Below, piece after piece: positions 1-64,000 of a DNA stretch of 64,000 nt (the first letter of the stretch is position 1; every line of letters begins with the position of its first letter). This stretch comes from Chitinophaga pinensis (GTDB taxonomy: Bacteria; Bacteroidota; Bacteroidia; B-17B0; Aurantibacillaceae). Made by a program: the position numbers and the translations under genes. The notes beneath the pieces are model-generated. The model made no database searches. It had not been told where the DNA came from and worked only from the letters and a program-made list of their open reading frames with translations. The stretch covers positions 1 through 64,000 of the forward strand of contig CAMAPT010000019.1 in NCBI GenBank assembly GCA_945860225.1, read 5' to 3'.

Positions 1-585
1 TTATCCGTGAATGCTTTCCTTTTTACTGTAATTTTTTATTAAATCGGCTTCATAATTGAGCCATTGTTGCCATCTGGCATCTATATCCTCAACGTGTGCG
101 CCATATTTTCTGGCAAAACCAATAAATAAGGTGTAGTGTGTCGCTTCACTAATCATTAATTCTCGGTAAAATGATTTTAAATCTTCATCTTGAAGCTGTT
201 CCGAAAGCAATTTAAAGCGTTCGCAACTTCTTGCCTCAATAATGGCACCAAACAACAAACGGTCAATTAAAACAATTTCCTTGCGATACCCTTTTCTCAT
301 GAACTTGTAAAGTTCGCCTACATATTCGTCTTTGCGTTCAAAACCAAGGGTTAACTGTCGTTCCTTAATTTTTTGGTGAACCATTTCGAAATGCGATAAT
401 TCTTCTTTGGCTAACTTGGCCATTTCATCCACTAAATCGGTATGATAAGGGTAGGCAACGATAATAGACAAAGCATTAGAGGCTGCTTTCTGCTCGCAGT
501 AGGCATGGTCTGTTAAGATTTCTTCGATGTTTGTTTCCACGATGTTTACCCATCGTGGGTCTGTTTCTAATTTTAGTCCTAACAT
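1..585 (-). CDS. miaE: tRNA-(ms2io6A)-hydroxylase MiaE
   Basis: 194 residues, complete: its stop codon is the first three bases of the window. MiaE is a non-heme di-iron monooxygenase that hydroxylates the isopentenyl group of ms2i6A at position 37 of tRNAs. The ferritin-like ligand set is visible: E31, E62xxH65, E117 and E147xxH150. It is the last gene of a minus-strand series yceI-marR-miaE, 73 bases after marR. The family assignment is firm; co-transcription with marR is inferred from orientation and spacing. Confidence 0.9.
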   Translation of the reverse strand: MLGLKLETDPRWVNIVETNIEEILTDHAYCEQKAASNALSIIVAYPYHTDLVDEMAKLAKEELSHFEMVHQKIKERQLTLGFERKDEYVGELYKFMRKGYRKEIVLIDRLLFGAIIEARSCERFKLLSEQLQDEDLKSFYRELMISEATHYTLFIGFARKYGAHVEDIDARWQQWLNYEADLIKNYSKKESIHG

Positions 586-658
586 ATTCGGGTATATAAA
601 ATAGTGATGTGGTAAAATTAGAGTATTAAATAAAATAAGTCAAAATAAAAAACGGTAT

Positions 659-1138
659 TTAATACCTTAACTTGTCTAGTAGACGATTGATTGTATTAAT
701 TTCGTCGTATTCAAGTGATTGGAATAACTGTTTTGAAGATTCATCAATGTAGTCTAAAGATTGTAAAAGTTCTAAACCCTTTTCAGTAATCACTATATCA
801 ACACTTCTTCGGTCATTTGGGCATTCTTTTCTGATAATCAAATCTTTTGAATGCAATTTATCAACGATTCTCGATGCATCACTCATCCGATCGAGCATTC
901 GGTCTTTAATTAATTTAATATTACAAGGTTGAGGGTATTGACCTCTTAAAATTCTTAATACATTATATTGTTGTATGGTAATACTTGAATGGGCAAAATA
1001 TAAATCATATTTAGCATTCAGCCAATTGGTCGTATATATCAAATTAACCATCAGCTTTTGCTCTTCTGATTTGAATTTTTTTTGCTGAATTTCGTCTTCT
1101 AGTTTCACGATAGATGATATGAAAAAGTCCTTGACCAT
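659..1138 (-). CDS. MarR family transcriptional regulator
   Basis: 159 residues with a MarR winged-helix domain covering about residues 30-150: a helical dimerisation start, then the recognition region and the wing with its DRRS motif (residues about 108-111). MarR proteins bind palindromes as dimers and often control their own operon. It lies 24 bases after yceI, so the 27-bp palindrome over the yceI promoter is its most likely site. The start is uncertain. The ATG at 1138 forms the loop of a perfect hairpin that looks like the yceI terminator, and a GTG at 1108 (residue 11) just past the hairpin would give an equally good MarR N-terminus. The ligand cannot be predicted. Confidence 0.88.
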   Translation of the reverse strand: MVKDFFISSIVKLEDEIQQKKFKSEEQKLMVNLIYTTNWLNAKYDLYFAHSSITIQQYNVLRILRGQYPQPCNIKLIKDRMLDRMSDASRIVDKLHSKDLIIRKECPNDRRSVDIVITEKGLELLQSLDYIDESSKQLFQSLEYDEINTINRLLDKLRY

Positions 1139-1155
1139 GTCAAGGACTTTTTTTG
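1122..1155 (-). terminator. hairpin with T-run between yceI and marR, enclosing the marR ATG
   Basis: Read on the minus strand, an arm ending GTCCTTGAC is followed by ATG, then the exact complement GTCAAGGAC and TTTTT. The stem is about 14 bp including A-T pairs and the loop is only the three bases ATG. This is the shape of an intrinsic terminator after yceI. If read through, it buries the annotated marR start codon in a hairpin loop. Confidence 0.6.
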
Positions 1156-1162
1156 ATATTTA

Positions 1163-1762
1163 TTATTTTGCTTTTGTCATTTCAACATTGATGTCTAATC
1201 TAACTTCTTCGCTTAAAGCTACTCCACCTGCTTCTAAAGCCGCGTTATAAGCTAAACCAAAATCTTTACGATTGATAGAGCCTGTTACTTTAAACGCATA
1301 ACGATCCATGCCGTAAGGGTCTTTAACAATTTTAGGAGCTCCAACTGCTTTTAAAGTCACTGATCTGGTAACTCCGTGCATGGTTAAGTTACCGATTAAT
1401 TTATAAGTGTTTTTTGCTCCATCAGCTTTCATGGATACACTTTTGAATGTGATTTTTGGAAACTGAGCCACGTCAAAGAAATCAGCACTCTTTAAATGCC
1501 CATCTCTTTTGTCATCATCTGTATCTATACTAGCTGCATCTACCGAGAAATCAATGGTTGATCCGGAAAAATCCACATCAGCTTTTGGAGAAGAAACTTT
1601 TCCTTCATAAATTTTGAATTTACCTTCTGTTTCGCTCACCATCATGTGAGTTACAGCAAAACCTAATTTACTATGAGATGCGTCAACATTCCAATTTGTT
1701 TGAGCTTTTGCATTAAGGGTCATAGCGGCTACCGCTATTAATGTTTTAAAGATAGTTTTCAT
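1163..1762 (-). CDS. YceI family periplasmic lipid-binding-like protein
   Basis: 199 residues. Residues 1-20 form a signal peptide ending AKA. The rest is a YceI domain, starting with the typical WNVDASHSKLGFAVTHM, and running through the GHLKSADFFDVAQFP region to the C-terminal strand. YceI proteins are extended lipocalin-like beta-barrels that bind polyisoprenoid or amphiphilic chains in the periplasm; the exact role is unknown. It is the first gene of the minus-strand group with marR, with a well-formed promoter and palindrome directly upstream, so it is probably the main target of that MarR protein. Confidence 0.9.
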   Translation of the reverse strand: MKTIFKTLIAVAAMTLNAKAQTNWNVDASHSKLGFAVTHMMVSETEGKFKIYEGKVSSPKADVDFSGSTIDFSVDAASIDTDDDKRDGHLKSADFFDVAQFPKITFKSVSMKADGAKNTYKLIGNLTMHGVTRSVTLKAVGAPKIVKDPYGMDRYAFKVTGSINRKDFGLAYNAALEAGGVALSEEVRLDINVEMTKAK

Positions 1763-1791
1763 TTTTGTTGATAGTTTTTAATTTACGGAAA

Positions 1792-1822
1792 CAAATATAC
1801 GTTACAACATTAAATGTTGCAA
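1792..1822 (-). promoter_or_regulatory. promoter of yceI-marR
   Basis: On the minus strand TTG (1822-1820) is followed after 20 bases by TATATTTG (1799-1792), an exact match to the Bacteroidota -33/-7 consensus TTG and TAnnTTTG. The yceI ATG lies 29 bases after the -7 box. Confidence 0.7.
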
Positions 1823-1825
1823 CGT
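1799..1825. promoter_or_regulatory. 27-bp palindromic operator, probable MarR site
   Basis: Half-sites ACGTTACAACATT and AATGTTGCAACGT flank one central A. Twelve of the 13 pairs match. The element fills the spacer of the yceI promoter and includes its -33 TTG, so a bound dimer would block RNA polymerase. The length and symmetry fit MarR operators; assignment to the neighbouring MarR gene is inference. Confidence 0.65.
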
Positions 1826-1925
1826 GTATTTTATTAAAATGCCTTAAGAGGTTGTTTTTCAGAGAGATTAATTGAGTTTGCATGAATTGTAGGGTGTATA
1901 TCTTCGGATTTTGAGGGAATTCATT

Positions 1926-1953
1926 TTGAAACTGCTAAATTATTTTACCTTTG
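1926..1953 (+). promoter_or_regulatory. promoter of the thrS-infC-rpmI-rplT operon
   Basis: TTG at 1926-1928 is followed after 17 bases by TACCTTTG at 1946-1953, an exact TAnnTTTG box. Transcription should start near 1960, giving a leader of about 35 bases before thrS. Confidence 0.65.
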
Positions 1954-1972
1954 CACACTTAAATTAAAACCC

Positions 1973-1993
1973 ATGTTGTAAATGGGAAACTAG
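1973..1993 (+). promoter_or_regulatory. two consecutive minimal ORFs in the thrS leader
   Basis: ATGTTGTAA (Met-Leu-stop, 1973-1981) is followed immediately and in frame by ATGGGAAACTAG (Met-Gly-Asn-stop, 1982-1993). The thrS ATG comes one base later at 1995 in another frame. CCCAT (1971-1974 and flank) and ATGGG (1982-1986) can also pair as a small hairpin. This may tune thrS initiation, or may be chance. Confidence 0.3.
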
Positions 1994-1994
1994 T

Positions 1995-3947
1995 ATGATG
2001 ATAAAAATAACTTTACCAGATGGTTCTGTTCGCGAATATCCAAAAGGAACCACCTCTATGCAAGTAGCACAGAGCATTAGCGAAGGATTAGCAAGAAATG
2101 TATTAGCCGCCAAAGTTAGCAACGAAGTGGTAGATGCTAGCAAGCCAATTCATCAAGATTCAACCTTAAGTTTATTAACTTGGAATGATGCAGAAGGAAA
2201 AAATACCTTATGGCATTCATCCGCTCACTTATTAGCTGAGGCTTTAGAAACTTTGTACCCCGGTGTGAAATTTTGGGTTGGTCCACCATTAGAAAATGGG
2301 TTTTATTATGATGTTGATTTAAACGGGCAAACCTTAACTCCGGCTGATTTTGAAAAAATTGAAGCTAAAATGTTGGAATTAGCTCGTCAAAATAACGAAT
2401 ACAAACGTATCGATATTACTAAGGCAGAGGCTATTAAGTATTTTACGGACAAAGGCGATGAGTACAAGTTAGATTTATTAGAGCGATTAGAAGACGGCAC
2501 CATTTCGTTATATAATCAGGGAAGTTTTACCGATTTATGTCGTGGTCCGCATATTCCAAATACAGGCTTTATTAAAGCTGTTAAAGTATTAAATATTGCG
2601 GGTGCCTACTGGAAAGGTGATGAAAAGAACAAAATGCTAACTCGTATTTATGGTATAGCATTTCCTAAGGATAAAGAACTAAAAGATTATTTAGTTTTAT
2701 TAGAAGAGGCTAAAAAACGCGATCACAGAAAGTTAGGGAAAGAATTGGAATTATTCACGTTTTCAGAAAAAGTAGGCTTAGGCTTACCTTTATGGTTGCC
2801 AAAGGGAGCCATGTTAAGGGAGCGTTTGATTCAATTTTTACAAAAAGCGCAATTAAAAGCTGGTTATTTACCGGTTGTAACGCCACATATAGCTCAAAAA
2901 GAATTATACGTTTGTTCGGGGCATTATGAAAAATATGGAGCTGATTCATTTCAGCCAATTAAGACACCGCATGAGGGGGAAGAATTTTTCTTAAAACCAA
3001 TGAATTGTCCGCATCATTGCGAAATATATAAATCATCGCCTAAATCGTATAAAGATTTACCGGTGCGTTTGGCAGAGTTTGGGACTGTTTATAGATATGA
3101 ACAAAAAGGAGAATTACATGGATTGACTCGTGTTCGCGGATTTACCCAAGATGACGCGCATTTATTTGTTAGACCAGATCAAGTTAAAGAAGAATTTTTA
3201 AAAGTAATTGATTTGGTATTATATGTTTTTAATGCATTAGATTTTAAAGACTATACAGCTCAAATTTCATTACGTGACCCTGAAAATAAAACCAAGTATA
3301 TCGGAACAGATGAAAATTGGGCTTTGGCCGAGCAGGCTATTGTAGATTCTGCAGCAGAAAAAGGTTTAAAAACGGTTGTTGAGACTGGCGAAGCAGCTTT
3401 TTATGGACCTAAATTAGATTTCATGGTTAAAGATGCCTTGGGTCGTAAATGGCAGTTAGGAACCATTCAGGTAGATTATAATTTACCGGAGCGTTTTGAA
3501 CTCGAATATACCGGTTCAGATAATTTAAAACATCGTCCGGTAATGATTCATCGAGCTCCTTTCGGATCCTTAGAAAGATTTATTGCTGTTTTAATAGAAC
3601 ATTGTGCGGGAAGTTTCCCTTTGTGGTTAACACCTGATCAATATGCTATTTTGCCGATTAGTGAAAAATACAACGATTATGCAAAAAAAGTTTCAGAATT
3701 ATTAAATATTTCCGATATTCGTGGCCTTGTTGACGAAAGGAATGAGAAAATAGGTAAGAAAATTCGTGACAACGAGGTAAATAAAATTCCTTTTATGTTG
3801 GTGGTGGGAGAAAAAGAGGCGGAAGAAGGAACGGTTTCTGTGAGAGAAAGAGGGAAAGGCGATATTGGGTCGATGACCGTAGAGGCTTTTGCTAATTTAG
3901 TGCAGAAAACTATAGAGAAAGATTTTGAACAAAAAATAAACAATTAA
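1995..3947 (+). CDS. thrS: threonine--tRNA ligase
   Basis: 650 residues, the normal length. It charges tRNA-Thr with threonine. Domains in order: TGS (1-62), the second additional (editing) domain (about 70-225), the class II catalytic core (about 240-535) and the anticodon-binding domain (about 540-640). Visible signatures are the NCPHH zinc-ligand region, motif 2 ([23 protein letters not shown]) and motif 3 ([11 protein letters not shown]). Two adjacent ATGs (1995 and 1998) could serve as the start. It leads the operon thrS-infC-rpmI-rplT, a classic translation gene order. Confidence 0.97.
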
Positions 3948-3956
3948 TCTAAAAGC

Positions 3957-3962
3957 GGAGGT
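3957..3962 (+). promoter_or_regulatory. strong Shine-Dalgarno before the infC ATT start
   Basis: GGAGGT lies 4 bases before ATT at 3967. Genes of this phylum normally lack such a site; here it fixes a start that has no ATG. Confidence 0.75.
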
Positions 3963-3966
3963 AGTT

Positions 3967-4620
3967 ATTAGCGTTTTTAAGAAACCAATAAACAACAACA
4001 ACAAAAATACTGGGCCTGTGAAGCCTGGTACTGTTGCACCTGGACAAGCTCCAATAGTTAAGCGTCCTCGTGGATTGAGAGAAGGATTTAAACGTCCTGG
4101 TGTTAAAGAAGAACAACACAGAATCAATCAAAATATTAGGAACACTCCTATGGTTCGTGTGGTTGGAGATGATATCGAACCAGGTGTATATCCAATTGCT
4201 AAGGCTATTCAAATGGCCGAAGATTTAGCGGTTGATTTAGTAGAAATAGCTCCGAATGTAGATCCACCAGTATGTAAGCTGATAGACTACGGTAAATATT
4301 TATACGAATTAAAAAAGAAAGCGAAGGAAGTAAAAGCCAAAGCGTCTAAAGTTGTTGTAAAGGACATTCGATTTGGTCCGCATACCGACGAACATGATTT
4401 TCAGTTTAAGAAAAATCATGCCATGAAATTTCTTCAAGATGGCTGTAAAGTAAAAGCTTTTGTGTTTTTTAGAGGTAGGGAAATTGTTTTTAAAGAACAA
4501 GGTACTATTTTATTGTTACGATTTGCTTCTGAATTAGAAGAATACGGAAAAGCAGAACAATTACCAGTTCTTGAAGGTAAAAAGATGTTAATGGTATTAG
4601 CCCCTAAAAAAACAAAATAA
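3967..4620 (+). CDS. infC: translation initiation factor IF-3, ATT start
   Basis: 217 residues from ATT at 3967, in frame with the rest. IF-3 binds the 30S subunit, prevents subunit joining and rejects non-AUG starts. The N-terminal domain (about 40-110, with [22 protein letters not shown]) and C-terminal domain (about 120-205, with [17 protein letters not shown]) are complete. No ATG exists at the N-terminus. A GTG at 4018 would be an alternative but has no ribosome site, whereas ATT has GGAGGT at ideal spacing. Rare start codons on infC are known to let IF-3 repress its own translation. It follows thrS by 19 bases. Confidence 0.93.
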
Positions 4621-4683
4621 GCTTGATTGTCTTCGTTATAATAATCAATTAAAAATACTAACAACTAAAATAAATAACGTAAA

Positions 4684-4878
4684 ATGCCAAAAATGAAAAC
4701 AAACTCTAGTGCAAAGAAGAGATTCTCTGTAACTGGGTCCGGCAAGATTAAGAGAAAACACGCTTACAAAAGTCATATCTTGACTAAAAAAGCGACCACA
4801 AGAAAACGTGCGTTAACCAAATCAGGCTTAGTACATGAGCGTGATATGAATAACGTTAAGTTTTTATTGTGCATGTAA
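4684..4878 (+). CDS. rpmI: 50S ribosomal protein bL35
   Basis: 64 residues, full length for bL35, with the characteristic [14 protein letters not shown] start, [11 protein letters not shown] and the ILTKK region. Strongly basic rRNA-binding protein of the large subunit. It sits between infC and rplT, as in most bacteria. Confidence 0.95.
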
Positions 4879-4990
4879 TAATCTAAAAATCGAACCGGAA
4901 AAAAGGTTTAAAAAAACAATTGTTTAACCAGATTTTATGTATGAAAGAGTTACCGAAAATAACCGCGTAGAATCAAAAAACTAAAAAAAA

Positions 4991-5335
4991 ATGCCACGTT
5001 CAGTCAATCACGTAGCGAGTAGAGCTCGCAGAAAAAAAATCCTAAATTTAACTAAAGGTTATTGGGGAGCTAGAGGTAATGTTTGGACAATAGCCAAAAA
5101 TACCTTAGAAAAAGGTTTAACTTATGCATACCGCGATCGTAAGAATAAAAAACGTACAATGCGTTCTTTATGGATTCAACGTATCAATGCTGGTGTTCGT
5201 CAGTATGGAATGAGTTACAGTGAATTTATCGGAAAAGTAAATTCAAAAAACATCAACTTGAATCGTAAAGTTTTAGCTGATTTAGCAATGAATCACCCTG
5301 AAGCTTTTAAAGCAGTTGTAGAACAAGTAAAATAG
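4991..5335 (+). CDS. rplT: 50S ribosomal protein bL20
   Basis: 114 residues, full length, starting [18 protein letters not shown] and carrying the KGYWGARGN motif. bL20 is needed early in 50S assembly and in many bacteria represses its own operon by binding the mRNA. The 112-base gap after rpmI contains a weak hairpin (GGTTTAAA at about 4904 with TTTAACC at about 4924), which is too slight to call a regulatory site. Confidence 0.96.
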
Positions 5336-5357
5336 TTTATATTTTATATAAATAAAC

Positions 5358-5390
5358 AAAAAAAAGACAATCTTGAGATTGTCTTTTTTT
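5358..5390 (+). terminator. terminator of the thrS-rplT operon
   Basis: The arms GACAATCT (5366-5373) and AGATTGTC (5376-5383) are flanked by seven A and seven T. The hairpin can therefore act in both directions and may also stop transcripts of the minus-strand kinase. Confidence 0.85.
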
Positions 5391-5488
5391 GTTTAAATGA
5401 GTTTGGTTGGTTTCTTGAAAGAGACCGTTTTTGAGTCAGTCTCTTCTCTTTGATTGAGTTTTTCTGAAAATGTGATTATCGCTATGTA

Positions 5489-8400
5489 TTAATTAGTAAC
5501 AACATTTGGAAACGGAATATGAATCTCAATTTCAAAATGCCCAACAGTGGCTATTTTGTGGGTTGCTTTAAGTTGTTTAATTAAAGTTTGTATCAATTTA
5601 AAGCCAAATCCTTGTTTAGGATTTTCATTCATATCAGCCGTTAATCCCTTTCCGGAATCTTTATATATAAATAAGATAGCGTTTTCTTGCTGAGATAATA
5701 GAATGGATATGGTCACATGATGATTGATGACCGCATATTTCAAACTGTTAGAAATTAATTCATTCAATAATAGCCCAAATGATACGGATTTAGATATATC
5801 GAGAAAAATTTGATTTTCTGAAAGTTCAAAAGTCACGTTATCCGAATTTACTTTGTTAAACATTTTTTGGTGGTAAACAGCCAATTCGTTGATGTAATCT
5901 TTGATGTCAATTTTTGAAAATAAATCATTTTGATACAATTTTTGGTGAACCAAAGCCACGGTTTTGATGCGAGATTGAATGTCGGATAAAGTATCAATAA
6001 GGTATTGATCTTTTTCGAGCGCTTTTTTTAGTTCAACTACTCCGTCAATAAGGGCCAAATTGTTTTTCACACGGTGATGTATTTCTCCTAAAAGCGTTTC
6101 TTTTTCAACTAATGATTGAGCCAAAGAAAGTTCGTGTTTTTTTTCTTTCGTAATATCTAAGCCAAAACCAATGATATATTGCATGTCATTATTTTTGTCG
6201 AAATACGGATAGGTTTTCCGAAGCATATATTTTTTTTCATTGTTATTCAGCTCTATTGTTTCTTCAAATGAAATGCCGGTTTTGGTTTTGGAAGCTTCGT
6301 GCAATAATTCCAATCTGTTTTTGGCTATCGATAAATTCTTTTTCTTTAATTCAGCGTAATCAAAATCGGTTTTGCCAATCATGAATTTACGAATTTCATC
6401 GTCTTTTACAGCTGTAGGATTAATATAGATATATCTAAAATTTTTATCAAATACAGCAATATCGGCTGGCATGTCGTTTAATACGGTTTCATAAAATTCT
6501 TTTTGTTTCCCTATATCTTCTTTAATTTTGACTTTTTCTGTCATGTCATATCTTATGGATAGATATTGGTATGGTTTCCCATTTTCAATAAATGGAATAA
6601 TGGTTGAGTCTACCCAATAAAATTCGCCATTTTTAGATTTATTTCTTATTTCGCCTTTCCAAATATTGCCACCTGATATTGTTTCCCATAAATCATTAAA
6701 AAAAGATTTTGAATGATAGTTTGAATTAACGATGCTATGAGGCTGCCCTAATAATTCATCAGAATTATATTTTGATATTTCACAAAATTTTTCGTTCACA
6801 AAAGTGATGATGCCTTTCCTATCAGTAATCGATACAATGGCTGATCGGTTAACCGCATCTTGATAATGTTTTAATTCTGTGAGGGTTGATTTTAAATTTA
6901 ATTCGTTTTGTTTTCGAACTGTAATGTCTTTGGTTATAACATTTATTTGAAGCAATTGGTCATCCTTATTCAGGTAGGGTGTTGAGGTAGATTCAATCCA
7001 TTTAATGAGCCCACTTTGCTTATGAATAATTCGGTATTCGCGAGATACAGGTTGCCCTTTCAGTAAGGTTTCCCGGTCATTCATAAATAACACTAAATCA
7101 TCTGGATGAACGATTCTGAATAAAATTGAAAAATCATGGTAATACTCTTCATTACTGTAACCAAACATATTTAAAGTACATTGAGAGATATACATGATTT
7201 TGTCGTTCACAGCATCTATAGTGAAAAATATTTCGTCAACGGTTTTAAATAAATAGTCTATTTGGTTGTTGAGTTTTTGAAGTTCACTTTCTGATTTTTT
7301 TTGTGTTGTGATGTCTTTTACTGTGCCCGAAAAAGATAGGGGCTTACCAGCAGTATCAAATTCAAAGAAGATTAGGTATTTTACCCAACGCACAGATTGG
7401 TCATTATGTCGGATGATTCTAAACTCTAAATCTTCCTCAATTTGTGAACACTGTTCTACCGATTTTTGAAATTTCCCCTCAACCATATCTCTATCTTCGG
7501 GATGGATAAATTTTATGAAATTTTCAAGATTTTTATGGTAAGATGCGTCAACTCCATAAATTTCGTTAATCACTTCATTATTAGTAACGGATATATCCTT
7601 TCCGAAATCAAAAAGAAAGTAACCTATTTTTTCATTTTCTTGTACGATTTTTAATTCACTTTCAAATTTTTCTTTTTCTTTTTCAAGTTCTATTTTTTTT
7701 GTAATATCCAGAAAAAAGCCTTGTACACTAACTACCTTGTTGTTTTTTATTATAGGAATTAAATTTCCTTTTAAGTAAATCTCTATATTAGATAGAGTTT
7801 TAATGGAAAACGTGATATTTTCGACTACTTTATTATTGAGAGCCATTTCGAATTCAAAAAGGAACTTTTCTCTGCATTTAGTATAAATGAAGTCGAATAA
7901 ATTTTTAATTTGAGCATCATCATTTGGAAAATCTAAAACATTGAGAAACGTTTTATTGCTAAATAAAATCTCGCCTTTTGTATTTAAACTAACAATTAAC
8001 TCTAAACTATTATCAAGTAGTTTTTTATAATTATGTTGGCTTTCTTTGACTTGTTCCTCTGCTAATTTTCGTTGGGTAATGTCTCCTGATATACCTGTCA
8101 TCAAAACCGGTGTACCTTCCGAATTTTTAATGACTTTAGTTGTCGAATAAATCCATTTAATTTTTTTTGAGGCCGTAATGATTCGGTATTCTTGGTACGT
8201 TTCTCCTTTTTCAAATAATTGATCGCTCATATGTAATACCGAATTTTTGTCATCCGGATGTACGCAATCAATCCAAATTTTGATGTTTTTCTTCCAGGCT
8301 TCCATCGGATATTCATACAAATTTATGACGGATTGGCTCATAAATTCAATCGAATATTCGGGTAAACTGACCCCCCAAACACATTCGTTTAGAGAATTTA

Positions 8401-9562
8401 AAATGCGCTCGGTTTTTAAAATATTATTATTAAGTGCGTTTTCCGCCAATTTTTGGTCGGTTATATTTTTAAAAAAACCTTGAGTGCCAACTACTTTGTT
8501 GTTCATAAACCTTGGAACAGCGTTGCCTTCTAGGTATATTTTTTTACCAGATTTGGTATTAAAGGTTGTTTGAATGTTTTTGAGCTGTTCTCCAGACATA
8601 ATAAGTCTGAATTCATTCATGCAGTTTTCATGACATGATTCGTCAATGATCGAAAAAATATTCAGATGCTTTATTTCTTCTTCTGTATAACCAAGTAATT
8701 CTTTCCAGGTATTGTTTGTAAAAGCTATTTCTCCTTTCAATCCAATACTTTGTATTAAATCCGGACTATCATTAATGAGGTGTCTCATCGCACTTTCGCT
8801 TTCAATTAGCTGATTCTCCGTTAATTTCAATTTAGTAACGTCTCGTTGTACGGATACCCAATGTGTGTACCAACCTTTTTTATTTTTGATCGGCTTAATG
8901 TCTAACTCCACCCAAAATTCTTCTCCATTTTTTTTATAATTCAACACCTCGCATTTTATGGGCTGCCAATTTTTTAAGGCTTGTTTAATTTCTAGTAAAG
9001 TATTAGGGTCACTCTTTGGGCCTTGTAAAATTCTTGGAGATTCTCCAATGACATCCTCTAAGCTATAACCGGTTGTTTCAGTAAAGCTTTCGTTAACAAA
9101 TAAAATTCGAGGACCAGGTAAATCTATAGGTTCTGCTTCTGTAATCACAACGGCGTGATTAACGTTGGTAACTGCCGACTCAATTAATTTTTGAATTTGC
9201 TCGTCATATTTTTTTTGACTGATATCGGTTATCGAAATAACAAGGGTATGTGGTTTCTCTATTTCATCGTATAAAAAATAGCCATCAATATGAACCCATT
9301 GAGGTATGTTATTTTTAGATCGCTTTAGCTTAAAATCTCTAACAATTGATTCCTTATCCTTTTTTGATTTTTTTAATAGGGCTAAGAATAAAGACTTATT
9401 ATTTAATTGGTCAAGCAACTTTTTGAAAAGCTGAAGTGAAAATTCGTAATTGAGGTTAACGTCTAAAATTTCTTTGTATTTGGCGTTGTAGTGTACTTTT
9501 TTGTTTTTTAATTCAATAGCCAAAAAACCAAGGCTCGAATGTTTACTGAGAATATCTAACAT
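5489..9562 (-). CDS. multi-PAS sensor histidine kinase (HisKA_2 type)
   Basis: 1357 residues. I count about nine PAS/PAC units, each ending in a DIT-like linker: near residues 1-118, 120-245, 250-372, 375-503, 505-627, 632-757, 760-885, 888-1010 and 1015-1137. They are followed by a HisKA_2 dimerisation domain with the phospho-acceptor in EIHHRVKNNL (about 1150) and a HATPase domain with DSGKGL and GFGFKLIQTL (about 1245-1350). No signal peptide or membrane segment is evident, so it is probably cytoplasmic. No receiver domain is attached and no response regulator is adjacent, so its partner is unknown. This kinase class often works with stress-response or PP2C-type regulators. It is an unusually long PAS chain. 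Confidence 0.9.
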   Translation of the reverse strand: MLDILSKHSSLGFLAIELKNKKVHYNAKYKEILDVNLNYEFSLQLFKKLLDQLNNKSLFLALLKKSKKDKESIVRDFKLKRSKNNIPQWVHIDGYFLYDEIEKPHTLVISITDISQKKYDEQIQKLIESAVTNVNHAVVITEAEPIDLPGPRILFVNESFTETTGYSLEDVIGESPRILQGPKSDPNTLLEIKQALKNWQPIKCEVLNYKKNGEEFWVELDIKPIKNKKGWYTHWVSVQRDVTKLKLTENQLIESESAMRHLINDSPDLIQSIGLKGEIAFTNNTWKELLGYTEEEIKHLNIFSIIDESCHENCMNEFRLIMSGEQLKNIQTTFNTKSGKKIYLEGNAVPRFMNNKVVGTQGFFKNITDQKLAENALNNNILKTERILNSLNECVWGVSLPEYSIEFMSQSVINLYEYPMEAWKKNIKIWIDCVHPDDKNSVLHMSDQLFEKGETYQEYRIITASKKIKWIYSTTKVIKNSEGTPVLMTGISGDITQRKLAEEQVKESQHNYKKLLDNSLELIVSLNTKGEILFSNKTFLNVLDFPNDDAQIKNLFDFIYTKCREKFLFEFEMALNNKVVENITFSIKTLSNIEIYLKGNLIPIIKNNKVVSVQGFFLDITKKIELEKEKEKFESELKIVQENEKIGYFLFDFGKDISVTNNEVINEIYGVDASYHKNLENFIKFIHPEDRDMVEGKFQKSVEQCSQIEEDLEFRIIRHNDQSVRWVKYLIFFEFDTAGKPLSFSGTVKDITTQKKSESELQKLNNQIDYLFKTVDEIFFTIDAVNDKIMYISQCTLNMFGYSNEEYYHDFSILFRIVHPDDLVLFMNDRETLLKGQPVSREYRIIHKQSGLIKWIESTSTPYLNKDDQLLQINVITKDITVRKQNELNLKSTLTELKHYQDAVNRSAIVSITDRKGIITFVNEKFCEISKYNSDELLGQPHSIVNSNYHSKSFFNDLWETISGGNIWKGEIRNKSKNGEFYWVDSTIIPFIENGKPYQYLSIRYDMTEKVKIKEDIGKQKEFYETVLNDMPADIAVFDKNFRYIYINPTAVKDDEIRKFMIGKTDFDYAELKKKNLSIAKNRLELLHEASKTKTGISFEETIELNNNEKKYMLRKTYPYFDKNNDMQYIIGFGLDITKEKKHELSLAQSLVEKETLLGEIHHRVKNNLALIDGVVELKKALEKDQYLIDTLSDIQSRIKTVALVHQKLYQNDLFSKIDIKDYINELAVYHQKMFNKVNSDNVTFELSENQIFLDISKSVSFGLLLNELISNSLKYAVINHHVTISILLSQQENAILFIYKDSGKGLTADMNENPKQGFGFKLIQTLIKQLKATHKIATVGHFEIEIHIPFPNVVTN

Positions 9563-9812
9563 TTAAAAAAGAAGGATAATGTAAATTCAAAATACTAATC
9601 AAAAATAGATTAAATACTCGATTAAAAAAATCTTATTTCATTCATTAATCTCTGCCTGTTAGTATAAAGATTGCCATAAAGACATGATATGAAGAATATA
9701 TTAATAAATTTGATTTTTAAAGTTACCACTTATCATTTATATAATATTGTAAATGCTTGTTGTATTTTTAAAGTGTTCATTTTCAATAATTTAATTATTC
9801 GATTAATTAATC

Positions 9813-10997
9813 ATGAAAAAAATTGGTTTATTTTTATTTATATGCTTATCGTCTTTGATGTTTTCTCAAAAAGATGAATTTTCGTTTCGTATATTATGCT
9901 ATCAGCACGGAGATACCATTCCTAACGGCATGTTAGAAAAACTGCAAGACATATATATACTTAATAATCAAAGACCTACTGACACTTGTAATGTTTTATT
10001 TTGGAAATTATCGGTTTTTTATAAAAATGCTGAAACGGTTTCTTTTAATTCATCAAAGACAGATGCGTCATTGCTTACTTCCGTCATAAAGTCGGCAATT
10101 AGAGGTATCCCTGATAATTTACCAACCAAAATTTTATTTGAAAATATAAAAATAGAACATACCGATACAAATGGAGATTATGCCACTACATTGATAGATA
10201 ATGTTGTGTTTTATAGAGCTGAAACGTCTGGTAAAAATTGCACAGAACAAAAAACAGCCATTAACCATGTGGTTACTTACAAGGCAAAGCTATTAATGGG
10301 AGAAATGGACAAGGTGCCTTTAATTAACCAAAGTGTACTATTAATGGATAGTGAAAGTCATGTGGTTCAAAATACTATCACCAACGAATACGGAGATTTT
10401 CATTTTGAAAATTTGAATGCCCAAAATTATTACAACATCGAAGTTCCTGCAGATGATAGTAAGATAAAGGATGGACAATTGTTTATAGCCAATACAAAAG
10501 GACAAATTATAAATAGTTTTAAAAAAGCTGGTAAAACATTTGTATATGAATTATTACCGATTGAATTAACCAAGCTCACGGATTTGAAAGAGGATGAAGT
10601 AGAATTGACCTTAAAAGAATTAAAATTCCCCCAAAACAAAGAATTGAAAGTGGTTAAAGATGTTTATTTTAAGGTTAATTCGGCAGAGTTAAATCCCGAC
10701 GATAAAGACGTTTTAAACGATGTGTTGGCAAATATGAAACAAGATGCCTCGCTTTTTTTAACTATTATAAGTCACACAGATGCTCAGGGTAATGATGAGG
10801 CTAATTTATTATTGTCAGAAAAAAGAGCTAAAAATGTATTATTATATTTTGTTAATTGGGGTATAGATCGAGATAGATTAGACGCGAAAGGATTAGGCGA
10901 ATCTCAAATTTTAAATCATTGTAAAAATGGAATTATGTGTTCGGAACAAGAACATCAAGTTAACAGAAGAACCGAATTTATATTTACTCATCGTTAG
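9813..10997 (+). CDS. OmpA family outer-membrane/peptidoglycan-anchoring protein
   Basis: 394 residues. The signal peptide (1-18, MKKIGLFLFICLSSLMFSQ) decides the ATG at 9813. The middle contains a carboxypeptidase regulatory-like beta-sandwich (about 155-235). The C-terminus (about 285-392) is an OmpA domain with VYFKVNSAELNPDD, ISHTDAQG and the conserved LSEKRAKNV segment that binds diaminopimelate in peptidoglycan. It probably tethers the envelope. It stands alone, with no operon partner. Confidence 0.88.
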   Translation: MKKIGLFLFICLSSLMFSQKDEFSFRILCYQHGDTIPNGMLEKLQDIYILNNQRPTDTCNVLFWKLSVFYKNAETVSFNSSKTDASLLTSVIKSAIRGIPDNLPTKILFENIKIEHTDTNGDYATTLIDNVVFYRAETSGKNCTEQKTAINHVVTYKAKLLMGEMDKVPLINQSVLLMDSESHVVQNTITNEYGDFHFENLNAQNYYNIEVPADDSKIKDGQLFIANTKGQIINSFKKAGKTFVYELLPIELTKLTDLKEDEVELTLKELKFPQNKELKVVKDVYFKVNSAELNPDDKDVLNDVLANMKQDASLFLTIISHTDAQGNDEANLLLSEKRAKNVLLYFVNWGIDRDRLDAKGLGESQILNHCKNGIMCSEQEHQVNRRTEFIFTHR

Positions 10998-11311
10998 CTT
11001 CTGAACATCATAAATTTGCCTTTTTTCAATGGAATGTTTGATGGCAGATGTTTCAGCGTTTTGCTTAAAAAAAACGTTGCTTCCCCCATAATTTACTGAT
11101 AGTTAAGTAAATGCCTATTGGTGCGAAATGCTAAATAATACTATTTCTGTTTTCGGTTAAAATAAAATATTAAAAAAACAAGTCCGATATGAAAATTTTC
11201 CTAAATTAAATATTGGTTTTTTTCTTGCGAGATTAAATAATCAACATATATTTACAAACGGAAAATTGTTAATAAAAGTAAACACGATATACTTAATAAC
11301 TTATTTAATTT
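10998..11311 (+). other. 314-base gap before dnaA
   Basis: AT-rich. I find no cluster of TTATCCACA-like DnaA boxes, so the sequence does not support an origin here. TATATTTAC near 11247 is one base off a -7 box and could belong to the dnaA promoter, with TTG at about 11224 upstream. Nothing else recognisable. Confidence 0.5.
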
Positions 11312-12742
11312 ATGAAGGAAAAGACAGCTGAAATTGTTTGGAAGAATTGCTTGAGAGTTATACAAGATAATGTAAGTCCACAAAACTTTGCAACTTGGTT
11401 TGAACCTATCAAAGCAATTAAATTACAAGACAATATTTTGAATATTCAGGTGCCTTCCCAATTTTTTTACGAATGGCTAGAGGAACATTACATTACCATA
11501 ATTAAAAAGGTGATTCGTAAGGAACTAGGTACGGAGGGTAGAATTGAATATAGTATTGTAATGGATAATGGAACTGGTAAAACCGAAAAAGCGGTTATGC
11601 TGAAAGTTCCAAATATCAACACGAATTTAAAAAATCATCCTGTATCAATGCCGATAGAGGCTGGTTCGATTAGGAATCCGTTTATTATACCAGGATTGAA
11701 AAAAGTGTCGGTAGAGTCTCAATTGAATCCGAACTATTGTTTTGATAACTTTGTGGAAGGAGATTGCAACCGTTTGGCTCGTTCGGCTGGATATGCCGTT
11801 TCGCAAAAACCGGGAGGAACCGCTTTTAATCCATTATTATTGTACGGAGGAGTTGGCTTAGGTAAAACTCACTTAGCACAGGCTATTGGTATTGACATCA
11901 AGAAAAACTATCCTAACAAAACAGTTCTTTACGTACAATCAGAAAAATTCATTGCACAGTTTATTGATTCTATCAAGAACAATAATCAAAACGATTTCGT
12001 TCATTTCTATCAAATGATTGATACCTTGATTATTGACGATATTCAATACTTAGCAGGTAAAGAAAAAACTCAGGACGTATTTTTCCATATTTTCAATCAC
12101 TTACATCAGTTAGGAAAACAAATTATTTTGACGGCTGATAGAGCACCAGTTGAAATGCAAGGTATAGAACAACGTTTGCTATCTCGTTTCAAATGGGGAT
12201 TAAGTGCAGATTTACAAACTCCTGGTTTAGAGACTAGAATTGCTATTTTAGAGAAAAAAGTGTACAACGAGGGTATTCAGTTACCAAAAGAGGTTTGTGA
12301 ATATTTAGCGTATAGCATTACATCTAATGTGCGTGAACTCGAAGGCGCTCTTATTTCTTTATTAGCTCAGTCTTCTTTAAACAAGAAAACGATTACTTTG
12401 GATTTAGCGAAACAGATGATTGACAAATTTGTTAAATCTACAGCTAGAGAGGTTTCTATTGATTATATTCAAAAAGTTGTTTGCGATTATTTCGACTTAA
12501 ATATCGATTTGATGAAGTCAAAAACACGTAAACGAGAAGTGGTACAAGCTAGACAAATAGCGATGTATTTTGCTAAATCAATGACAAAGTCTTCTTTAGC
12601 AACTATCGGTATGCATTGTGGAGGTAAGGATCACGCAACAGTATTACATGCATGTCGTACGGTTAACAATTTAATGGATACTGACAAACGATTTAAAGCA
12701 TATATCGAAGAATTAGATAAAAAAATTAGTATCAATAACTAA
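11312..12742 (+). CDS. dnaA: chromosomal replication initiator DnaA
   Basis: 476 residues. Domain I (about 1-80) recruits helicase and partners. A short linker follows. The AAA+ domain III (about 145-365) carries Walker A GGVGLGKTHLAQ and Walker B LIIDDIQYLAGK. Domain IV (about 380-470) carries the DnaA signature GGKDHATVLHACRTV that reads DnaA boxes. The gene is monocistronic, with a terminator just after it. In Bacteroidota dnaA need not lie next to oriC. Confidence 0.97.
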   Translation: MKEKTAEIVWKNCLRVIQDNVSPQNFATWFEPIKAIKLQDNILNIQVPSQFFYEWLEEHYITIIKKVIRKELGTEGRIEYSIVMDNGTGKTEKAVMLKVPNINTNLKNHPVSMPIEAGSIRNPFIIPGLKKVSVESQLNPNYCFDNFVEGDCNRLARSAGYAVSQKPGGTAFNPLLLYGGVGLGKTHLAQAIGIDIKKNYPNKTVLYVQSEKFIAQFIDSIKNNNQNDFVHFYQMIDTLIIDDIQYLAGKEKTQDVFFHIFNHLHQLGKQIILTADRAPVEMQGIEQRLLSRFKWGLSADLQTPGLETRIAILEKKVYNEGIQLPKEVCEYLAYSITSNVRELEGALISLLAQSSLNKKTITLDLAKQMIDKFVKSTAREVSIDYIQKVVCDYFDLNIDLMKSKTRKREVVQARQIAMYFAKSMTKSSLATIGMHCGGKDHATVLHACRTVNNLMDTDKRFKAYIEELDKKISINN

Positions 12743-12769
12743 TAGGTATAGATAAAAAACACATTCTAC

Positions 12770-12799
12770 AAGGCTGTCTATTTTAGGCAGCCTTATTTG
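12770..12799 (+). terminator. terminator after dnaA
   Basis: Arms AAGGCTGTC (12770-12778) and GGCAGCCTT (12786-12794), nine pairs with one G-T, loop TATTTTA, followed by ATTTG. Confidence 0.65.
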
Positions 12800-12836
12800 T
12801 TCAAAAAAGCTTTAAGAATTTTATACTTTATTACTC

Positions 12837-13232
12837 ATGACAACTAGCCTGAATTCATTAGAAAGAATATCATTTACTAATTTTTCAATTCAGATATTAG
12901 AACCTGGTTATTACGAGATTTTTGTAAATGAAAATGTTGAATTTTCAGTAGATGATTTCCAACAATTATTAGAAAGTCAAAAAAAGTTAGGAGGAAAACA
13001 ACTTCCGGTTTTAATAATTTGTTCTAATCATGTTTCTACCGATATAGAACTCTTAAAGTCACTTTCAAAAAATACCAATAATCCTTTTACAAAGGCCGAT
13101 GCATTTGTTATTACTTCCATGGCGCAAAGAATCTTAGGGAATTTTTATGTAAAAATTAATAAACCCGAAAGACCTACAAAATTATTTAGCGATAAATCAG
13201 AAGCTTTGGGTTGGCTCAAGCAATTTTTATAG
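12837..13232 (+). CDS. STAS/SpoIIAA-like protein
   Basis: 131 residues, no signal peptide. Alternating strands and helices (YYEIFVNENVEFSVDDFQQLLESQKKLG, then QLPVLIICSNHVSTD, then ADAFVITSMAQRILGNFYV) resemble the STAS-like small proteins of Bacteroidota that occur with partner-switching and stress genes. I do not see the canonical phosphorylatable Ser motif of SpoIIAA, so the function stays open. It follows the dnaA terminator and is followed 14 bases on by the barrel protein gene. Confidence 0.55.
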   Translation: MTTSLNSLERISFTNFSIQILEPGYYEIFVNENVEFSVDDFQQLLESQKKLGGKQLPVLIICSNHVSTDIELLKSLSKNTNNPFTKADAFVITSMAQRILGNFYVKINKPERPTKLFSDKSEALGWLKQFL

Positions 13233-13246
13233 TCATTTCCATAATC

Positions 13247-13912
13247 ATGAATCTTTTTTTTAAAATTTGCTCCTTTTTTAAAGCATTAGTTATGCTTTAT
13301 TTAATTTCTCCTTTATTTTTTTATGGTCAGGAACAGAAACATACATTTCATTTATTAATTACAGGAGGTGTTGTTCCGGCGCAAGTGCATGGCGATGCTT
13401 ATAGTGGGTTTCATAAGCTAGGCTTTATGACAGGATTAGGAGTCGAAACTTCATTTACAGAATCAGAAAGGATAAATTTATCATTGGTGTTTCTGCAAAA
13501 AGGAGCGCAAAAAAATCCAAATCTCACAAAGGGAGATATTAGCGCCTATTATTTAAATTTAAATTATATGGAAGCTCCTTTATTATTTAGTTATGTACAT
13601 AAAAAATATATCCTTGAATTAGGAGTTGCAGCGGCTTATTTAATTAATTATTATGAAGCGGATCAACAGATGATTTACACAGGTGTTTATCCGTTTGAAA
13701 AATTTGATTATTCGGTAAAGGCAGGTCTGGGTAGGCAATTGAATGAAAAATGGATAATTCATTTCCGAAGTAGTAATTCATTTATAACAACTAGACCCAA
13801 TCGGATAAAACAGGCACTGTATTACAACAATATCATTGCTCGAACGTTTAACAAGGGATACTATAATAACATTTTGGAGCTAACCTTGAGTTATAAAATA
13901 AAGGGTCGTTAA
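13247..13912 (+). CDS. PorT-like outer-membrane beta-barrel protein
   Basis: 221 residues from ATG at 13247. An in-frame ATG at 13211 lies inside the upstream gene and would spoil the signal peptide, so I prefer 13247. Residues 1-29 form a signal peptide (ending LFFYGQ). The rest is alternating amphipathic strands with aromatic ends, typical of small barrels of the PorT/outer-membrane beta-barrel family. Specific role unknown. ubiX starts 4 bases after its stop, suggesting one transcript. Confidence 0.72.
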   Translation: MNLFFKICSFFKALVMLYLISPLFFYGQEQKHTFHLLITGGVVPAQVHGDAYSGFHKLGFMTGLGVETSFTESERINLSLVFLQKGAQKNPNLTKGDISAYYLNLNYMEAPLLFSYVHKKYILELGVAAAYLINYYEADQQMIYTGVYPFEKFDYSVKAGLGRQLNEKWIIHFRSSNSFITTRPNRIKQALYYNNIIARTFNKGYYNNILELTLSYKIKGR

Positions 13913-13916
13913 TACA

Positions 13917-14486
13917 TTGAAAACAAAATCAAAAATAATCGTTTCTATCACCGGTGCCAGTGGTAGTATTTATGCCAAAGTGTTATTAGATAAATTAACT
14001 CAATTAATGCCACAAATAGAACAAGTCGGAGTGGTGATGAGTGATAATGCTAAAGATGTTTGGAAGCATGAGTTGGGTAATGAGGATTATCAACATTACT
14101 CCGAATTTACTTTTTATGATAAAAATAATTTCTACGCTCCATTTGCTTCCGGTTCAGCCAAATATACAACCATGATTGTGTGCCCTTGCAGTATGGGAAC
14201 TATGGCCAGAATAGCATCCGGTATTAGTAACGACCTTACGACTCGTGCAGCTGATGTCATCTTGAAAGAACGAAGAAAACTCATTTTGATGATTAGAGAC
14301 ACTCCATATAGTTTAGTACATATAAATAATATGCAAATACTTACTCAGGCAGGTGGTATAATTTGTCCGGCAACTCCTTCTTTTTATAGTAAACCTCAAA
14401 CATTTGAAGAGTTGGCCGCCACCGTGGTTGACCGAGTGTTAGATTTGTCAGGTTTAGAAATCAACAGTTATCGTTGGTCAGAATAA
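13917..14486 (+). CDS. ubiX: flavin prenyltransferase UbiX
   Basis: 189 residues from a TTG start (MKTKSKIIVSITGASGS). UbiX joins a dimethylallyl group to FMN, making the prenyl-FMN cofactor of UbiD-type decarboxylases. The FMN-binding GASGS motif (about 12-16), PCSMGTMA and the C-terminal TQAGGIICPATPSFY segment are all present. No ubiD partner is in the window. Confidence 0.93.
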   Translation: MKTKSKIIVSITGASGSIYAKVLLDKLTQLMPQIEQVGVVMSDNAKDVWKHELGNEDYQHYSEFTFYDKNNFYAPFASGSAKYTTMIVCPCSMGTMARIASGISNDLTTRAADVILKERRKLILMIRDTPYSLVHINNMQILTQAGGIICPATPSFYSKPQTFEELAATVVDRVLDLSGLEINSYRWSE

Positions 14487-14566
14487 ATATTGACTCGAAT
14501 TATTTATTTACAGACGGCAATCATCTTATATTTTTTCAAATCATCATGAAATGAATGATTATTATT

Positions 14567-14574
14567 TATTTTTG
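14567..14574 (+). promoter_or_regulatory. -7 box before the antiporter
   Basis: TATTTTTG is an exact TAnnTTTG match, 14 bases before the ATG. No clear -33 TTG at the usual distance. Confidence 0.4.
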
Positions 14575-14588
14575 TAAAAACACTTTTT

Positions 14589-16742
14589 ATGGAGTTATTG
14601 ATTGCCAACTTAGATGCTTTTCGTGATTTTTTCAGTCATTATTTGCCTGTAAAAAATCCGGTATTGATTTTGGCTTTAACTTTATTAATCATTCTGTTTG
14701 CTCCATTAGTTTTGAAGCGTTTTCGGATTCCCGGTATTATAGGTTTGATTATTGCCGGTGTTATCATTGGCCCCAACACGTTGCATATTATCGAAAAATC
14801 AACCAGTTTCGAATTATTCAGCAAAACCGGTTTACTTTACATCATGTTTTTGGCAGGGTTAGAAATTGACATGCATGAATATAAACAAAACAGAGCGAAG
14901 AGTTTGGTGTTTGGTGCGTTTACTTTTTTTATACCCATCATTATTGGGTATTTGGTTTGTGTGTATATTTTTGGATTTACTTTATGGCCGGCCCTTTTAT
15001 TAGCTAGTATGTTTTCTACTCATACCCTGCTAAGTTACCCAATTGTCAGTAACATGGGCATCGTAAAAAACAGAGCTGTGCAAATTTCATTTGGAGGGAC
15101 TATTATTACAGATAGCGCAGTTTTAATTCTTTTAGGTGTTATTACGAACGTAGTAGGAGGAGAAATCAATTCGATGTTTTGGGTTCGATTGGTTTTTTCG
15201 TTAGCCATTCTGGCATTTTCCGTATTATACCTATTGCCAAAAGTGAGTCGTTGGTTTTTTAGAAATGTAGAAGGTCAGGGAAGTTCGCAGTATATATATG
15301 TATTGGCCGTCGTATTTATCTCAGGCTTTTTTTCTGAGTTAGCAGGGGTTGAGCCAATCATTGGGGCCTTTTTAGCCGGATTGGCATTAAATCGGGTTAT
15401 TCCGCATAATTCTATTTTAATGAACCGGGTTATATTTATCGGTAATACGATATTTATTCCTTTTTTTCTAATTAGCGCCGGAATGCTAGTTGACTTTAGT
15501 TTGTTTTTTAAAGGTGCGGACGCCTTAATTTTTGCAGGAGTCTTAAGCTTAGTAGCTTTAGTCACTAAATGGTTGGCAGCGCAAGCTACAGGGGCTATTT
15601 ATCACTATACTAAGCATGAAAAAAGAGTAATCTTTGGCTTAAGTTCTTCGCATGCGGCTGCTACTTTGGCCGTTATAAAGGTGGGGTATGATATCGGTTT
15701 ATTTGAACAAAACGTGATTAATGGAACCATTATATTGATTTTAATTACGTGCATGGTAAGTTCTTTTGTTACCGAACGCGCGGCGCGAGGTATCGCAATT
15801 ACAGAAAAAGAAACCTCCAAGAAAATTATCGATCGTTCTGAAAGGATTTTAGTTCCTGTTAGTAATCCTGAAAATATTGCTCGTTTGATAGATTTAGCAC
15901 TTATAATTAAGGATGAGAAATCCAATGAACCAATTTATCCATTATCAATAGTCGAAGAAAATGAAGATGCCGATGAAAAAATAAATGTGGTTAAAAAGGT
16001 AATTGATGGAGTTGTTGAGCAAATTTCGTCAGGAGATCAAAAAGTACAAGTACTTAAAAAAGTTGATTTAAGTATAGTGGATGGTATTGCAAGAACAGCC
16101 AAAGCGTATAGTATATCAGATATTTTGATTAGTTGGAGAGCGCAACAGGGTTCAGGAAACTTAATTTTTGGAAGTATAGCAGACAATTTGTTAGTCAAAA
16201 CCAAACAATCCATTATTATTTCAAAAGTTATTCAACCATTAAACACGTATCAACGTATTCTTGTGTTATTAACACCAAATGCCGAATTGGAAAGTGGCTT
16301 TAATTTAGTTGTTCGAAAAATTAGCATTATATTGAAACAGATGGGTAGCCAAGCTGTTATATATGGCCAGGAAAAAACGATTGAGGCATTTGCGAAATTA
16401 AATCAGGATAAAAAACGAGAGTACTATGACTACCATACTTTAACGGGTTTTGACGGCAGTGATATTATTGATAAGGCTCAAGAAGATGATTTATTTATTT
16501 TTTTAAGTAGCAGAAAGCAAACTGTTTCTTTTGATTTTCATATAGACAATATGCCCAAAAATCTCAATAAGAATAATGAGTTTACTAGTTTTATAGTCTT
16601 TTATCCTGAATCTCTCAAAACTCTAAGTGGAACTTCCCAAATCACAGAAATGACAATTCCTGCTATTCAAGAAAATTTAGAAAAAGTTATTCATTTAAAA
16701 GATAAAATCAAAGATATTTTTAAGGGAAGCTCTAATTCGTAA
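14589..16742 (+). CDS. CPA2-type cation:proton antiporter
   Basis: 717 residues. Residues about 15-400 form a Na+/H+ exchanger (CPA2/Kef-like) membrane domain with about 12 segments, including GIIGLIIAGVIIGPNTL and GAFLAGLALNR. The remainder (about 410-710) is a soluble region with two UspA-like halves (SERILVPVSNPENIARLIDLAL and YQRILVLLTPNAELESGFNLV), probably regulatory. It should exchange K+ or Na+ for protons across the inner membrane. The ion cannot be told from sequence. It ends at a strong terminator. Confidence 0.88.
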   Translation: MELLIANLDAFRDFFSHYLPVKNPVLILALTLLIILFAPLVLKRFRIPGIIGLIIAGVIIGPNTLHIIEKSTSFELFSKTGLLYIMFLAGLEIDMHEYKQNRAKSLVFGAFTFFIPIIIGYLVCVYIFGFTLWPALLLASMFSTHTLLSYPIVSNMGIVKNRAVQISFGGTIITDSAVLILLGVITNVVGGEINSMFWVRLVFSLAILAFSVLYLLPKVSRWFFRNVEGQGSSQYIYVLAVVFISGFFSELAGVEPIIGAFLAGLALNRVIPHNSILMNRVIFIGNTIFIPFFLISAGMLVDFSLFFKGADALIFAGVLSLVALVTKWLAAQATGAIYHYTKHEKRVIFGLSSSHAAATLAVIKVGYDIGLFEQNVINGTIILILITCMVSSFVTERAARGIAITEKETSKKIIDRSERILVPVSNPENIARLIDLALIIKDEKSNEPIYPLSIVEENEDADEKINVVKKVIDGVVEQISSGDQKVQVLKKVDLSIVDGIARTAKAYSISDILISWRAQQGSGNLIFGSIADNLLVKTKQSIIISKVIQPLNTYQRILVLLTPNAELESGFNLVVRKISIILKQMGSQAVIYGQEKTIEAFAKLNQDKKREYYDYHTLTGFDGSDIIDKAQEDDLFIFLSSRKQTVSFDFHIDNMPKNLNKNNEFTSFIVFYPESLKTLSGTSQITEMTIPAIQENLEKVIHLKDKIKDIFKGSSNS

Positions 16743-16776
16743 TAGGATACCTTACTTATTATAGCTGATTTTAAAC

Positions 16777-16806
16777 AAAAAAACCGCTAAAAAGCGGTTT
16801 TTTTTA
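16777..16806 (+). terminator. bidirectional terminator between the antiporter and tRNA-Ser
   Basis: Arms AAACCGCT (16781-16788) and AGCGGTTT (16793-16800), loop AAAA, T-run after and A-run before. It can serve both the antiporter (+) and the tRNA (-). Confidence 0.85.
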
Positions 16807-16808
16807 TG

Positions 16809-16895
<87 letters not shown>

Positions 16896-17164
16896 TAGTA
16901 TTGTTAAAATACGATGGCAAATATAATTATTTTTTTCGTTTAGAATAATTTATGTAAATATTTTTTAGTGTTTTTATGCAATGTATTTCTTTATTGTAAG
17001 CTGAACGTTATAAAAATATGATATTTGTCCCATATTTTAACTTATAAAATAAAGTTTGATTGATTTTAATATGGCAGTCAGTTGGGTTTTATGTGTGAAA
17101 ATTGATCAATGTCTGGTATAGTAATTTATATATCCACTAAATATTACAGATTCGGTATGTTTTT

Positions 17165-17172
17165 TATATTTG
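17165..17172 (+). promoter_or_regulatory. -7 box of the Rrf2 gene
   Basis: TATATTTG, exact TAnnTTTG, 17 bases before the ATG. The rest of the 16896-17188 gap is AT-rich with no gene visible. Confidence 0.5.
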
Positions 17173-17188
17173 TAAGTAATATAACAAG

Positions 17189-17647
17189 ATGCTCCATAAA
17201 AAAACAAAATATGCCATAAAGGCTTTATTGTGCCTAGCTCAGGTTTATCCCGAAAAACAACACCTTAAAATTTCTGAAATTTCTGAAAAGGAGAAAATAC
17301 CTCGTAAGTTTTTAGAAGCTATTTTATTGGAATTGCGCCATAATGGTATTGCTGGTAGTAAAATGGGTGCAAAAGGAGGTTATTACCTTGTAAAACATCC
17401 TGAGGAAATTATGTTGAGTCAGATTATTCGTATGACAGGAGGACCTATTGCGTTATTACCTTGTGTGAGTTTAAATTTTTACGAATCATGTGATGAATGT
17501 TTACATGAGGAAACGTGTGGGCTTCGGGATGTTGTTTTAGAAGTGCGTGAAGCTACTATTAGAATTTTGTCAAAAAACAGTTTACAAGATGTTTTGGAAA
17601 GAGAAAGAAAATTAACCAAAAAACAATCTTTAAAAAAAGAAGACTAA
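17189..17647 (+). CDS. Rrf2 family transcriptional regulator, probable sulfur-locus regulator
   Basis: 152 residues with the Rrf2 winged helix at about 1-80 (KTKYAIKALLCLAQVY, ISEKEKIPRKFLEAILLELR, GAKGGYYL wing). Cysteines C92, C101, C104 and C110 lie where IscR-type members bind a 2Fe-2S cluster. The spacing differs from IscR (C92, C98, C104), so cluster binding is plausible but unproven. Rrf2 proteins include CymR, the cysteine regulator of Firmicutes. This gene stands directly before the sulfate-assimilation locus, so control of that locus is the simplest inference. Confidence 0.85.
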   Translation: MLHKKTKYAIKALLCLAQVYPEKQHLKISEISEKEKIPRKFLEAILLELRHNGIAGSKMGAKGGYYLVKHPEEIMLSQIIRMTGGPIALLPCVSLNFYESCDECLHEETCGLRDVVLEVREATIRILSKNSLQDVLERERKLTKKQSLKKED

Positions 17648-17846
17648 TTTTATAAAAATTTAATATAGTAAGTCTTAATATATTGCCAAAAGCCTATTCT
17701 TTTACCTGAAAAATATAAGAATGACAATAAATTTTAAGTTCAGAAGCCATTTATGAGTTAATATTCTCATTTTCTCTTCAATTATTTTTTTACCATCAAG
17801 TAACGATTTTTGTAGTAAATACAGTCTTTTATGTTAATTATGTTAT

Positions 17847-17858
17847 ACTATTCCGATA
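17847..17858. promoter_or_regulatory. weak candidate operator upstream of the cysteine leader
   Basis: CTAT, TCCG, ATAG: a short inverted repeat about 30 bases upstream of the leader -33 TTG, and a TCCGA/TCGGA pair spans 17851-17900. Possible Rrf2 site, but too short to be sure. Confidence 0.25.
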
Positions 17859-17886
17859 GGAGATAAGAAAATATTTTCATTTTTGC

Positions 17887-17917
17887 TTGTGTATGTCGGA
17901 TGAATGAATTTAATTTG
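17887..17917 (+). promoter_or_regulatory. promoter of the sulfur-assimilation leader
   Basis: TTG (17887-17889), 21 bases, TAATTTG (17911-17917), then C. The -7 box is one T short of TAnnTTTG, exactly like the one before ilvE (TTG, 20 bases, TAATTTG). A start near 17922-17925 leaves only about 5-8 bases before the leader ATG at 17930. Confidence 0.5.
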
Positions 17918-17929
17918 CACCCGGAAAAA

Positions 17930-18004
17930 ATGAGAAAAGTAAAAACATATCGTGAAAAATTTTTAAAAGGCATGATGTCTTGTTGTATGTGTCGATGTTG
18001 CTGA
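17930..18004 (+). CDS. 24-residue Cys/Met-rich leader peptide of the sulfur locus
   Basis: ATG at 17930 opens a 24-codon frame ending TGA at 18002-18004. The start is basic (MRKVKTYREK) and the last ten residues are MMSCCMCRCC: five Cys and three Met, eight sulfur residues in ten. The peptide has no sensible function as a protein, and its stop codon abuts a pair of competing hairpins. This is the plan of amino-acid attenuators such as those of trp and his, here with cysteine codons, in front of genes that make cysteine. It is too short for usual gene finders. The reading frame and hairpins are seen directly; the regulatory role is inferred. I do not recall a named family for it. Confidence 0.7.
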   Translation: MRKVKTYREKFLKGMMSCCMCRCC

Positions 18005-18057
18005 CGGAAGGAAATTTTGTTTTAAAGCCCCTCCGTGTAGCATGGTGGGGCTTTTTT
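18004..18057 (+). promoter_or_regulatory. antiterminator/terminator pair of the cysteine leader
   Basis: Antiterminator: ACGGAAGG (18004-18011) pairs with CCTCCGT (18030-18036), seven pairs with one bulged A. Terminator: AAAGCCCC (18024-18031) pairs with GGGGCTTT (18047-18054), extended by CC (18033-18034) with GG (18044-18045), then a T-run. The two share 18030-18034 and cannot coexist. A ribosome at the TGA would cover 18004-18011 and favour the terminator. One stalled at the first Cys codons (17981-17986) would leave it free and favour read-through. Confidence 0.65.
18024..18057 (+). terminator. intrinsic terminator between the Cys leader and the sulfur genes
   Basis: GC-rich stem AAAGCCCC/GGGGCTTT with an inner CC/GG, about nine-base loop, followed by TTT after the paired T's. 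It lies 39 bases before the first structural gene, so unconditional termination there would silence the cluster. This implies regulated read-through. Confidence 0.75.
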
Positions 18058-18095
18058 AGTAAACATATATAATCTTTTAAAAACATAAATTACTC

Positions 18096-18968
18096 ATGGA
18101 AAATATATATATCAGTGAATCAGGCCCGGAAATATCAGCAGCTATTTACGGATTCTGGAGATGGAATATAACTAGTCTAACTTCTATTAAAAGAGTAGAG
18201 GATATAGTAAATTATAATCTTGAATTAGGAGTGAATGCATTTGATCATAGTGATCAGTATAGTAATGGACAAATTGAGCAGTTATTTGGTCAGGCGATAA
18301 AAGCTAAATCATTTAAACGCGAAGATATTGTTATATCAGCAAAAGCGGGAATTAAAAAAATTGATAATACTAAAGAAAAGCAATTTGATTTAAGTCCTGC
18401 TCATATTCGTGCTTCTGTAGATGCGACTTTAAAACGACTACAAACAGATTATATTGATATTTTTTTATTAGAACAATTTGATCCACTGATTGATGCTGAG
18501 GAAACGGCTTCAGCTTTAACAGAACTGATTTTAAAAGGTAAAATTCGTCATATAGGAGTATCCAATTTCAATGTGTTTCAACACAGGTTATTAGCCTCTC
18601 GTTTATCTCGACCAATTATAACCAATCACATTGAATTGAATGTTTTAAATACAACTGCCATTGATGATGGAAGACTTGATTTTATAAAGCAGCAGTTTAG
18701 TAAACCAATGGCATGGGCACCTTTGGCTGGAGGAAGAGTATTGAATGGAGAAGATAAAAAAGCTATTAAAGTAAGAAAGGTACTTTCTGCAGTTGGTAAA
18801 CAGTATGATGCCAATGTAGAACAAACAGCAGTTGCTTGGTTATATAAATTAGGCGCTTTACCAATTATAGGAAGTCCGGATAAAAAACGTATTAAAAACG
18901 CAGCAAGTGCTTATTCTATTAAGTTGAGCAATGAAGACTGGTATAGAATATATAACGCAACAAAATAG
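18096..18968 (+). CDS. aldo/keto reductase, YdhF-like, with His-to-Glu change in the catalytic tetrad
   Basis: 290 residues, a single AKR (beta/alpha)8 barrel with NADPH-binding C-terminus (IIGSPDKKRIKNA). It resembles E. coli YdhF: GPEISAAIYGFWRW, then AFDHSDQYSNG. Tetrad residues D50, Y55 and K83 are present. The histidine expected five residues after D121 (YdhF reads HRPDPL) is E126 (EQFDPL). In steroid 5-beta-reductases (AKR1D) the same His-to-Glu change turns carbonyl reduction into C=C reduction. First structural gene behind the cysteine attenuator, 44 bases before the sulfite reductase. The substrate is unknown. Confidence 0.85.
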   Translation: MENIYISESGPEISAAIYGFWRWNITSLTSIKRVEDIVNYNLELGVNAFDHSDQYSNGQIEQLFGQAIKAKSFKREDIVISAKAGIKKIDNTKEKQFDLSPAHIRASVDATLKRLQTDYIDIFLLEQFDPLIDAEETASALTELILKGKIRHIGVSNFNVFQHRLLASRLSRPIITNHIELNVLNTTAIDDGRLDFIKQQFSKPMAWAPLAGGRVLNGEDKKAIKVRKVLSAVGKQYDANVEQTAVAWLYKLGALPIIGSPDKKRIKNAASAYSIKLSNEDWYRIYNATK

Positions 18969-19012
18969 ATAACTATTCATCAAACAGAATACCAAAAAAA
19001 ATAATTGTTAGT

Positions 19013-21139
19013 ATGCAAAGTTTCAGAACCGAATTAGAATCGATTAATCATTCAGGAAAAGCCTTAGTAGAAAAAGATATTATTGATTTAGATAAAAAAA
19101 TCCGTGAATTTAGGGAGGGGAAAATTCATGAAGAAAAATTCAGAAGTCTTCGTTTGGCGCGCGGTGTTTATGGTCAAAGGCAGCAAGGAGTTCAGATGAT
19201 TCGCATTAAATTGCCTTTCGGTAAAATTAGTACTAAACAGTTATTACGTATTGCAGATATTAGTGATGAGTATTCAAATGGAAATTTACACTTAACCACG
19301 CGTCAGGATATTCAAATACATCATGTTAGTTTAGACAGAACCCCTGAATTGTGGGCAAAATTAGAACAAGAAGATATAACCTTGCGCGAAGCTTGCGGAA
19401 ATACCGTGCGTAATATTACAGCTTCTGCTGAGGCAGGTATCGATCCGAACGAATTATTTGACGTGTCTCCTTATGCATATGCATTATTTCAATATTTTTT
19501 AAGAAAACCATTTGGACAGGAATTGGGACGTAAAATTAAAATGGCTTTTTCTAATAATGAGAAAGATACGGCAGTTACTTATATACACGATTTTGGATTC
19601 ATTCCAAAACTGAATGCACAAAATGAAAGAGGGTTCAAAGTACTTGTTGGTGGTGGATTAGGAGCACAACCCTTTTTGGCTCAAACAGCCTTTGAATTTT
19701 TGCATGAAAATCAACTAATTCCATTTGTAGAAGCAAGCATCAGAGTTTTTGACAGACATGGAGAACGAGTAAGCAGGCACAAAGCTAGGATAAAATACCT
19801 AATCCATAAAATTGGATTAAATGAATTTTTGAAATTAGTAGAGGAAGAAAGAACAGCTTTATTACATAAAGAGTATGAAATTGATAGAAGCCATGCTCAT
19901 ACACACCCTCCAGTTAAATCAACTTCTTTGAGAAAGGCTTTGCCTACAGTAGATAAGTCGTTATATGATGCATGGTTAAAAACCAATGTATTTAAGCAAA
20001 AACAGGATGGCGGATACTTTGGCGTTTATATAAAAGTATTGTTGGGTAATATTTCTTCAGCAAAGGCAAGATTATTGGCGAATATTATTGAAACATATGC
20101 TTCTTCAGAAGATTTTAGGATTACTATCAACCAAGGATTTTTATTGAAATTTGTACATGAAAGAGAATTACCAACATTGTTTTTTGAGTTAAGTCAGATA
20201 GGTTTAGCGACTCCTGGCTTTGATTCTACGGGTGATATTACGGCTTGTCCAGGTACAGATACCTGTAATTTAGCGATCTCAAATAGTACAGAAATATCGG
20301 TTGAACTAGAAAAAGTCATTTATGAAGAATTTCCTGATTTGATTTATAATCACGATATAAAAATCAAAATTAGCGGTTGCATGAATTCTTGTGGTCAACA
20401 TGGTTTGGCTCAAATAGGTTTTCATGGAAGTTCATTTAAAGTAGGAGCTAATGTGGTTCCAGCTGTTCAATTGTTGCTTGGAGGAGGAACTTTGGGAGAT
20501 GGAAAAGGACGTATAGCTGATAAGGTAATTAAGGTAGCTAGTAAGCGAGCTCCACAGATTTTGAGAATTTTGTTCTCTGATTTTGAAAACAATGCTTTGG
20601 ATAGTGAATATTTTAATTCTTATTATGACAGAAAAGGTAAAGATTATTTTTATCAATTACTTAAACCTTTAGCCGATCATTCAAACTTAACTGAAACAGA
20701 TTATATAGATTGGGGTGCCGAAGAAAAATTTCAAACTGCGATCGGGGTAGGAGAGTGTGCTGGTGTTATCATTGATTTAGTTCAAACGTTATTTTTTGAG
20801 GCGGAAGAAAAATTGGCATGGAGTAGTGAGGCATTAGAAAAAGGTCAGTTTGGAGATAGTATTTATTATAGCTACGCCTCATTTATTCACTCAGCGAAAG
20901 GATTATTATTGGATGAAGCAATTCATGTAAATACACACCATACATTAATTAATGATTTTGATAAACATTTTGTAGAAACAGAACGATTTAAATTAGAAAA
21001 TAGTTTTAAGGAATTAGTGTTGCAAATTAATAAAAACGAACCCACCAAAGAATTTGCAGAATATTATTTCATTGAGGCCAAAAACTTTACAGATAAGATT
21101 ATTCATTATCGTGAAGCAAATAAATTAAAAGTATCATGA
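19013..21139 (+). CDS. siroheme sulfite (nitrite/sulfite) reductase with C-terminal HEPN-like domain
   Basis: 708 residues, longer than the usual 550-590. It should reduce sulfite to sulfide with six electrons. Two ferredoxin-like half domains alternate with two siroheme/4Fe-4S domains. Siroheme/cluster ligands are C412, C418 (CPGTDTC), C456 and C460 (CMNSC). Residues about 590-705 are an added all-helical domain (EAEEKLAWSSEALEKGQFGD, then SIYYSYASFIHSAKGLLLDE) of HEPN type. Its role is unknown; similar tails occur on Bacteroidota homologues. The genome context (CysDNH, CobA, SirC) makes sulfite rather than nitrite the likely substrate. Confidence 0.92.
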   Translation: MQSFRTELESINHSGKALVEKDIIDLDKKIREFREGKIHEEKFRSLRLARGVYGQRQQGVQMIRIKLPFGKISTKQLLRIADISDEYSNGNLHLTTRQDIQIHHVSLDRTPELWAKLEQEDITLREACGNTVRNITASAEAGIDPNELFDVSPYAYALFQYFLRKPFGQELGRKIKMAFSNNEKDTAVTYIHDFGFIPKLNAQNERGFKVLVGGGLGAQPFLAQTAFEFLHENQLIPFVEASIRVFDRHGERVSRHKARIKYLIHKIGLNEFLKLVEEERTALLHKEYEIDRSHAHTHPPVKSTSLRKALPTVDKSLYDAWLKTNVFKQKQDGGYFGVYIKVLLGNISSAKARLLANIIETYASSEDFRITINQGFLLKFVHERELPTLFFELSQIGLATPGFDSTGDITACPGTDTCNLAISNSTEISVELEKVIYEEFPDLIYNHDIKIKISGCMNSCGQHGLAQIGFHGSSFKVGANVVPAVQLLLGGGTLGDGKGRIADKVIKVASKRAPQILRILFSDFENNALDSEYFNSYYDRKGKDYFYQLLKPLADHSNLTETDYIDWGAEEKFQTAIGVGECAGVIIDLVQTLFFEAEEKLAWSSEALEKGQFGDSIYYSYASFIHSAKGLLLDEAIHVNTHHTLINDFDKHFVETERFKLENSFKELVLQINKNEPTKEFAEYYFIEAKNFTDKIIHYREANKLKVS

Positions 21140-21196
21140 GTGAAAAAATATATGTGTATATCAAATTCGACTCTTGTTGGAATATGATAATGTTTT

Positions 21197-21227
21197 AGCT
21201 GTGTTTGGTGTTTCGGCAAATACAGCT
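21197..21227 (+). repeat. hairpin between sulfite reductase and cobA
   Basis: AGCTGTGTTTG (21197-21207) pairs with CAAATACAGCT (21217-21227), 11 pairs with one G-T, nine-base loop, no T-run. It could be an mRNA processing or stability element in the 135-base gap; it is not a typical terminator. Confidence 0.4.
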
Positions 21228-21274
21228 TAATGTAAAAACCGAAGCCTGACTCATAACTTAAAACAAATAAACGC

Positions 21275-22045
21275 ATGAAAAAATATATAAATCCAAAATT
21301 AACTATAGTAGGCGCTGGACCCGGAGATCCAGAATTAATCACTGTAAAAGGCATTAACGCTTTAAGCAAAGCCGATGTGATTTTATACGACGCCCTTGCC
21401 AATATAGAATTGTTGAAGTATGCTCCTAAAAATACATTGAAAGTATTTGTAGGCAAGCGAAAAAACAAGCATGAATACAAACAAGAAGAGATCAACGCAT
21501 TAATTGTTGAAATGGCATTGAAACATGGAAACGTTGTTCGATTAAAGGGAGGAGATCCATTTGTATTCGGTAGGGGACAGGAAGAAATCAAACATGCAGA
21601 ATTGTTTGAAATTGAAACAGAATATATTCCGGGCATATCCAGTGCTACGGGGGTTCCTGGTTTAGCAGGAATTCCTGTGACTCACCGCGGGGTGAGCGAA
21701 AGTTTTTGGGTGATCACAGCCACCACCCAAAAAGGACAATTATCAAAAGACGTATTGGATGCCGCAAGGACCAATGCTACAGTAGTTCTTTTGATGGGAG
21801 TTCATAAACTTAATGAGATTGTGAAAGTCTTCACAGCAGAGGGAAAATCTTCAACACCTGTAGCCGTTATACAAAACGGTTCCTTGGATTCGGAACAAAT
21901 AGCCATTGCTTCCATCGATTCCATTGAACAGGTTGTAAAAGATCAAAAAATTAAATCTCCTGCTATAATCGTGATTGGCGATGTGGTAAAATCTCACAGG
22001 AATTATGCGCTTTTAGCTCATGACCTCAAACATCTACTAAATTAA
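21275..22045 (+). CDS. cobA: uroporphyrinogen-III C-methyltransferase
   Basis: 256 residues, full length for the SUMT/CobA family. It uses two SAM to turn uroporphyrinogen III into precorrin-2, the first step to siroheme. Signatures: VGAGPGDPELITVKG near the N-terminus and RLKGGDPFVFGRGQEE (about 90-105). In this locus it supplies siroheme for the adjacent sulfite reductase, together with the SirC domain of the downstream fusion gene. Confidence 0.95.
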   Translation: MKKYINPKLTIVGAGPGDPELITVKGINALSKADVILYDALANIELLKYAPKNTLKVFVGKRKNKHEYKQEEINALIVEMALKHGNVVRLKGGDPFVFGRGQEEIKHAELFEIETEYIPGISSATGVPGLAGIPVTHRGVSESFWVITATTQKGQLSKDVLDAARTNATVVLLMGVHKLNEIVKVFTAEGKSSTPVAVIQNGSLDSEQIAIASIDSIEQVVKDQKIKSPAIIVIGDVVKSHRNYALLAHDLKHLLN

Positions 22046-22076
22046 TTTTAAAATCTTTTATTAAAAAACAATTTTC

Positions 22077-24683
22077 ATGAAAACTAAATTTATTATTTTA
22101 TTCATTCTGTCGGCATTTTTTGTCGACGCACAAAACAATCCACCTCAAAATAGTAGTAAAAAAATATCCGGAATTATTAAAGATCAAAATGGAGAAATTT
22201 TATTTGGAGCTGTTGTCAATATTCCAGGATCTAAAGTGAGCGCTACTACAGATTCACTAGGTCGTTATTCATTTTCTACCACACAAGAACCACCTTTTAA
22301 AATTCAAGTCAATTATATTGGGTTTAAACGTCTTGAAAAAGACATAACAGCCTTAACAGAAGGCGCCTTGGATTTTTCCTTGGAATTAGATAACAACTTA
22401 AATGAGGTGTCTATCGTAAGTTCTCGTCGACGTGAAGAAGCGGTTCAAGATGTGCCAATTGCGATAACTGTAATTGGTGGAACAAAAGTAGCAGAAACAG
22501 GAGCATTCAATGTAAACAGAGTTAAAGAATTAGTTCCTTCCGTTCAATTATACTCATCTAATCCAAGAAACACAGGTCTTAACATTAGAGGTTTAGGGTC
22601 ATCATTTGGGTTAACTAATGATGGGATTGATCCGGGTGTTGGTTTTTATGTTGATGGTGTATATTATGCTCGTGCAGCTGCTACAACACTTGATTTTTTA
22701 GATGTTGAAAGAATTGAGGTTTTACGCGGACCTCAAGGAACACTATTTGGTAAAAATACAACGGCAGGTGCATTTAATATTACAAGTCGTAAGCCAACAT
22801 TTACTCCAGAAGGAAGCGCAGAATTAAGCTATGGGAACTTTCAATATGTGCAAGCTAAAGCCACGGTATCAGGTGCTATAAACAAAAAAATTGCCGGACG
22901 AGTATCTTTTTCTAGTACTCAAAGAGATGGTTTAATTGAAAATGTGAAAACACAGGAATATATCAATACCTTAAATAATCAGGGAATTAGAGGACAACTA
23001 TTAATCACTCCAACCGATAAATTATCCATTAACCTATCAAGCAGCTATACTAATCAAAGACCTAAAGGATACGCTCAAGTAGTAGCTGGTGTTGTTCCAA
23101 CAGAAAGAGCTTCATTTCGTCAGTTTAATTCAATTGCTGCTGATCTAGGGTATAAACTTCCAAGTCAAAATGCTTTCGATAGAAAAATTGATCAAGATAC
23201 ACCTTGGAGATCTTACCAAGAGTTTAGTAATTCATCTTTAAATGTTGATTATAAAATTGGAGAAGGAACATTAACCTCCACTTCATCATGGGGTTCTTGG
23301 CATTGGGATCCATCAAATGACCGGGATTTTACAGGGTTGCAGGCATTGCGTTTATCCCAAAATCCATCAGACCAAACACAATGGAGCCAGGAGTTACGTT
23401 ATGCCGGTCAGTTAACATCTAAACTAAGTGGAGTAGCCGGGATATATGCTATTGGTCAAGAAGTTAAAGTAAATGGCAAAGAAGAATCTGGTAAAGATCA
23501 ATGGCGTTTCTCTCAAGATAAAAATGATGCTGCATCTACTGCTTTGTGGAAAACACCAGGCTTATTAGAAGGGTATGGAATTAGCACTAAATCTGATTTA
23601 AAATCATTTAGCAGTGCAGCTTTTATTAATATTGATTGGAATGTTTTTAAAGGATTACACATTTCTCCTGGTATTAGATATAATTATGATGAGAAAATTG
23701 CTGATTATAACAGAACTACTTATGGCGGATTACAAACAACTAATCCGAAATTAATAGCACTTCAACAAAAGGTGTATAGTTCTCAAGCCTATCACAAAGG
23801 ACAGTCAAATACCAACTTATCATATAATATTACGGCTTCTTATAAATTTTCAGATAAAATTAATGTATTCGGCACCTATGCAACAGCTTACAAGCCAATT
23901 GGCGTAAACGTAGCAGGTATTCCTACCAGTACTTTAACAAATACAGCCGATTTGAACTACGCTATCATTAAGCCAGAATATAGTTCATACTATGAGTTCG
24001 GTATTAAAACATCACCAACTCAGCGTTCTAAATTTAATGTTAATGCGTATAATAACGATATTACAGATTATCAAACGAATGTACAATCTGCAGAATTAGG
24101 TGTGAATCGTGGTTATTTGGCAAATGCTGAAAAGGTAAATGTAAAGGGTATTGAGGCAGAAGGTAGCTTAGCAGTTAAAGAATTTTTATCTGTATTTGCA
24201 AGTGGTTCTTATACTGATGGAAAATATGTTAAGTTTACAAATGCTCCATTACCTTTAGAGGCAACTGGTCATACCGTAACTGTAGATGGGAAATCAACAT
24301 CTGTTTCTTACACCGACGTTTCTGGTCAAAGACTTCCGGGTATATCTAAATGGGCAGGTTCATTTGGTGGCGAATTATCTTTAGCTGGTAAATTTTTACA
24401 ACATACAGGAAGATTTTATTTAGCTTCTGAAGTATCTTACCGTTCAGAATTCTCATCAAGCCCATCTCCTTCTAAGTATTTAAATATTGATGGATATTCA
24501 TTAGTTAATGCAAGAATTGGTTTCCGTGCGGCAAAAGGAGTTTCATTCATAGTATGGAGTCGAAATTTATTAGACAAAAATTATTATGAACAATTGCTTC
24601 CTGCCGGAGGAAATGCAGGTCAGTATGGAGCTGTACTTGGAGATCAAAGAACGTATGGCGTAACACTTAAATATTCATTTTAA
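22077..24683 (+). CDS. TonB-dependent receptor in the sulfur locus
   Basis: 868 residues. Signal peptide 1-19 (ending FVDAQ), CarboxypepD_reg-like domain (about 30-118), plug (about 125-240, with NIRGLGSSFG and EVLRGPQGTLFGKNTTAG), then a 22-strand barrel ending in an aromatic residue (LKYSF). It imports a large or scarce substrate across the outer membrane using TonB energy. No SusD partner follows, so it is not of the polysaccharide type. Lying 31 bases after cobA in the cysteine locus, it may bring in an organosulfur compound or a metal complex; this is inference. A hairpin follows the stop. Confidence 0.88.
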   Translation: MKTKFIILFILSAFFVDAQNNPPQNSSKKISGIIKDQNGEILFGAVVNIPGSKVSATTDSLGRYSFSTTQEPPFKIQVNYIGFKRLEKDITALTEGALDFSLELDNNLNEVSIVSSRRREEAVQDVPIAITVIGGTKVAETGAFNVNRVKELVPSVQLYSSNPRNTGLNIRGLGSSFGLTNDGIDPGVGFYVDGVYYARAAATTLDFLDVERIEVLRGPQGTLFGKNTTAGAFNITSRKPTFTPEGSAELSYGNFQYVQAKATVSGAINKKIAGRVSFSSTQRDGLIENVKTQEYINTLNNQGIRGQLLITPTDKLSINLSSSYTNQRPKGYAQVVAGVVPTERASFRQFNSIAADLGYKLPSQNAFDRKIDQDTPWRSYQEFSNSSLNVDYKIGEGTLTSTSSWGSWHWDPSNDRDFTGLQALRLSQNPSDQTQWSQELRYAGQLTSKLSGVAGIYAIGQEVKVNGKEESGKDQWRFSQDKNDAASTALWKTPGLLEGYGISTKSDLKSFSSAAFINIDWNVFKGLHISPGIRYNYDEKIADYNRTTYGGLQTTNPKLIALQQKVYSSQAYHKGQSNTNLSYNITASYKFSDKINVFGTYATAYKPIGVNVAGIPTSTLTNTADLNYAIIKPEYSSYYEFGIKTSPTQRSKFNVNAYNNDITDYQTNVQSAELGVNRGYLANAEKVNVKGIEAEGSLAVKEFLSVFASGSYTDGKYVKFTNAPLPLEATGHTVTVDGKSTSVSYTDVSGQRLPGISKWAGSFGGELSLAGKFLQHTGRFYLASEVSYRSEFSSSPSPSKYLNIDGYSLVNARIGFRAAKGVSFIVWSRNLLDKNYYEQLLPAGGNAGQYGAVLGDQRTYGVTLKYSF

Positions 24684-24723
24684 TAGTATTGATAAGCATT
24701 GCATTTAATTTTTAGATGTATTT

Positions 24724-24753
24724 AATAACCGGAGAATTGTTTCTCCGGTTATT
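24724..24753 (+). terminator. hairpin after the TonB receptor
   Basis: Perfect 13-bp stem AATAACCGGAGAA/TTCTCCGGTTATT with loop TTGT. The following bases (TAAAAC) are not a T-run, so it may stop only part of the transcripts or protect the mRNA end. Confidence 0.6.
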
Positions 24754-24791
24754 TAAAACAAAAATTGATATTTTAAACTATAAAATAAATT

Positions 24792-26264
24792 ATGTCAACC
24801 GAAGTTAAAAATACACTCTTCCCGGTTTTTTTGAAGCTTGAAAAATTTCGGGTTTTAATTGTAGGAGGTGGCAAAGTAGGGTTAGAAAAAGTTACAGCCG
24901 TTATTAATAATAGTCCTGCAACGAAAATTACTTTGGTGGCAGATTATATTTCTGATGAAATTAAAGTTTTACAGGACGAATATTCTACAATTACGATTCA
25001 TCAACGTTTGTTTCAGGAGACTGATTTAAACGAAATTGATTTGGTGATTGTTGCCATCAATGACAAACAAAAAAGTATAGAAATTAAACAATTAGCAAAA
25101 GACAAACATATTTTGGCCAATGTGGCTGATACTCCCGATCAATGTGATTTTTACTTGGGATCAATAGTTCAAAAGGGAAATGTGAAAATTGCCGTATCCA
25201 CTAATGGTAAATCTCCTACTCTGGCAAAACGCATTCGTGAGACGTTTGAAGAGTCTTTTCCGGAAGAAATTAACGAATCGATGGAACATCTCACTAAAGT
25301 TAGGAGTTATTTAAAAGGTGATTTTACAGATAAGGTTAGGCAATTAAATAGTATTACATCTGTTCTTTCTCAAAATCCTAAAAAGTTACATTCTATAAAA
25401 ATTAGTAAACGCCGGATATGGATATACAGTTTATCTATTCCTGCCTTATTGATTTCAGGATATTTGTTATGTTATTTTTTACCACCCTCCATATTGGGAC
25501 AATCTGCTATCAATCTAGTCAGCACTATCGATGCATCGTTTTTGTTATATATTTTGGCAGGATTTACCGCCCAAATGATTGATGGCGCTTTGGGCATGGC
25601 CTATGGCGTTACGGCAACCACTTTTTTGTTATCATTTGGCATTACACCTGCAGCTTCGAGCGCTAGTGTGCATGCTTCAGAAGTATTTACAAGTGCGGCA
25701 TCTGGGTTAATGCATTTGAAATTTAAAAATGTTAACATGAAATTATTTAAAGGACTTTTAATACCCGGAGTGATAGGTGCTATTTTAGGAGCATATATTT
25801 TATCTTCATTTGAACAATATAATTATATTATAAAGCCATTAGTTTCTTCCTATACATTAATTTTAGGAATTGTTATAGTAGTAAAAGCTTTAAAAAAAGA
25901 CACGGTCCGTCAAAAAATCAAGCGGTTATTTCCACTTGCTTTGGTAGGTGGTTTTTTAGATTCGATTGGAGGAGGAGGATGGGGACCTATCGTTTCTTCC
26001 ACATTAATTGCGCGCGGAAGAAATCCAAGATATACAATTGGTTCGGTAAATTTAGCAGAGTTCTTTATCGCTCTTTCCAGTTCTTTAACTTTTGTCACAA
26101 TTATTGGATTAACTCATTGGATGATTATTGCCGGATTAATTATAGGAGGAGTTATAGCAGCACCCATTGCGGCTTATATGGCTAATAAAATTCCAACAAA
26201 AACAATCATGATTTTAGTAGGAATTGTGGTTATAATATTAAGCTTAAAACGATTATTTTTTTAA
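24792..26264 (+). CDS. fusion: precorrin-2 dehydrogenase/ferrochelatase (SirC/Met8) plus TSUP (TauE/SafE) transporter
   Basis: 490 residues. Residues 1-205 match the CysG N-terminal/Met8 domain: NAD-binding VLIVGGGKVGLEK, NVADTPDQCDFYLGSIV and STNGKSPTLAKRIRE. It oxidises precorrin-2 to sirohydrochlorin and, in some members, inserts iron. From about 212 to 488 follow 8-9 membrane segments of the TSUP family, with two related halves (GFTAQMIDGALGMAYG and GGFLDSIGGGGWGP). TSUP proteins move sulfite, sulfate or sulfonates. No separate sulfate permease is in the locus, so this half is the obvious anion transporter, direction unknown. Confidence 0.9.
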   Translation: MSTEVKNTLFPVFLKLEKFRVLIVGGGKVGLEKVTAVINNSPATKITLVADYISDEIKVLQDEYSTITIHQRLFQETDLNEIDLVIVAINDKQKSIEIKQLAKDKHILANVADTPDQCDFYLGSIVQKGNVKIAVSTNGKSPTLAKRIRETFEESFPEEINESMEHLTKVRSYLKGDFTDKVRQLNSITSVLSQNPKKLHSIKISKRRIWIYSLSIPALLISGYLLCYFLPPSILGQSAINLVSTIDASFLLYILAGFTAQMIDGALGMAYGVTATTFLLSFGITPAASSASVHASEVFTSAASGLMHLKFKNVNMKLFKGLLIPGVIGAILGAYILSSFEQYNYIIKPLVSSYTLILGIVIVVKALKKDTVRQKIKRLFPLALVGGFLDSIGGGGWGPIVSSTLIARGRNPRYTIGSVNLAEFFIALSSSLTFVTIIGLTHWMIIAGLIIGGVIAAPIAAYMANKIPTKTIMILVGIVVIILSLKRLFF

Positions 26265-26289
26265 ACGATTTAAAAACAAAAATACAAAC

Positions 26290-27300
26290 ATGATAACAAC
26301 AGACATTGCCATTGTTGGCGCAGGACCAGTAGCTTTATTTGCCATTTTTGAAGCAGGACTTTTGAAAATGCGTTGCCACCTGATTGACTATTTGCCGCAA
26401 CCCGGCGGACAGTTATCAGAAATATATCCTAAAAAACCAATTTATGATATACCTGGTTTCCCATCTGTTTTAGCTCAGGAATTGGTGGATAATTTGTTGA
26501 AACAAGCGGAACCATTTAGCCCAACGTTTACACTTGGAGAAAGAATAGAGTCATTAGACAAGATAGGAGAAAAAGATTTCATACTAACAACTAATTTAGG
26601 AACAAAAGTTAGTGCAAAGGCTGTTGTTATAGCAGGCGGATTAGGATGTTTTGAACCAAGAAAGCCAGAGGTTGAAGGATTGAGCCGTTTTGAAAATGGA
26701 AAAGGCGTTAACTATATGATTTTGGATCCTGAAAAGTATCGTGGTCAAAAAATGGTAATTGCCGGGGGTGGTGATAGTGCACTAGATTGGACTATTTTTT
26801 TAAGTGAAGTTTGTTCTGAGTTAACATTAGTCCATCGTAGCGAATCCTTTAGAGGAGCTCCCGATAGTGTGAATAAAGTGTTAAAATTAGCAGAAGAAGG
26901 TAAAATAAAATTACACTTAAATACCAATATTCTTCATATAGACGGCGGCGACAGACTTGAAACAGTAGTGTTAAAAAATACAAAAACGAACGAAGAAACG
27001 AGTATTCATTCAGATTATCTGATTCCTTTATTTGGGTTGAGTCCTAAATTAGGACCAATTGAGAAATGGGGATTAAACATTGATAAAAATGCCATTGAGG
27101 TAAATACAGATGATTATTCAACCAATATTGAAGGCGTTTATGCTATTGGAGATATTAATACCTATAAAAATAAACTCAAACTTATTTTATGCGGTTTCCA
27201 TGAAGCGGCGTTGATGGCCCACAGTGCTTATAAATACATCAATCCGGGAATAAAATATACGATGAAATATACCACTGTTAATGGCGTAAATTCATTTTAA
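26290..27300 (+). CDS. ferredoxin--NADP+ reductase-like FAD flavoprotein
   Basis: 336 residues with two Rossmann motifs: FAD site IAIVGAGPVALFAIFEAG-like at about 6-22 and NADPH site VIAGGGDSALDWTIFL at about 155-172; a C-terminal GVYAIGDIN binds FAD. The active-site CxxC of thioredoxin reductase is absent, which fits the thioredoxin-reductase-like ferredoxin-NADP reductases (YumC/FNR type). It probably delivers electrons to the sulfite and APS reductases of this locus through ferredoxin; no ferredoxin gene is in the window. It starts 25 bases after the fusion gene. Confidence 0.87.
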   Translation: MITTDIAIVGAGPVALFAIFEAGLLKMRCHLIDYLPQPGGQLSEIYPKKPIYDIPGFPSVLAQELVDNLLKQAEPFSPTFTLGERIESLDKIGEKDFILTTNLGTKVSAKAVVIAGGLGCFEPRKPEVEGLSRFENGKGVNYMILDPEKYRGQKMVIAGGGDSALDWTIFLSEVCSELTLVHRSESFRGAPDSVNKVLKLAEEGKIKLHLNTNILHIDGGDRLETVVLKNTKTNEETSIHSDYLIPLFGLSPKLGPIEKWGLNIDKNAIEVNTDDYSTNIEGVYAIGDINTYKNKLKLILCGFHEAALMAHSAYKYINPGIKYTMKYTTVNGVNSF

Positions 27301-27336
27301 AAACATTAATTTTATTCATAATAAAATATCTGTAAC

Positions 27337-27753
27337 ATGAAGATTAATGTAAAACGACTGAATGATAATTTCCATATGGAAGCAACCAATGAAGAAGGTA
27401 ATGCTTTGCAAATGGATGGTTCTCCTGATATAGGTGGAGAAGGGAAGGGGATGCGACCCATGCAATTGTTATTGGCAGGAATAGGCGGTTGTAGTGCTAT
27501 TGACGTGATTTTAATCTTAAAAAAACAAAAGCAAGTTATAGAGTCTTTTGAAGTAGAGGTAGAGGGCGAAAGAGAAAAAATTGAAGACTACTCTTTGTTT
27601 CGAGATATTTGTTTGCATTTTAAAATTTGCGGACAAGTTGATAAAGATAAAGCCGAACGAGCCGTGAAATTATCTATTGAAAAATATTGCTCGGTTTCTA
27701 AAACACTTGAGCCTACAGCAAAAATTAGTTATAAAGTAAGTGTAAATAATTAA
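27337..27753 (+). CDS. OsmC/Ohr family protein
   Basis: 138 residues. The two redox cysteines of the family are present, C52 (GIGGCSAID) and C118 (EKYCSVSKT). OsmC proteins reduce organic peroxides with thiols; members in cysteine loci may deal with persulfide or sulfide stress, which is inference here. It begins 36 bases after the flavoprotein and ends 155 bases before metZ. Confidence 0.88.
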   Translation: MKINVKRLNDNFHMEATNEEGNALQMDGSPDIGGEGKGMRPMQLLLAGIGGCSAIDVILILKKQKQVIESFEVEVEGEREKIEDYSLFRDICLHFKICGQVDKDKAERAVKLSIEKYCSVSKTLEPTAKISYKVSVNN

Positions 27754-27865
27754 AAAATACGCCACTTCATTATCTTCCCAACTCAGTTTAGTTTGAACTT
27801 GTTGAATAAGTAAAATGACAGGCGAAAAATTTTCAATATTCGACAAAGCTATCATGTAAAGTCGT

Positions 27866-27884
27866 TCTGTTTTATTTACAGAAA
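27866..27884 (+). repeat. small hairpin before metZ
   Basis: TTCTGT, seven bases, ACAGAA, in the 155-base OsmC-metZ gap. Stem is only six pairs; function uncertain. Confidence 0.25.
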
Positions 27885-27908
27885 AAATTGAAATAAAAAA
27901 GAGAAAAA

Positions 27909-29075
27909 ATGAAAGACAAACATTTTGAAACCCAAGCCATTAGGGCACAATTAAATCGAACAGATTATAATGAGCATTCAGTTCCTTTATTTTTAACCTC
28001 TAGTTTTGTATTTGACGAGGCTGAAGGCATGCGGGCAGCTTTTAATGAAGAGTCTGATGATTTTATTTATTCTCGATACGTAAATCCTAACACCAACGAA
28101 TTTATTGATAAAATCTGTTTGTTGGAAGGAGCCGAAGCTGGTTTTGCTTCTGCGTCCGGTATGGCAGCAATTTTTACAACATTTATGGCATTGCTTAAAT
28201 CTGGCGACCATGTTATTTCATGTTCCTCTGTATTTGGAGCCACACATGCTATTTTTACAAAGTATTTTCCAAAATGGAATATTTCGCATTCCTATTTTAC
28301 TACCGGATCGGTCAAGGAAATAGAGTCATTGATTAAGCCGGAAACAAAATTTATTTATTTGGAAACCCCCACTAATCCGGCTATTGAATTAATAGATTTA
28401 GAATTAGTAGCATCGATTGCCAAAAAACATCAAATTCTTCTTATTGTAGATAATTGTTTTGCAACTCCTTATCTGCAACAGCCTATTCGGTTTGGTGCAG
28501 ACCTCGTTATTCATTCTGCTACAAAATATATGGATGGCCAAGGACGAGTTTTAGGAGGAATAGTAGTAGGCCAAAAAGAATTGGTGCATGCTATTTACTT
28601 ATTTGGTAGATTAACAGGCCCTTCTATGAGTCCTTTTAATGCATGGGTATTGAGTAAAAGTTTAGAAACTTTAGCTGTTAGAATGGACAGACATTGTGAT
28701 AATGCGCTATATGTTGCTCAAAAATTAGAAGGACATTCAAGATTAGAAAATGTATCATATCCATTTTTATCGTCTCATCCTCATCATGCTATAGCAAAAA
28801 AACAAATGAAGGCAGGTGGAGGTATTATTACCATTACAGTGTCGGGTGGTTATGAAGCAGCCAAACAATTTTTGGATAAACTACAAATGATTAAAATTTC
28901 TCCAAATTTAGGAGATGCTCGAAGCATTGCTACTCATCCTGCATCATCTACCCATTGCAAATTGAGTGAAGCCGAAAGATTATCAGTTGGAATTACACCA
29001 GGCTTAATTCGGGTTTCTGTTGGGTTGGAGAATAGGGAGGATATTTTGAATGATTTATTACAAGCTTTGCAATAG
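27909..29075 (+). CDS. metZ: O-succinyl/O-acetylhomoserine sulfhydrylase
   Basis: 388 residues, Cys/Met-metabolism PLP enzyme (aminotransferase fold I). PLP lysine lies in HSATKYMDGQGRVLGG, and PLP phosphate contacts in ASGMAAI (about 80). The family makes homocysteine from an activated homoserine and sulfide. The order in the locus (sulfide production upstream, cysteine synthesis downstream) supports direct sulfhydrylation over cystathionine synthesis. Which acyl-homoserine is used cannot be read from the sequence. Confidence 0.88.
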   Translation: MKDKHFETQAIRAQLNRTDYNEHSVPLFLTSSFVFDEAEGMRAAFNEESDDFIYSRYVNPNTNEFIDKICLLEGAEAGFASASGMAAIFTTFMALLKSGDHVISCSSVFGATHAIFTKYFPKWNISHSYFTTGSVKEIESLIKPETKFIYLETPTNPAIELIDLELVASIAKKHQILLIVDNCFATPYLQQPIRFGADLVIHSATKYMDGQGRVLGGIVVGQKELVHAIYLFGRLTGPSMSPFNAWVLSKSLETLAVRMDRHCDNALYVAQKLEGHSRLENVSYPFLSSHPHHAIAKKQMKAGGGIITITVSGGYEAAKQFLDKLQMIKISPNLGDARSIATHPASSTHCKLSEAERLSVGITPGLIRVSVGLENREDILNDLLQALQ

Positions 29076-29131
29076 GCTCCTAAATAAAGAATATTATATA
29101 TTAATTACGAATGTTCATTGCCTAAAATTTT

Positions 29132-29821
29132 ATGATACCGTTACAAGAACTTATTAAAAATACATCTCCAGAAAAAGCATTAGCATTATTAGCCGATAAA
29201 TTTCCGGGTGAGATAGTTTTTTCAACTAGTTTGGGTTATGAAGATCAAGTCGTTTCTCATATTATTTTCTCAAATAATTTGCCTATCGATGTATTTACAT
29301 TAGATACAGGCCGTTTATTTAACGAAACATATTCTGTCTTGAATAGTACTTTGGAACGATTTCAAACACCTATCAAAGTGTTTTATCCTCAAACAGAGGC
29401 ATTAGAGAAAATGGTTTCGAATAAAGGACCTTTGAGTTTTTATGAAAGTATAGATAATAGAAAGGAATGTTGTTTTATTCGAAAAGTAGAGCCATTAAAG
29501 CGTGCTTTAAAAGGGAAAAAAATATGGATAACCGGTATCAGATCAGAGCAATCAGGAAACCGACAAGACATGCCTTTATTAGAGTGGGATGAAGGCAATC
29601 AAATAACTAAGTTTCATCCTATTTTACATTGGACATTAGATGAGGTTAAAGCATATATTATAAAGCATAATATCCCCTACAATCCGCTTCACGATAGAGG
29701 TTTTGTGAGCATAGGTTGTGCACCCTGCACTAGAGCTATTAAGGATGGAGAAGATTTTAGAGCTGGCCGTTGGTGGTGGGAACAAAATGACAAAAAAGAA
29801 TGCGGATTGCATAGTAAATAA
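29132..29821 (+). CDS. cysH: adenylylsulfate (APS) reductase, 4Fe-4S type CysH
   Basis: 229 residues. It reduces APS to sulfite and AMP using thioredoxin. Cluster cysteines are C113-C114 and C196-xx-C199; the catalytic cysteine is C224 in KKECGLH near the end. The CC...CxxC set marks enzymes that take APS directly rather than PAPS, which agrees with the absence of a cysC kinase here. It starts 56 bases after metZ. Confidence 0.93.
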   Translation: MIPLQELIKNTSPEKALALLADKFPGEIVFSTSLGYEDQVVSHIIFSNNLPIDVFTLDTGRLFNETYSVLNSTLERFQTPIKVFYPQTEALEKMVSNKGPLSFYESIDNRKECCFIRKVEPLKRALKGKKIWITGIRSEQSGNRQDMPLLEWDEGNQITKFHPILHWTLDEVKAYIIKHNIPYNPLHDRGFVSIGCAPCTRAIKDGEDFRAGRWWWEQNDKKECGLHSK

Positions 29822-29849
29822 AAATCTCTACTTCGATTGAATTGATATA

Positions 29850-29922
29850 AACTGTCTCTTCGAGCGAAGTCGAGAAGTGAAAAAAATAAACAGAGGTTTT
29901 GACTTCGTTCGACCTGACAAAA
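29850..29922. repeat. intergenic TTCGAGCGAAGTCGA-type repeat
   Basis: CTTCGAGCGAAGTCGAGAAG (29859 region) and GACTTCGTTCGACCTGACA (29908 region) are related inverted units in the cysH-cysD gap. Their higher GC and self-complementarity look like the dispersed palindromic repeats seen between genes in many Bacteroidota. Confidence 0.55.
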
Positions 29923-29929
29923 TATTGAT

Positions 29930-30838
29930 ATGAAAACACAACACGATTATTTAGTTCAATTGGAAGCAGAAGCCATTTACATTCTGCGTGAAGTAGCTGG
30001 ACAATTTGAACGTCCTGCATTATTATTCAGTGGAGGGAAAGATAGTATTTGTTTAGTTCATTTAGCTCTTAAGGCGTTTCGTCCTGGTAAATTTCCTTTT
30101 CCTTTAGTGCATGTAGATACAGGTCATAATTTTCCTGAAGCCATTATTTATCGTGATAATTTGGCTAAACAAATTGATGAAAGATTAATTGTAAGATATG
30201 TGGCTGATACGATTCAACAAAAAAAATTGCAAGATGGAAAAGGTAAATTTCCAAGCCGTAATGGGTTGCAAACATATACGTTATTAGATGTGATTGAAGA
30301 ATTTGAATTTGATGCATGTATAGGAGGCGCGAGAAGAGATGAGGAAAAAGCGAGGGCGAAGGAACGTATTTTTTCTGTACGTGATGAATTTGGGCAATGG
30401 GATCCAAAAATGCAACGTCCTGAACTTTGGAATATTTACAATGGTAAGATACATAAAGGTGAGAATGTTCGAATTTTCCCCATCAGTAATTGGACTGAGT
30501 TAGATGTTTGGAATTATATTAAACGAGAAAATATACAATTACCGTCTATTTATTTTACTCATGAACGCGAATGTATCTTGACGGAAAGTGGGCAGTTGAT
30601 GAATACAAATGAGTTTGTGAAACGCGAAGAAACTGATGTTGTTGTTACCAAAAAAGTGCGTTACAGAACGGTTGGAGATATGACTTGTACGGCTGCGATA
30701 GAAAGCGAAGCCTATAATGTAGATGATATTATTACTGAATTAAAGGAGGCTAGAATTAGCGAGCGAGGAGCGACACGTATGGATGACCGCGTAAGCGAAG
30801 CTGCCATGGAAGACAGAAAAAAAGGGGGATACTTTTAA
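29930..30838 (+). CDS. cysD: sulfate adenylyltransferase subunit 2
   Basis: 302 residues, full length. The PP-loop motif LLFSGGKDSICLVHLA (about 28-43) makes the adenylyl transfer, and the C-terminal SERGATRMDDRVSEAAMEDRKKGGYF is the family signature. With CysN it converts sulfate and ATP to APS, the entry step of the pathway. Confidence 0.96.
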   Translation: MKTQHDYLVQLEAEAIYILREVAGQFERPALLFSGGKDSICLVHLALKAFRPGKFPFPLVHVDTGHNFPEAIIYRDNLAKQIDERLIVRYVADTIQQKKLQDGKGKFPSRNGLQTYTLLDVIEEFEFDACIGGARRDEEKARAKERIFSVRDEFGQWDPKMQRPELWNIYNGKIHKGENVRIFPISNWTELDVWNYIKRENIQLPSIYFTHERECILTESGQLMNTNEFVKREETDVVVTKKVRYRTVGDMTCTAAIESEAYNVDDIITELKEARISERGATRMDDRVSEAAMEDRKKGGYF

Positions 30839-30844
30839 AGGAGT

Positions 30845-30945
30845 GTTTATTTATAAGGTAGCCAACTCATAACTCATAATCCTTAATTTATAACTCACAC
30901 ACACACACAACTCATAATTCATAATTCACAATTTATAACTCAATA
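30845..30945. repeat. low-complexity AACTCATAATTCA repeats with a (CA)n run
   Basis: Imperfect copies of AACTCATAATTCATAATTCA and TTTATAACTCA surround CACACACACACACA (about 30895-30908). They fill the cysD-cysN gap, two genes that usually abut. Confidence 0.6.
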
Positions 30946-30948
30946 AAA

Positions 30949-32193
30949 ATGGATTTATTAAGATTTTTTACAGCAGGAAACGTAGATGATGGTAAGAGCA
31001 CGCTTATCGGACGTTTACTGTATGATAGTAATTCTATCTCAACCGATATCATTGAAACACTCACGCGTCAAAGTAAAACTGTAGGTGCAAATACTGAAAT
31101 TGATTTGGCATTATTAACTGATGGATTGCGCGCTGAGCGCGAACAAGGTATTACTATTGATGTAGCGTACAAATATTTTAGTACATCTAAAAGAAAGTTC
31201 ATTATTGCAGATACGCCTGGCCATATTCAATACACTCGCAATATGTTTACGGGCGCATCTAATGCTGATTTGGCTATCATTCTTGTAGATGCAAGAAATG
31301 GTATTACCGACCAAACGAAACGACATACCATTATTTCAGCGATACTTGGTGTGCCCCATGTTTTAGTGTGTATCAATAAAATGGATTTGATTGATTACTC
31401 AGAAGAAAAATATAAACAGATAGAGCGTGATTATTTAGTTTTTGCTGAAAAATTGAATTTACAAAACATTGGTTTTATTCCAGCAAGTGCTTTGGCAGGA
31501 GATAATGTAGTGACCAAATCTGAAAAAATGCCTTGGTATAATGGGTTGTCTTTATTGGAGTTTTTGGAAACGGTTCAATTATCTGAAACTCAACAAACCG
31601 ATGAGGCTCGTTTTCAGGTACAGTATGTTATTCGTCCGCAAACAGAAGCGTTGCATGATTACAGAGGCTTTGCCGGAAAGGTGGTTAGTGGTGCTTATAA
31701 AAAAGGGCAACGTGTTACCGTTTTACCTTCCGGTATAGAATCAAGCATCGATAAAATTGAAGTTAACCAAAATGAAGTGGATGTAGCAGAAACCAATACT
31801 CCGGTAGTGTTACATTTAAAAGATGATGTTGATATTAGTAGGGGTAATACGATTGTGCCTTCTGAATTTTTGCCTACAACACAAAAAGAATTGACTGCAA
31901 CCATTTGTTGGATGGATAATGCTTCTTACATACCAGGTCAAAAAATTATTTTACAACAAAATAGTTTTCGATCTAAAGCGGTTATTAAAGACGTCATGAG
32001 TAAAATAGATATTCATTCGTTTCAGGCATTAGAAAGCGATGGAACTATGAAGTTAAATGATATTTGTAAGGTATTTATTAAAACGGCAGAGCCCATTAGT
32101 TTCGATAGTTATTCGCATAATAGAAACACAGGTGCTTTTATATTAATCAACGAAAACACAAATAATACCGTTGCGGCGGGAACAATTGACTGA
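30949..32193 (+). CDS. cysN: sulfate adenylyltransferase subunit 1 (GTPase)
   Basis: 414 residues, an EF-Tu-like GTPase that drives APS formation by CysD. G1 GNVDDGKSTLIGRLL, G3 DTPGHIQYTRNM and G4 NKMDL are intact, followed by two beta-barrel domains. It is shorter than the E. coli protein (475) and has no CysC kinase fusion at the C-terminus. cysE starts 6 bases after the stop. Confidence 0.95.
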   Translation: MDLLRFFTAGNVDDGKSTLIGRLLYDSNSISTDIIETLTRQSKTVGANTEIDLALLTDGLRAEREQGITIDVAYKYFSTSKRKFIIADTPGHIQYTRNMFTGASNADLAIILVDARNGITDQTKRHTIISAILGVPHVLVCINKMDLIDYSEEKYKQIERDYLVFAEKLNLQNIGFIPASALAGDNVVTKSEKMPWYNGLSLLEFLETVQLSETQQTDEARFQVQYVIRPQTEALHDYRGFAGKVVSGAYKKGQRVTVLPSGIESSIDKIEVNQNEVDVAETNTPVVLHLKDDVDISRGNTIVPSEFLPTTQKELTATICWMDNASYIPGQKIILQQNSFRSKAVIKDVMSKIDIHSFQALESDGTMKLNDICKVFIKTAEPISFDSYSHNRNTGAFILINENTNNTVAAGTID

Positions 32194-32199
32194 AAAATT

Positions 32200-33006
32200 A
32201 TGGGAGATAAAGACTTTATAAAAGAACTTTTTGAAGCTCATCATCACAAAACCAACTTACCATCTCCTTTTTTGGTCCAAGATTTTATTGATACACTTTT
32301 GTCAGTCTTGTTTCCGGCATATAGTAATAAGTATTTCCCTTCCAAAGATGAGCTTTCAGTAGAGTATCATGCCAGCAAAAAACAATTATTGACAGCCATG
32401 CTTTTTGTTGAACAATTTATGGAAGATGATATAGAAAAGGTGATTGATGATTTTTATGAAAAATTACCCAATTTATACCATTTGTTGTTAAAAGATGCAG
32501 AAGCGATAGAAGCAGGTGATCCGGCTGCTAAAAACCGAGATGAGGTGATTCGCTCATACCCTGGTTTTTATGCCATTGCTATTTACAGAGTTGCTAATAG
32601 TTTGTTAACATTACGAGTGCCTTTTATTCCGCGTATATTAACGGAAATCGCCCATAGCAAAACGGGTATAGATATTCATCCGGGTGCAACTATTGACGAG
32701 TGTTTTTTTATAGACCACGGTACTGGTGTTGTTATTGGTGAAACAACGCACATTGGAAAACGAGTAAAAATATATCAGGGAGTTACACTAGGAGCTTTGA
32801 GTGTAAATAAAAATTTAGCAGAAACTAAACGTCATCCTACTATACAAGATGATGTGGTTATTTATGCCGGAGCCACTATTTTAGGAGGTAAAACAGTTGT
32901 TGGAGAAAAATCTGTGATTGGCGGAAATGTTTGGATTACGGAGAGTATTCCTCCAAATTCGTTGGTATATCATAAACCTCAATTAAATGTAATAAAAGCA
33001 AGGTAA
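32200..33006 (+). CDS. cysE: serine O-acetyltransferase
   Basis: 268 residues. It acetylates serine to O-acetylserine, the carbon acceptor for sulfide. An N-terminal helical domain (1-135) precedes the left-handed beta helix of hexapeptide repeats (HSKTGIDIHPGATIDE, then GVVIGETTHIGKRVKIYQGV). It lies 6 bases after cysN and 3 bases before cysM, so it is certainly co-transcribed. Confidence 0.94.
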   Translation: MGDKDFIKELFEAHHHKTNLPSPFLVQDFIDTLLSVLFPAYSNKYFPSKDELSVEYHASKKQLLTAMLFVEQFMEDDIEKVIDDFYEKLPNLYHLLLKDAEAIEAGDPAAKNRDEVIRSYPGFYAIAIYRVANSLLTLRVPFIPRILTEIAHSKTGIDIHPGATIDECFFIDHGTGVVIGETTHIGKRVKIYQGVTLGALSVNKNLAETKRHPTIQDDVVIYAGATILGGKTVVGEKSVIGGNVWITESIPPNSLVYHKPQLNVIKAR

Positions 33007-33009
33007 ATT

Positions 33010-33891
33010 ATGGCAAAGCTATTAGATTTTATAGGCAATACGCCTTTAGTAGAACTGAATGTTGTTAATCCTAATCCTAAAGTTAAATTATTAGCAAAAC
33101 TTGAAGGACATAATCCGGGAGGAAGTGTAAAAGATAGAGCCGCTTTTGGATTAATTAAAGGAGCTTTAGATAGAGGGGATTTAAAACCCGGTATGAAATT
33201 AATTGAAGCAACTAGCGGTAATACAGGTATTGCCTTAGCCATGATTGCTCGATTGATGAATGTCGAGATTGAATTAGTGATGCCCGAAAACTCCACAAGA
33301 GAAAGGGTATTAACGATGCAAGCTTTTGGAGCTAAGGTTACCTTAACACCAGAAAGTGTAGGTATGGAGGGTGCTATTGATTATGCACATCAAAGAGTAA
33401 GTGAGGGCGGCTATTTAATGCTCAATCAGTTCGCTAATCAGGATAATCCTGATATGCATTATAAGACAACTGGTCCTGAAATTTATCGTGATACAGAGGG
33501 GCAAGTTACTCACTTTGTTTCTGCAATGGGAACCACCGGTACTATTATGGGAGTATCAAGATATTTGAAAGAACAAAATTCGGCTATTCAAATTATAGGT
33601 GCACAACCTAAGGATGGTTCAAAGATTCCGGGTATAAGAAAATGGCCTGTAGAATATTTACCAAAAATTTTCGATCCAAAAAAAGTCGATCAGATAATTG
33701 AAGTTTCTGACATAGAAGCTAAAATTATGGCTCAGCGCCTTGCAAAAGAAGAAGGTGTTTTTGGAGGAATGAGCAGTGGGGGATCGGTTGTGGCTGCCTT
33801 AAAACTAATTAATACCCTCGACAAAGGAGTGGTAGTGGCAATCATTTGCGACAGAGGAGACAAATATTTATCGACCGATTTGTTTGAATAA
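33010..33891 (+). CDS. cysM: cysteine synthase B (O-acetylserine sulfhydrylase)
   Basis: 293 residues, PLP fold type II. PLP lysine in GGSVKDRAA (about 42), phosphate loop TSGNTGIA, and GMSSGGSV near the C-terminus. It joins O-acetylserine and sulfide to cysteine. The length and PEN/SxxRER features fit the CysM branch, which may also use thiosulfate. It follows cysE by 3 bases. Confidence 0.93.
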   Translation: MAKLLDFIGNTPLVELNVVNPNPKVKLLAKLEGHNPGGSVKDRAAFGLIKGALDRGDLKPGMKLIEATSGNTGIALAMIARLMNVEIELVMPENSTRERVLTMQAFGAKVTLTPESVGMEGAIDYAHQRVSEGGYLMLNQFANQDNPDMHYKTTGPEIYRDTEGQVTHFVSAMGTTGTIMGVSRYLKEQNSAIQIIGAQPKDGSKIPGIRKWPVEYLPKIFDPKKVDQIIEVSDIEAKIMAQRLAKEEGVFGGMSSGGSVVAALKLINTLDKGVVVAIICDRGDKYLSTDLFE

Positions 33892-33948
33892 ATAAAGCCT
33901 TAGATTTACTTTCATCAAATAGGATTGTAATAAATTATAGAATAAAAA

Positions 33949-35097
33949 ATGTTTTCAAATAAACAGATAGAAAGAATTAAAAAAAAGCAGACTCCTTTTT
34001 TTGTTTATGATTTAAATCTGTTACAAAACACATTAACGGCATTAAAACAACACGCAGGAAACGATGTTAAAATTCATTATGCACTAAAGGCAAATTCAAA
34101 CCTTAAGCTACTCGATTGCATTAAGAAGGCTGGTTTAGGTGCAGATTGTGTAAGTGGAAATGAAGTAAAACAATCTATTAAATGTGGTTTCCTGCCAAAT
34201 GATATTGTTTTTGCCGGCGTAGGGAAAATTGACCATGAAATAAATTATGCACTTGAACAGAATATATGTTGTTTTAATGTTGAAAGTATTTCCGAGTTAT
34301 TCGTTATCAATCAACTTGCCGCAAAACAACATAAAAAAGCGGCTATTGCTTTGCGTGTTAATCCGAATATTGATGCCTATACGCACAAATACATCACTAC
34401 TGGCTTGCAAGAAAATAAGTTTGGTATTAATCCATATGAATTTGAAGAGGTTATACAAATTCTAAAGACACTAAGTCATGTAGAATTAATTGGTTTGCAT
34501 TTTCATATTGGCTCACAAATAACATCGCTTGTGCCATTCGAAAAATTATGCACGAGAGTCAACGAAATCAATCAATGGTTTATTGAACATGGAATTTATG
34601 TCGAGTCAATTAATCTTGGCGGAGGACTTGGTATTAATTATCATGAACCTGACTCAGAAGTTATTGTAGATTTTAAATCCTACTTTGATGTATTCCGAAA
34701 TTTTTTAAAACTGCAACCTAATCAAAAAATTCATTTTGAATTGGGGCGATCCATAGTAGGACAATGCGGAACTTTAATAGCTAGCGTATTACACGTTAAA
34801 AAAGGAATTAATACCAATTTCGCCATTCTTGATGCAGGAATGACAGAACTAATTCGGCCGGCTCTTTACGAGGCTTATCATAAAATTGAAAATATAACTT
34901 CTGAAAATTCGACTCTCTTAAAATATGACATTGTTGGGCCGATATGTGAGAGTAGCGATTGCTTTGGAAAAGCCGTTTTATTGCCGGAAACAAAACGAGG
35001 AGATATTATTGCGATTAGAAGTGCAGGCGCTTATGGTGAGGCCATGTCATTAAATTATAATTTAAGGAAACCTGCCGGTAAATTATATCTGAAATAA
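33949..35097 (+). CDS. lysA: diaminopimelate decarboxylase-like PLP enzyme
   Basis: 382 residues, alanine-racemase-like barrel with PLP lysine in HYALKANSN (about 46), HFHIGSQ, GGGLGINY and the CESSDCFGK motif that forms the active site with its partner. LysA makes lysine from meso-diaminopimelate. It is the last plus-strand gene of the sulfur run, 57 bases after cysM; a functional link to sulfur is not obvious and it may simply be read from its own promoter. Confidence 0.9.
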   Translation: MFSNKQIERIKKKQTPFFVYDLNLLQNTLTALKQHAGNDVKIHYALKANSNLKLLDCIKKAGLGADCVSGNEVKQSIKCGFLPNDIVFAGVGKIDHEINYALEQNICCFNVESISELFVINQLAAKQHKKAAIALRVNPNIDAYTHKYITTGLQENKFGINPYEFEEVIQILKTLSHVELIGLHFHIGSQITSLVPFEKLCTRVNEINQWFIEHGIYVESINLGGGLGINYHEPDSEVIVDFKSYFDVFRNFLKLQPNQKIHFELGRSIVGQCGTLIASVLHVKKGINTNFAILDAGMTELIRPALYEAYHKIENITSENSTLLKYDIVGPICESSDCFGKAVLLPETKRGDIIAIRSAGAYGEAMSLNYNLRKPAGKLYLK

Positions 35098-35181
35098 CCA
35101 TTGAAATAACCCAAAATCTTTCTTTCTTTATTTCTCAACATATTTTATTGGATTAAAAAAAGCGTAAAACATCGCAATATT

Positions 35182-36411
35182 TTAATGAAATTTTGAGGTT
35201 AAGAAAGCAATGTCATCTACAAAAGGCATTTCGCCTTTAAATTCTTCTAGGTAGTACAACATCGCCTTATTGATGAATTCGCAGTTAGATTGTCGATTAT
35301 TTTGCAAAATGGTTTGAATCTCTTCAATGGAGATATTTTCTCCTTGGCTATTCAGGGTATCCGTTAAACCATCTGTATAAGCAAACAAGATGGAATGTGG
35401 TGTAATTTCTAAGACATCTTGTTCAATTTGTACCAACGGATTACAAATTCCCAAAAGCGTACATCCTTTATCGAGAGAAATGGTTTGTGAATCATTTAAT
35501 AGAAGAGGCGCATTATGGCCGGCATTAATGTAAGATAGCTTTTTTGTTCCGATGTTATACTTCGCAATAAACAAAGAGATGAATTTTTCGGTTTTGGTAT
35601 TTTCACATATTAGTTGATTGAGGCCAATCACAATTTCAGTTAGGTTTTGTGTATAATTAAGTTGCACACGAAGAGCTGCTTGCAGGTTGCTCATGAGTAA
35701 TGCTGCGGCTACTCCTTTTCCCGACACATCCGCCAAACAAAATACCATTTCTACTTCATTAATCCATATCACGTCATAATAATCGCCGCCCACTTGTTGG
35801 TGAGGTAAGTATAATGCATTCATTTCTAATTCCTCAATTTTTGGCAAATTAGATGGAAATAATAATTTTTGCATATCCTGAGCTAGCTGAAGTTCTTTTT
35901 GTATGGTAGCTTTTTGAATAGATGTTTTATAGAGCTTTTTATTTTCTATGGCAACGATGATGATATTGGTGAGTGTTTGAATAAAGGGAAGGTGTTGAAT
36001 AGACGCACTCATTTCAACTTTCGTTTCATCTATATCGCCCAATAAAACGTAAGCCAGCGGGGTTTGTTTGTGGTAAATAGGAATAACAATTTCAAAGCGT
36101 TTGCTTAAATAACCTTTAGAATAAGAAAGGGTTTCTATATCTTTAATAGCAAGTAATTCCGGTTCAAATTCAAGATGATTGTATGATTTGCTGACGCCGT
36201 ATTTCAGAATGCACGTCCATTCTGTTGAAAAGCTAAATAAAACCAATTTACCAACATTCAATCGGTTTTCAAGAATTTCCTGATAAATATCCAATAGCTG
36301 CGCTGTAGTAGCATTGTTATTAATAGCCTTAGTAATTTCAAGCAAAGCATTTAATTTAATGTCCTTGATGGTTTCATCGGGGTATTGGTTATTTAACGGA
36401 TCTTGGTTCAC
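35182..36411 (-). CDS. GAF-PP2C (RsbU/SpoIIE-type) serine phosphatase
   Basis: 409 residues. A GAF-like sensor spans about 25-165 and a SpoIIE/PP2C catalytic domain about 190-405, with metal-site motifs GGDYYDV, CLADVSGKGVAAALLMSN, FAYTDGLTD and FVDDIAFL. Such proteins dephosphorylate anti-anti-sigma (STAS) proteins in partner-switching pathways. No STAS or kinase gene is adjacent; an RsbW-like gene lies at 47.2 kb and a STAS-like gene at 12.8 kb. Confidence 0.9.
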   Translation of the reverse strand: MNQDPLNNQYPDETIKDIKLNALLEITKAINNNATTAQLLDIYQEILENRLNVGKLVLFSFSTEWTCILKYGVSKSYNHLEFEPELLAIKDIETLSYSKGYLSKRFEIVIPIYHKQTPLAYVLLGDIDETKVEMSASIQHLPFIQTLTNIIIVAIENKKLYKTSIQKATIQKELQLAQDMQKLLFPSNLPKIEELEMNALYLPHQQVGGDYYDVIWINEVEMVFCLADVSGKGVAAALLMSNLQAALRVQLNYTQNLTEIVIGLNQLICENTKTEKFISLFIAKYNIGTKKLSYINAGHNAPLLLNDSQTISLDKGCTLLGICNPLVQIEQDVLEITPHSILFAYTDGLTDTLNSQGENISIEEIQTILQNNRQSNCEFINKAMLYYLEEFKGEMPFVDDIAFLTSKFH

Positions 36412-36605
36412 TAGTTTTAGTCGTGGAATGGCTGTTATTTAAAAGCTCGCAAATATAATCATTAAGGAACTGCTTAGCTTTGTGCGAATAGAAAAAACAC
36501 TTCATTAAAGACTATTCTATAAATAGAGAGGGTTAAGACCTAAGCTTTGTTGGTTCGAGTAGAAAATTCTGCTTCTTTGAATTTTTGTATCGAGAACTGT
36601 TTTAG

Positions 36606-36657
36606 TACCGGCCTCACCCCCGGCCCCTCTCCGAAGAGAGAGGGGTGTAAGCCGGTG
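36606..36657. repeat. GC-rich palindromic intergenic repeat, first element
   Basis: Outer arms ACCGGC/GCCGGT enclose CCCCTCTC, CGAA, GAGAGAGGGG. The CTCACCCCCGGCCCCTCTCC motif is typical of dispersed bacterial repeats and stands out from the AT-rich surroundings. Confidence 0.65.
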
Positions 36658-36701
36658 CCATTTTTTACAACAACCAAAGCAAAAAAACACTCAAGGCGAC
36701 A

Positions 36702-36742
36702 ATTTACCCTCTCCTTTTCCGAAGAGTGTCTGAGGGGTAAGG
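36702..36742. repeat. palindromic intergenic repeat, second element
   Basis: TTACCCTCTCC and GAGGGGTAAGG flank TTTTCCGAAGAGTGTCT. It is a variant of the element 50 bases upstream and directly abuts the degraded sorting-tail sequence. Confidence 0.55.
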
Positions 36743-36956
36743 TCTGTTAATCAAAGACGCATCGAGTATTCCCAAAGCCAATGGCCACATGGTAAAAATT
36801 TTCGATTTGAATGGGAAAGAAGTCTTTAATCAAGAAATTACTTCCAATCAGTTTGATATTTCGATGAAACAAGTAGGCGCTAAAGGCATTTATTTTGTGC
36901 AGTTAACCGATACCAAAAAACATGTATTACAATCACAAAAAATTATTCTTGAATAA
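36741..36956 (+). pseudogene. remnant of a T9SS type A sorting (secretion) tail
   Basis: In frame from 36741 to TAA at 36954 the sequence reads as a type IX secretion tail: ANGHMVKIFDLNGKEVFNQ, then SMKQVGAKGIYFVQLTD, then QKIILE. It lacks any start and the body of the secreted protein. The frame is closed upstream by a TAA inside the second palindromic repeat (36738-36740), which marks the break. No intact gene lies between here and 36411. Confidence 0.75.
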
Positions 36957-36986
36957 TTGAATTGATAACCACTTCTTTTTGTAAAC

Positions 36987-37016
36987 ACAGCCCGAAGCAA
37001 CGCTTCGGGCTGTTTT
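36987..37016 (+). terminator. terminator after the sorting-tail remnant
   Basis: Arms ACAGCCCGAAGC (36987-36998) and GCTTCGGGCTGT (37002-37013), loop AAC, then TTTGTTT. A strong terminator now serving no intact gene on the plus strand. Confidence 0.8.
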
Positions 37017-37050
37017 GTTTAGTTATGTTTAGGCTCGCCTCAATCCTATT

Positions 37051-37232
37051 TTCTCAAACCTTAAATATTGAACTTTAAATCTTAAATCTAAATTCTCCAA
37101 TCTCAAACCTTCAACCTTAAATCTTGAACCTTAAATCTTCATTCTCAAACCTTAAATATTGAACTTTAAATCTTAAATCTAAATTCTCCAATCTCAAACC
37201 TTCAACCTTAAATCTTGTACTTTAAATCTTAA
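37051..37232. repeat. 91-bp tandem duplication of AT-rich sequence
   Basis: The unit starting TTCTCAAACCTTAAATATTG at 37051 recurs at 37142. The first 76 bases are identical, the rest diverge. Inside the unit CTTAAATCTTGAACC-like 12-15-mers repeat imperfectly, and the run continues to 37255. Confidence 0.85.
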
Positions 37233-37254
37233 ATCTTAATTCTTAAATCTCAAA

Positions 37255-38235
37255 TCAATTCACTTTTAGCTTTTGACCTACTTTAAGGTAATAACATCGC
37301 CCAGTGTTGTTTAATACACATAGTTTTTTAACCGATAAACCATACCGTTTTGCAATTTCAAACCATGTATCGCCTTGTTCAATGGTGTGAGATTTTGTAT
37401 CACTCGGATAAGCACAAATACCATAACGTGCCTTTTTAATAATAATGGAATCGTTATAAATTTTATGTTCATTAAAAGAAATGATGGATGAAGGATTAAT
37501 CGGATGTCCTTTGAATCGGATTTCAAAATGAAGATGCGGGCCACTGCTTCTTCCAGTGCTACCACCCAAGCCAATTAATTGACCTGAAAAAACAAATTGT
37601 CCGGGTTTTACTTTAATTTTAGAAAGATGAGCATATACGGTTTCCAAACCATTGTAATGTCTGATGATGACCACATTGCCATACCCTCCTTTAACGTCTG
37701 CAATGCGAATCATGCCATCAAAAGCCGCAACAACTTCATCGCCTTTATTGAGGTTGATATCAATGCCTTTGTGCATTTTTCCATCTCTCCATCCGTATTT
37801 AGAATTAACAGCTCCCACTTTTGGATGATGATAGTCACCTAAAGAATCACTTTCAATATTAATGATTTGCAATTCCGGAAATTCATCATCGGGCGCTACT
37901 TTAAATACCGTTGATTCATCAAAATGATCGTAAAAATTACTAGCAGGAAAATTTCCGTATTTTTCTATGCTGAAATTAGATTCTTTAGCAGATAGCAAAC
38001 TGTGATAGCAATTTATCAATTCAATTTCTTTTTCCTCTATCGTATTCAATTCTAAAATGGAATCAATTAAATGAATTAAATGTTGTTTGCTGATGTTTTG
38101 CGTTATCGGATAAATTTTTGATAAATCTTCTTTTAGTCTTGTGGTATCTTTTTTAGGTCCTCCCTCAGCTAACATTACATTCGATGAGAGTATGCTTAAT
38201 ACTAAGGCAATTTTTAATTTTATATTTTTATACAA
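37255..38235 (-). CDS. M23 peptidase with C-terminal LysM domain
   Basis: 326 residues from a TTG at 38235. From there the N-terminus is an ideal signal peptide (YKNIKLKIALVLSILSSNVMLAEG); a longer frame to ATG 38358 adds 41 residues unlike any export signal. The M23 domain has zinc ligands in HKGIDI and HLHFEI plus YGNVVIIRH and YAHLSK; a LysM follows (QGDTWFEIAKRYGLSVKKLCVLN). It should cut peptidoglycan cross-links, or regulate an amidase, in the periplasm. The minus-strand sequence TACAACTTTTG near 38275, close to a -7 box, lies inside the longer frame and supports the shorter start. Confidence 0.85.
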   Translation of the reverse strand: MYKNIKLKIALVLSILSSNVMLAEGGPKKDTTRLKEDLSKIYPITQNISKQHLIHLIDSILELNTIEEKEIELINCYHSLLSAKESNFSIEKYGNFPASNFYDHFDESTVFKVAPDDEFPELQIINIESDSLGDYHHPKVGAVNSKYGWRDGKMHKGIDINLNKGDEVVAAFDGMIRIADVKGGYGNVVIIRHYNGLETVYAHLSKIKVKPGQFVFSGQLIGLGGSTGRSSGPHLHFEIRFKGHPINPSSIISFNEHKIYNDSIIIKKARYGICAYPSDTKSHTIEQGDTWFEIAKRYGLSVKKLCVLNNTGRCYYLKVGQKLKVN

Positions 38236-38435
38236 AACGGTCGGTTGATTAAGTAACTGAAAAATGTTACTTGCAAAAGTTGTAAGACTTGTATAACTAT
38301 AATTAATTAACACGTATTTGTTGAAAATTGACTGCGAAAATAATGAGAATGTACTCATCTGTCTATATTAAATATCAACAGTCGCAATGAAAATTGTTGA
38401 TTACGTGCATTTTAAAAAATAATCGGCTAAAAAGT

Positions 38436-38465
38436 TTGAACTAACAAAAATTATGTGCTAATTTG
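38436..38465 (+). promoter_or_regulatory. promoter of ilvE
   Basis: TTG (38436-38438), 20 bases, TAATTTG (38459-38465), then TTTCG. Same variant -7 box as the cysteine-leader promoter. Confidence 0.45.
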
Positions 38466-38488
38466 TTTCGTACAACACTAACATAATA

Positions 38489-39553
38489 ATGATAAACGCA
38501 GACATTAAAATAGAAAAAACAACTCAAAGTAGGGTTGATAATTATGATGTGAATAATGTTCCATTTGGTAAATGTTTTTCAGATCATATGTTTATTGCAG
38601 AATATGCGAATGGCAAATGGGAAAAATCTTATATAACACCTTATAGAGATTTTCCGATGAGTTATGCCATGTCTGCTTTGCATTATGGTCAAGCCATATT
38701 TGAAGGAATGAAAGCCTACAAGTCAGATTCAGGAGAGGTTAGTGTATTTAGACCTTTAGATAACTTTAATCGTTTAAATATTTCTGCTATCCGAATGGCA
38801 ATGCCGGAAGTTCCTGAAGAAATTTTTATGGGAGGCTTAATGGAATTGTTGAAATTAGATTCAGCGTGGGTTCCGTCATCAGAAACAGGTTCACTATACA
38901 TAAGACCTTTTTTGATAGCAACTGATGAGGCTATTGGTGTTAAACCAAGCGAAACCTATAAGTTTATAATCATTACTTGCCCTGCTGGTAAGTATTACTC
39001 TGAACCTATTAAAGTATTAATTGAAACTACTTACATACGAGCTGTAGAGGGAGGTGTTGGTTTTGTGAAGGCAGCAGGAAATTACGGTAGAAGTATGTAC
39101 CCTACCAGATTAGCCCAACAAAAAGGGTATCAACAAGTCATTTGGACTGATGGCAAAACACATTCATACCTTGAAGAATCAGGTACAATGAATTTGATTT
39201 TTGTGATAGGAGATACGGTTGTAACTCCGGCTTTAAGTGATACCATTTTAGCGGGTATAACTCGAAGCAGTGTGTTGGCCTTGGCCAGAGAATGGGGCAT
39301 GAAAGTGGAAGAACGTAAAGTATCAATTACTGAAATAGTGGAGGCTCATAAAAATGGAACTTTGAAAGAAGTCTTTGGAACAGGAACAGCTGCAACAATT
39401 GCACAAATTATTGGAATAGGTTATGAAGATGATTATTACTCGTTGCCTCCTGTTGAAGAAAGAACATTTTCTACCAAAATTGATGAAACCCTAAGAGGTA
39501 TTCGTAAAGGAAAAGTAGCAGATAATATGGGATGGATGCATAAAGTGCAATAG
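38489..39553 (+). CDS. ilvE: branched-chain amino acid aminotransferase
   Basis: 354 residues, PLP fold type IV, normal length for the BCAT-2 group. Catalytic lysine in VKAAGNYGRSM; substrate and PLP contacts in YLEESGTMNLIFV, TILAGITRSSVLALA and GTGTAATIAQI. It interconverts Leu, Ile and Val with their keto acids. purS follows 60 bases later. Confidence 0.95.
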   Translation: MINADIKIEKTTQSRVDNYDVNNVPFGKCFSDHMFIAEYANGKWEKSYITPYRDFPMSYAMSALHYGQAIFEGMKAYKSDSGEVSVFRPLDNFNRLNISAIRMAMPEVPEEIFMGGLMELLKLDSAWVPSSETGSLYIRPFLIATDEAIGVKPSETYKFIIITCPAGKYYSEPIKVLIETTYIRAVEGGVGFVKAAGNYGRSMYPTRLAQQKGYQQVIWTDGKTHSYLEESGTMNLIFVIGDTVVTPALSDTILAGITRSSVLALAREWGMKVEERKVSITEIVEAHKNGTLKEVFGTGTAATIAQIIGIGYEDDYYSLPPVEERTFSTKIDETLRGIRKGKVADNMGWMHKVQ

Positions 39554-39613
39554 ACGCAGATCCACTTCGTCGTTTAACATTAAAAAACAATCATTAATTA
39601 TATATTTACAACA

Positions 39614-39865
39614 ATGAAATATTTTGCAGATATCAATGTGATGCCAATGAAAGCATTATTAGATCCACAAGGGAAGGCTGTAACAGGCTCTATGAAAAAT
39701 TTGGGTTTATCTGAAATAGAAAATGTCAGAATCGGAAAACATATTACCTTGGAAATTGAAGCAGAAACTAAAGAGGCGGCATCGGTAAAGGTTGATGAAG
39801 CTTGTAAGAAACTTTTGTGTAATCAAATTATGGAATTTTACGAATTCACAATTAAGGAAGCTTAA
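39614..39865 (+). CDS. purS: phosphoribosylformylglycinamidine synthase subunit PurS
   Basis: 83 residues, whole-length match to PurS: KYFADINVMPMKALLDPQGK, then NVRIGKHITLEIE, then LLCNQIMEFYEF. PurS dimers bridge PurL and PurQ in the fourth step of purine synthesis. No purL or purQ is nearby, so it is a detached subunit gene. Confidence 0.9.
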   Translation: MKYFADINVMPMKALLDPQGKAVTGSMKNLGLSEIENVRIGKHITLEIEAETKEAASVKVDEACKKLLCNQIMEFYEFTIKEA

Positions 39866-39937
39866 TCTAGTTCAAAGAATTTTTAAACAATTATCATCAA
39901 TAGTTAATCAAAAACGAAATAATACAATAAAAATAGA

Positions 39938-41191
39938 ATGGGATATCTTTTCACCTCAGAATCAGTATCAGAAGGCCATCCAGATAAAGTGGCAGATCAA
40001 ATATCAGATGCTTTAATTGATAATTTTTTAGCATTTGATGCTCAAAGTAAGGTAGCTTGTGAAACTTTGGTAACTACAGGTCAGGTGGTTTTAGCCGGAG
40101 AAGTTAAATCAAAAACATATTTAGATGTTCAAAATATTGCTCGTGAGGTTATCCGTAAAATAGGATACACTAAATCTGAGTATATGTTTGAGGCTAATTC
40201 TTGCGGTATTTTGTCTGCTATACACGAACAATCTTCTGATATTAATCAGGGTGTTGATAGAAAGAAAAAAGAAGAGCAAGGTGCGGGTGATCAAGGGATG
40301 ATGTTTGGTTACGCAACTAACGAAACTGATAACTATATGCCTTTGGCTTTGGATTTAGCACACGCCTTATTGTTAGAATTGGCATCATTAAGAAGAGAAA
40401 ATAAAGAAATAACTTATTTACGCCCTGATGCAAAATCTCAGGTAACGTTAGAATATAGTGACGACAATGTGCCTGTTAGAATTGATGCTATTGTTATCTC
40501 AACTCAGCATGATGAATTTGATAAGGAAGCTAAAATGTTAGCGAAAATTAAAAAGGATATCGAGGAAATTTTAATACCTCGTGTGAAAAAGAATTATCCT
40601 AAATATGCTCATTTGTTTAATAATAAAATCAAATTTCATATTAACCCAACTGGTAAATTCGTTATCGGTGGACCACATGGAGATACCGGTTTAACAGGTC
40701 GTAAAATCATTGTTGATACTTACGGTGGAAAAGGTGCTCATGGTGGAGGTGCTTTTTCAGGTAAAGATCCTAGTAAAGTTGATCGTTCTGCGGCATATGC
40801 TACACGTCATATAGCTAAAAATTTAGTAGCTGCAGGTTTATGTGATGAGGTGTTGGTTCAAGTTTCTTATGCCATAGGCGTAGCCAAACCAATGGGTATT
40901 TTTATTAATACTTATGGTACTGCTAAAGTAAATTTGACAGATGGACAAATTGCTAAAATCGTAGAACAAATTTTTGACATGCGTCCTTATTTCATCGAAC
41001 AACGATTGAAATTACGTAACCCAATGTATAGTGAAACAGCTGCTTACGGACACATGGGGCGTAAACATGAAGTTGTTACTAAAACATTTAAGTCGCCTGA
41101 TGGAAAAATCAAAACAATGAAAGTTGAATTGTTCACATGGGAAAAATTAGATTACGTTACCAAAGTGAAAAAAGCATTTAAATTGAAATAA
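39938..41191 (+). CDS. metK: S-adenosylmethionine synthetase
   Basis: 417 residues. Signatures [27 protein letters not shown] and [19 protein letters not shown] are intact. It makes SAM from methionine and ATP. The 72-base leader is too short for a SAM riboswitch and shows none. A terminator follows. Confidence 0.97.
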
Positions 41192-41213
41192 ATTTAATTT
41201 TTACTACGATGTA

Positions 41214-41252
41214 AAAACGCCCTTGCCAATTTTATTGGTGAGGGCGTTTAAT
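41214..41252 (+). terminator. terminator after metK
   Basis: A 16-pair stem AAACGCCCTTGCCAAT/ATTGGTGAGGGCGTTT (two G-T pairs), three-base loop, then AATTTT. Confidence 0.85.
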
Positions 41253-41402
41253 TTTATAAGCAGTACAATACACGAATATATTTACAAACACTTGTTATAA
41301 AATCGAGTAAAAATTAACAGTTTTGTTTTTGGCCATTTTTTATATTTACCACATACCATCAAGTTTATAAAAGCATTTACCGTAACTATCAAATTATAGA
41401 TT

Positions 41403-42584
41403 TTGAAACTATTTAAATTACTAATATTTCTTATTGTTTGTTATCCTTTTTTATTTGCTAATTGCACTCAGCATGAGGAACCTATAAATAAAAATTCAGT
41501 TTCATCCATTAGGTCACCACATGTATTCTCTAAGATTGATTCCTCTAAATACAAATTAGAAATCTTTAGACTCGATACATTATTTAATAAATTATATAAG
41601 GCAAATGCTTTTAATGGCAATGTATTGATTGCAAAGGGTAGTCATATTATTTATCAAAAGTCATTTGGCATTGGTAATAAATCTGCTAATACACAATTAA
41701 GTGATTCTTCGCTTTTTCAGTTAGCATCTGTTTCTAAAGTTGTTACAGGAATTGCGGCCATGATGCTTTATGAAAAAGGTAAATTGAAGTTGGAAACTAA
41801 GGTTTATGAAATTCTTAAAGGTTTTCCATACACAAATATTTCAGTCAGAGATTTATTATCGCATCGTTCCGGCTTGCCTAATTACCTGTATTTTTGTAGT
41901 GATTATGTAAAATCGCCACCTCCTCATTTAAGTAATCAAGGATTATTGGATTTGATAGTTAAGTATCAACCCAAGCCCTTTCTAAAACCAGGAAAACGTT
42001 TCAATTACAATAATACCAATTATGCGTTATTGGCTTTAATCATTGAAAAAATTTCAGGAAAGAAGTTTTCTGTTTTTCTTAAAGAAGAATTATTTAAGCC
42101 ACTTGGAATGAGGCATACCTATACTGCGTTAGATATTGACAGTACTCGTGAATATCTGACTCAAGGTCATACATTAAGTTATGCTAGGGTAGCTAACGAT
42201 TGGTTTGATGGGGTATTAGGCGATAAGGGTATTTATACAACGACCTTTGATTTATTTTTATTGAGCGCAGCCCTTTATCAGCAAAGATTATTAAATCCAG
42301 AAACACAATGCTTGGCGTATAAGCCCCACAGCCCAGAAAAAAAAGAGAGCAATTATGGCTTTGGTTGGCGCATGAAAAATTTGAATAATGATGATAAAGA
42401 GGTATACCATAACGGATGGTGGCATGGCTATCGCACTTCATTCCATCGTCGGTTAAAGGATAGCTTGACGGTTATTGTTTTAAGTAATCGGTTAAATATG
42501 AGCGTATATGCAACCGGACGAGTATATGCTGCCATTGATGGCCCAAAAGCAAAAGAATTAAGTAAAGATGATACTGATGAATAA
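41403..42584 (+). CDS. beta-lactamase-fold serine hydrolase (class C type), lipoprotein-like
   Basis: 393 residues from TTG. Residues 1-21 are a hydrophobic export signal ending FANC, a non-canonical lipobox. The serine beta-lactamase/DD-peptidase motifs are SVSK (SxxK, about 117-120) and YNNTNY (YxN, about 200); the third box near HNGWWHGYRT replaces KTG with HGY. These enzymes are mostly esterases, peptidases or transferases, not antibiotic resistance factors. Monocistronic. Confidence 0.85.
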   Translation: MKLFKLLIFLIVCYPFLFANCTQHEEPINKNSVSSIRSPHVFSKIDSSKYKLEIFRLDTLFNKLYKANAFNGNVLIAKGSHIIYQKSFGIGNKSANTQLSDSSLFQLASVSKVVTGIAAMMLYEKGKLKLETKVYEILKGFPYTNISVRDLLSHRSGLPNYLYFCSDYVKSPPPHLSNQGLLDLIVKYQPKPFLKPGKRFNYNNTNYALLALIIEKISGKKFSVFLKEELFKPLGMRHTYTALDIDSTREYLTQGHTLSYARVANDWFDGVLGDKGIYTTTFDLFLLSAALYQQRLLNPETQCLAYKPHSPEKKESNYGFGWRMKNLNNDDKEVYHNGWWHGYRTSFHRRLKDSLTVIVLSNRLNMSVYATGRVYAAIDGPKAKELSKDDTDE

Positions 42585-42686
42585 GCTCAAATTGAGTTGT
42601 CATTCTTCTACAGTAGTTTCGGAAAAGATTTGTAATTTCACCATATCGTAAAAATAGATAATATAGAGTTAGGAGAGTTCCCGTTA

Positions 42687-43622
42687 TTGTTAGCTCCCAT
42701 GGAAGATGTAAGTGATCCTCCTTTCAGGTATGTGTGCAAAAAATATGGAGCCGATTTAATGTACACTGAATTTATAAGCAGTGAAGGTTTAATTAGAGAT
42801 GCAATCAAAAGCCGAAAAAAGCTGGATATTTTTGATTATGAAAAGCCAATAGGAATTCAAATATTTGGTGGTGATGAGGAGGCAATGGCTATGTCGGCCA
42901 AAATAGTAGACGCTACACATCCTGATTTATTGGATATTAATTTCGGTTGTCCAGTAAAAAAAGTCGTCTGTAAGGGCGCGGGTGCAGGTGTTTTAAAAGA
43001 CATTGATTTAATGGTTAGGCTTACTAAGGCAGTTGTTAAATCAACTAACCTACCGGTTACTGTTAAAACTAGATTAGGTTGGGACGATTCAATGATAAAC
43101 ATTATGGAAGTAGCAGAACGGCTTCAGGATGTTGGAATCAAAGCCTTAACTATCCATGGCAGAACAAGGGCTCAAATGTATAAAGGCAATGCTAACTGGG
43201 AGCCTATAGCGGCTGTAAAAAATAATCCAAGAATACATATTCCTATTTTTGGTAATGGCGACATCAACAGCCCGGAGAAAGCCCTTGAATATAAGAACAG
43301 ATATGGTCTTGATGGTATTATGATAGGACGAGCCAGTATTGGTTATCCATGGATTTTTAATGAAATAAAACATTATTTAAAAACAGGAACACTCTTACCC
43401 AAACCTACACTCGAAAATAGAGTTGAAGTAGCTTTGGCGCATTTTAATAAATCGATAGAATGGAAGGGACCAAAATTAGGAGTTTTAGAAATGCGCCCAC
43501 ATTATACAAATTATTTCAAAGGTATTGATCATTTTAAGGATACCCGCATGAAATTGGTAACGACTGATGAGATTGATGAAATCAGAGATATCTTGCTTGC
43601 TATTCCTGCAAAATATTGTTAA
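42687..43622 (+). CDS. dusB: tRNA-dihydrouridine synthase (DusB-like), start unclear
   Basis: 311 residues from TTG at 42687. FMN barrel with LAPMEDVSDPPFR, the catalytic cysteine region NFGCPVKKVVCKGAGAG, TVKTRLGWD, HGRTRAQMYKG and FGNGDI/MIGRASIGYPWIF. It reduces uridine to dihydrouridine in tRNA loops. The TTG start leaves only one residue before the LAPM strand, but the same frame is open further and encodes VKIDNIELGEFPLLL, the family's normal N-terminus, from 42648. The codon where ATG is expected is ATC (42645), so the true start is non-standard or the base is changed. Confidence 0.9.
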   Translation: MLAPMEDVSDPPFRYVCKKYGADLMYTEFISSEGLIRDAIKSRKKLDIFDYEKPIGIQIFGGDEEAMAMSAKIVDATHPDLLDINFGCPVKKVVCKGAGAGVLKDIDLMVRLTKAVVKSTNLPVTVKTRLGWDDSMINIMEVAERLQDVGIKALTIHGRTRAQMYKGNANWEPIAAVKNNPRIHIPIFGNGDINSPEKALEYKNRYGLDGIMIGRASIGYPWIFNEIKHYLKTGTLLPKPTLENRVEVALAHFNKSIEWKGPKLGVLEMRPHYTNYFKGIDHFKDTRMKLVTTDEIDEIRDILLAIPAKYC

Positions 43623-43723
43623 TACCAGTTGTAATTTGTTTCAATAAAAAATAGTTTCCAAGAATTACCTCATACCAAAACTCATTTAACAGAATTTTTA
43701 TTTCAATCCTTCCTTGTTTTGGT

Positions 43724-43731
43724 TATTTTTG
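43724..43731 (+). promoter_or_regulatory. -7 box of the DUF4175-ybeY operon
   Basis: TATTTTTG, exact TAnnTTTG, 17 bases before the TTG start. No clear -33 element. Confidence 0.35.
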
Positions 43732-43747
43732 TCTAAATAGCACTGAA

Positions 43748-46700
43748 TTGGGTTTTCAAAAAAACATATTAATTTCCAAATTGGATGAGTTTATAAGAAA
43801 GTATTATAAAAATCAACTTATTAGAGGAACTTTATATGCTTTGGGTTTGTTGGTTGGTGCTTTTTTGTTTTTAGTAACTTCCGAATATCTTATCGAATTT
43901 AGCGTATTGATTCGTACGCTTTTGTTTTATTCTTTTATCCTAATCAGTTGCTTTGTATTGACGAAATATTTGGTAATTCCTATTTTAAAATTAAATAAAC
44001 TAGGACAGATTATTTCTTATGAAGAAGCTTCTGTCATTGTAGGTAAACATTTTGGAAGTATTAATGATAAATTACTCAACACCTTACAATTACAGCAACA
44101 ATCTGGTACAATTCATTCGTCCGATTTATTAGCAGCTAGTATTCATCAAAAAATTGAAGAGCTTAACCCCATTTCATTTGCCGGAGCTATTAATTTAAAA
44201 GAGAATAAAAAGTACCTCAAGTATGCATTACCACCCATTATATTGATGGGATTGGTATTGACGATTAAACCAGATATTATTACAAACGGAACGGAGAGAA
44301 TAATATATCATCAAACGTATTTTGAGAAAAAAGCACCATTTCAGTTTGTAATTATCAATCAAACACTTGAAGCTGTTCAGCAGCAGGATTTCGTTTTAGA
44401 ATTGAAATTAAATGGTCAGGAAATTCCTAATGAAGTTTTTATTGCCGTAGCAGGCGTTGAACACAAAATGGAAAAGTTAGATAAGGTAACTTACACCTAT
44501 ACTTTTAAGAATGTACAAAAAAATACGGATTTTGTTTTGAATGCTGCAGGGTTTCATTCAAAATCCTATCAACTAAGTGTATTGCCAAAACCCATGTTAA
44601 TGAGGTTTGATGTTTACTGTTCTTATCCAGCATATCTTAATAAAAAGGATGAAGTTCTATCCAATATGGGAGATTTGCAACTACCTCAAGGCTCAAAAAT
44701 ACGTTGGGTATTTCATACTAAAAATACGGATCATATATTTTTAAATCTTTCAGATACAACGGTAGATGTTTCTTCTTCCAGTGATGACAAGTTTGTGTTC
44801 TCAACGCGTGTGATGAAAAGCATGGGGTATAGTATTAAAACGATGAATCAATTTTTAAAGAAAAATTCTGATTCTGTTCATTATCTTATTAATGTCATTC
44901 CTGATCAAGTCCCACTTATCGAAGTTCATGAAAAAAAGGATTCATTAAACCCTAAAAATATTTATTTTTCAGGAATCATTAGGGATGATTATGGGTTTTC
45001 TCGGTTGTCATTTAGGTATACACATTATACTCAAGACTCTTTAGGTCATCCAAAGACTCAAGAAGGCGAATTACCACTACCCATTAACAAACAGCAAATA
45101 TCCCAGTCTTATTATCACTATTTCGATGTTTCAAGACTAAATCTTCTTCCCGGAGATAAAATCGACTATTATTTTGAGGTATGGGATAATGATGGCGTGA
45201 CAGGATCTAAATCAGCCAAAACTCAAATGTTACAGTTTAAGGCTCCAACTGCTGAGGAGATGAATGAGGTTGCTGAAAAAAATAATTCAGAAATAAAAAA
45301 AGATTTGAATGATGGTATTAAAAAGGCCAAAGAGTTACGCAAGGAAATTAGTGATTTAAGCAAGAAGCTCACAGAAAAAAAACAAATGAGCTATGAGGAA
45401 AAGAAAAAACTAGAAGACATTTTGAAAAAACAAAATGAACTGAAAAATAAGATAGACGAGGTAAAGAAAGAAAATCAACAGAATAATCAGCAACAGCAGG
45501 ATTTTTCAGCTTTAGACGAGGAATTGTTAGAAAAACAAAAACAGTTGGAACAATTGTTTGAAAACATTATGACACCTGACATGAAAAAAATGTTTGATGA
45601 ATTAAATAAACTGTTAGATAAATTGGATAAAAATCAGGTACAACAAAAACTAGAGGAAATGAAACTCTCTAGTAAGGATATGGAAAAAGAGCTTGACCGG
45701 GCATTGGAAGCTTTTAAACAAATGGAGATTGAGCAAAAAATGCAGCAAACCATAGAAAAGCTAGATGATTTAAAGGATAAACAAGAAAATTTAAAAAAGG
45801 AAACCGAAAACGCACCAGTTAAACCTAACCAGTTGGATAAAAATAATATCGATCAAGACAAAAAAAAACAAGATGTTTCAAATACCGTGCTTGGTAAAAA
45901 ACAAGAGGAGTTGAATAAACAGTTCGAGGATTTGAAAAAGGATTTGAAAGAAATGGAGGAGAAAAATGCAGCTCTTGAACAACCTAACGAATTGCCAAAA
46001 ACAGAAGAAAAGCAAAATGAAATTAGCAAGGAGATGGAACAAAGTTCTCAGCAGCTTAACCAAAATAACAAAAAAAACGCCTCTAAATCTCAAAAAAAGG
46101 CCTCTGAAAAAATGCAGGAAATGAAAGAGCAGATGCAGCAAGCTATGGATAAAATGCAGCAAGAGGCTCAGGAGGAAGATATGCAAAGCCTTCGACAAAT
46201 TTTGGAAAATTTGCTCAATTTATCTTTTGCTCAGGAAGATGCTATGTCTCAGCTCGCTAAAATTCGCCCGGATAATCCTCAATACCTGAAAATCACACAA
46301 ACTCAAAAAAAATTACAAGACGATTCAAAAATAATTGAAGATAGTTTGTTAGCATTGAGTAAACGAGTGCCGGCGATTAGTGCTACTGTAAATAGAGAAA
46401 TATCGGCTATTCAGATGAATATGGGTAAGGCCGTTTATGAACTAGCAGAACGTATGTCTGGGAATGCCCAAACACGGATGCAATATTCAATGACTTCGAT
46501 TAATTATTTAGCATTAATGCTAAATGAATCTTTGGAGCAAATGCAAAAACAAGCTAAAGAATCTAAAGAAGGGAAACCTGGAAGTGGTAGTTGTAAAAAG
46601 CCTGGAAAGGGGCAAAAACCAAGTTCATCATCGGGTGGAGGTAAGCCAAGCATGCAAAGTTTGAAGCAAATGCAACAGCAACTTAATAAACAATTAGAGG

Positions 46701-47248
46701 ATTTAAAAAAGGCTTTAGAACAAGGCCAAAAAGCAGGTGGAACAAAAAGTGGGAATAAACCTGGAGAAAAACAAGGCGGACAAAAAGGTGGATTACAACC
46801 AGGAGGGATGCAGGGACATCAGGGTTATGGCATGAGTGAACAATTGGCTAAGATGGCCGCTCAACAAGAAGCATTAAGAAGACAAATGCAGCAAATGCTC
46901 GAGAAAATTAAGAAAGATGGTGGGGCAAATCCTGGTGGAAATATAACCGATTTGATGGAGCAAACCGAAAAAGATATTGTGAATCGCCAAATTACACAAG
47001 AGACAATGAAACGTCAGCAAGAAATTATGTCCAAACTTTTGGAAAGTGAAAAAGCAGAGCGAGAGAAAGAGCAAGATGAGTCAAGGAAAAGTAATGAAGC
47101 AAAAAAACAAGAATTTGGTAACCCTATTCAATTTTTAGAGTATAAAAGACTTAAAGAAAAAGAATTGGAGTTGTTGAATACGGTTTCTCCGAGTTTGACA
47201 CCCTATTATAAGGAAAAAGTCAATATATACTTTAATAGTGTAAAATAA
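43748..47248 (+). CDS. DUF4175 family membrane protein with long Q/K-rich coiled coil
   Basis: 1166 residues from TTG. Three membrane segments (about 25-47, 52-76 and 157-173) precede a beta-rich extracytoplasmic part (about 190-500). A very long charged coiled coil (about 505-870) and a Gly/Lys/Gln-rich stretch (about 930-1050) follow. The family is specific to Bacteroidota and relatives and has no known activity. Its stop overlaps the start of the RsbW-like gene by one base, and ybeY follows the same way, so the three are translationally coupled. The high Gln/Lys content is family-typical, not evidence of transfer. Confidence 0.82.
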   Translation: MGFQKNILISKLDEFIRKYYKNQLIRGTLYALGLLVGAFLFLVTSEYLIEFSVLIRTLLFYSFILISCFVLTKYLVIPILKLNKLGQIISYEEASVIVGKHFGSINDKLLNTLQLQQQSGTIHSSDLLAASIHQKIEELNPISFAGAINLKENKKYLKYALPPIILMGLVLTIKPDIITNGTERIIYHQTYFEKKAPFQFVIINQTLEAVQQQDFVLELKLNGQEIPNEVFIAVAGVEHKMEKLDKVTYTYTFKNVQKNTDFVLNAAGFHSKSYQLSVLPKPMLMRFDVYCSYPAYLNKKDEVLSNMGDLQLPQGSKIRWVFHTKNTDHIFLNLSDTTVDVSSSSDDKFVFSTRVMKSMGYSIKTMNQFLKKNSDSVHYLINVIPDQVPLIEVHEKKDSLNPKNIYFSGIIRDDYGFSRLSFRYTHYTQDSLGHPKTQEGELPLPINKQQISQSYYHYFDVSRLNLLPGDKIDYYFEVWDNDGVTGSKSAKTQMLQFKAPTAEEMNEVAEKNNSEIKKDLNDGIKKAKELRKEISDLSKKLTEKKQMSYEEKKKLEDILKKQNELKNKIDEVKKENQQNNQQQQDFSALDEELLEKQKQLEQLFENIMTPDMKKMFDELNKLLDKLDKNQVQQKLEEMKLSSKDMEKELDRALEAFKQMEIEQKMQQTIEKLDDLKDKQENLKKETENAPVKPNQLDKNNIDQDKKKQDVSNTVLGKKQEELNKQFEDLKKDLKEMEEKNAALEQPNELPKTEEKQNEISKEMEQSSQQLNQNNKKNASKSQKKASEKMQEMKEQMQQAMDKMQQEAQEEDMQSLRQILENLLNLSFAQEDAMSQLAKIRPDNPQYLKITQTQKKLQDDSKIIEDSLLALSKRVPAISATVNREISAIQMNMGKAVYELAERMSGNAQTRMQYSMTSINYLALMLNESLEQMQKQAKESKEGKPGSGSCKKPGKGQKPSSSSGGGKPSMQSLKQMQQQLNKQLEDLKKALEQGQKAGGTKSGNKPGEKQGGQKGGLQPGGMQGHQGYGMSEQLAKMAAQQEALRRQMQQMLEKIKKDGGANPGGNITDLMEQTEKDIVNRQITQETMKRQQEIMSKLLESEKAEREKEQDESRKSNEAKKQEFGNPIQFLEYKRLKEKELELLNTVSPSLTPYYKEKVNIYFNSVK

Positions 47249-47658
47249 TGATACCAGTAAAAGGCGAAAAATTATATATAGCGTCCTCATCAGAAAACAT
47301 GAGGCATGTGGAACGTTTGGTGGAAGATGTTTGTGAGACATTTCGAGTAAATGAAGATAATTATGGTAATATTTTGATTGCAGTTACTGAAGCAGTTAAT
47401 AATGCCATATATCATGGTAATCATGGTAATCCTGATAAAAAAGTCGAAATAAGATTTGAATCTAGCGAACATAACATTCAATTTTCTGTGACCGACGAAG
47501 GAATAGGATTTGATTATCATAATTTGCCAGATCCAACAGATCCTCAAAACATTGATAAGCCGCATGGTCGTGGGGTTTTTTTGATGAAAAATCTTGCAGA
47601 TAAAGTAGAATTCATTAATAATGGTCAGGAAGTATTATTGACATTTAATCTGAATTAA
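47248..47658 (+). CDS. RsbW-like ATP-binding protein (anti-sigma factor kinase family)
   Basis: 136 residues, a stand-alone GHKL ATPase: N box AVTEAVNNAIYHGN, G1 VTDEGIGFDY, G2 HGRGVFLMKNLADKV. In partner switching such kinases phosphorylate STAS proteins or bind sigma factors. Here the gene is locked by one-base overlaps between the DUF4175 gene and ybeY, with no STAS or sigma neighbour. Confidence 0.88.
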   Translation: MIPVKGEKLYIASSSENMRHVERLVEDVCETFRVNEDNYGNILIAVTEAVNNAIYHGNHGNPDKKVEIRFESSEHNIQFSVTDEGIGFDYHNLPDPTDPQNIDKPHGRGVFLMKNLADKVEFINNGQEVLLTFNLN

Positions 47659-48086
47659 TGATTTCTTTTGCCAATCAAGGAATTTCCTTTGCATTAAAGG
47701 AAAAGAATAAAATTAAAAAATGGATTAAATCAGTTGCTGAAAAAGAGCAATGTCAGATTGGCACCATTAATTATATTTTTTGTAGCGATGATGAATTGCT
47801 TCAAATCAACATTAAACATCTAAATCACGACACGTATACAGATATTATCACTTTTGATTATACAGAGGGAAAAGTGATTCATGGAGATATTTTTATCAGT
47901 ATAGATAGAATACTGGAAAACGCCAATACATTTAAGGTTACTTTTGAAAATGAATTACACAGGGTGATGATTCATGGTGTTTTACACTTATGTGGTTATA
48001 AAGATAAAAAAAGAATAGAGGCCAAAAAGATGAGGGAAATGGAGGATGCGGCATTGATCATATGGCAGGAGAATTTTACTATCTAA
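47658..48086 (+). CDS. ybeY: endoribonuclease YbeY (rRNA maturation)
   Basis: 142 residues. YbeY is a zinc RNase for 16S rRNA 3' maturation and ribosome quality control. The motif reads HGVLHLCGYKD: the first two zinc histidines are kept and the third ligand position (His in E. coli HGMLHLQGYDH) is Asp. I recall the same change in other Bacteroidota homologues, so it is probably a lineage variant rather than damage. Overlaps the preceding stop by one base. Confidence 0.92.
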   Translation: MISFANQGISFALKEKNKIKKWIKSVAEKEQCQIGTINYIFCSDDELLQINIKHLNHDTYTDIITFDYTEGKVIHGDIFISIDRILENANTFKVTFENELHRVMIHGVLHLCGYKDKKRIEAKKMREMEDAALIIWQENFTI

Positions 48087-48115
48087 TTTTTTTGTAATCA
48101 TTGCAAAATCGGTTA

Positions 48116-48781
48116 ATGAACGACAAACATATCATATTTGACTTAGATGGAACCCTGATTGATTCTAAGTCTGAAATTATAAGTACCTATAAAAAGGTAT
48201 TTTCAGATATTATTCCTCCCACGCCAGTTGATTTTAGTGCATTGAATTATAGCGCAACTTTAACATCAATTCTTCAAGGGGTTTACGTTGGGGATACTAA
48301 CCTAATTCAAGAAGCCAAGCTGAGGTTTGCAGATATTTATGATCATTCTTCCTATGAAGATACGTTATTATATCCTTTTGTACACGAGTTATTGGCTAAA
48401 TTAAAGGAAAAGGATATTATTTGCCATATAGCTACCAATAAAAGACTTGTGCCTACACTTAACATTTTGAAGCAAAAAAAGATGTCGGATTTTTTTAGTT
48501 CCATTAAAGCTAGTGATATGATACAAGGAATTATTACAAGTAAAAAAGAAATGGTGAGTGGAATATGTAAAGAAAACAAAATAAATGTTGGAATGATGAT
48601 TGGCGATAGTATTCAGGATATAGAGTCAGGTGTTAATTCTGGATTAATGACGGTTGCTGTGGGTTATGGATACGAAACAACAGAGAATTTATTGAAAGTA
48701 AAATCAGATTATCTCATTTATCATTTATCAGAATTAGACACTATTTTGGAAAAGAACGGATACTATCATAAACACAATTAA
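48116..48781 (+). CDS. HAD family hydrolase (phosphoglycolate phosphatase-like)
   Basis: 221 residues from ATG at 48116; a TTG at 48101 would add five residues. HAD motifs: I FDLDGTLID, II HIATNKR, III lysine near SKKEMV, IV IGDSIQDIE. A helical cap lies between I and II, as in the phosphoglycolate-phosphatase branch. The substrate is not readable. It ends in a 4-base overlap with the convergent SDR gene. Confidence 0.88.
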   Translation: MNDKHIIFDLDGTLIDSKSEIISTYKKVFSDIIPPTPVDFSALNYSATLTSILQGVYVGDTNLIQEAKLRFADIYDHSSYEDTLLYPFVHELLAKLKEKDIICHIATNKRLVPTLNILKQKKMSDFFSSIKASDMIQGIITSKKEMVSGICKENKINVGMMIGDSIQDIESGVNSGLMTVAVGYGYETTENLLKVKSDYLIYHLSELDTILEKNGYYHKHN

Positions 48782-49536
48782 TAGGCCGTCCATCCTCCAT
48801 CGGCTGTAATAACCGAACCATTTAAAAAACTCGCATCTTCACAAGCAAGAAATAAAGCGGTTTTAGCAATTTCGTCCGCTTCACCCATTCTAGGCATATT
48901 GCTCCCTCCCGAAACACACCTTTCCTGGCCAAATTTATTAGCTTGTATGTTTTTCCCGATATTGGTATTTACACCACCAGGAGCAATGGCATTGCATCGA
49001 ATTCCTTTTGTAGCATACATAAAACCTATATTTTTTGTCAATCCTATAAGTGCATGTTTAGATGCAGTGTAGGTTAATCCAGCTCTAGATCCATATAAGC
49101 CGCCAATTGATGCAATGTTTATAATAACTCCATTCTGTTGTTTTAACATAATAGGAACAGCCATTCGGCAGGCATAAAATGGCCCATTAAGATTTACACT
49201 CATAACCTTGTTCCATAAATCATTTGTTACCATATCAACTGGAGTAAAATCATCCATAATGCCTGCATTGTTAACCAGTATATCTAGTGCATTGAATTTC
49301 GAGACACAGGCATCAATTAAATTTTTGATATCTGATTCAATAGATACATTACAAACAATTCCAAGCGCTTTTCCACCGTTTTTAGTAATGTTATTTACCA
49401 CATCATCAATTTCATTTTTTTTAAGGTCGGCCACAATAACATTAGCGCCTTCTTTCGCAAATATTTCAGCAATTGCCTTTCCCATGCCTGAAGCTGCACC
49501 TGTTACGATGGCTGTTTTATTTTGTAATTTTTTCAT
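48778..49536 (-). CDS. SDR family oxidoreductase
   Basis: 252 residues from ATG at 49536, the usual size; a longer frame to 49632 adds 32 residues without SDR character. Rossmann motif TAIVTGAASGMGKAIA (TGxxxGxG), NNAG, catalytic Ser in NIASIGG, YTASK (YxxxK) and the PGGVNT loop are all intact. NAD(P)-dependent dehydrogenase or reductase of unknown substrate. Confidence 0.9.
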   Translation of the reverse strand: MKKLQNKTAIVTGAASGMGKAIAEIFAKEGANVIVADLKKNEIDDVVNNITKNGGKALGIVCNVSIESDIKNLIDACVSKFNALDILVNNAGIMDDFTPVDMVTNDLWNKVMSVNLNGPFYACRMAVPIMLKQQNGVIINIASIGGLYGSRAGLTYTASKHALIGLTKNIGFMYATKGIRCNAIAPGGVNTNIGKNIQANKFGQERCVSGGSNMPRMGEADEIAKTALFLACEDASFLNGSVITADGGWTAY

Positions 49537-49936
49537 TGGTAGATGTTTTTTTAATAGTGGGTATCTCGTTTTGATATGATTTATTACTATGTACATGGTG
49601 TTATCATCATCGAAACCATTAAGTCTTTGCATAATTATTAATTTGTTTGATGAAAGTCTGTGTATTAGATTATTTTACGTGATGATTATTGTCAATTATT
49701 TAGTGGTATTTGTTTGGATTTAATCCATTTGAATATTTATTCTATGAATCTGAACACTTAATTTTTTTCTTTTGACAGATTGATGATAGGATGATGACCA
49801 TCAATGTTTTTGTTGATACGAAGCATTCTAAAAACAGGGTATCACGCCATAAGTTTGTACTAGAAAAGCTTCATTGTATCTCATAATCATATGAAGATGA
49901 ACACGGGATATAATATCACAAATAAAAAATACACAC
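49537..49936. other. 400-base gap between SDR and T9SS cargo genes
   Basis: AT-rich. The only structure I see is ATTGATG (about 49779) with CATCAAT (about 49799), a seven-pair inverted repeat around 13 bases. No gene or exact promoter box found. Confidence 0.4.
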
Positions 49937-50965
49937 ATGAAACATCTTAGACAACATATGCTTTATGCATTCATTATTTCTGCAATTTTGACAACAAGAG
50001 CAACGATGGCTATAACTCATAAATCGGTTGCTTCGGGTAATTGGAATACAGCCTCCACATGGAACGATCCATCAGTCCCTAAATGCGGTGATTCTATTAT
50101 TATTCAAGCCGGTCATATTATTAGTTTAACGAATCAAACAAATTATACAGGCTGCACAACACCTCTTAAAGTGATAGTTTATGGGACTTTGAGCTTTTTC
50201 AATGGAAGTAAATTGCGGTTGCCTTGTAATTCATATATATTAGTCATGTCTGGTGGTAAAGTTCAGGCAGATGTTGGAAATAGTAATTCCAATTACATTT
50301 CAATTTGCGATACCGTTCAGTGGAATTCTAATACAATTCTCAATGGCATTGCCTGTTTGCCTAAAACCTACAAAACATGCGCAACACTGTTGCCTGTAGA
50401 ATTGGTTAATTTTGAAGCAGGCGTATGTGACTATCGCAAAATTTGTTTTAGTTGGAAAACCGTTTCAGAAAGAAATAATCATCATTATGATGTAGAACGA
50501 TCTTCGGATGCACTTGGTTTCAAAATGGTGTGTCAAGTTCCTTCTAAGGCCCCAGGTGGAAATAGTTATTATCCGATTTCCTATTCGGGAGTGGATGAAA
50601 CTCCTGATAATGGAATAAATTATTACCGATTAAAGCAAGTGGACTATGATCAGTCAAGTTCATTTAGCAAAGTCATTTCAGCAAGACTGGCCTTAAATGA
50701 TGGATTACAGTTTTTGATATATCCGAATCCAAATTCAGGAGAATTTACCGCACAAATTACCGGATTAAAATACGATGAGAATATTCAGGTTCTTTTGAGG
50801 GATACTGAGGGAACAATTGTTTATAAAGGTTTACATCATGTTGAAGCCAATTATTCTTTACTTCAAGTTGTTCCTGCATTAAAGTTGAAAGATGGTTTTT
50901 ATTTCTGTTCTTTTATTATTGAAGAAACAGAATATGTGGTAAAAATAATTGTAGATGGAAACTAG
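49937..50965 (+). CDS. secreted protein with type IX (T9SS type A) sorting tail
   Basis: 342 residues. Signal peptide 1-25. A G8-like beta-helix segment begins SGNWNTASTWNDPSVPKCGD. Fibronectin-like strands follow (about 155-250, LLPVELVNFEAG to YYRLKQVDYD). The C-terminal 85 residues are the sorting tail (LIYPNPNSGEF, DGFYFCSF, VKIIVDGN) that directs export through T9SS and cleavage at the cell surface. Eight or more cysteines suggest disulfides. Its last four bases overlap the convergent phosphatase gene. Confidence 0.85.
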   Translation: MKHLRQHMLYAFIISAILTTRATMAITHKSVASGNWNTASTWNDPSVPKCGDSIIIQAGHIISLTNQTNYTGCTTPLKVIVYGTLSFFNGSKLRLPCNSYILVMSGGKVQADVGNSNSNYISICDTVQWNSNTILNGIACLPKTYKTCATLLPVELVNFEAGVCDYRKICFSWKTVSERNNHHYDVERSSDALGFKMVCQVPSKAPGGNSYYPISYSGVDETPDNGINYYRLKQVDYDQSSSFSKVISARLALNDGLQFLIYPNPNSGEFTAQITGLKYDENIQVLLRDTEGTIVYKGLHHVEANYSLLQVVPALKLKDGFYFCSFIIEETEYVVKIIVDGN

Positions 50966-51627
50966 GAGAGGGTGACACCTTTGGTATGAACAATATCTAA
51001 TAAGGAATTAATTTTATAGTCAGCAATGACAAATTTTGGATTATTTTTATTGATTTCTTCCGGAACAGCTACCACCTTCATTTTTGCAGCCTTGCCAGCT
51101 ATGATGCCATTGAGAGAATCTTCAATCACCAAACATTCATGAGGTTTTATGGCAAGGGCTTGAGCACAATGTAAAAATACATGAGGATGAGGTTTGCCAT
51201 ATTCTAAATGTTCAGCGGATGATAAAGCGCTAAAATAATCTCTAATTTGCAACACCTCCAGTACGGTATTCATTAATTGTTCATTAGATGAGGTTCCAAT
51301 GCCCAATTTTAATCCCTTTTGTTTAAAAAAATCCAAACTCTCTGAGACTCCCTTCATTGGTTTCCCTTGAAGCTTTATTAATTGGCAAAGGTCATTAATC
51401 ACTTCTTTTTCAAAATTTTCAATACTGATATGTTTAATATCATGTTTGCTGAACCAAAAATCGGCCACTTCTTTAAAACGCAAACCTGTCGTCAATCGGC
51501 AGTGGTCATCCGAAAAAGGGATTCCTATTTTTACAAAACGGCTTATCATCGCTTGTCGCCACAAAGGTTCGGAATCTATTAAAACTCCATCCATATCAAA
51601 AATGACGGCTTTTATATCTGTTAGCAT
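50962..51627 (-). CDS. HAD hydrolase, beta-phosphoglucomutase/sugar-phosphatase (HxpB/YniC) type
   Basis: 221 residues. Motif I FDMDGVLIDSEPLW, motif II GTSSNEQ, motif III GKPHPHVF, motif IV VIEDSLNGI. The DSEPLW start and cap match E. coli hexitol phosphatase B (YniC), which dephosphorylates 2-deoxyglucose-6-P and related sugars. Confidence 0.9.
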   Translation of the reverse strand: MLTDIKAVIFDMDGVLIDSEPLWRQAMISRFVKIGIPFSDDHCRLTTGLRFKEVADFWFSKHDIKHISIENFEKEVINDLCQLIKLQGKPMKGVSESLDFFKQKGLKLGIGTSSNEQLMNTVLEVLQIRDYFSALSSAEHLEYGKPHPHVFLHCAQALAIKPHECLVIEDSLNGIIAGKAAKMKVVAVPEEINKNNPKFVIADYKINSLLDIVHTKGVTLS

Positions 51628-51799
51628 GGTTTAGGGTATTGTTTTAGCACACAATGTGTAAAAGTATGATGGTAATAAATGGCTTGACTTTAAATTTTAA
51701 GCAAAAAACTCGCGTTTAAGGAGTTCATTGTTAATTTCTTTGTTTAATAATTGCAAATATAAGCTTAATACCAAACCTGATGGATGGTATTTTTGTTTT

Positions 51800-52942
51800 A
51801 TGCATTTTTCTGAATTTTTCAATATGTGGGCTGAAAAGTTCCTGTTGGTCTCCTTTCTTATTTCACTGATAGGTGTGATATCCAATTATATAGTTAATAT
51901 TTTACCGTTAGGTAAATTTAAAGATACATCTCTCGAATTTAGTGAGGAAAAACCACCCGTATCTATCATTATATGTGCTAGAAATGAAGATGATAATTTG
52001 ACTGAATTTTTACCAAAAATACTCGTGCAGGATTATCCTGAGTTCGAAGTCGTAGTGGTGAATGATTGTTCTAGTGATAATACTGAAAACGTGATTGATG
52101 AATTTGCTAAGATTTTTCCGAATCTTAAAAAAGTAACTATTAAGGAGGATGAGTATTACAAGCATGGTAAAAAATTTGCTATCATGGTTGGAATTAAAGG
52201 AGCAAAACATAATCATTTATTATTTACAGATGCGGATTGCTATCCTGCTAATGAAAATTGGTTAAGAGATATGAGTGCTGGATTTGCAAATAAAAAAGAA
52301 ATTGTGTTGGGTTATGGAGCGTATAGAAAAGAGTCCGGGTTTTTGAATAAATTGATTCGATTTGATACATTTTTAATTGCAACATCTTATTTGTCGGCCG
52401 CCATTAAGGGTAAGGCTTATATGGGGGTAGGTCGAAATTTAGCTTATAAAAAGGAATTATTTTATAAACAAAAAGGTTTTTCCAAACATTATCATATTAC
52501 TTCTGGTGATGATGATTTGTTTATCAATCAAGCTAGTACAATTGATAATACCAATGTTGTGATTTCAAGCAGTTCAATTACCTATTCATTAGCCAAAACT
52601 TCTTTAGGAGATTGGATACGTCAGAAACAAAGGCATTTAACAACTGCGCCTTATTATAGTTCGAGTAGTTGGGCCAGAATTACGTTGAGTTATGTGTCTC
52701 AATATGCCTTTTTAATTTTATTTTTCGCTTCTTTTTTGTTTAAAACAACTCTTATTGTTGCATTAATAGGTTTCGTTCTGAAATCATTAATTCAAATAGT
52801 TGTTTTCAAAAAAGCTTCTGAAAAACTGAATGAAATGGATTTATGGGTATTTTCATTTTTATATGAAATGGTATTATTGATTCTATATCCTGTATTTTAC
52901 CTGAGAAAATTGATTCATAAATCAAACAAATGGAAGAGTTAG
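51800..52942 (+). CDS. membrane-associated family 2 glycosyltransferase
   Basis: 380 residues from ATG at 51800; the open frame extends to a TTG at 51728, but those residues look untranslated. An N-terminal membrane helix (about 12-36) precedes the GT-A domain: VSIIICARNEDDNL, VVNDCSSDNTENV, FTDADCYPAN (DxD) and QKQRHL (QxxRW-like). Three to four membrane helices close the protein. It likely polymerises or adds sugars at the inner membrane. Its end overlaps the sigma-factor gene by 13 bases. Confidence 0.87.
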   Translation: MHFSEFFNMWAEKFLLVSFLISLIGVISNYIVNILPLGKFKDTSLEFSEEKPPVSIIICARNEDDNLTEFLPKILVQDYPEFEVVVVNDCSSDNTENVIDEFAKIFPNLKKVTIKEDEYYKHGKKFAIMVGIKGAKHNHLLFTDADCYPANENWLRDMSAGFANKKEIVLGYGAYRKESGFLNKLIRFDTFLIATSYLSAAIKGKAYMGVGRNLAYKKELFYKQKGFSKHYHITSGDDDLFINQASTIDNTNVVISSSSITYSLAKTSLGDWIRQKQRHLTTAPYYSSSSWARITLSYVSQYAFLILFFASFLFKTTLIVALIGFVLKSLIQIVVFKKASEKLNEMDLWVFSFLYEMVLLILYPVFYLRKLIHKSNKWKS

Positions 52943-53550
52943 ATCCAACGGAAAAGCTTACAACGAAGGCAGTTTATGACTATAAACTGATTCAGTTAGC
53001 CTTGCATAAAGGCGATCAGAAAGCTTATGCCGAATTATTGCAACGCTACAGGGAATCTGTTTATTTTACCATGTTGCGTATGTGTAATAATAAGGATGAT
53101 GCTGAAGATTTAACCATAGAAGCTTTTGGAAGAGCCTTTAAACGACTTGAGCAATATACACCAACGTATGCATTTAGTACTTGGTTGTTTAAAATAGCTA
53201 GTAATAATGCCATAGATTTTTTAAGAAACAAAAAAAAGAATGCCACTTTTTCGTTAGATACCAAAATGGAAAATGACGAGGGGCAAGAATTTTCAAAAAA
53301 CATCAAATCTCAATCATTAGATCCGGAGGAGCATATTATTAAAAAGCAAAAAGTTGAAACGCTTAGAGATGTAATTGAAAAATTAAAACCCCGTTATAAA
53401 GAATTGGTAAAAATGCGCTATTACGAAGAACTGAGTTATGAAGAAATTGCCGTTAAACTTAGTTTACCTGTTGGAACTGTAAAAGCTCAATTATTTAGAG
53501 CTCGCGATTTTTTATTCAATATACTTAAAAATTCAGAAAATAAGATTTAA
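52930..53550 (+). CDS. ECF-type RNA polymerase sigma factor
   Basis: 206 residues. Region 2 (YRESVYFTMLRMCNNKDDAEDL, then FSTWLFKIASNNAIDFLR) and region 4 (LKPRYKELVKMRYYEELSYEEIAVKLSLPVGTVKAQLFRAR) are complete. No anti-sigma factor gene is adjacent. It overlaps the glycosyltransferase by 13 bases and is followed by rsmG 10 bases later, which suggests a shared transcript. Confidence 0.92.
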   Translation: MEELDPTEKLTTKAVYDYKLIQLALHKGDQKAYAELLQRYRESVYFTMLRMCNNKDDAEDLTIEAFGRAFKRLEQYTPTYAFSTWLFKIASNNAIDFLRNKKKNATFSLDTKMENDEGQEFSKNIKSQSLDPEEHIIKKQKVETLRDVIEKLKPRYKELVKMRYYEELSYEEIAVKLSLPVGTVKAQLFRARDFLFNILKNSENKI

Positions 53551-53560
53551 ATCATTCTCA

Positions 53561-54187
53561 TTGAAACCAGATATTATTGCAAAATATTTCCCAAGCATTT
53601 CTTCAATACAAACACAACAGTTTGAACAGTTGTATGATTTGTATGTATTTTGGAACGCACAAATTAACGTCATTTCGAGAAAAGACATAGACTTATTGTT
53701 TGAACGACATGTCTTACATTCTTTGGGTATTGCAAAAGTAATGCCTTTTAACAAAGGCACTAAAGTGCTTGATGTTGGTTGTGGTGGAGGATTTCCGGGT
53801 ATTCCGCTAGCCATTATGTTTCCTGAATCTACGTTTCATTTGGTTGACTCTATCGGTAAAAAAATAAAAGTAGTAACTGAGGTTGCTAAATCCATTGGAT
53901 TAGTTAATTTGACTGCTCAACATGAACGCGCTGAAAAAATTCAGGATAAATACCATTTTATAGTCAGTAGAGCGGTTACTGAATTTCCTGTTTTTTATAG
54001 TTGGATTCATAAAAAAATACTGAAAGATAATTTTAATGAGTTGTCAAATGGCATTCTTTATTTAAAAGGAGGTGATTTGCGAGAAGAATTTGGACATCAT
54101 TTCGATAAGGCCGTTTTTTATGATTTGAAAAAATATTTCGAGGAAGAGTTTTTTGAAACTAAAAAAGTAGTTTATTACAAACTTTAG
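53561..54187 (+). CDS. rsmG: 16S rRNA (guanine527-N7)-methyltransferase
   Basis: 208 residues from TTG. SAM-binding motif VLDVGCGGGFPGIPLAIMFP (about 68-87), HLVDSIGKK and VSRAV are the RsmG signature. It modifies G527 of 16S rRNA; loss of it is a known route to low-level streptomycin resistance in other bacteria. Confidence 0.94.
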   Translation: MKPDIIAKYFPSISSIQTQQFEQLYDLYVFWNAQINVISRKDIDLLFERHVLHSLGIAKVMPFNKGTKVLDVGCGGGFPGIPLAIMFPESTFHLVDSIGKKIKVVTEVAKSIGLVNLTAQHERAEKIQDKYHFIVSRAVTEFPVFYSWIHKKILKDNFNELSNGILYLKGGDLREEFGHHFDKAVFYDLKKYFEEEFFETKKVVYYKL

Positions 54188-54314
54188 AAGTTTTAAACTG
54201 TTTTGGCTTGAGAAATCAATTGTTCAATTAGTTTTTTTATAAATGTTAATGGTTTATTTTTTAATAAAATAATACATTTTCAAATCCATTAGTTTAAACT
54301 AAAAAAATTACAAC

Positions 54315-55082
54315 ATGCATACAAATTTATTATTGAAACAATTAAGCGACTCATTAGAGCAGTTAATAAACATTATTGAAACTTTTCAAAAGCAGGATAA
54401 TTCAGATTTTGCCATCATAGAGAAGTTACATGCATCTTTGGCAAATAGCAGCAAGTTGACATCTACTCTTTTGGTTTTAAACGAGCAAGACTTAGTTGTT
54501 GAAACTCCTTCAGTTAGAGAAGAATCTAAGGAAATCCAGGTAGATAATTTAGATTTCATGATAGAGCCTGTGTTTGAAATTGAAAATAATAGCGAAAAAG
54601 AATTGACTGTTCCAATAACTATTGTTGAAATAACTGAATCTTTGGAAGAGGCCACTGGCATTAAACCAATCATTGAACATGAAGAGGTAAAAGAGGTAAA
54701 GACTCATGAACAAGAGTTAGTTATTGAATCAGAATATGTGTCGACAGTAATCGATGTATCTACTACAGATATATCTAAAGAGCATGAACCAGTTTCGGCT
54801 ATTTTAACGGAAAGTGAACTGCAGCTGGTAGCAGAAGAAAAATCATTACAGAAAGAATTACCTAAAATGGGCATTAGCTTAAATGATAAATTTAGATTTA
54901 TCAACGATTTATTTGCCTCAAATGCCACAGAATATCATATTGCAGTTGAACAAATTAATGCCATTGACTCTTTAAACGATTTAACAAATTACTTAAATGG
55001 TTTGATGACTATTTATGGATGGCAAGAAAATAATGACGTAGTTAAACAGTTTTTTATGTTGGCACGAAAAAGATTTATTTAG
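54315..55082 (+). CDS. uncharacterised protein with conserved C-terminal helical region
   Basis: 255 residues, not recognised as a named family. Residues 1-55 form a helix-rich start. Residues 60-185 are acidic and low in complexity, with many Glu/Val/Ile/Thr (likely disordered). Residues 190-255 (SLNDKFRFINDLFASNATEY, then LNDLTNYLNGLMTIYGW) form a compact helical domain that I associate with Bacteroidota-specific hypothetical proteins. No signal peptide or membrane segment. It stands between rsmG and an M28 peptidase with its own gap on both sides. Confidence 0.7.
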   Translation: MHTNLLLKQLSDSLEQLINIIETFQKQDNSDFAIIEKLHASLANSSKLTSTLLVLNEQDLVVETPSVREESKEIQVDNLDFMIEPVFEIENNSEKELTVPITIVEITESLEEATGIKPIIEHEEVKEVKTHEQELVIESEYVSTVIDVSTTDISKEHEPVSAILTESELQLVAEEKSLQKELPKMGISLNDKFRFINDLFASNATEYHIAVEQINAIDSLNDLTNYLNGLMTIYGWQENNDVVKQFFMLARKRFI

Positions 55083-55137
55083 GCACAATTTACTTTTTTT
55101 TGTAAATGAAAAAATATTTTCAGATTGAAAGTTAGTT

Positions 55138-56289
55138 ATGATAAAAAAAATCTTACTTTTTTTTATAGGTATTATCTGTCTGAATAATTTCGCTCAGGAC
55201 ACTACATATGCCAGAAAAGTAATTTCTAAATTATCTTCGCCAAAATTCTCGGGAAGAGGTTATGTTCAAAACGGTGTAAACAAAGCGGCTGATTATCTCT
55301 TAAATGAAATGGAACATATAGGGCTTTCAAAAGTTGGAAAGTCCTACACTCAAACGTATTATTTTTCGGTTAATTCTTTTCCAGGCAGGACTTCAGTTCA
55401 TTTAAACGGGAAAAAATTACTTCCCGGTGTTCATTATTTAATCGAACCATCTTCTCCGGCTATTAAAGTCAAATCACGCTTGTTTAAAATTGATAGCCTT
55501 ACTTACCAAACCAAAGATTTTTCATCTAACCAAGCATTAACCATTAAGTTAAAGAAAAAGCTTACGTACAGTGTGGCCACTGATTTGTCAAATGTCACAA
55601 CGATTGATTTACTAAAAGATTCTTTTCCGGGCGAAAAAAATCATATTGAAGTTGATATTGAAAACCGTTTTTTTAAGGCATTTAAATCTCAAAATTTGTG
55701 TGGATATGTTCAAGGAACTCAATTCCCTGATAGCTTTGTGGTTTTTACAGCTCATTACGATCATTTGGGGGCTATGGGAAAAGATGCTTATTTTCCAGGG
55801 GCTAATGATAATGCTAGTGGTGTGAGTATGTTGTTGAATTTAGCTAGGTATTACAAGGCTCATCCTGCTAAATATTCGGTAGTTTTTTTGTTTTTCAGCG
55901 GGGAAGAAGCTGGTTTGTTGGGTTCAAAATATTATTCTGAACATCCTTTATTCCCATTATCTACGATCAAATTTTTAACAAACCTCGATTTATTGGGAAC
56001 AGGAGATGATGGAATCATGGTAGTTAATGCGACGGTTTTTAAACAGCAATTTGATAAATTAAAATTGATTAATGATAATAAAAACTATCTCATACAAATT
56101 AAGCAACGAGGAAAAGCTGCCAATAGCGATCATTATTGGTTTACTGAATTAGGTGTGCCCTGCTTTTTTATATATACCATGGGTGGTATTCAGGCTTATC
56201 ATGATATTTATGATAGGGATAAAACCTTGCCATTAACTAAATACTCAGAGGTATTTAAGCTTTTGGTCGATTTTACTTCATTTCTATAA
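55138..56289 (+). CDS. M28 family metallopeptidase
   Basis: 383 residues. Signal peptide 1-20. The zinc ligands of the M28 aminopeptidase fold are visible in HYDHLG, GANDNASG, SGEEAGLLG, LDLLGTG and AYHDIYD. An extra domain (residues about 75-180) sits between the first helix and the catalytic part. It should release N-terminal amino acids in the periplasm or outside. Confidence 0.9.
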   Translation: MIKKILLFFIGIICLNNFAQDTTYARKVISKLSSPKFSGRGYVQNGVNKAADYLLNEMEHIGLSKVGKSYTQTYYFSVNSFPGRTSVHLNGKKLLPGVHYLIEPSSPAIKVKSRLFKIDSLTYQTKDFSSNQALTIKLKKKLTYSVATDLSNVTTIDLLKDSFPGEKNHIEVDIENRFFKAFKSQNLCGYVQGTQFPDSFVVFTAHYDHLGAMGKDAYFPGANDNASGVSMLLNLARYYKAHPAKYSVVFLFFSGEEAGLLGSKYYSEHPLFPLSTIKFLTNLDLLGTGDDGIMVVNATVFKQQFDKLKLINDNKNYLIQIKQRGKAANSDHYWFTELGVPCFFIYTMGGIQAYHDIYDRDKTLPLTKYSEVFKLLVDFTSFL

Positions 56290-56293
56290 AATG

Positions 56294-57043
56294 CTAAAAT
56301 AAATTTCGGTAATCTTCCAAGCTCATTAAAACATCTGCTCCTGAATACCCTTTAGACTTCGCAATTTTTATTAAGTCTTTGTAGGATGAGACTTTTTCTT
56401 GTTTCTCATTATTCATATTGTATAATATGTAATAAAGCTCTTTTTCTTCGCTATGTTTTGAGGAAATCACTTGTTCAATCAACAAATAATTTTTATCAAA
56501 AGCTATTTTTTGAATATTACTTATGCCTGTTAATTTTTCTCCATTATCATTTTCATCAAAATTGGTAACATTTACCTCATTAAACAATTCCCCATCAGTT
56601 TGATCGTGCATGGCATGAATGGAGTAGGGGTATTTTAAGGGGTAACGGTAATAATCTTTAAACCCCAAATAAGTATAAAATTCTATCGGGTCATTATTCA
56701 GCATAGTAGGTTCCAAATAACTTTTTAATAGTTTAATTTGAGCACCGGATGCTTTTGATTGATATTGGTCTAAGTGTTCTAGTTCCGATAAACTATCTGC
56801 ATAGTTTTCAAACTGTTCAATGGCATGCTCTGAAAAATGTGAAACAGTATTCGCCACTTTTTTTACAGATAATACAACGGAAAACATTAAACCAATTAAA
56901 CCAATAAAAAATAGAATTATCCAAATAAATTTACTCGGTTTGTTGTTAGATAATGCAACTACCCCAAAAATAAGGGCAATAACAGTAATTGTTAGACTAA
57001 TTATGCCAAGTATGATTAATAAAGCAAAATCTAAAAACATCAT
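56294..57043 (-). CDS. uncharacterised membrane protein with two N-terminal segments
   Basis: 249 residues. Two membrane helices (about 5-30 and 37-62) are followed by a soluble, mostly charged domain ending SGADVLMSLEDYRNLF. I do not recognise the family. Its ATG overlaps the stop of the acyl-CoA carboxylase gene by one base, so translation is coupled to it. Confidence 0.75.
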   Translation of the reverse strand: MMFLDFALLIILGIISLTITVIALIFGVVALSNNKPSKFIWIILFFIGLIGLMFSVVLSVKKVANTVSHFSEHAIEQFENYADSLSELEHLDQYQSKASGAQIKLLKSYLEPTMLNNDPIEFYTYLGFKDYYRYPLKYPYSIHAMHDQTDGELFNEVNVTNFDENDNGEKLTGISNIQKIAFDKNYLLIEQVISSKHSEEKELYYILYNMNNEKQEKVSSYKDLIKIAKSKGYSGADVLMSLEDYRNLF

Positions 57044-58587
57044 TATAAAGGAATATTACCGTGTTTCTTTTTAGGCAATTTGTCAACTTTATTTTCTAAC
57101 ATTTTGAACGCACGAATTAATTTTTCTCGTGTTTGTTCAGGCTTAATCACTTCATCAATAAATCCTCTTTCTGCTGCACGGTATGGGTTGGCAAATAGCA
57201 TTTGGTATTCAGCTTCTTTTTCCTTCCATTTGTCTTCTTTATTTTCAGAAGATGCAATTTCGTTTTTAAATATGATTTCAGCGGCTCCTTTTGCGCCCAT
57301 TACTGCAATTTCAGCACTTGGCCAAGCGTAATTCATATCGGCACCTATATGTTTACTATTCATTACGTCATAAGCGCCTCCGTATGCTTTTCTGGTAATT
57401 ACCGTAATTCTAGGCACTGTGGCTTCACTAAATGCATATAGTAATTTAGCACCGTTGGTAATAATGGCATTCCATTCCTGATCGGTGCCTGGTAAAAATC
57501 CTGGAACATCTTCAAATACTAATAATGGAATATTGAAACAATCGCAAAATCTTACAAAACGTGCCGCTTTGGTAGATGAATGAATATCTAAAACACCGGC
57601 TAGAACAGCGGGTTGATTGGCTACAATTCCAATGGAACGGCCTGCCAAACGAGCAAAACCAACTACAATGTTTTCTGCGAAATGTTTGTGTATTTCAAAA
57701 AAGCTGTTGTCATCAATAACTTTTTCAATAATTTCCCTGATATCATATGGTTGGTTCGCATTATCTGGAATAATGGTATTTAATTCAGGTCTAGATTCCG
57801 AACCTGTATGATTATACGCTAACCTAGGCGCGTCTTCTTCACAATTTTGCGGAATATAGCTTAGTAGTTGCTTGATGTAATTAATAGCTTCTAGTTCATT
57901 GGCACAGGCAAAATGAGTCACCCCACTTTTTGAGGCATGTGTCATAGCCCCTCCGAGTTCTTCTGACGTCACTTCTTCGTGTGTAACCGTTTTAACGACA
58001 TTGGGGCCAGTTACAAACATATAGCTGGTTTGCTCAACCATTAATATAAAATCAGTCATAGCCGGACTATATACCGCACCTCCGGCACATGGCCCCATTA
58101 TGGCAGATAACTGGGGAATAACACCGCTAGCTCTCACATTACGATAAAAAATATCGGCATAACCACCTAAGGATACAACACCTTCTTGAATTCGAGCCCC
58201 GCCACTGTCATTTAAACCAATGAATGGTGCGCCATTTTTCATAGCCAAATCCATGACTTTACATATTTTTTCGGCATGTGTTTCAGATAATGATCCACCA
58301 AAAACAGTAAAGTCTTGAGAAAACACATAAACTAATCTGCCAGATATAGTTCCGTAGCCGGTTACTACACCATCACCCAAATATTGTTCATTCTCAAGTC
58401 CAAAATCTTTGCTACGATGTGTCACTAGCATTCCAATTTCCTCAAAGCTGCCTTCATCTAATAAAAAATGCAATCGTTCACGAGCCGTTAATTTACCTTT
58501 CTTATGTTGACTGTCAATGCGTTTTTGACCACCCCCTAAAAGAGCTTCGGCTTGTTTTTGTTCAAGTAGCGATATTTTTGAATTCAT
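57043..58587 (-). CDS. acyl-CoA (propionyl-CoA) carboxylase beta subunit
   Basis: 514 residues, the carboxyltransferase half of biotin-dependent acyl-CoA carboxylases. The N-terminal part has [20 protein letters not shown] and [19 protein letters not shown]; the acyl-CoA and carboxybiotin oxyanion sites are [19 protein letters not shown] and [20 protein letters not shown]. Propionyl-CoA is the likeliest substrate; a biotin-carboxylase subunit is not in the window. The same fold serves methylmalonyl-CoA decarboxylases, which cannot be excluded. Confidence 0.9.
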
Positions 58588-58682
58588 GTGTTATTTTTTG
58601 ACTTTGAATTTAAAATAGATAGGTTGATATTTTAAAGCTAAATAGCGTTTTGTGAATAAATGATTAGGTTCACAAGGAACCG

Positions 58683-59927
58683 TTATGTTTTATTAGAATT
58701 TGGAAATGGTTTTTTCTTAAATCCTTGTTTTTGTTTTTTTTGTCCACGGAAAGGTTTGTTTTGTTTTTTCTTGTTGGCTTCAGGGTCGTATTCAGGGCCT
58801 TTACCAAATTCTTCAGGTATTGCCACTTTCATCACATCCATACCCATCAAGGCTTCTATTTGGCCAAAACGCGGTTGATCTTTTTCATTGATAAAGGTAA
58901 TTGCTACACCTTCTTTAGCAGCTCTCGCCGTTCTTCCAATACGATGAATATAATCTTCGGGATCGGGAGGCACATCATAATTTACAACTAATGAAATACC
59001 TTCTACATCAATTCCTCTTGATAAAATATCTGTACCGATTAAAATTCGTAGGCGTTTCGCTTTAAAATCTCTCATAATTTCTTCACGCTCTGATTGTTCT
59101 AAATCAGATGAAAATCCTTTAACGGAGTAATTCAAGTTTTTAAACGTATGAGCCAGTTCTTTGACTTTTTCTTTAGTAGATGAAAAAATGATAACAGACG
59201 AAAAATCTTCGTTTTTTAAAATTTCTTTCAGTAATTTTTCTTTTTGTTGGTCATAAACAACATAAGCTTGTTGCACAATACCAGCGGCAGGTTTGGAAAT
59301 AGCAATATTTATCGACTCGTGTTGGTGCAACAGTTGGGCGGCTAGTGTTCTGATTTTTGGAGCCATAGTTGCCGAAAACATAATGGTTTGACGTTTTTTG
59401 GGGATATGTTTCAAGATGGTTTTAATGTCATCCGAAAAACCCATGTCTAACATTCGGTCAGCTTCATCTAAAATTAAATGTTCGATGGTGTTAAAATTAA
59501 CATCGCCGGATTGAAGTAATGCGATTAAACGACCAGGAGTTGCAATCACGATATCGACTCCTTCTCTTAAGGCCTTAGCTTGTCTTTCCCATGCCACACC
59601 ATCATTTCCACCATAAATTCCAATAGAACTCACGTTACAAAAGTATGCCATGCCTTCAATTTGTTGATCAATTTGAAGAACTAATTCACGTGTGGGGGCA
59701 ATAATGAGTGTGTTAATTCCTTTTTTATTTGTTTTAATGATTTTGTCAATCACAGGTAAAACAAAGGCAGCAGTTTTTCCAGTGCCGGTTTGAGCACAAG
59801 CAATTAAATCTTTTCCTGCTTGTATTACTGGAATTGCTTGTTGTTGAATGGGCGTTGGCATCTTATACCCCATTGAAAACAAACCATCCAATAAAGTTTG
59901 ATCGAAATTAAAATCCTGAAATATCAA
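58683..59927 (-). CDS. DEAD-box ATP-dependent RNA helicase
   Basis: 414 residues. Q motif (FSMGYKMPTPIQQQAIP), motif I AQTGTGKTAAF, Ia PTRELVLQ, II DEAD, III SAT and VI HRIGRTARA are intact across two RecA domains (about 1-210 and 220-370). The Lys/Gln-rich tail (about 375-414) binds RNA in the RhlE/CsdA-like group. It probably remodels rRNA or mRNA, often in the cold. Confidence 0.95.
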   Translation of the reverse strand: MIFQDFNFDQTLLDGLFSMGYKMPTPIQQQAIPVIQAGKDLIACAQTGTGKTAAFVLPVIDKIIKTNKKGINTLIIAPTRELVLQIDQQIEGMAYFCNVSSIGIYGGNDGVAWERQAKALREGVDIVIATPGRLIALLQSGDVNFNTIEHLILDEADRMLDMGFSDDIKTILKHIPKKRQTIMFSATMAPKIRTLAAQLLHQHESINIAISKPAAGIVQQAYVVYDQQKEKLLKEILKNEDFSSVIIFSSTKEKVKELAHTFKNLNYSVKGFSSDLEQSEREEIMRDFKAKRLRILIGTDILSRGIDVEGISLVVNYDVPPDPEDYIHRIGRTARAAKEGVAITFINEKDQPRFGQIEALMGMDVMKVAIPEEFGKGPEYDPEANKKKQNKPFRGQKKQKQGFKKKPFPNSNKT

Positions 59928-60088
59928 AAGAGTTATATGTTAAATGATTGAAATAGTTTGCCTCTAATTTACTACTTTTAAAGCAATTATATGAAACTGT
60001 TATACGAATCATATTAAAAGATCGATTGGGCTCAAATCGTAGTTAGATATTTGGAAGTTGAATTTTTATAAAAAAATCGGGTATCAAA

Positions 60089-60796
60089 ATGTATTGGCTA
60101 AAGACACCGAATATTTCTACTGTTCATGGTTTTTCTACTAGAAATGGAGGAGTTTCTCCGCATCCTTTTTCAAGTTTAAATTTGGGTGGACCCGATGATT
60201 TGCCTGAACATATTAATGAAAACAGAAGACGGGCACTAGGCGATTTAAACATAGACATGACTCAAGTGTCGTATTTGAATCAAGTGCATAGTAATCATGT
60301 TTGTGAGGCTCGGGTAGGAAAACAAACAGGCGATGCTTTGGTAACTAATAAAAAACAGCTTGCTATTGCCGTTGGTGCGGCAGATTGTTATCCTATATTG
60401 TTTTATGATGCTAAAAACCAGGTTATTGGAGCTGCTCATTGCGGATGGAGAGGAACGGTGGCTAAAATAGTGAAATGTACAATAGATTGTATGGTTAGCT
60501 TTGGGGCAGAGGTTTCTCAAATTCAAATGGCTATAGGACAAGGAATTTGTAAGGAGCAGTATGAAGTGAGTGAAGACGTTATTTTAAAATTTAAAGAAAA
60601 TGGTTTTACTTCTAATTGTTGGGAAAATAGACAGCTCGATTTATTACAGGCCAATCGTTTTGTAGCTCTTGAAACCGGAATAAAATCTGAGCATATCTGG
60701 AGTATGAATCGTTGTACCTCAGAACCCGATTTTTTTTCGTACAGAAGAGATCAAGGAAAAACCGGACGCATGTGGGGTATTATCATGTTAAAATAA
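60089..60796 (+). CDS. pgeF: purine nucleoside phosphorylase-like peptidoglycan editing factor PgeF (YfiH/laccase domain)
   Basis: 235 residues. The metal-binding and active-site residues of the family are in QVHSNHV, GAADCYPI and AAHCGWRGTV. The family hydrolyses or phosphorolyses purine nucleosides and prevents wrong amino acids in peptidoglycan. It starts 292 bases before... the downstream small membrane-protein gene begins 56 bases after its stop. Confidence 0.9.
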   Translation: MYWLKTPNISTVHGFSTRNGGVSPHPFSSLNLGGPDDLPEHINENRRRALGDLNIDMTQVSYLNQVHSNHVCEARVGKQTGDALVTNKKQLAIAVGAADCYPILFYDAKNQVIGAAHCGWRGTVAKIVKCTIDCMVSFGAEVSQIQMAIGQGICKEQYEVSEDVILKFKENGFTSNCWENRQLDLLQANRFVALETGIKSEHIWSMNRCTSEPDFFSYRRDQGKTGRMWGIIMLK

Positions 60797-60852
60797 AACG
60801 TAACTTTGTTGCTCTAAAATTGTTCTTCTAACCTTTATTATGTCTTATAAAC

Positions 60853-61113
60853 ATGAAAAAAAACTATTTCATATTGTTTATTTTATTGGTTTTATTGTTA
60901 TTGCCTAATATCACAGATGCACAGTGCGCTATGTGTAAAGCGAGTGTAGAGAGTAGTCAAGGGCAAAAAAATTCGGTTGCAGGAGGTATTAATCAAGGTA
61001 TTTTGTACTTAATGGCAGTACCTTATTTACTATTAGCTTTTATTTTCCGGAAACAAATTGTTACTGTTTGGAAATTAATTAGAAATAAACCCGTGCCAGA
61101 AGAGGATTTATAA
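60853..61113 (+). CDS. small membrane protein with CAMC motif
   Basis: 86 residues. Signal peptide or anchor 1-23 ending DAQ, then CAMCKASVES: a CxxC pair directly after the cleavage site. A short linker follows, and one membrane helix (about 50-70) precedes a basic cytoplasmic tail. Not in a named family I can cite. The CxxC pair could bind a metal or heme, or act in thiol chemistry in the periplasm. Convergent with bshC, ending four bases before its stop. Confidence 0.75.
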   Translation: MKKNYFILFILLVLLLLPNITDAQCAMCKASVESSQGQKNSVAGGINQGILYLMAVPYLLLAFIFRKQIVTVWKLIRNKPVPEEDL

Positions 61114-61117
61114 TTAT

Positions 61118-62719
61118 TTACACCTCTTTTAATATAGTATATTCGAAATTAATTAAGTCATAATCTAATAACTTGATAAGTTCAGTTATAAATTCCTTAC
61201 CGAATTTTGAATAATACATACTGAAATTATCGTGACGTTCTTGAGGTAAATTTTTGGGAAATAATTTGTCTTTTAATGCCCAAATTTGTTGAATATCGGT
61301 GTCTGATTTTTGTTTTAAAGCTCTGTTTATTTTTTGTTCTATGATGGATATTCCATTCATCGTTTTTTGTTTCTCGGCCTCTGTGGTTCCTATTAATGAT
61401 TTATCAATGTTTGAAACCGTTTCCAAAATGGATTCGTATAGCCTAACAAGTTCTTGTTTAGTATCGTTCAATTTAACGTCTTGATGTTGATGTTTAATGA
61501 GTTGTTTAACCAAGGTGTCACCATCTTCAAAAACAGCTTTTGTGTCAAAATTCAATTTCTGAATTTTAGATTGGCTGTTTTTGTCTATTATCATCACGAA
61601 ATGTCTAGGCATTAATATCGGAAAATGAATTCCAAAATGATTAAACATTGCTTTGTATTCTAGCCAATAAGCAATTTCTCCTGGTCCGCCTACATAACAA
61701 ATGTTAGGTAAAATTTTTTGTTGGTAGAGAGGGCGCAATACGACATTCGGACTCAATTTATCCGATGAATTATCTATGAAATGTTTCATCTCTTCTTCCG
61801 AAAAACAAATATTGGAGTTTAACACCTTGTATGTATCTTCTTGTTTTTCAATGCGTTCTCTTACTTGATGCTCTTTGTAAAAAACATTGATGGGACGGGG
61901 AGTTACTTGTATGGAATAGTTTTTCTTAAGTTCAGTAATAGAGTTATTTACCATTTTAAACGAACTGTTTTCAAAAACATCTGCATTAAATTCCTTTTTA
62001 AATAAGTGTTTTAAATCACAATCATTACCGTCTACAATAACAATTCCATAATCTCCAAAAAGGGCATTCACTAAAAAGCGAGTGGCATCTGCTAGGTTGT
62101 GATGTTTGAGATATGCATCTTCAAATAGTTGAATCAGCGAATTAGATGATGTGTTTTCGCCAAGTATGAGTTTTAACTCCGCAATTGCTGATTTGATTTC
62201 TTTAGTGTCAAATTCTCCCACGCATCCTTTTTGGGTAGTATCCCACGTTATTTTTTTACCATATACGTGGGTATGATTAATTTCGTCGAAGTCGTGGTCT
62301 TCGCTTGCCATCCAGTAGACTGGAACAAATTTCTTGTCAGGAAATTTTTGATGTAATGTCTTGCACAGATTGAGGGTACTGATAATTTTATAAATAAAAT
62401 ACAATGGACCGGTAAATAAGCAAAGCTGATGACCTGTTGTTATTGTGTAAGTCGATGTTTGTTCTAATAAATTAATATTAGTTTGAGAGGCCACACTGGT
62501 ATTTGAAATTTGGTTAGCTTGTTTTTGTAGGGCTTTAACTAAAACCGACCGGTTGATGTAGTCGAATGTCTGTTTTTGCATATATGCATCAAAATCATCC
62601 CATTTAATGTGTTGCTCATAAAAAGGTTTAATATTTTCTGATTGTGTTAAATAATCATTAAATAAATCTGAAAACAGTGAGGTTGATTCGACAGAAATGG
62701 TATGTTTTGAAAATAGCAT
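61118..62719 (-). CDS. bshC: bacillithiol biosynthesis cysteine-adding enzyme BshC
   Basis: 533 residues from ATG at 62719; a TTG six bases upstream is the only alternative. BshC adds cysteine to glucosaminyl-malate, the last step to bacillithiol. A Rossmann-like core (TTGHQLCLFTGPLYFIYKI and YWMASEDHDFDEINHT) and a long C-terminal coiled coil (about 370-470) are typical. It shows that the organism keeps a bacillithiol pool fed by the cysteine locus 27 kb upstream. Confidence 0.92.
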   Translation of the reverse strand: MLFSKHTISVESTSLFSDLFNDYLTQSENIKPFYEQHIKWDDFDAYMQKQTFDYINRSVLVKALQKQANQISNTSVASQTNINLLEQTSTYTITTGHQLCLFTGPLYFIYKIISTLNLCKTLHQKFPDKKFVPVYWMASEDHDFDEINHTHVYGKKITWDTTQKGCVGEFDTKEIKSAIAELKLILGENTSSNSLIQLFEDAYLKHHNLADATRFLVNALFGDYGIVIVDGNDCDLKHLFKKEFNADVFENSSFKMVNNSITELKKNYSIQVTPRPINVFYKEHQVRERIEKQEDTYKVLNSNICFSEEEMKHFIDNSSDKLSPNVVLRPLYQQKILPNICYVGGPGEIAYWLEYKAMFNHFGIHFPILMPRHFVMIIDKNSQSKIQKLNFDTKAVFEDGDTLVKQLIKHQHQDVKLNDTKQELVRLYESILETVSNIDKSLIGTTEAEKQKTMNGISIIEQKINRALKQKSDTDIQQIWALKDKLFPKNLPQERHDNFSMYYSKFGKEFITELIKLLDYDLINFEYTILKEV

Positions 62720-62808
62720 CAGCAAATGTATCTTTTTTTAAATTTCTGATAAATGTCAGTTCTCTTTTTTATAGTAAAAATGTGAAATCAAATCAAGCAA
62801 TTAATTGT

Positions 62809-62816
62809 TATATTTG
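62809..62816 (+). promoter_or_regulatory. -7 box of the response regulator-PP2C gene
   Basis: TATATTTG, exact TAnnTTTG, 78 bases before the ATG. No clear -33 TTG. Confidence 0.4.
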
Positions 62817-62893
62817 AGCTTGGCTGAATAGGAATTTTAAATATCTGTTTGGTATTTAATAGAGAATATATAAAATAGTTTCATCGGTTATAC

Positions 62894-64000
62894 ATGAAAA
62901 AAAGGATAGTTATAGTTGAAGATGATTTTATCATTCAGGAGTTGCATAAATTGTATGTTAAAAATTTAGGTCACGAAGTGGTTGGTTGCTTTGAAAGTGG
63001 CGTTGCTGCTATTGAGTTTTTCAAAAATAATTCTGCTGATTTAATATTAATGGATATTCGTTTGGAAGATTCTTTGGATGGTATAGAAACTATGTCTAAA
63101 ATTCAGGATATAAGACCAATACCTGTTGTTTATATTTCCGGAAACACCGAAGATTCGAATTTCAAACGAGCTATTAATACCAACATGAAAGGGTTTTTGT
63201 CAAAACCTGTAGCTCCCGATGAATTGGAAAATATCATTGATTCACTGAACGACTTAACTGATTCTGTTATTTATGCCGAACGAATCCAAAAAGCCATATT
63301 TCCTCAAAGAAGTGATATTCATCGATTGTTTAAGAATAGTATTTTTATTAATCGACCTAAGGATATTATTAGTGGAGACTTTTGTTTTTTGGTAAAGAGA
63401 AAAAAGAAAGGTGATGTAGTAGGTGGTATCGGCGATTGCACCGGCCATGGTATTCCAGGTGCTCTGTTATCTGTTTTAGCACATGAAATTTTAACAACAA
63501 ACTCCAGAAAATTTGCCGATTTAAGGGTTATTATTAACAAATTAAATAATAGTTTCATTAGAAATTTTACAGGAATTCAAAAAGAAAACAAAATTTCCGA
63601 CGGTTTAGATATTATTTTATTCAGAGTTATTCCAAATTTGTCGATCATTGAAATTTCCGGAATAAAAAGACCGTTTGTACATTACGACTCAGTAAATGAG
63701 ACTCACGTTTGTTATAATTTAAAAGGTCAAAGTATAGGAACACCTTTTGAAAATACCGAAGATATTCCATTTCATTCTATTCGCTATTCACCCGACGATT
63801 ATTTTTACTTTTTTTCAGATGGCGTGACCGACCAGTTTGGCGGACCCAATTCTAAAAAATTAATGAAAAAAGGCTTGTTGCAATATTTAGAAAAAATTTC
63901 ATCTATGTCCCCTCTTAAACGAGAGATTGAATTAGATTTGTTTTTAAGAAAATGGCAGGGCAATACAGAGCAAACTGATGATATGATTTTTATGGGTTTC
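62894..64000 (+). CDS. response regulator with PP2C/SpoIIE phosphatase output, cut by window end
   Basis: At least 369 residues, open to the last base. Residues 1-120 are a receiver: acidic pocket EDD (9-11), phospho-acceptor D in LMDIRLED (about 56), Lys in SKPVAPDE (about 107). From about 160 a SpoIIE/PP2C domain follows (ISGDFCFLV, GIGDCTGHGIPGALLS, FFSDGVTDQFGG, and TDDMIFMGF, where the window stops). RssB/RsbP-like output: phosphorylation of the receiver should switch the phosphatase toward a STAS protein. The orphan nine-PAS kinase at 5.5-9.6 kb is a possible input, but no direct link is visible. Confidence 0.9.
   Translation, partial: MKKRIVIVEDDFIIQELHKLYVKNLGHEVVGCFESGVAAIEFFKNNSADLILMDIRLEDSLDGIETMSKIQDIRPIPVVYISGNTEDSNFKRAINTNMKGFLSKPVAPDELENIIDSLNDLTDSVIYAERIQKAIFPQRSDIHRLFKNSIFINRPKDIISGDFCFLVKRKKKGDVVGGIGDCTGHGIPGALLSVLAHEILTTNSRKFADLRVIINKLNNSFIRNFTGIQKENKISDGLDIILFRVIPNLSIIEISGIKRPFVHYDSVNETHVCYNLKGQSIGTPFENTEDIPFHSIRYSPDDYFYFFSDGVTDQFGGPNSKKLMKKGLLQYLEKISSMSPLKREIELDLFLRKWQGNTEQTDDMIFMGF

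Follow-up and report, generated by a model that had tools for sequence, protein, structure and literature searches.

The window analyzed here is the whole 64,000-nt stretch of a Chitinophaga pinensis contig, in which a short leader ORF ending in Cys and Met codons, followed by a terminator hairpin, lies between the gene of an Rrf2-family regulator and a cluster of sulfur genes. The features of this region, all on the forward (+) strand, are as follows.

17189-17647 (+): gene of an Rrf2-family regulator, the upstream neighbor (Pfam PF02082, E = 1.8e-31)
17853-17861 (+): operator-like CCGATAGGA, with related YCTATAGR sites in the upstream regions of relatives
17887-17917 (+): Bacteroidota-type promoter (TTG at 17887-17889, 21-nt spacer, TAATTTG at 17911-17917)
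17930-18004 (+): leader ORF MRKVKTYREKFLKGMMSCCMCRCC plus stop, 24 codons; a Cys/Met-ended ORF is conserved in relatives
17972-18001 (+): regulatory codon cluster MMSCCMCRCC, first Cys codon at 17981
17995-18011 (+): antiterminator 5' strand, AUGUUGC-UG-ACGGA-A-GG (fold, duplex test and alignment A3)
18024-18057 (+): intrinsic terminator, AAAGCCCC/GGGGCUUU stem with inner CCGUG/CAUGG, T-run at 18052-18057
18030-18043 (+): antiterminator 3' strand, CCUCCGUGUAGCAU, within the terminator 5' arm and loop
18096-18968 (+): aldo/keto reductase, first controlled gene (Pfam PF00248, E = 2.3e-48)
19013-21139 (+): NirA/CysI-like sulfite reductase, second controlled gene (Pfam NIR_SIR, PF01077, E = 4.1e-47)
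21275-32193 (+): rest of the sulfur cluster, putatively co-controlled by the leader

The distal part of the cluster encodes a uroporphyrinogen methylase, a TonB receptor, a siroheme/TauE fusion, an oxidoreductase, a Cys/Met PLP enzyme and PAPS reductase-like, CysD-like and CysN-like proteins, with the genes at 21275, 22077, 24792, 26290 and 27909 named by Pfam and those at 29132, 29930 and 30949 by inspecting the sequence; matches to the CysD-like protein are widespread. A first-pass annotation, made from the sequence of this stretch, had placed a terminator 39 bases before the first sulfur gene. Both the terminator and the 39-nt gap are as described, but the gene that follows is the aldo/keto reductase, which is not a recognised sulfur gene, and the sulfite reductase comes second.

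The leader ORF does carry the eight sulfur residues originally noted in its last ten, namely, five Cys and three Met, against a local protein background of 0.8% Cys and 1.4% Met. Given the local Cys frequency, the probability of at least five Cys in ten residues is ~7e-9. At least four Cys in the last 10 residues are found in 2 of the 747 short ATG ORFs of the window, and only 1 of its 53 terminator-like hairpins, the one behind the 17930-18004 ORF, is preceded by a convincingly Cys-rich upstream ORF (uORF). The position of the promoter suggests that transcription starts near 17922-17924, just upstream of the ATG at 17930, which would leave an untranslated stretch ahead of that codon (the TAnnTTTG −7 element is given as a Bacteroidota promoter type in PMC9723704). 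Since the alternative in-frame ATG at 17900 is upstream of this likely transcription start, 17930 is the likely start of the ORF.

The Rrf2-family regulator scores under every NCBIfam equivalog cut-off, CymR and IscR included, and is a possible second layer of control. Palindrome-like sites of the YCTATAGR/CCGATAGGA type are found in 24 of 115 upstream regions versus 7 of 480 control stretches and are a candidate operator for the neighboring regulator. Such sites upstream of sulfite reductase transcripts occur in loci with and without leaders.

With respect to RNA structure, the terminator has a folding energy of −19.7 kcal/mol (z = −5.0). The stop codon at 18002-18004 overlaps ACGGAAGG, the element from which an alternative pairing with the terminator 5' arm had been proposed. 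That pairing is borne out by folding, with the 17995-18045 segment alone adopting another hairpin of −14.2 kcal/mol that occupies the terminator 5' arm and loop, and by the duplex test against dinucleotide shuffles (P = 0.005), but it is longer than originally drawn, joining 17995-18011 to 18030-18043. The added part includes AUGUUGC (17995-18001, spanning the last two Cys codons and one further base), which pairs with GUAGCAU (18037-18043) in the terminator loop. The mutual exclusion of the two hairpins is likewise upheld, as the antiterminator uses the terminator 5' arm and loop. Rfam covariance models gave no match at the locus up to an E value of 1, with both SAM-I (RF00162) and T-box elements absent there, and no match in the leaders of 19 relatives, where SAM and tRNA alone were found, at other positions. 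A weak minus-strand covariance-model match at 18021-18106 was discarded as the same palindrome read in reverse.

Six genomes of the same genus possess the sulfite reductase (77 to 80% identity), and in all six the aldo/keto reductase is preceded by a short ORF that contains a Cys/Met cluster, by the stop codon of this ORF and by a terminator. The Cys run at the ORF end, the antiterminator and the terminator are kept in five of the six, and so is the core TAACGGAAG...GCCCCTCC, with CTCCGT in four of them and CTCCTT in L036, whose cluster is partly degenerate and has lost the last two Cys codons. L037 keeps the layout with different helix sequences (antiterminator ATGTATGGAC against GTCCCTACAT, terminator AAGTCCC against GGGGACTT). 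Tested on single sequences, the antiterminator is non-significant in L033, L035, L036 and L038 (P = 0.13 to 0.38). Across the 87 genomes of the family, the layout is present at most sulfite reductase loci, whether or not the aldo/keto reductase is there, and absent at L041 and L056-L059, for several of which this is because the gene lies directly downstream of another coding gene. The specificity of the leader was gauged with a covariance model of 11 leaders, which returned 11 matches of at least 69 bits across these 87 genomes, all at this locus, with the next match at 38 bits.

The alternative pairing is conserved and covaries, as the first reading of the locus would predict. In alignment A3, 90% of antiterminator cells are paired, falling to 33 to 57% after a slide of one to three columns; 1 of 500 shuffles matches the covariation score and 2 of 500 match the number of cells changed on both sides, figures that relatedness can inflate. 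The clearest compensation is between the third base of the last Cys codon and the terminator loop, where TGC goes with G and TGT with A, a change that is silent in the coding sequence and matched in the RNA. The terminator stem is paired in 98.9% of A3 cells and hardly varies in the 11-leader alignment.

In L036, L037, L038, L041, L058 and L059, the leader directly follows a peroxiredoxin-like gene (C terminus ...YLRTTPQPNI, named by eye); at those of these loci that have no leader, the sulfite reductase operon follows this gene instead. Orthologues of the aldo/keto reductase in Dyadobacter, Emticicia, Niastella and other named genomes were also considered and set aside, being unlinked to sulfite reductase; no leader precedes them, save for two incidental Cys-containing ORFs without the layout.

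We surveyed the class Bacteroidia, where 97 of 396 genomes contain the sulfite reductase, by scanning up to 6 kb upstream in 80 of these 97 for a Cys/Met-cluster uORF located 38 to 100 nt before a terminator T-run (Met at half weight). This yielded 71 candidate modules in 58 loci from 14 families, the family of the window included; at least three of the modules are probably due to chance (L168, the first of L190 and the first of L195), and L067 duplicates L174. The same scan of the antisense strand of these loci gave only 8 scattered matches. Module selection took no account of pairing between the terminator 5' arm and the sequence that follows the first Cys codon; this pairing is significant against dinucleotide shuffles (P < 0.05) in 45 of the 71 modules and in 8 of 78 further terminators taken from the same loci (Fisher's exact test, P = 5e-12).

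The ribosome geometry proposed for the single locus is recovered in this set. Among the 51 modules with a duplex P of <0.1, the antiterminator starts a median of 23 nt from the first Cys codon (interquartile range, 20 to 27) and in 80% shares at least 4 nt with the stretch covered by a ribosome standing at the stop codon; the median distance from stop codon to T-run is 54 nt. By equilibrium folding of partial transcripts, assuming a ribosome edge 15 nt beyond the A site, 57 of 71 modules are predicted to have an occluded terminator arm when the ribosome is stalled and a free arm when it has reached the stop codon, versus 61 of 205 control terminators matched for exposure length (P = 1e-13). 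Within the clusters, ATG occurs 177 times in frame versus 4 and 15 times in the other frames; the TGY counts by frame (243, 142 and 9) carry some confounding, since any ATG with T or C next to it produces TGY in the +1 frame. A UG-rich RNA, rather than coding, as the source of the Cys codons was rejected given that ATG is nearly restricted to the ORF frame. Outside the Cys/Met codons the peptides show no conservation, and the leader sequence varies from locus to locus.

No module was detected in about half of the sulfite reductase loci examined, and no Cys leader in the sampled genomes of families f49, f14, f62, f11 and f32 (L208, L210, L212 and L217-L247 in part). Some members of f36 have reduced clusters (...CCMRINTSRL, then stop), which, together with the leaderless families, suggests loss or decay of the switch.

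In eleven loci (L169-L172, L174, L186, L193, L200, L201, L211 and L215), two Cys modules stand in series. Of the 56 first modules, 44 have a T[AT]nnTTTG element no more than 35 nt from the uORF start; this element accompanies only 1 of the 11 second modules and 37 of 856 control ATGs. Since the promoter element accompanies first but rarely second uORFs, we infer that the pairs share one promoter and act serially on the same RNA.

The same layout is also found before the APS kinase gene (cysC) in seven loci (L280, L288, L289, L294, L298, L299 and L301), located by using as probes the CysD-like protein and the ATGTGYTGYATGATGTGY pattern of Cys/Met codons; both examples tested for cysC identity matched Pfam PF01583. 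The antiterminator of these leaders reaches P ≤ 0.013 in six of the seven and P = 0.053 in the seventh. Their peptides (e.g., MKTTNFFKSMSNNNAFMCCMMCCN, then stop) resemble those of the sulfite reductase leaders mainly in the cluster, and thus separate leaders stand on different operons of one pathway, with Cys/Met codons at a fixed distance from the switch as what they have in common.

Taken as a whole, the locus is very likely a ribosome-mediated, Rho-independent transcription attenuator geared to sulfur amino acids. Transcription would start near 17922 and a ribosome would begin translating the leader ORF at 17930. With Cys-tRNA charged, the ribosome would reach the stop codon at 18002-18004 and cover 17995-18011, allowing the terminator at 18024-18057 to form and end transcription before the operon. 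When Cys-tRNA (possibly also Met-tRNA) is scarce, the ribosome would wait at the first Cys codons (17981-17986), leaving most of 17995-18011 free to pair with the emerging 18030-18043. The antiterminator would then form first and capture the terminator 5' arm, giving read-through into the aldo/keto reductase, the sulfite reductase and the other sulfur genes, so that charged tRNA would be the signal and termination in vivo would respond to cysteine. Because the design recurs before sulfur genes in 14 Bacteroidota families, these cells very probably gauge cysteine by the speed of the ribosome on those codons. Such a mechanism would imply that transcription and translation are close enough in these bacteria for a stalled ribosome to steer RNA polymerase.

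Those elements of classical trp/his-type attenuators that a sequence can reveal are all recognizable in this arrangement: a leader ORF rich in codons for the pathway product, an intrinsic terminator between the ORF and the first gene, an antiterminator that excludes it, and controlled genes (sulfite reductase and the sulfur cluster here, cysC elsewhere) that make the sensed amino acid. As in those systems, a ribosome at the stop codon is predicted to cover the antiterminator and one at the regulatory codons to leave it free. Unlike them, the regulatory codons are for Cys (and Met), the host phylum is Bacteroidota, two attenuators often stand in series behind one promoter, and the leader peptide sequence differs between loci.

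The striking in-frame Met codons mean that the leader may respond to both Cys and Met. The attenuator reading of the first-pass annotation is supported, all the comparative checks that it called for having turned out in its favor, with the refinement that Met codons are also characteristic of the cluster and the signal may thus be sulfur amino acids and not only cysteine. A switch of the same construction that reads mainly methionine, or a general shortage of sulfur amino acids through Cys and Met codons jointly, strikes us as unlikely but worth weighing. It would account for the ATG excess (177 in frame versus 4 and 15), which the half weight of Met in module selection inflates, and for several leaders whose clusters hold more Met than Cys (e.g., MMMWMCCCK). 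On the other hand, the strongest runs are pure Cys (MMCCCC and CCCMCCCC), Cys being present in every module by construction, and the genes reduce sulfate to sulfide, upstream of both amino acids. Direct sensing of metal or redox by a Cys/Met-rich nascent peptide, with peptide arrest taking the place of charged tRNA, is improbable. CC-M-C-x-CC motifs could bind metals and thiols could be redox-active, but the peptides lack conservation outside the Cys/Met codons, the cluster keeps its distance from the antiterminator rather than a fixed position in the peptide, and established ribosome geometry would place it still inside the exit tunnel at the critical time in most leaders.

Descriptions exist of polycysteine uORFs in Mycobacterium that lack terminators (PMC1262725; PMC4633059; Canestrari 2020, cited through PMC13236596), and translational coupling or Rho-dependent control of that kind, with the hairpin as an ordinary terminator of an upstream gene, would be a precedent-based reading. 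The strong intrinsic terminator between uORF and gene at a fixed spacing, the uORF's own promoter and the significant antiterminator make it highly improbable. Finally, a Cys-rich ORF might happen to precede a terminator, and single-locus probabilities alone are insufficient to exclude this fully; given the recurrence in 14 families, with an antiterminator unused in selection, and the independent cysC set, we judge that coincidence has a negligible probability and is refuted by the comparative data. The attenuator interpretation appears well supported, with a scope much wider than the single locus for which it was put forward.

Cys-rich uORFs were indeed described in mycobacteria, as the first-pass annotation stated (PMC1262725; PMC4633059). 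Leader peptides with Cys runs have been predicted before cys operons of Mycobacterium and Propionibacterium acnes and before cbs of Bifidobacterium longum, explicitly without conserved terminators (PMC1262725). The mycobacterial ones are backed by ribosome profiling and were suggested by the authors to represent the first cysteine attenuation (PMC4633059). Canestrari 2020 reported cysteine-responsive attenuation in mycobacteria, called translation attenuation where it is cited in PMC13236596. The Bacteroidota leaders share with these the short uORF with Cys codons near the stop, upstream of sulfur genes; a cysteine response has been proposed or shown for the actinobacterial leaders and would be expected for those described here. 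The actinobacterial systems reportedly lack conserved terminator hairpins, are described as working by translation attenuation (PMC13236596) and have leaderless uORFs, unlike the locus studied here, with its intrinsic terminator, antiterminator and probable untranslated stretch before the ATG. Because the intrinsic terminator is present, the locus falls outside the mycobacterial polycysteine type. In the open-access literature, Cys-rich leader peptides were previously known from Actinobacteria only, without terminators.

The first-pass annotation knew of no Bacteroidota example. For cysteine this stands in the open-access literature, but a transcriptome paper on Flavobacterium psychrophilum reports strong signs of leader-peptide attenuation ahead of operons for amino-acid biosynthesis (PMC9723704), that is, in the same phylum and with a short peptide regulating elongation; its main text mentions neither cysteine nor sulfate genes in that connection. 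In B. thetaiotaomicron, short ORFs that resemble leader peptides have also been noted (PMC7366714). No terminator-type cysteine attenuator in any bacterium was found in the open-access literature, which is weak evidence, since subscription journals and supplements lie largely outside it. If our reading is correct, this would be the first cysteine-specific attenuator with full terminator/antiterminator machinery in the literature searched, in a phylum whose control of sulfur assimilation is little described. The layout would offer a general means of recognizing cysteine-controlled genes in uncultured Bacteroidota and would explain many short Cys-rich ORFs that are annotated as hypothetical or ignored.

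Cysteine attenuation in Bacteroidota apparently constitutes a regulon. Whether this regulon is phylum wide and concerned with sulfur amino acids in general, comprising terminator-type sulfite reductase and APS kinase leaders, frequent tandems and a SAM-I-linked leader at metX/metY, we regard as an evenly balanced proposition. The tandem attenuators would then form a sharpened or two-input gate and provide a natural test of whether serial attenuators sharpen the response, and the combination of SAM-I and a Cys-rich leader at metX/metY would allow one mRNA to read both SAM and cysteine supply.

The SAM-I riboswitch (RF00162) controls sulfur genes in the same genomes, at a separate metY/metX locus. 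In the genome of the window, one SAM-I riboswitch (L248, G000:C7:49127-49257 plus downstream) is directly followed by a Cys-rich leader ORF (MKHTKSK...FIMACMCCCCYMC, then stop), a 78-aa ORF and a metY-like PLP enzyme of Cys/Met metabolism. Leaders of the form ...MMACCMCCCCCMC (then stop) lie between SAM-I and metX/metY in other genera; besides L248, the loci with a SAM-I-linked leader are L002, L008, L023 and L025-L027. There is no clear intrinsic terminator downstream of the SAM-I-linked Cys leader, and therefore a different mechanism may operate there. A metH-like gene (MSTIQQELEKRVLVIDGAMGSMIQQY..., named by eye) follows the second SAM-I riboswitch of the genome (L249, G000:C3:69778-69946), and a terminator-like hairpin separates the two.
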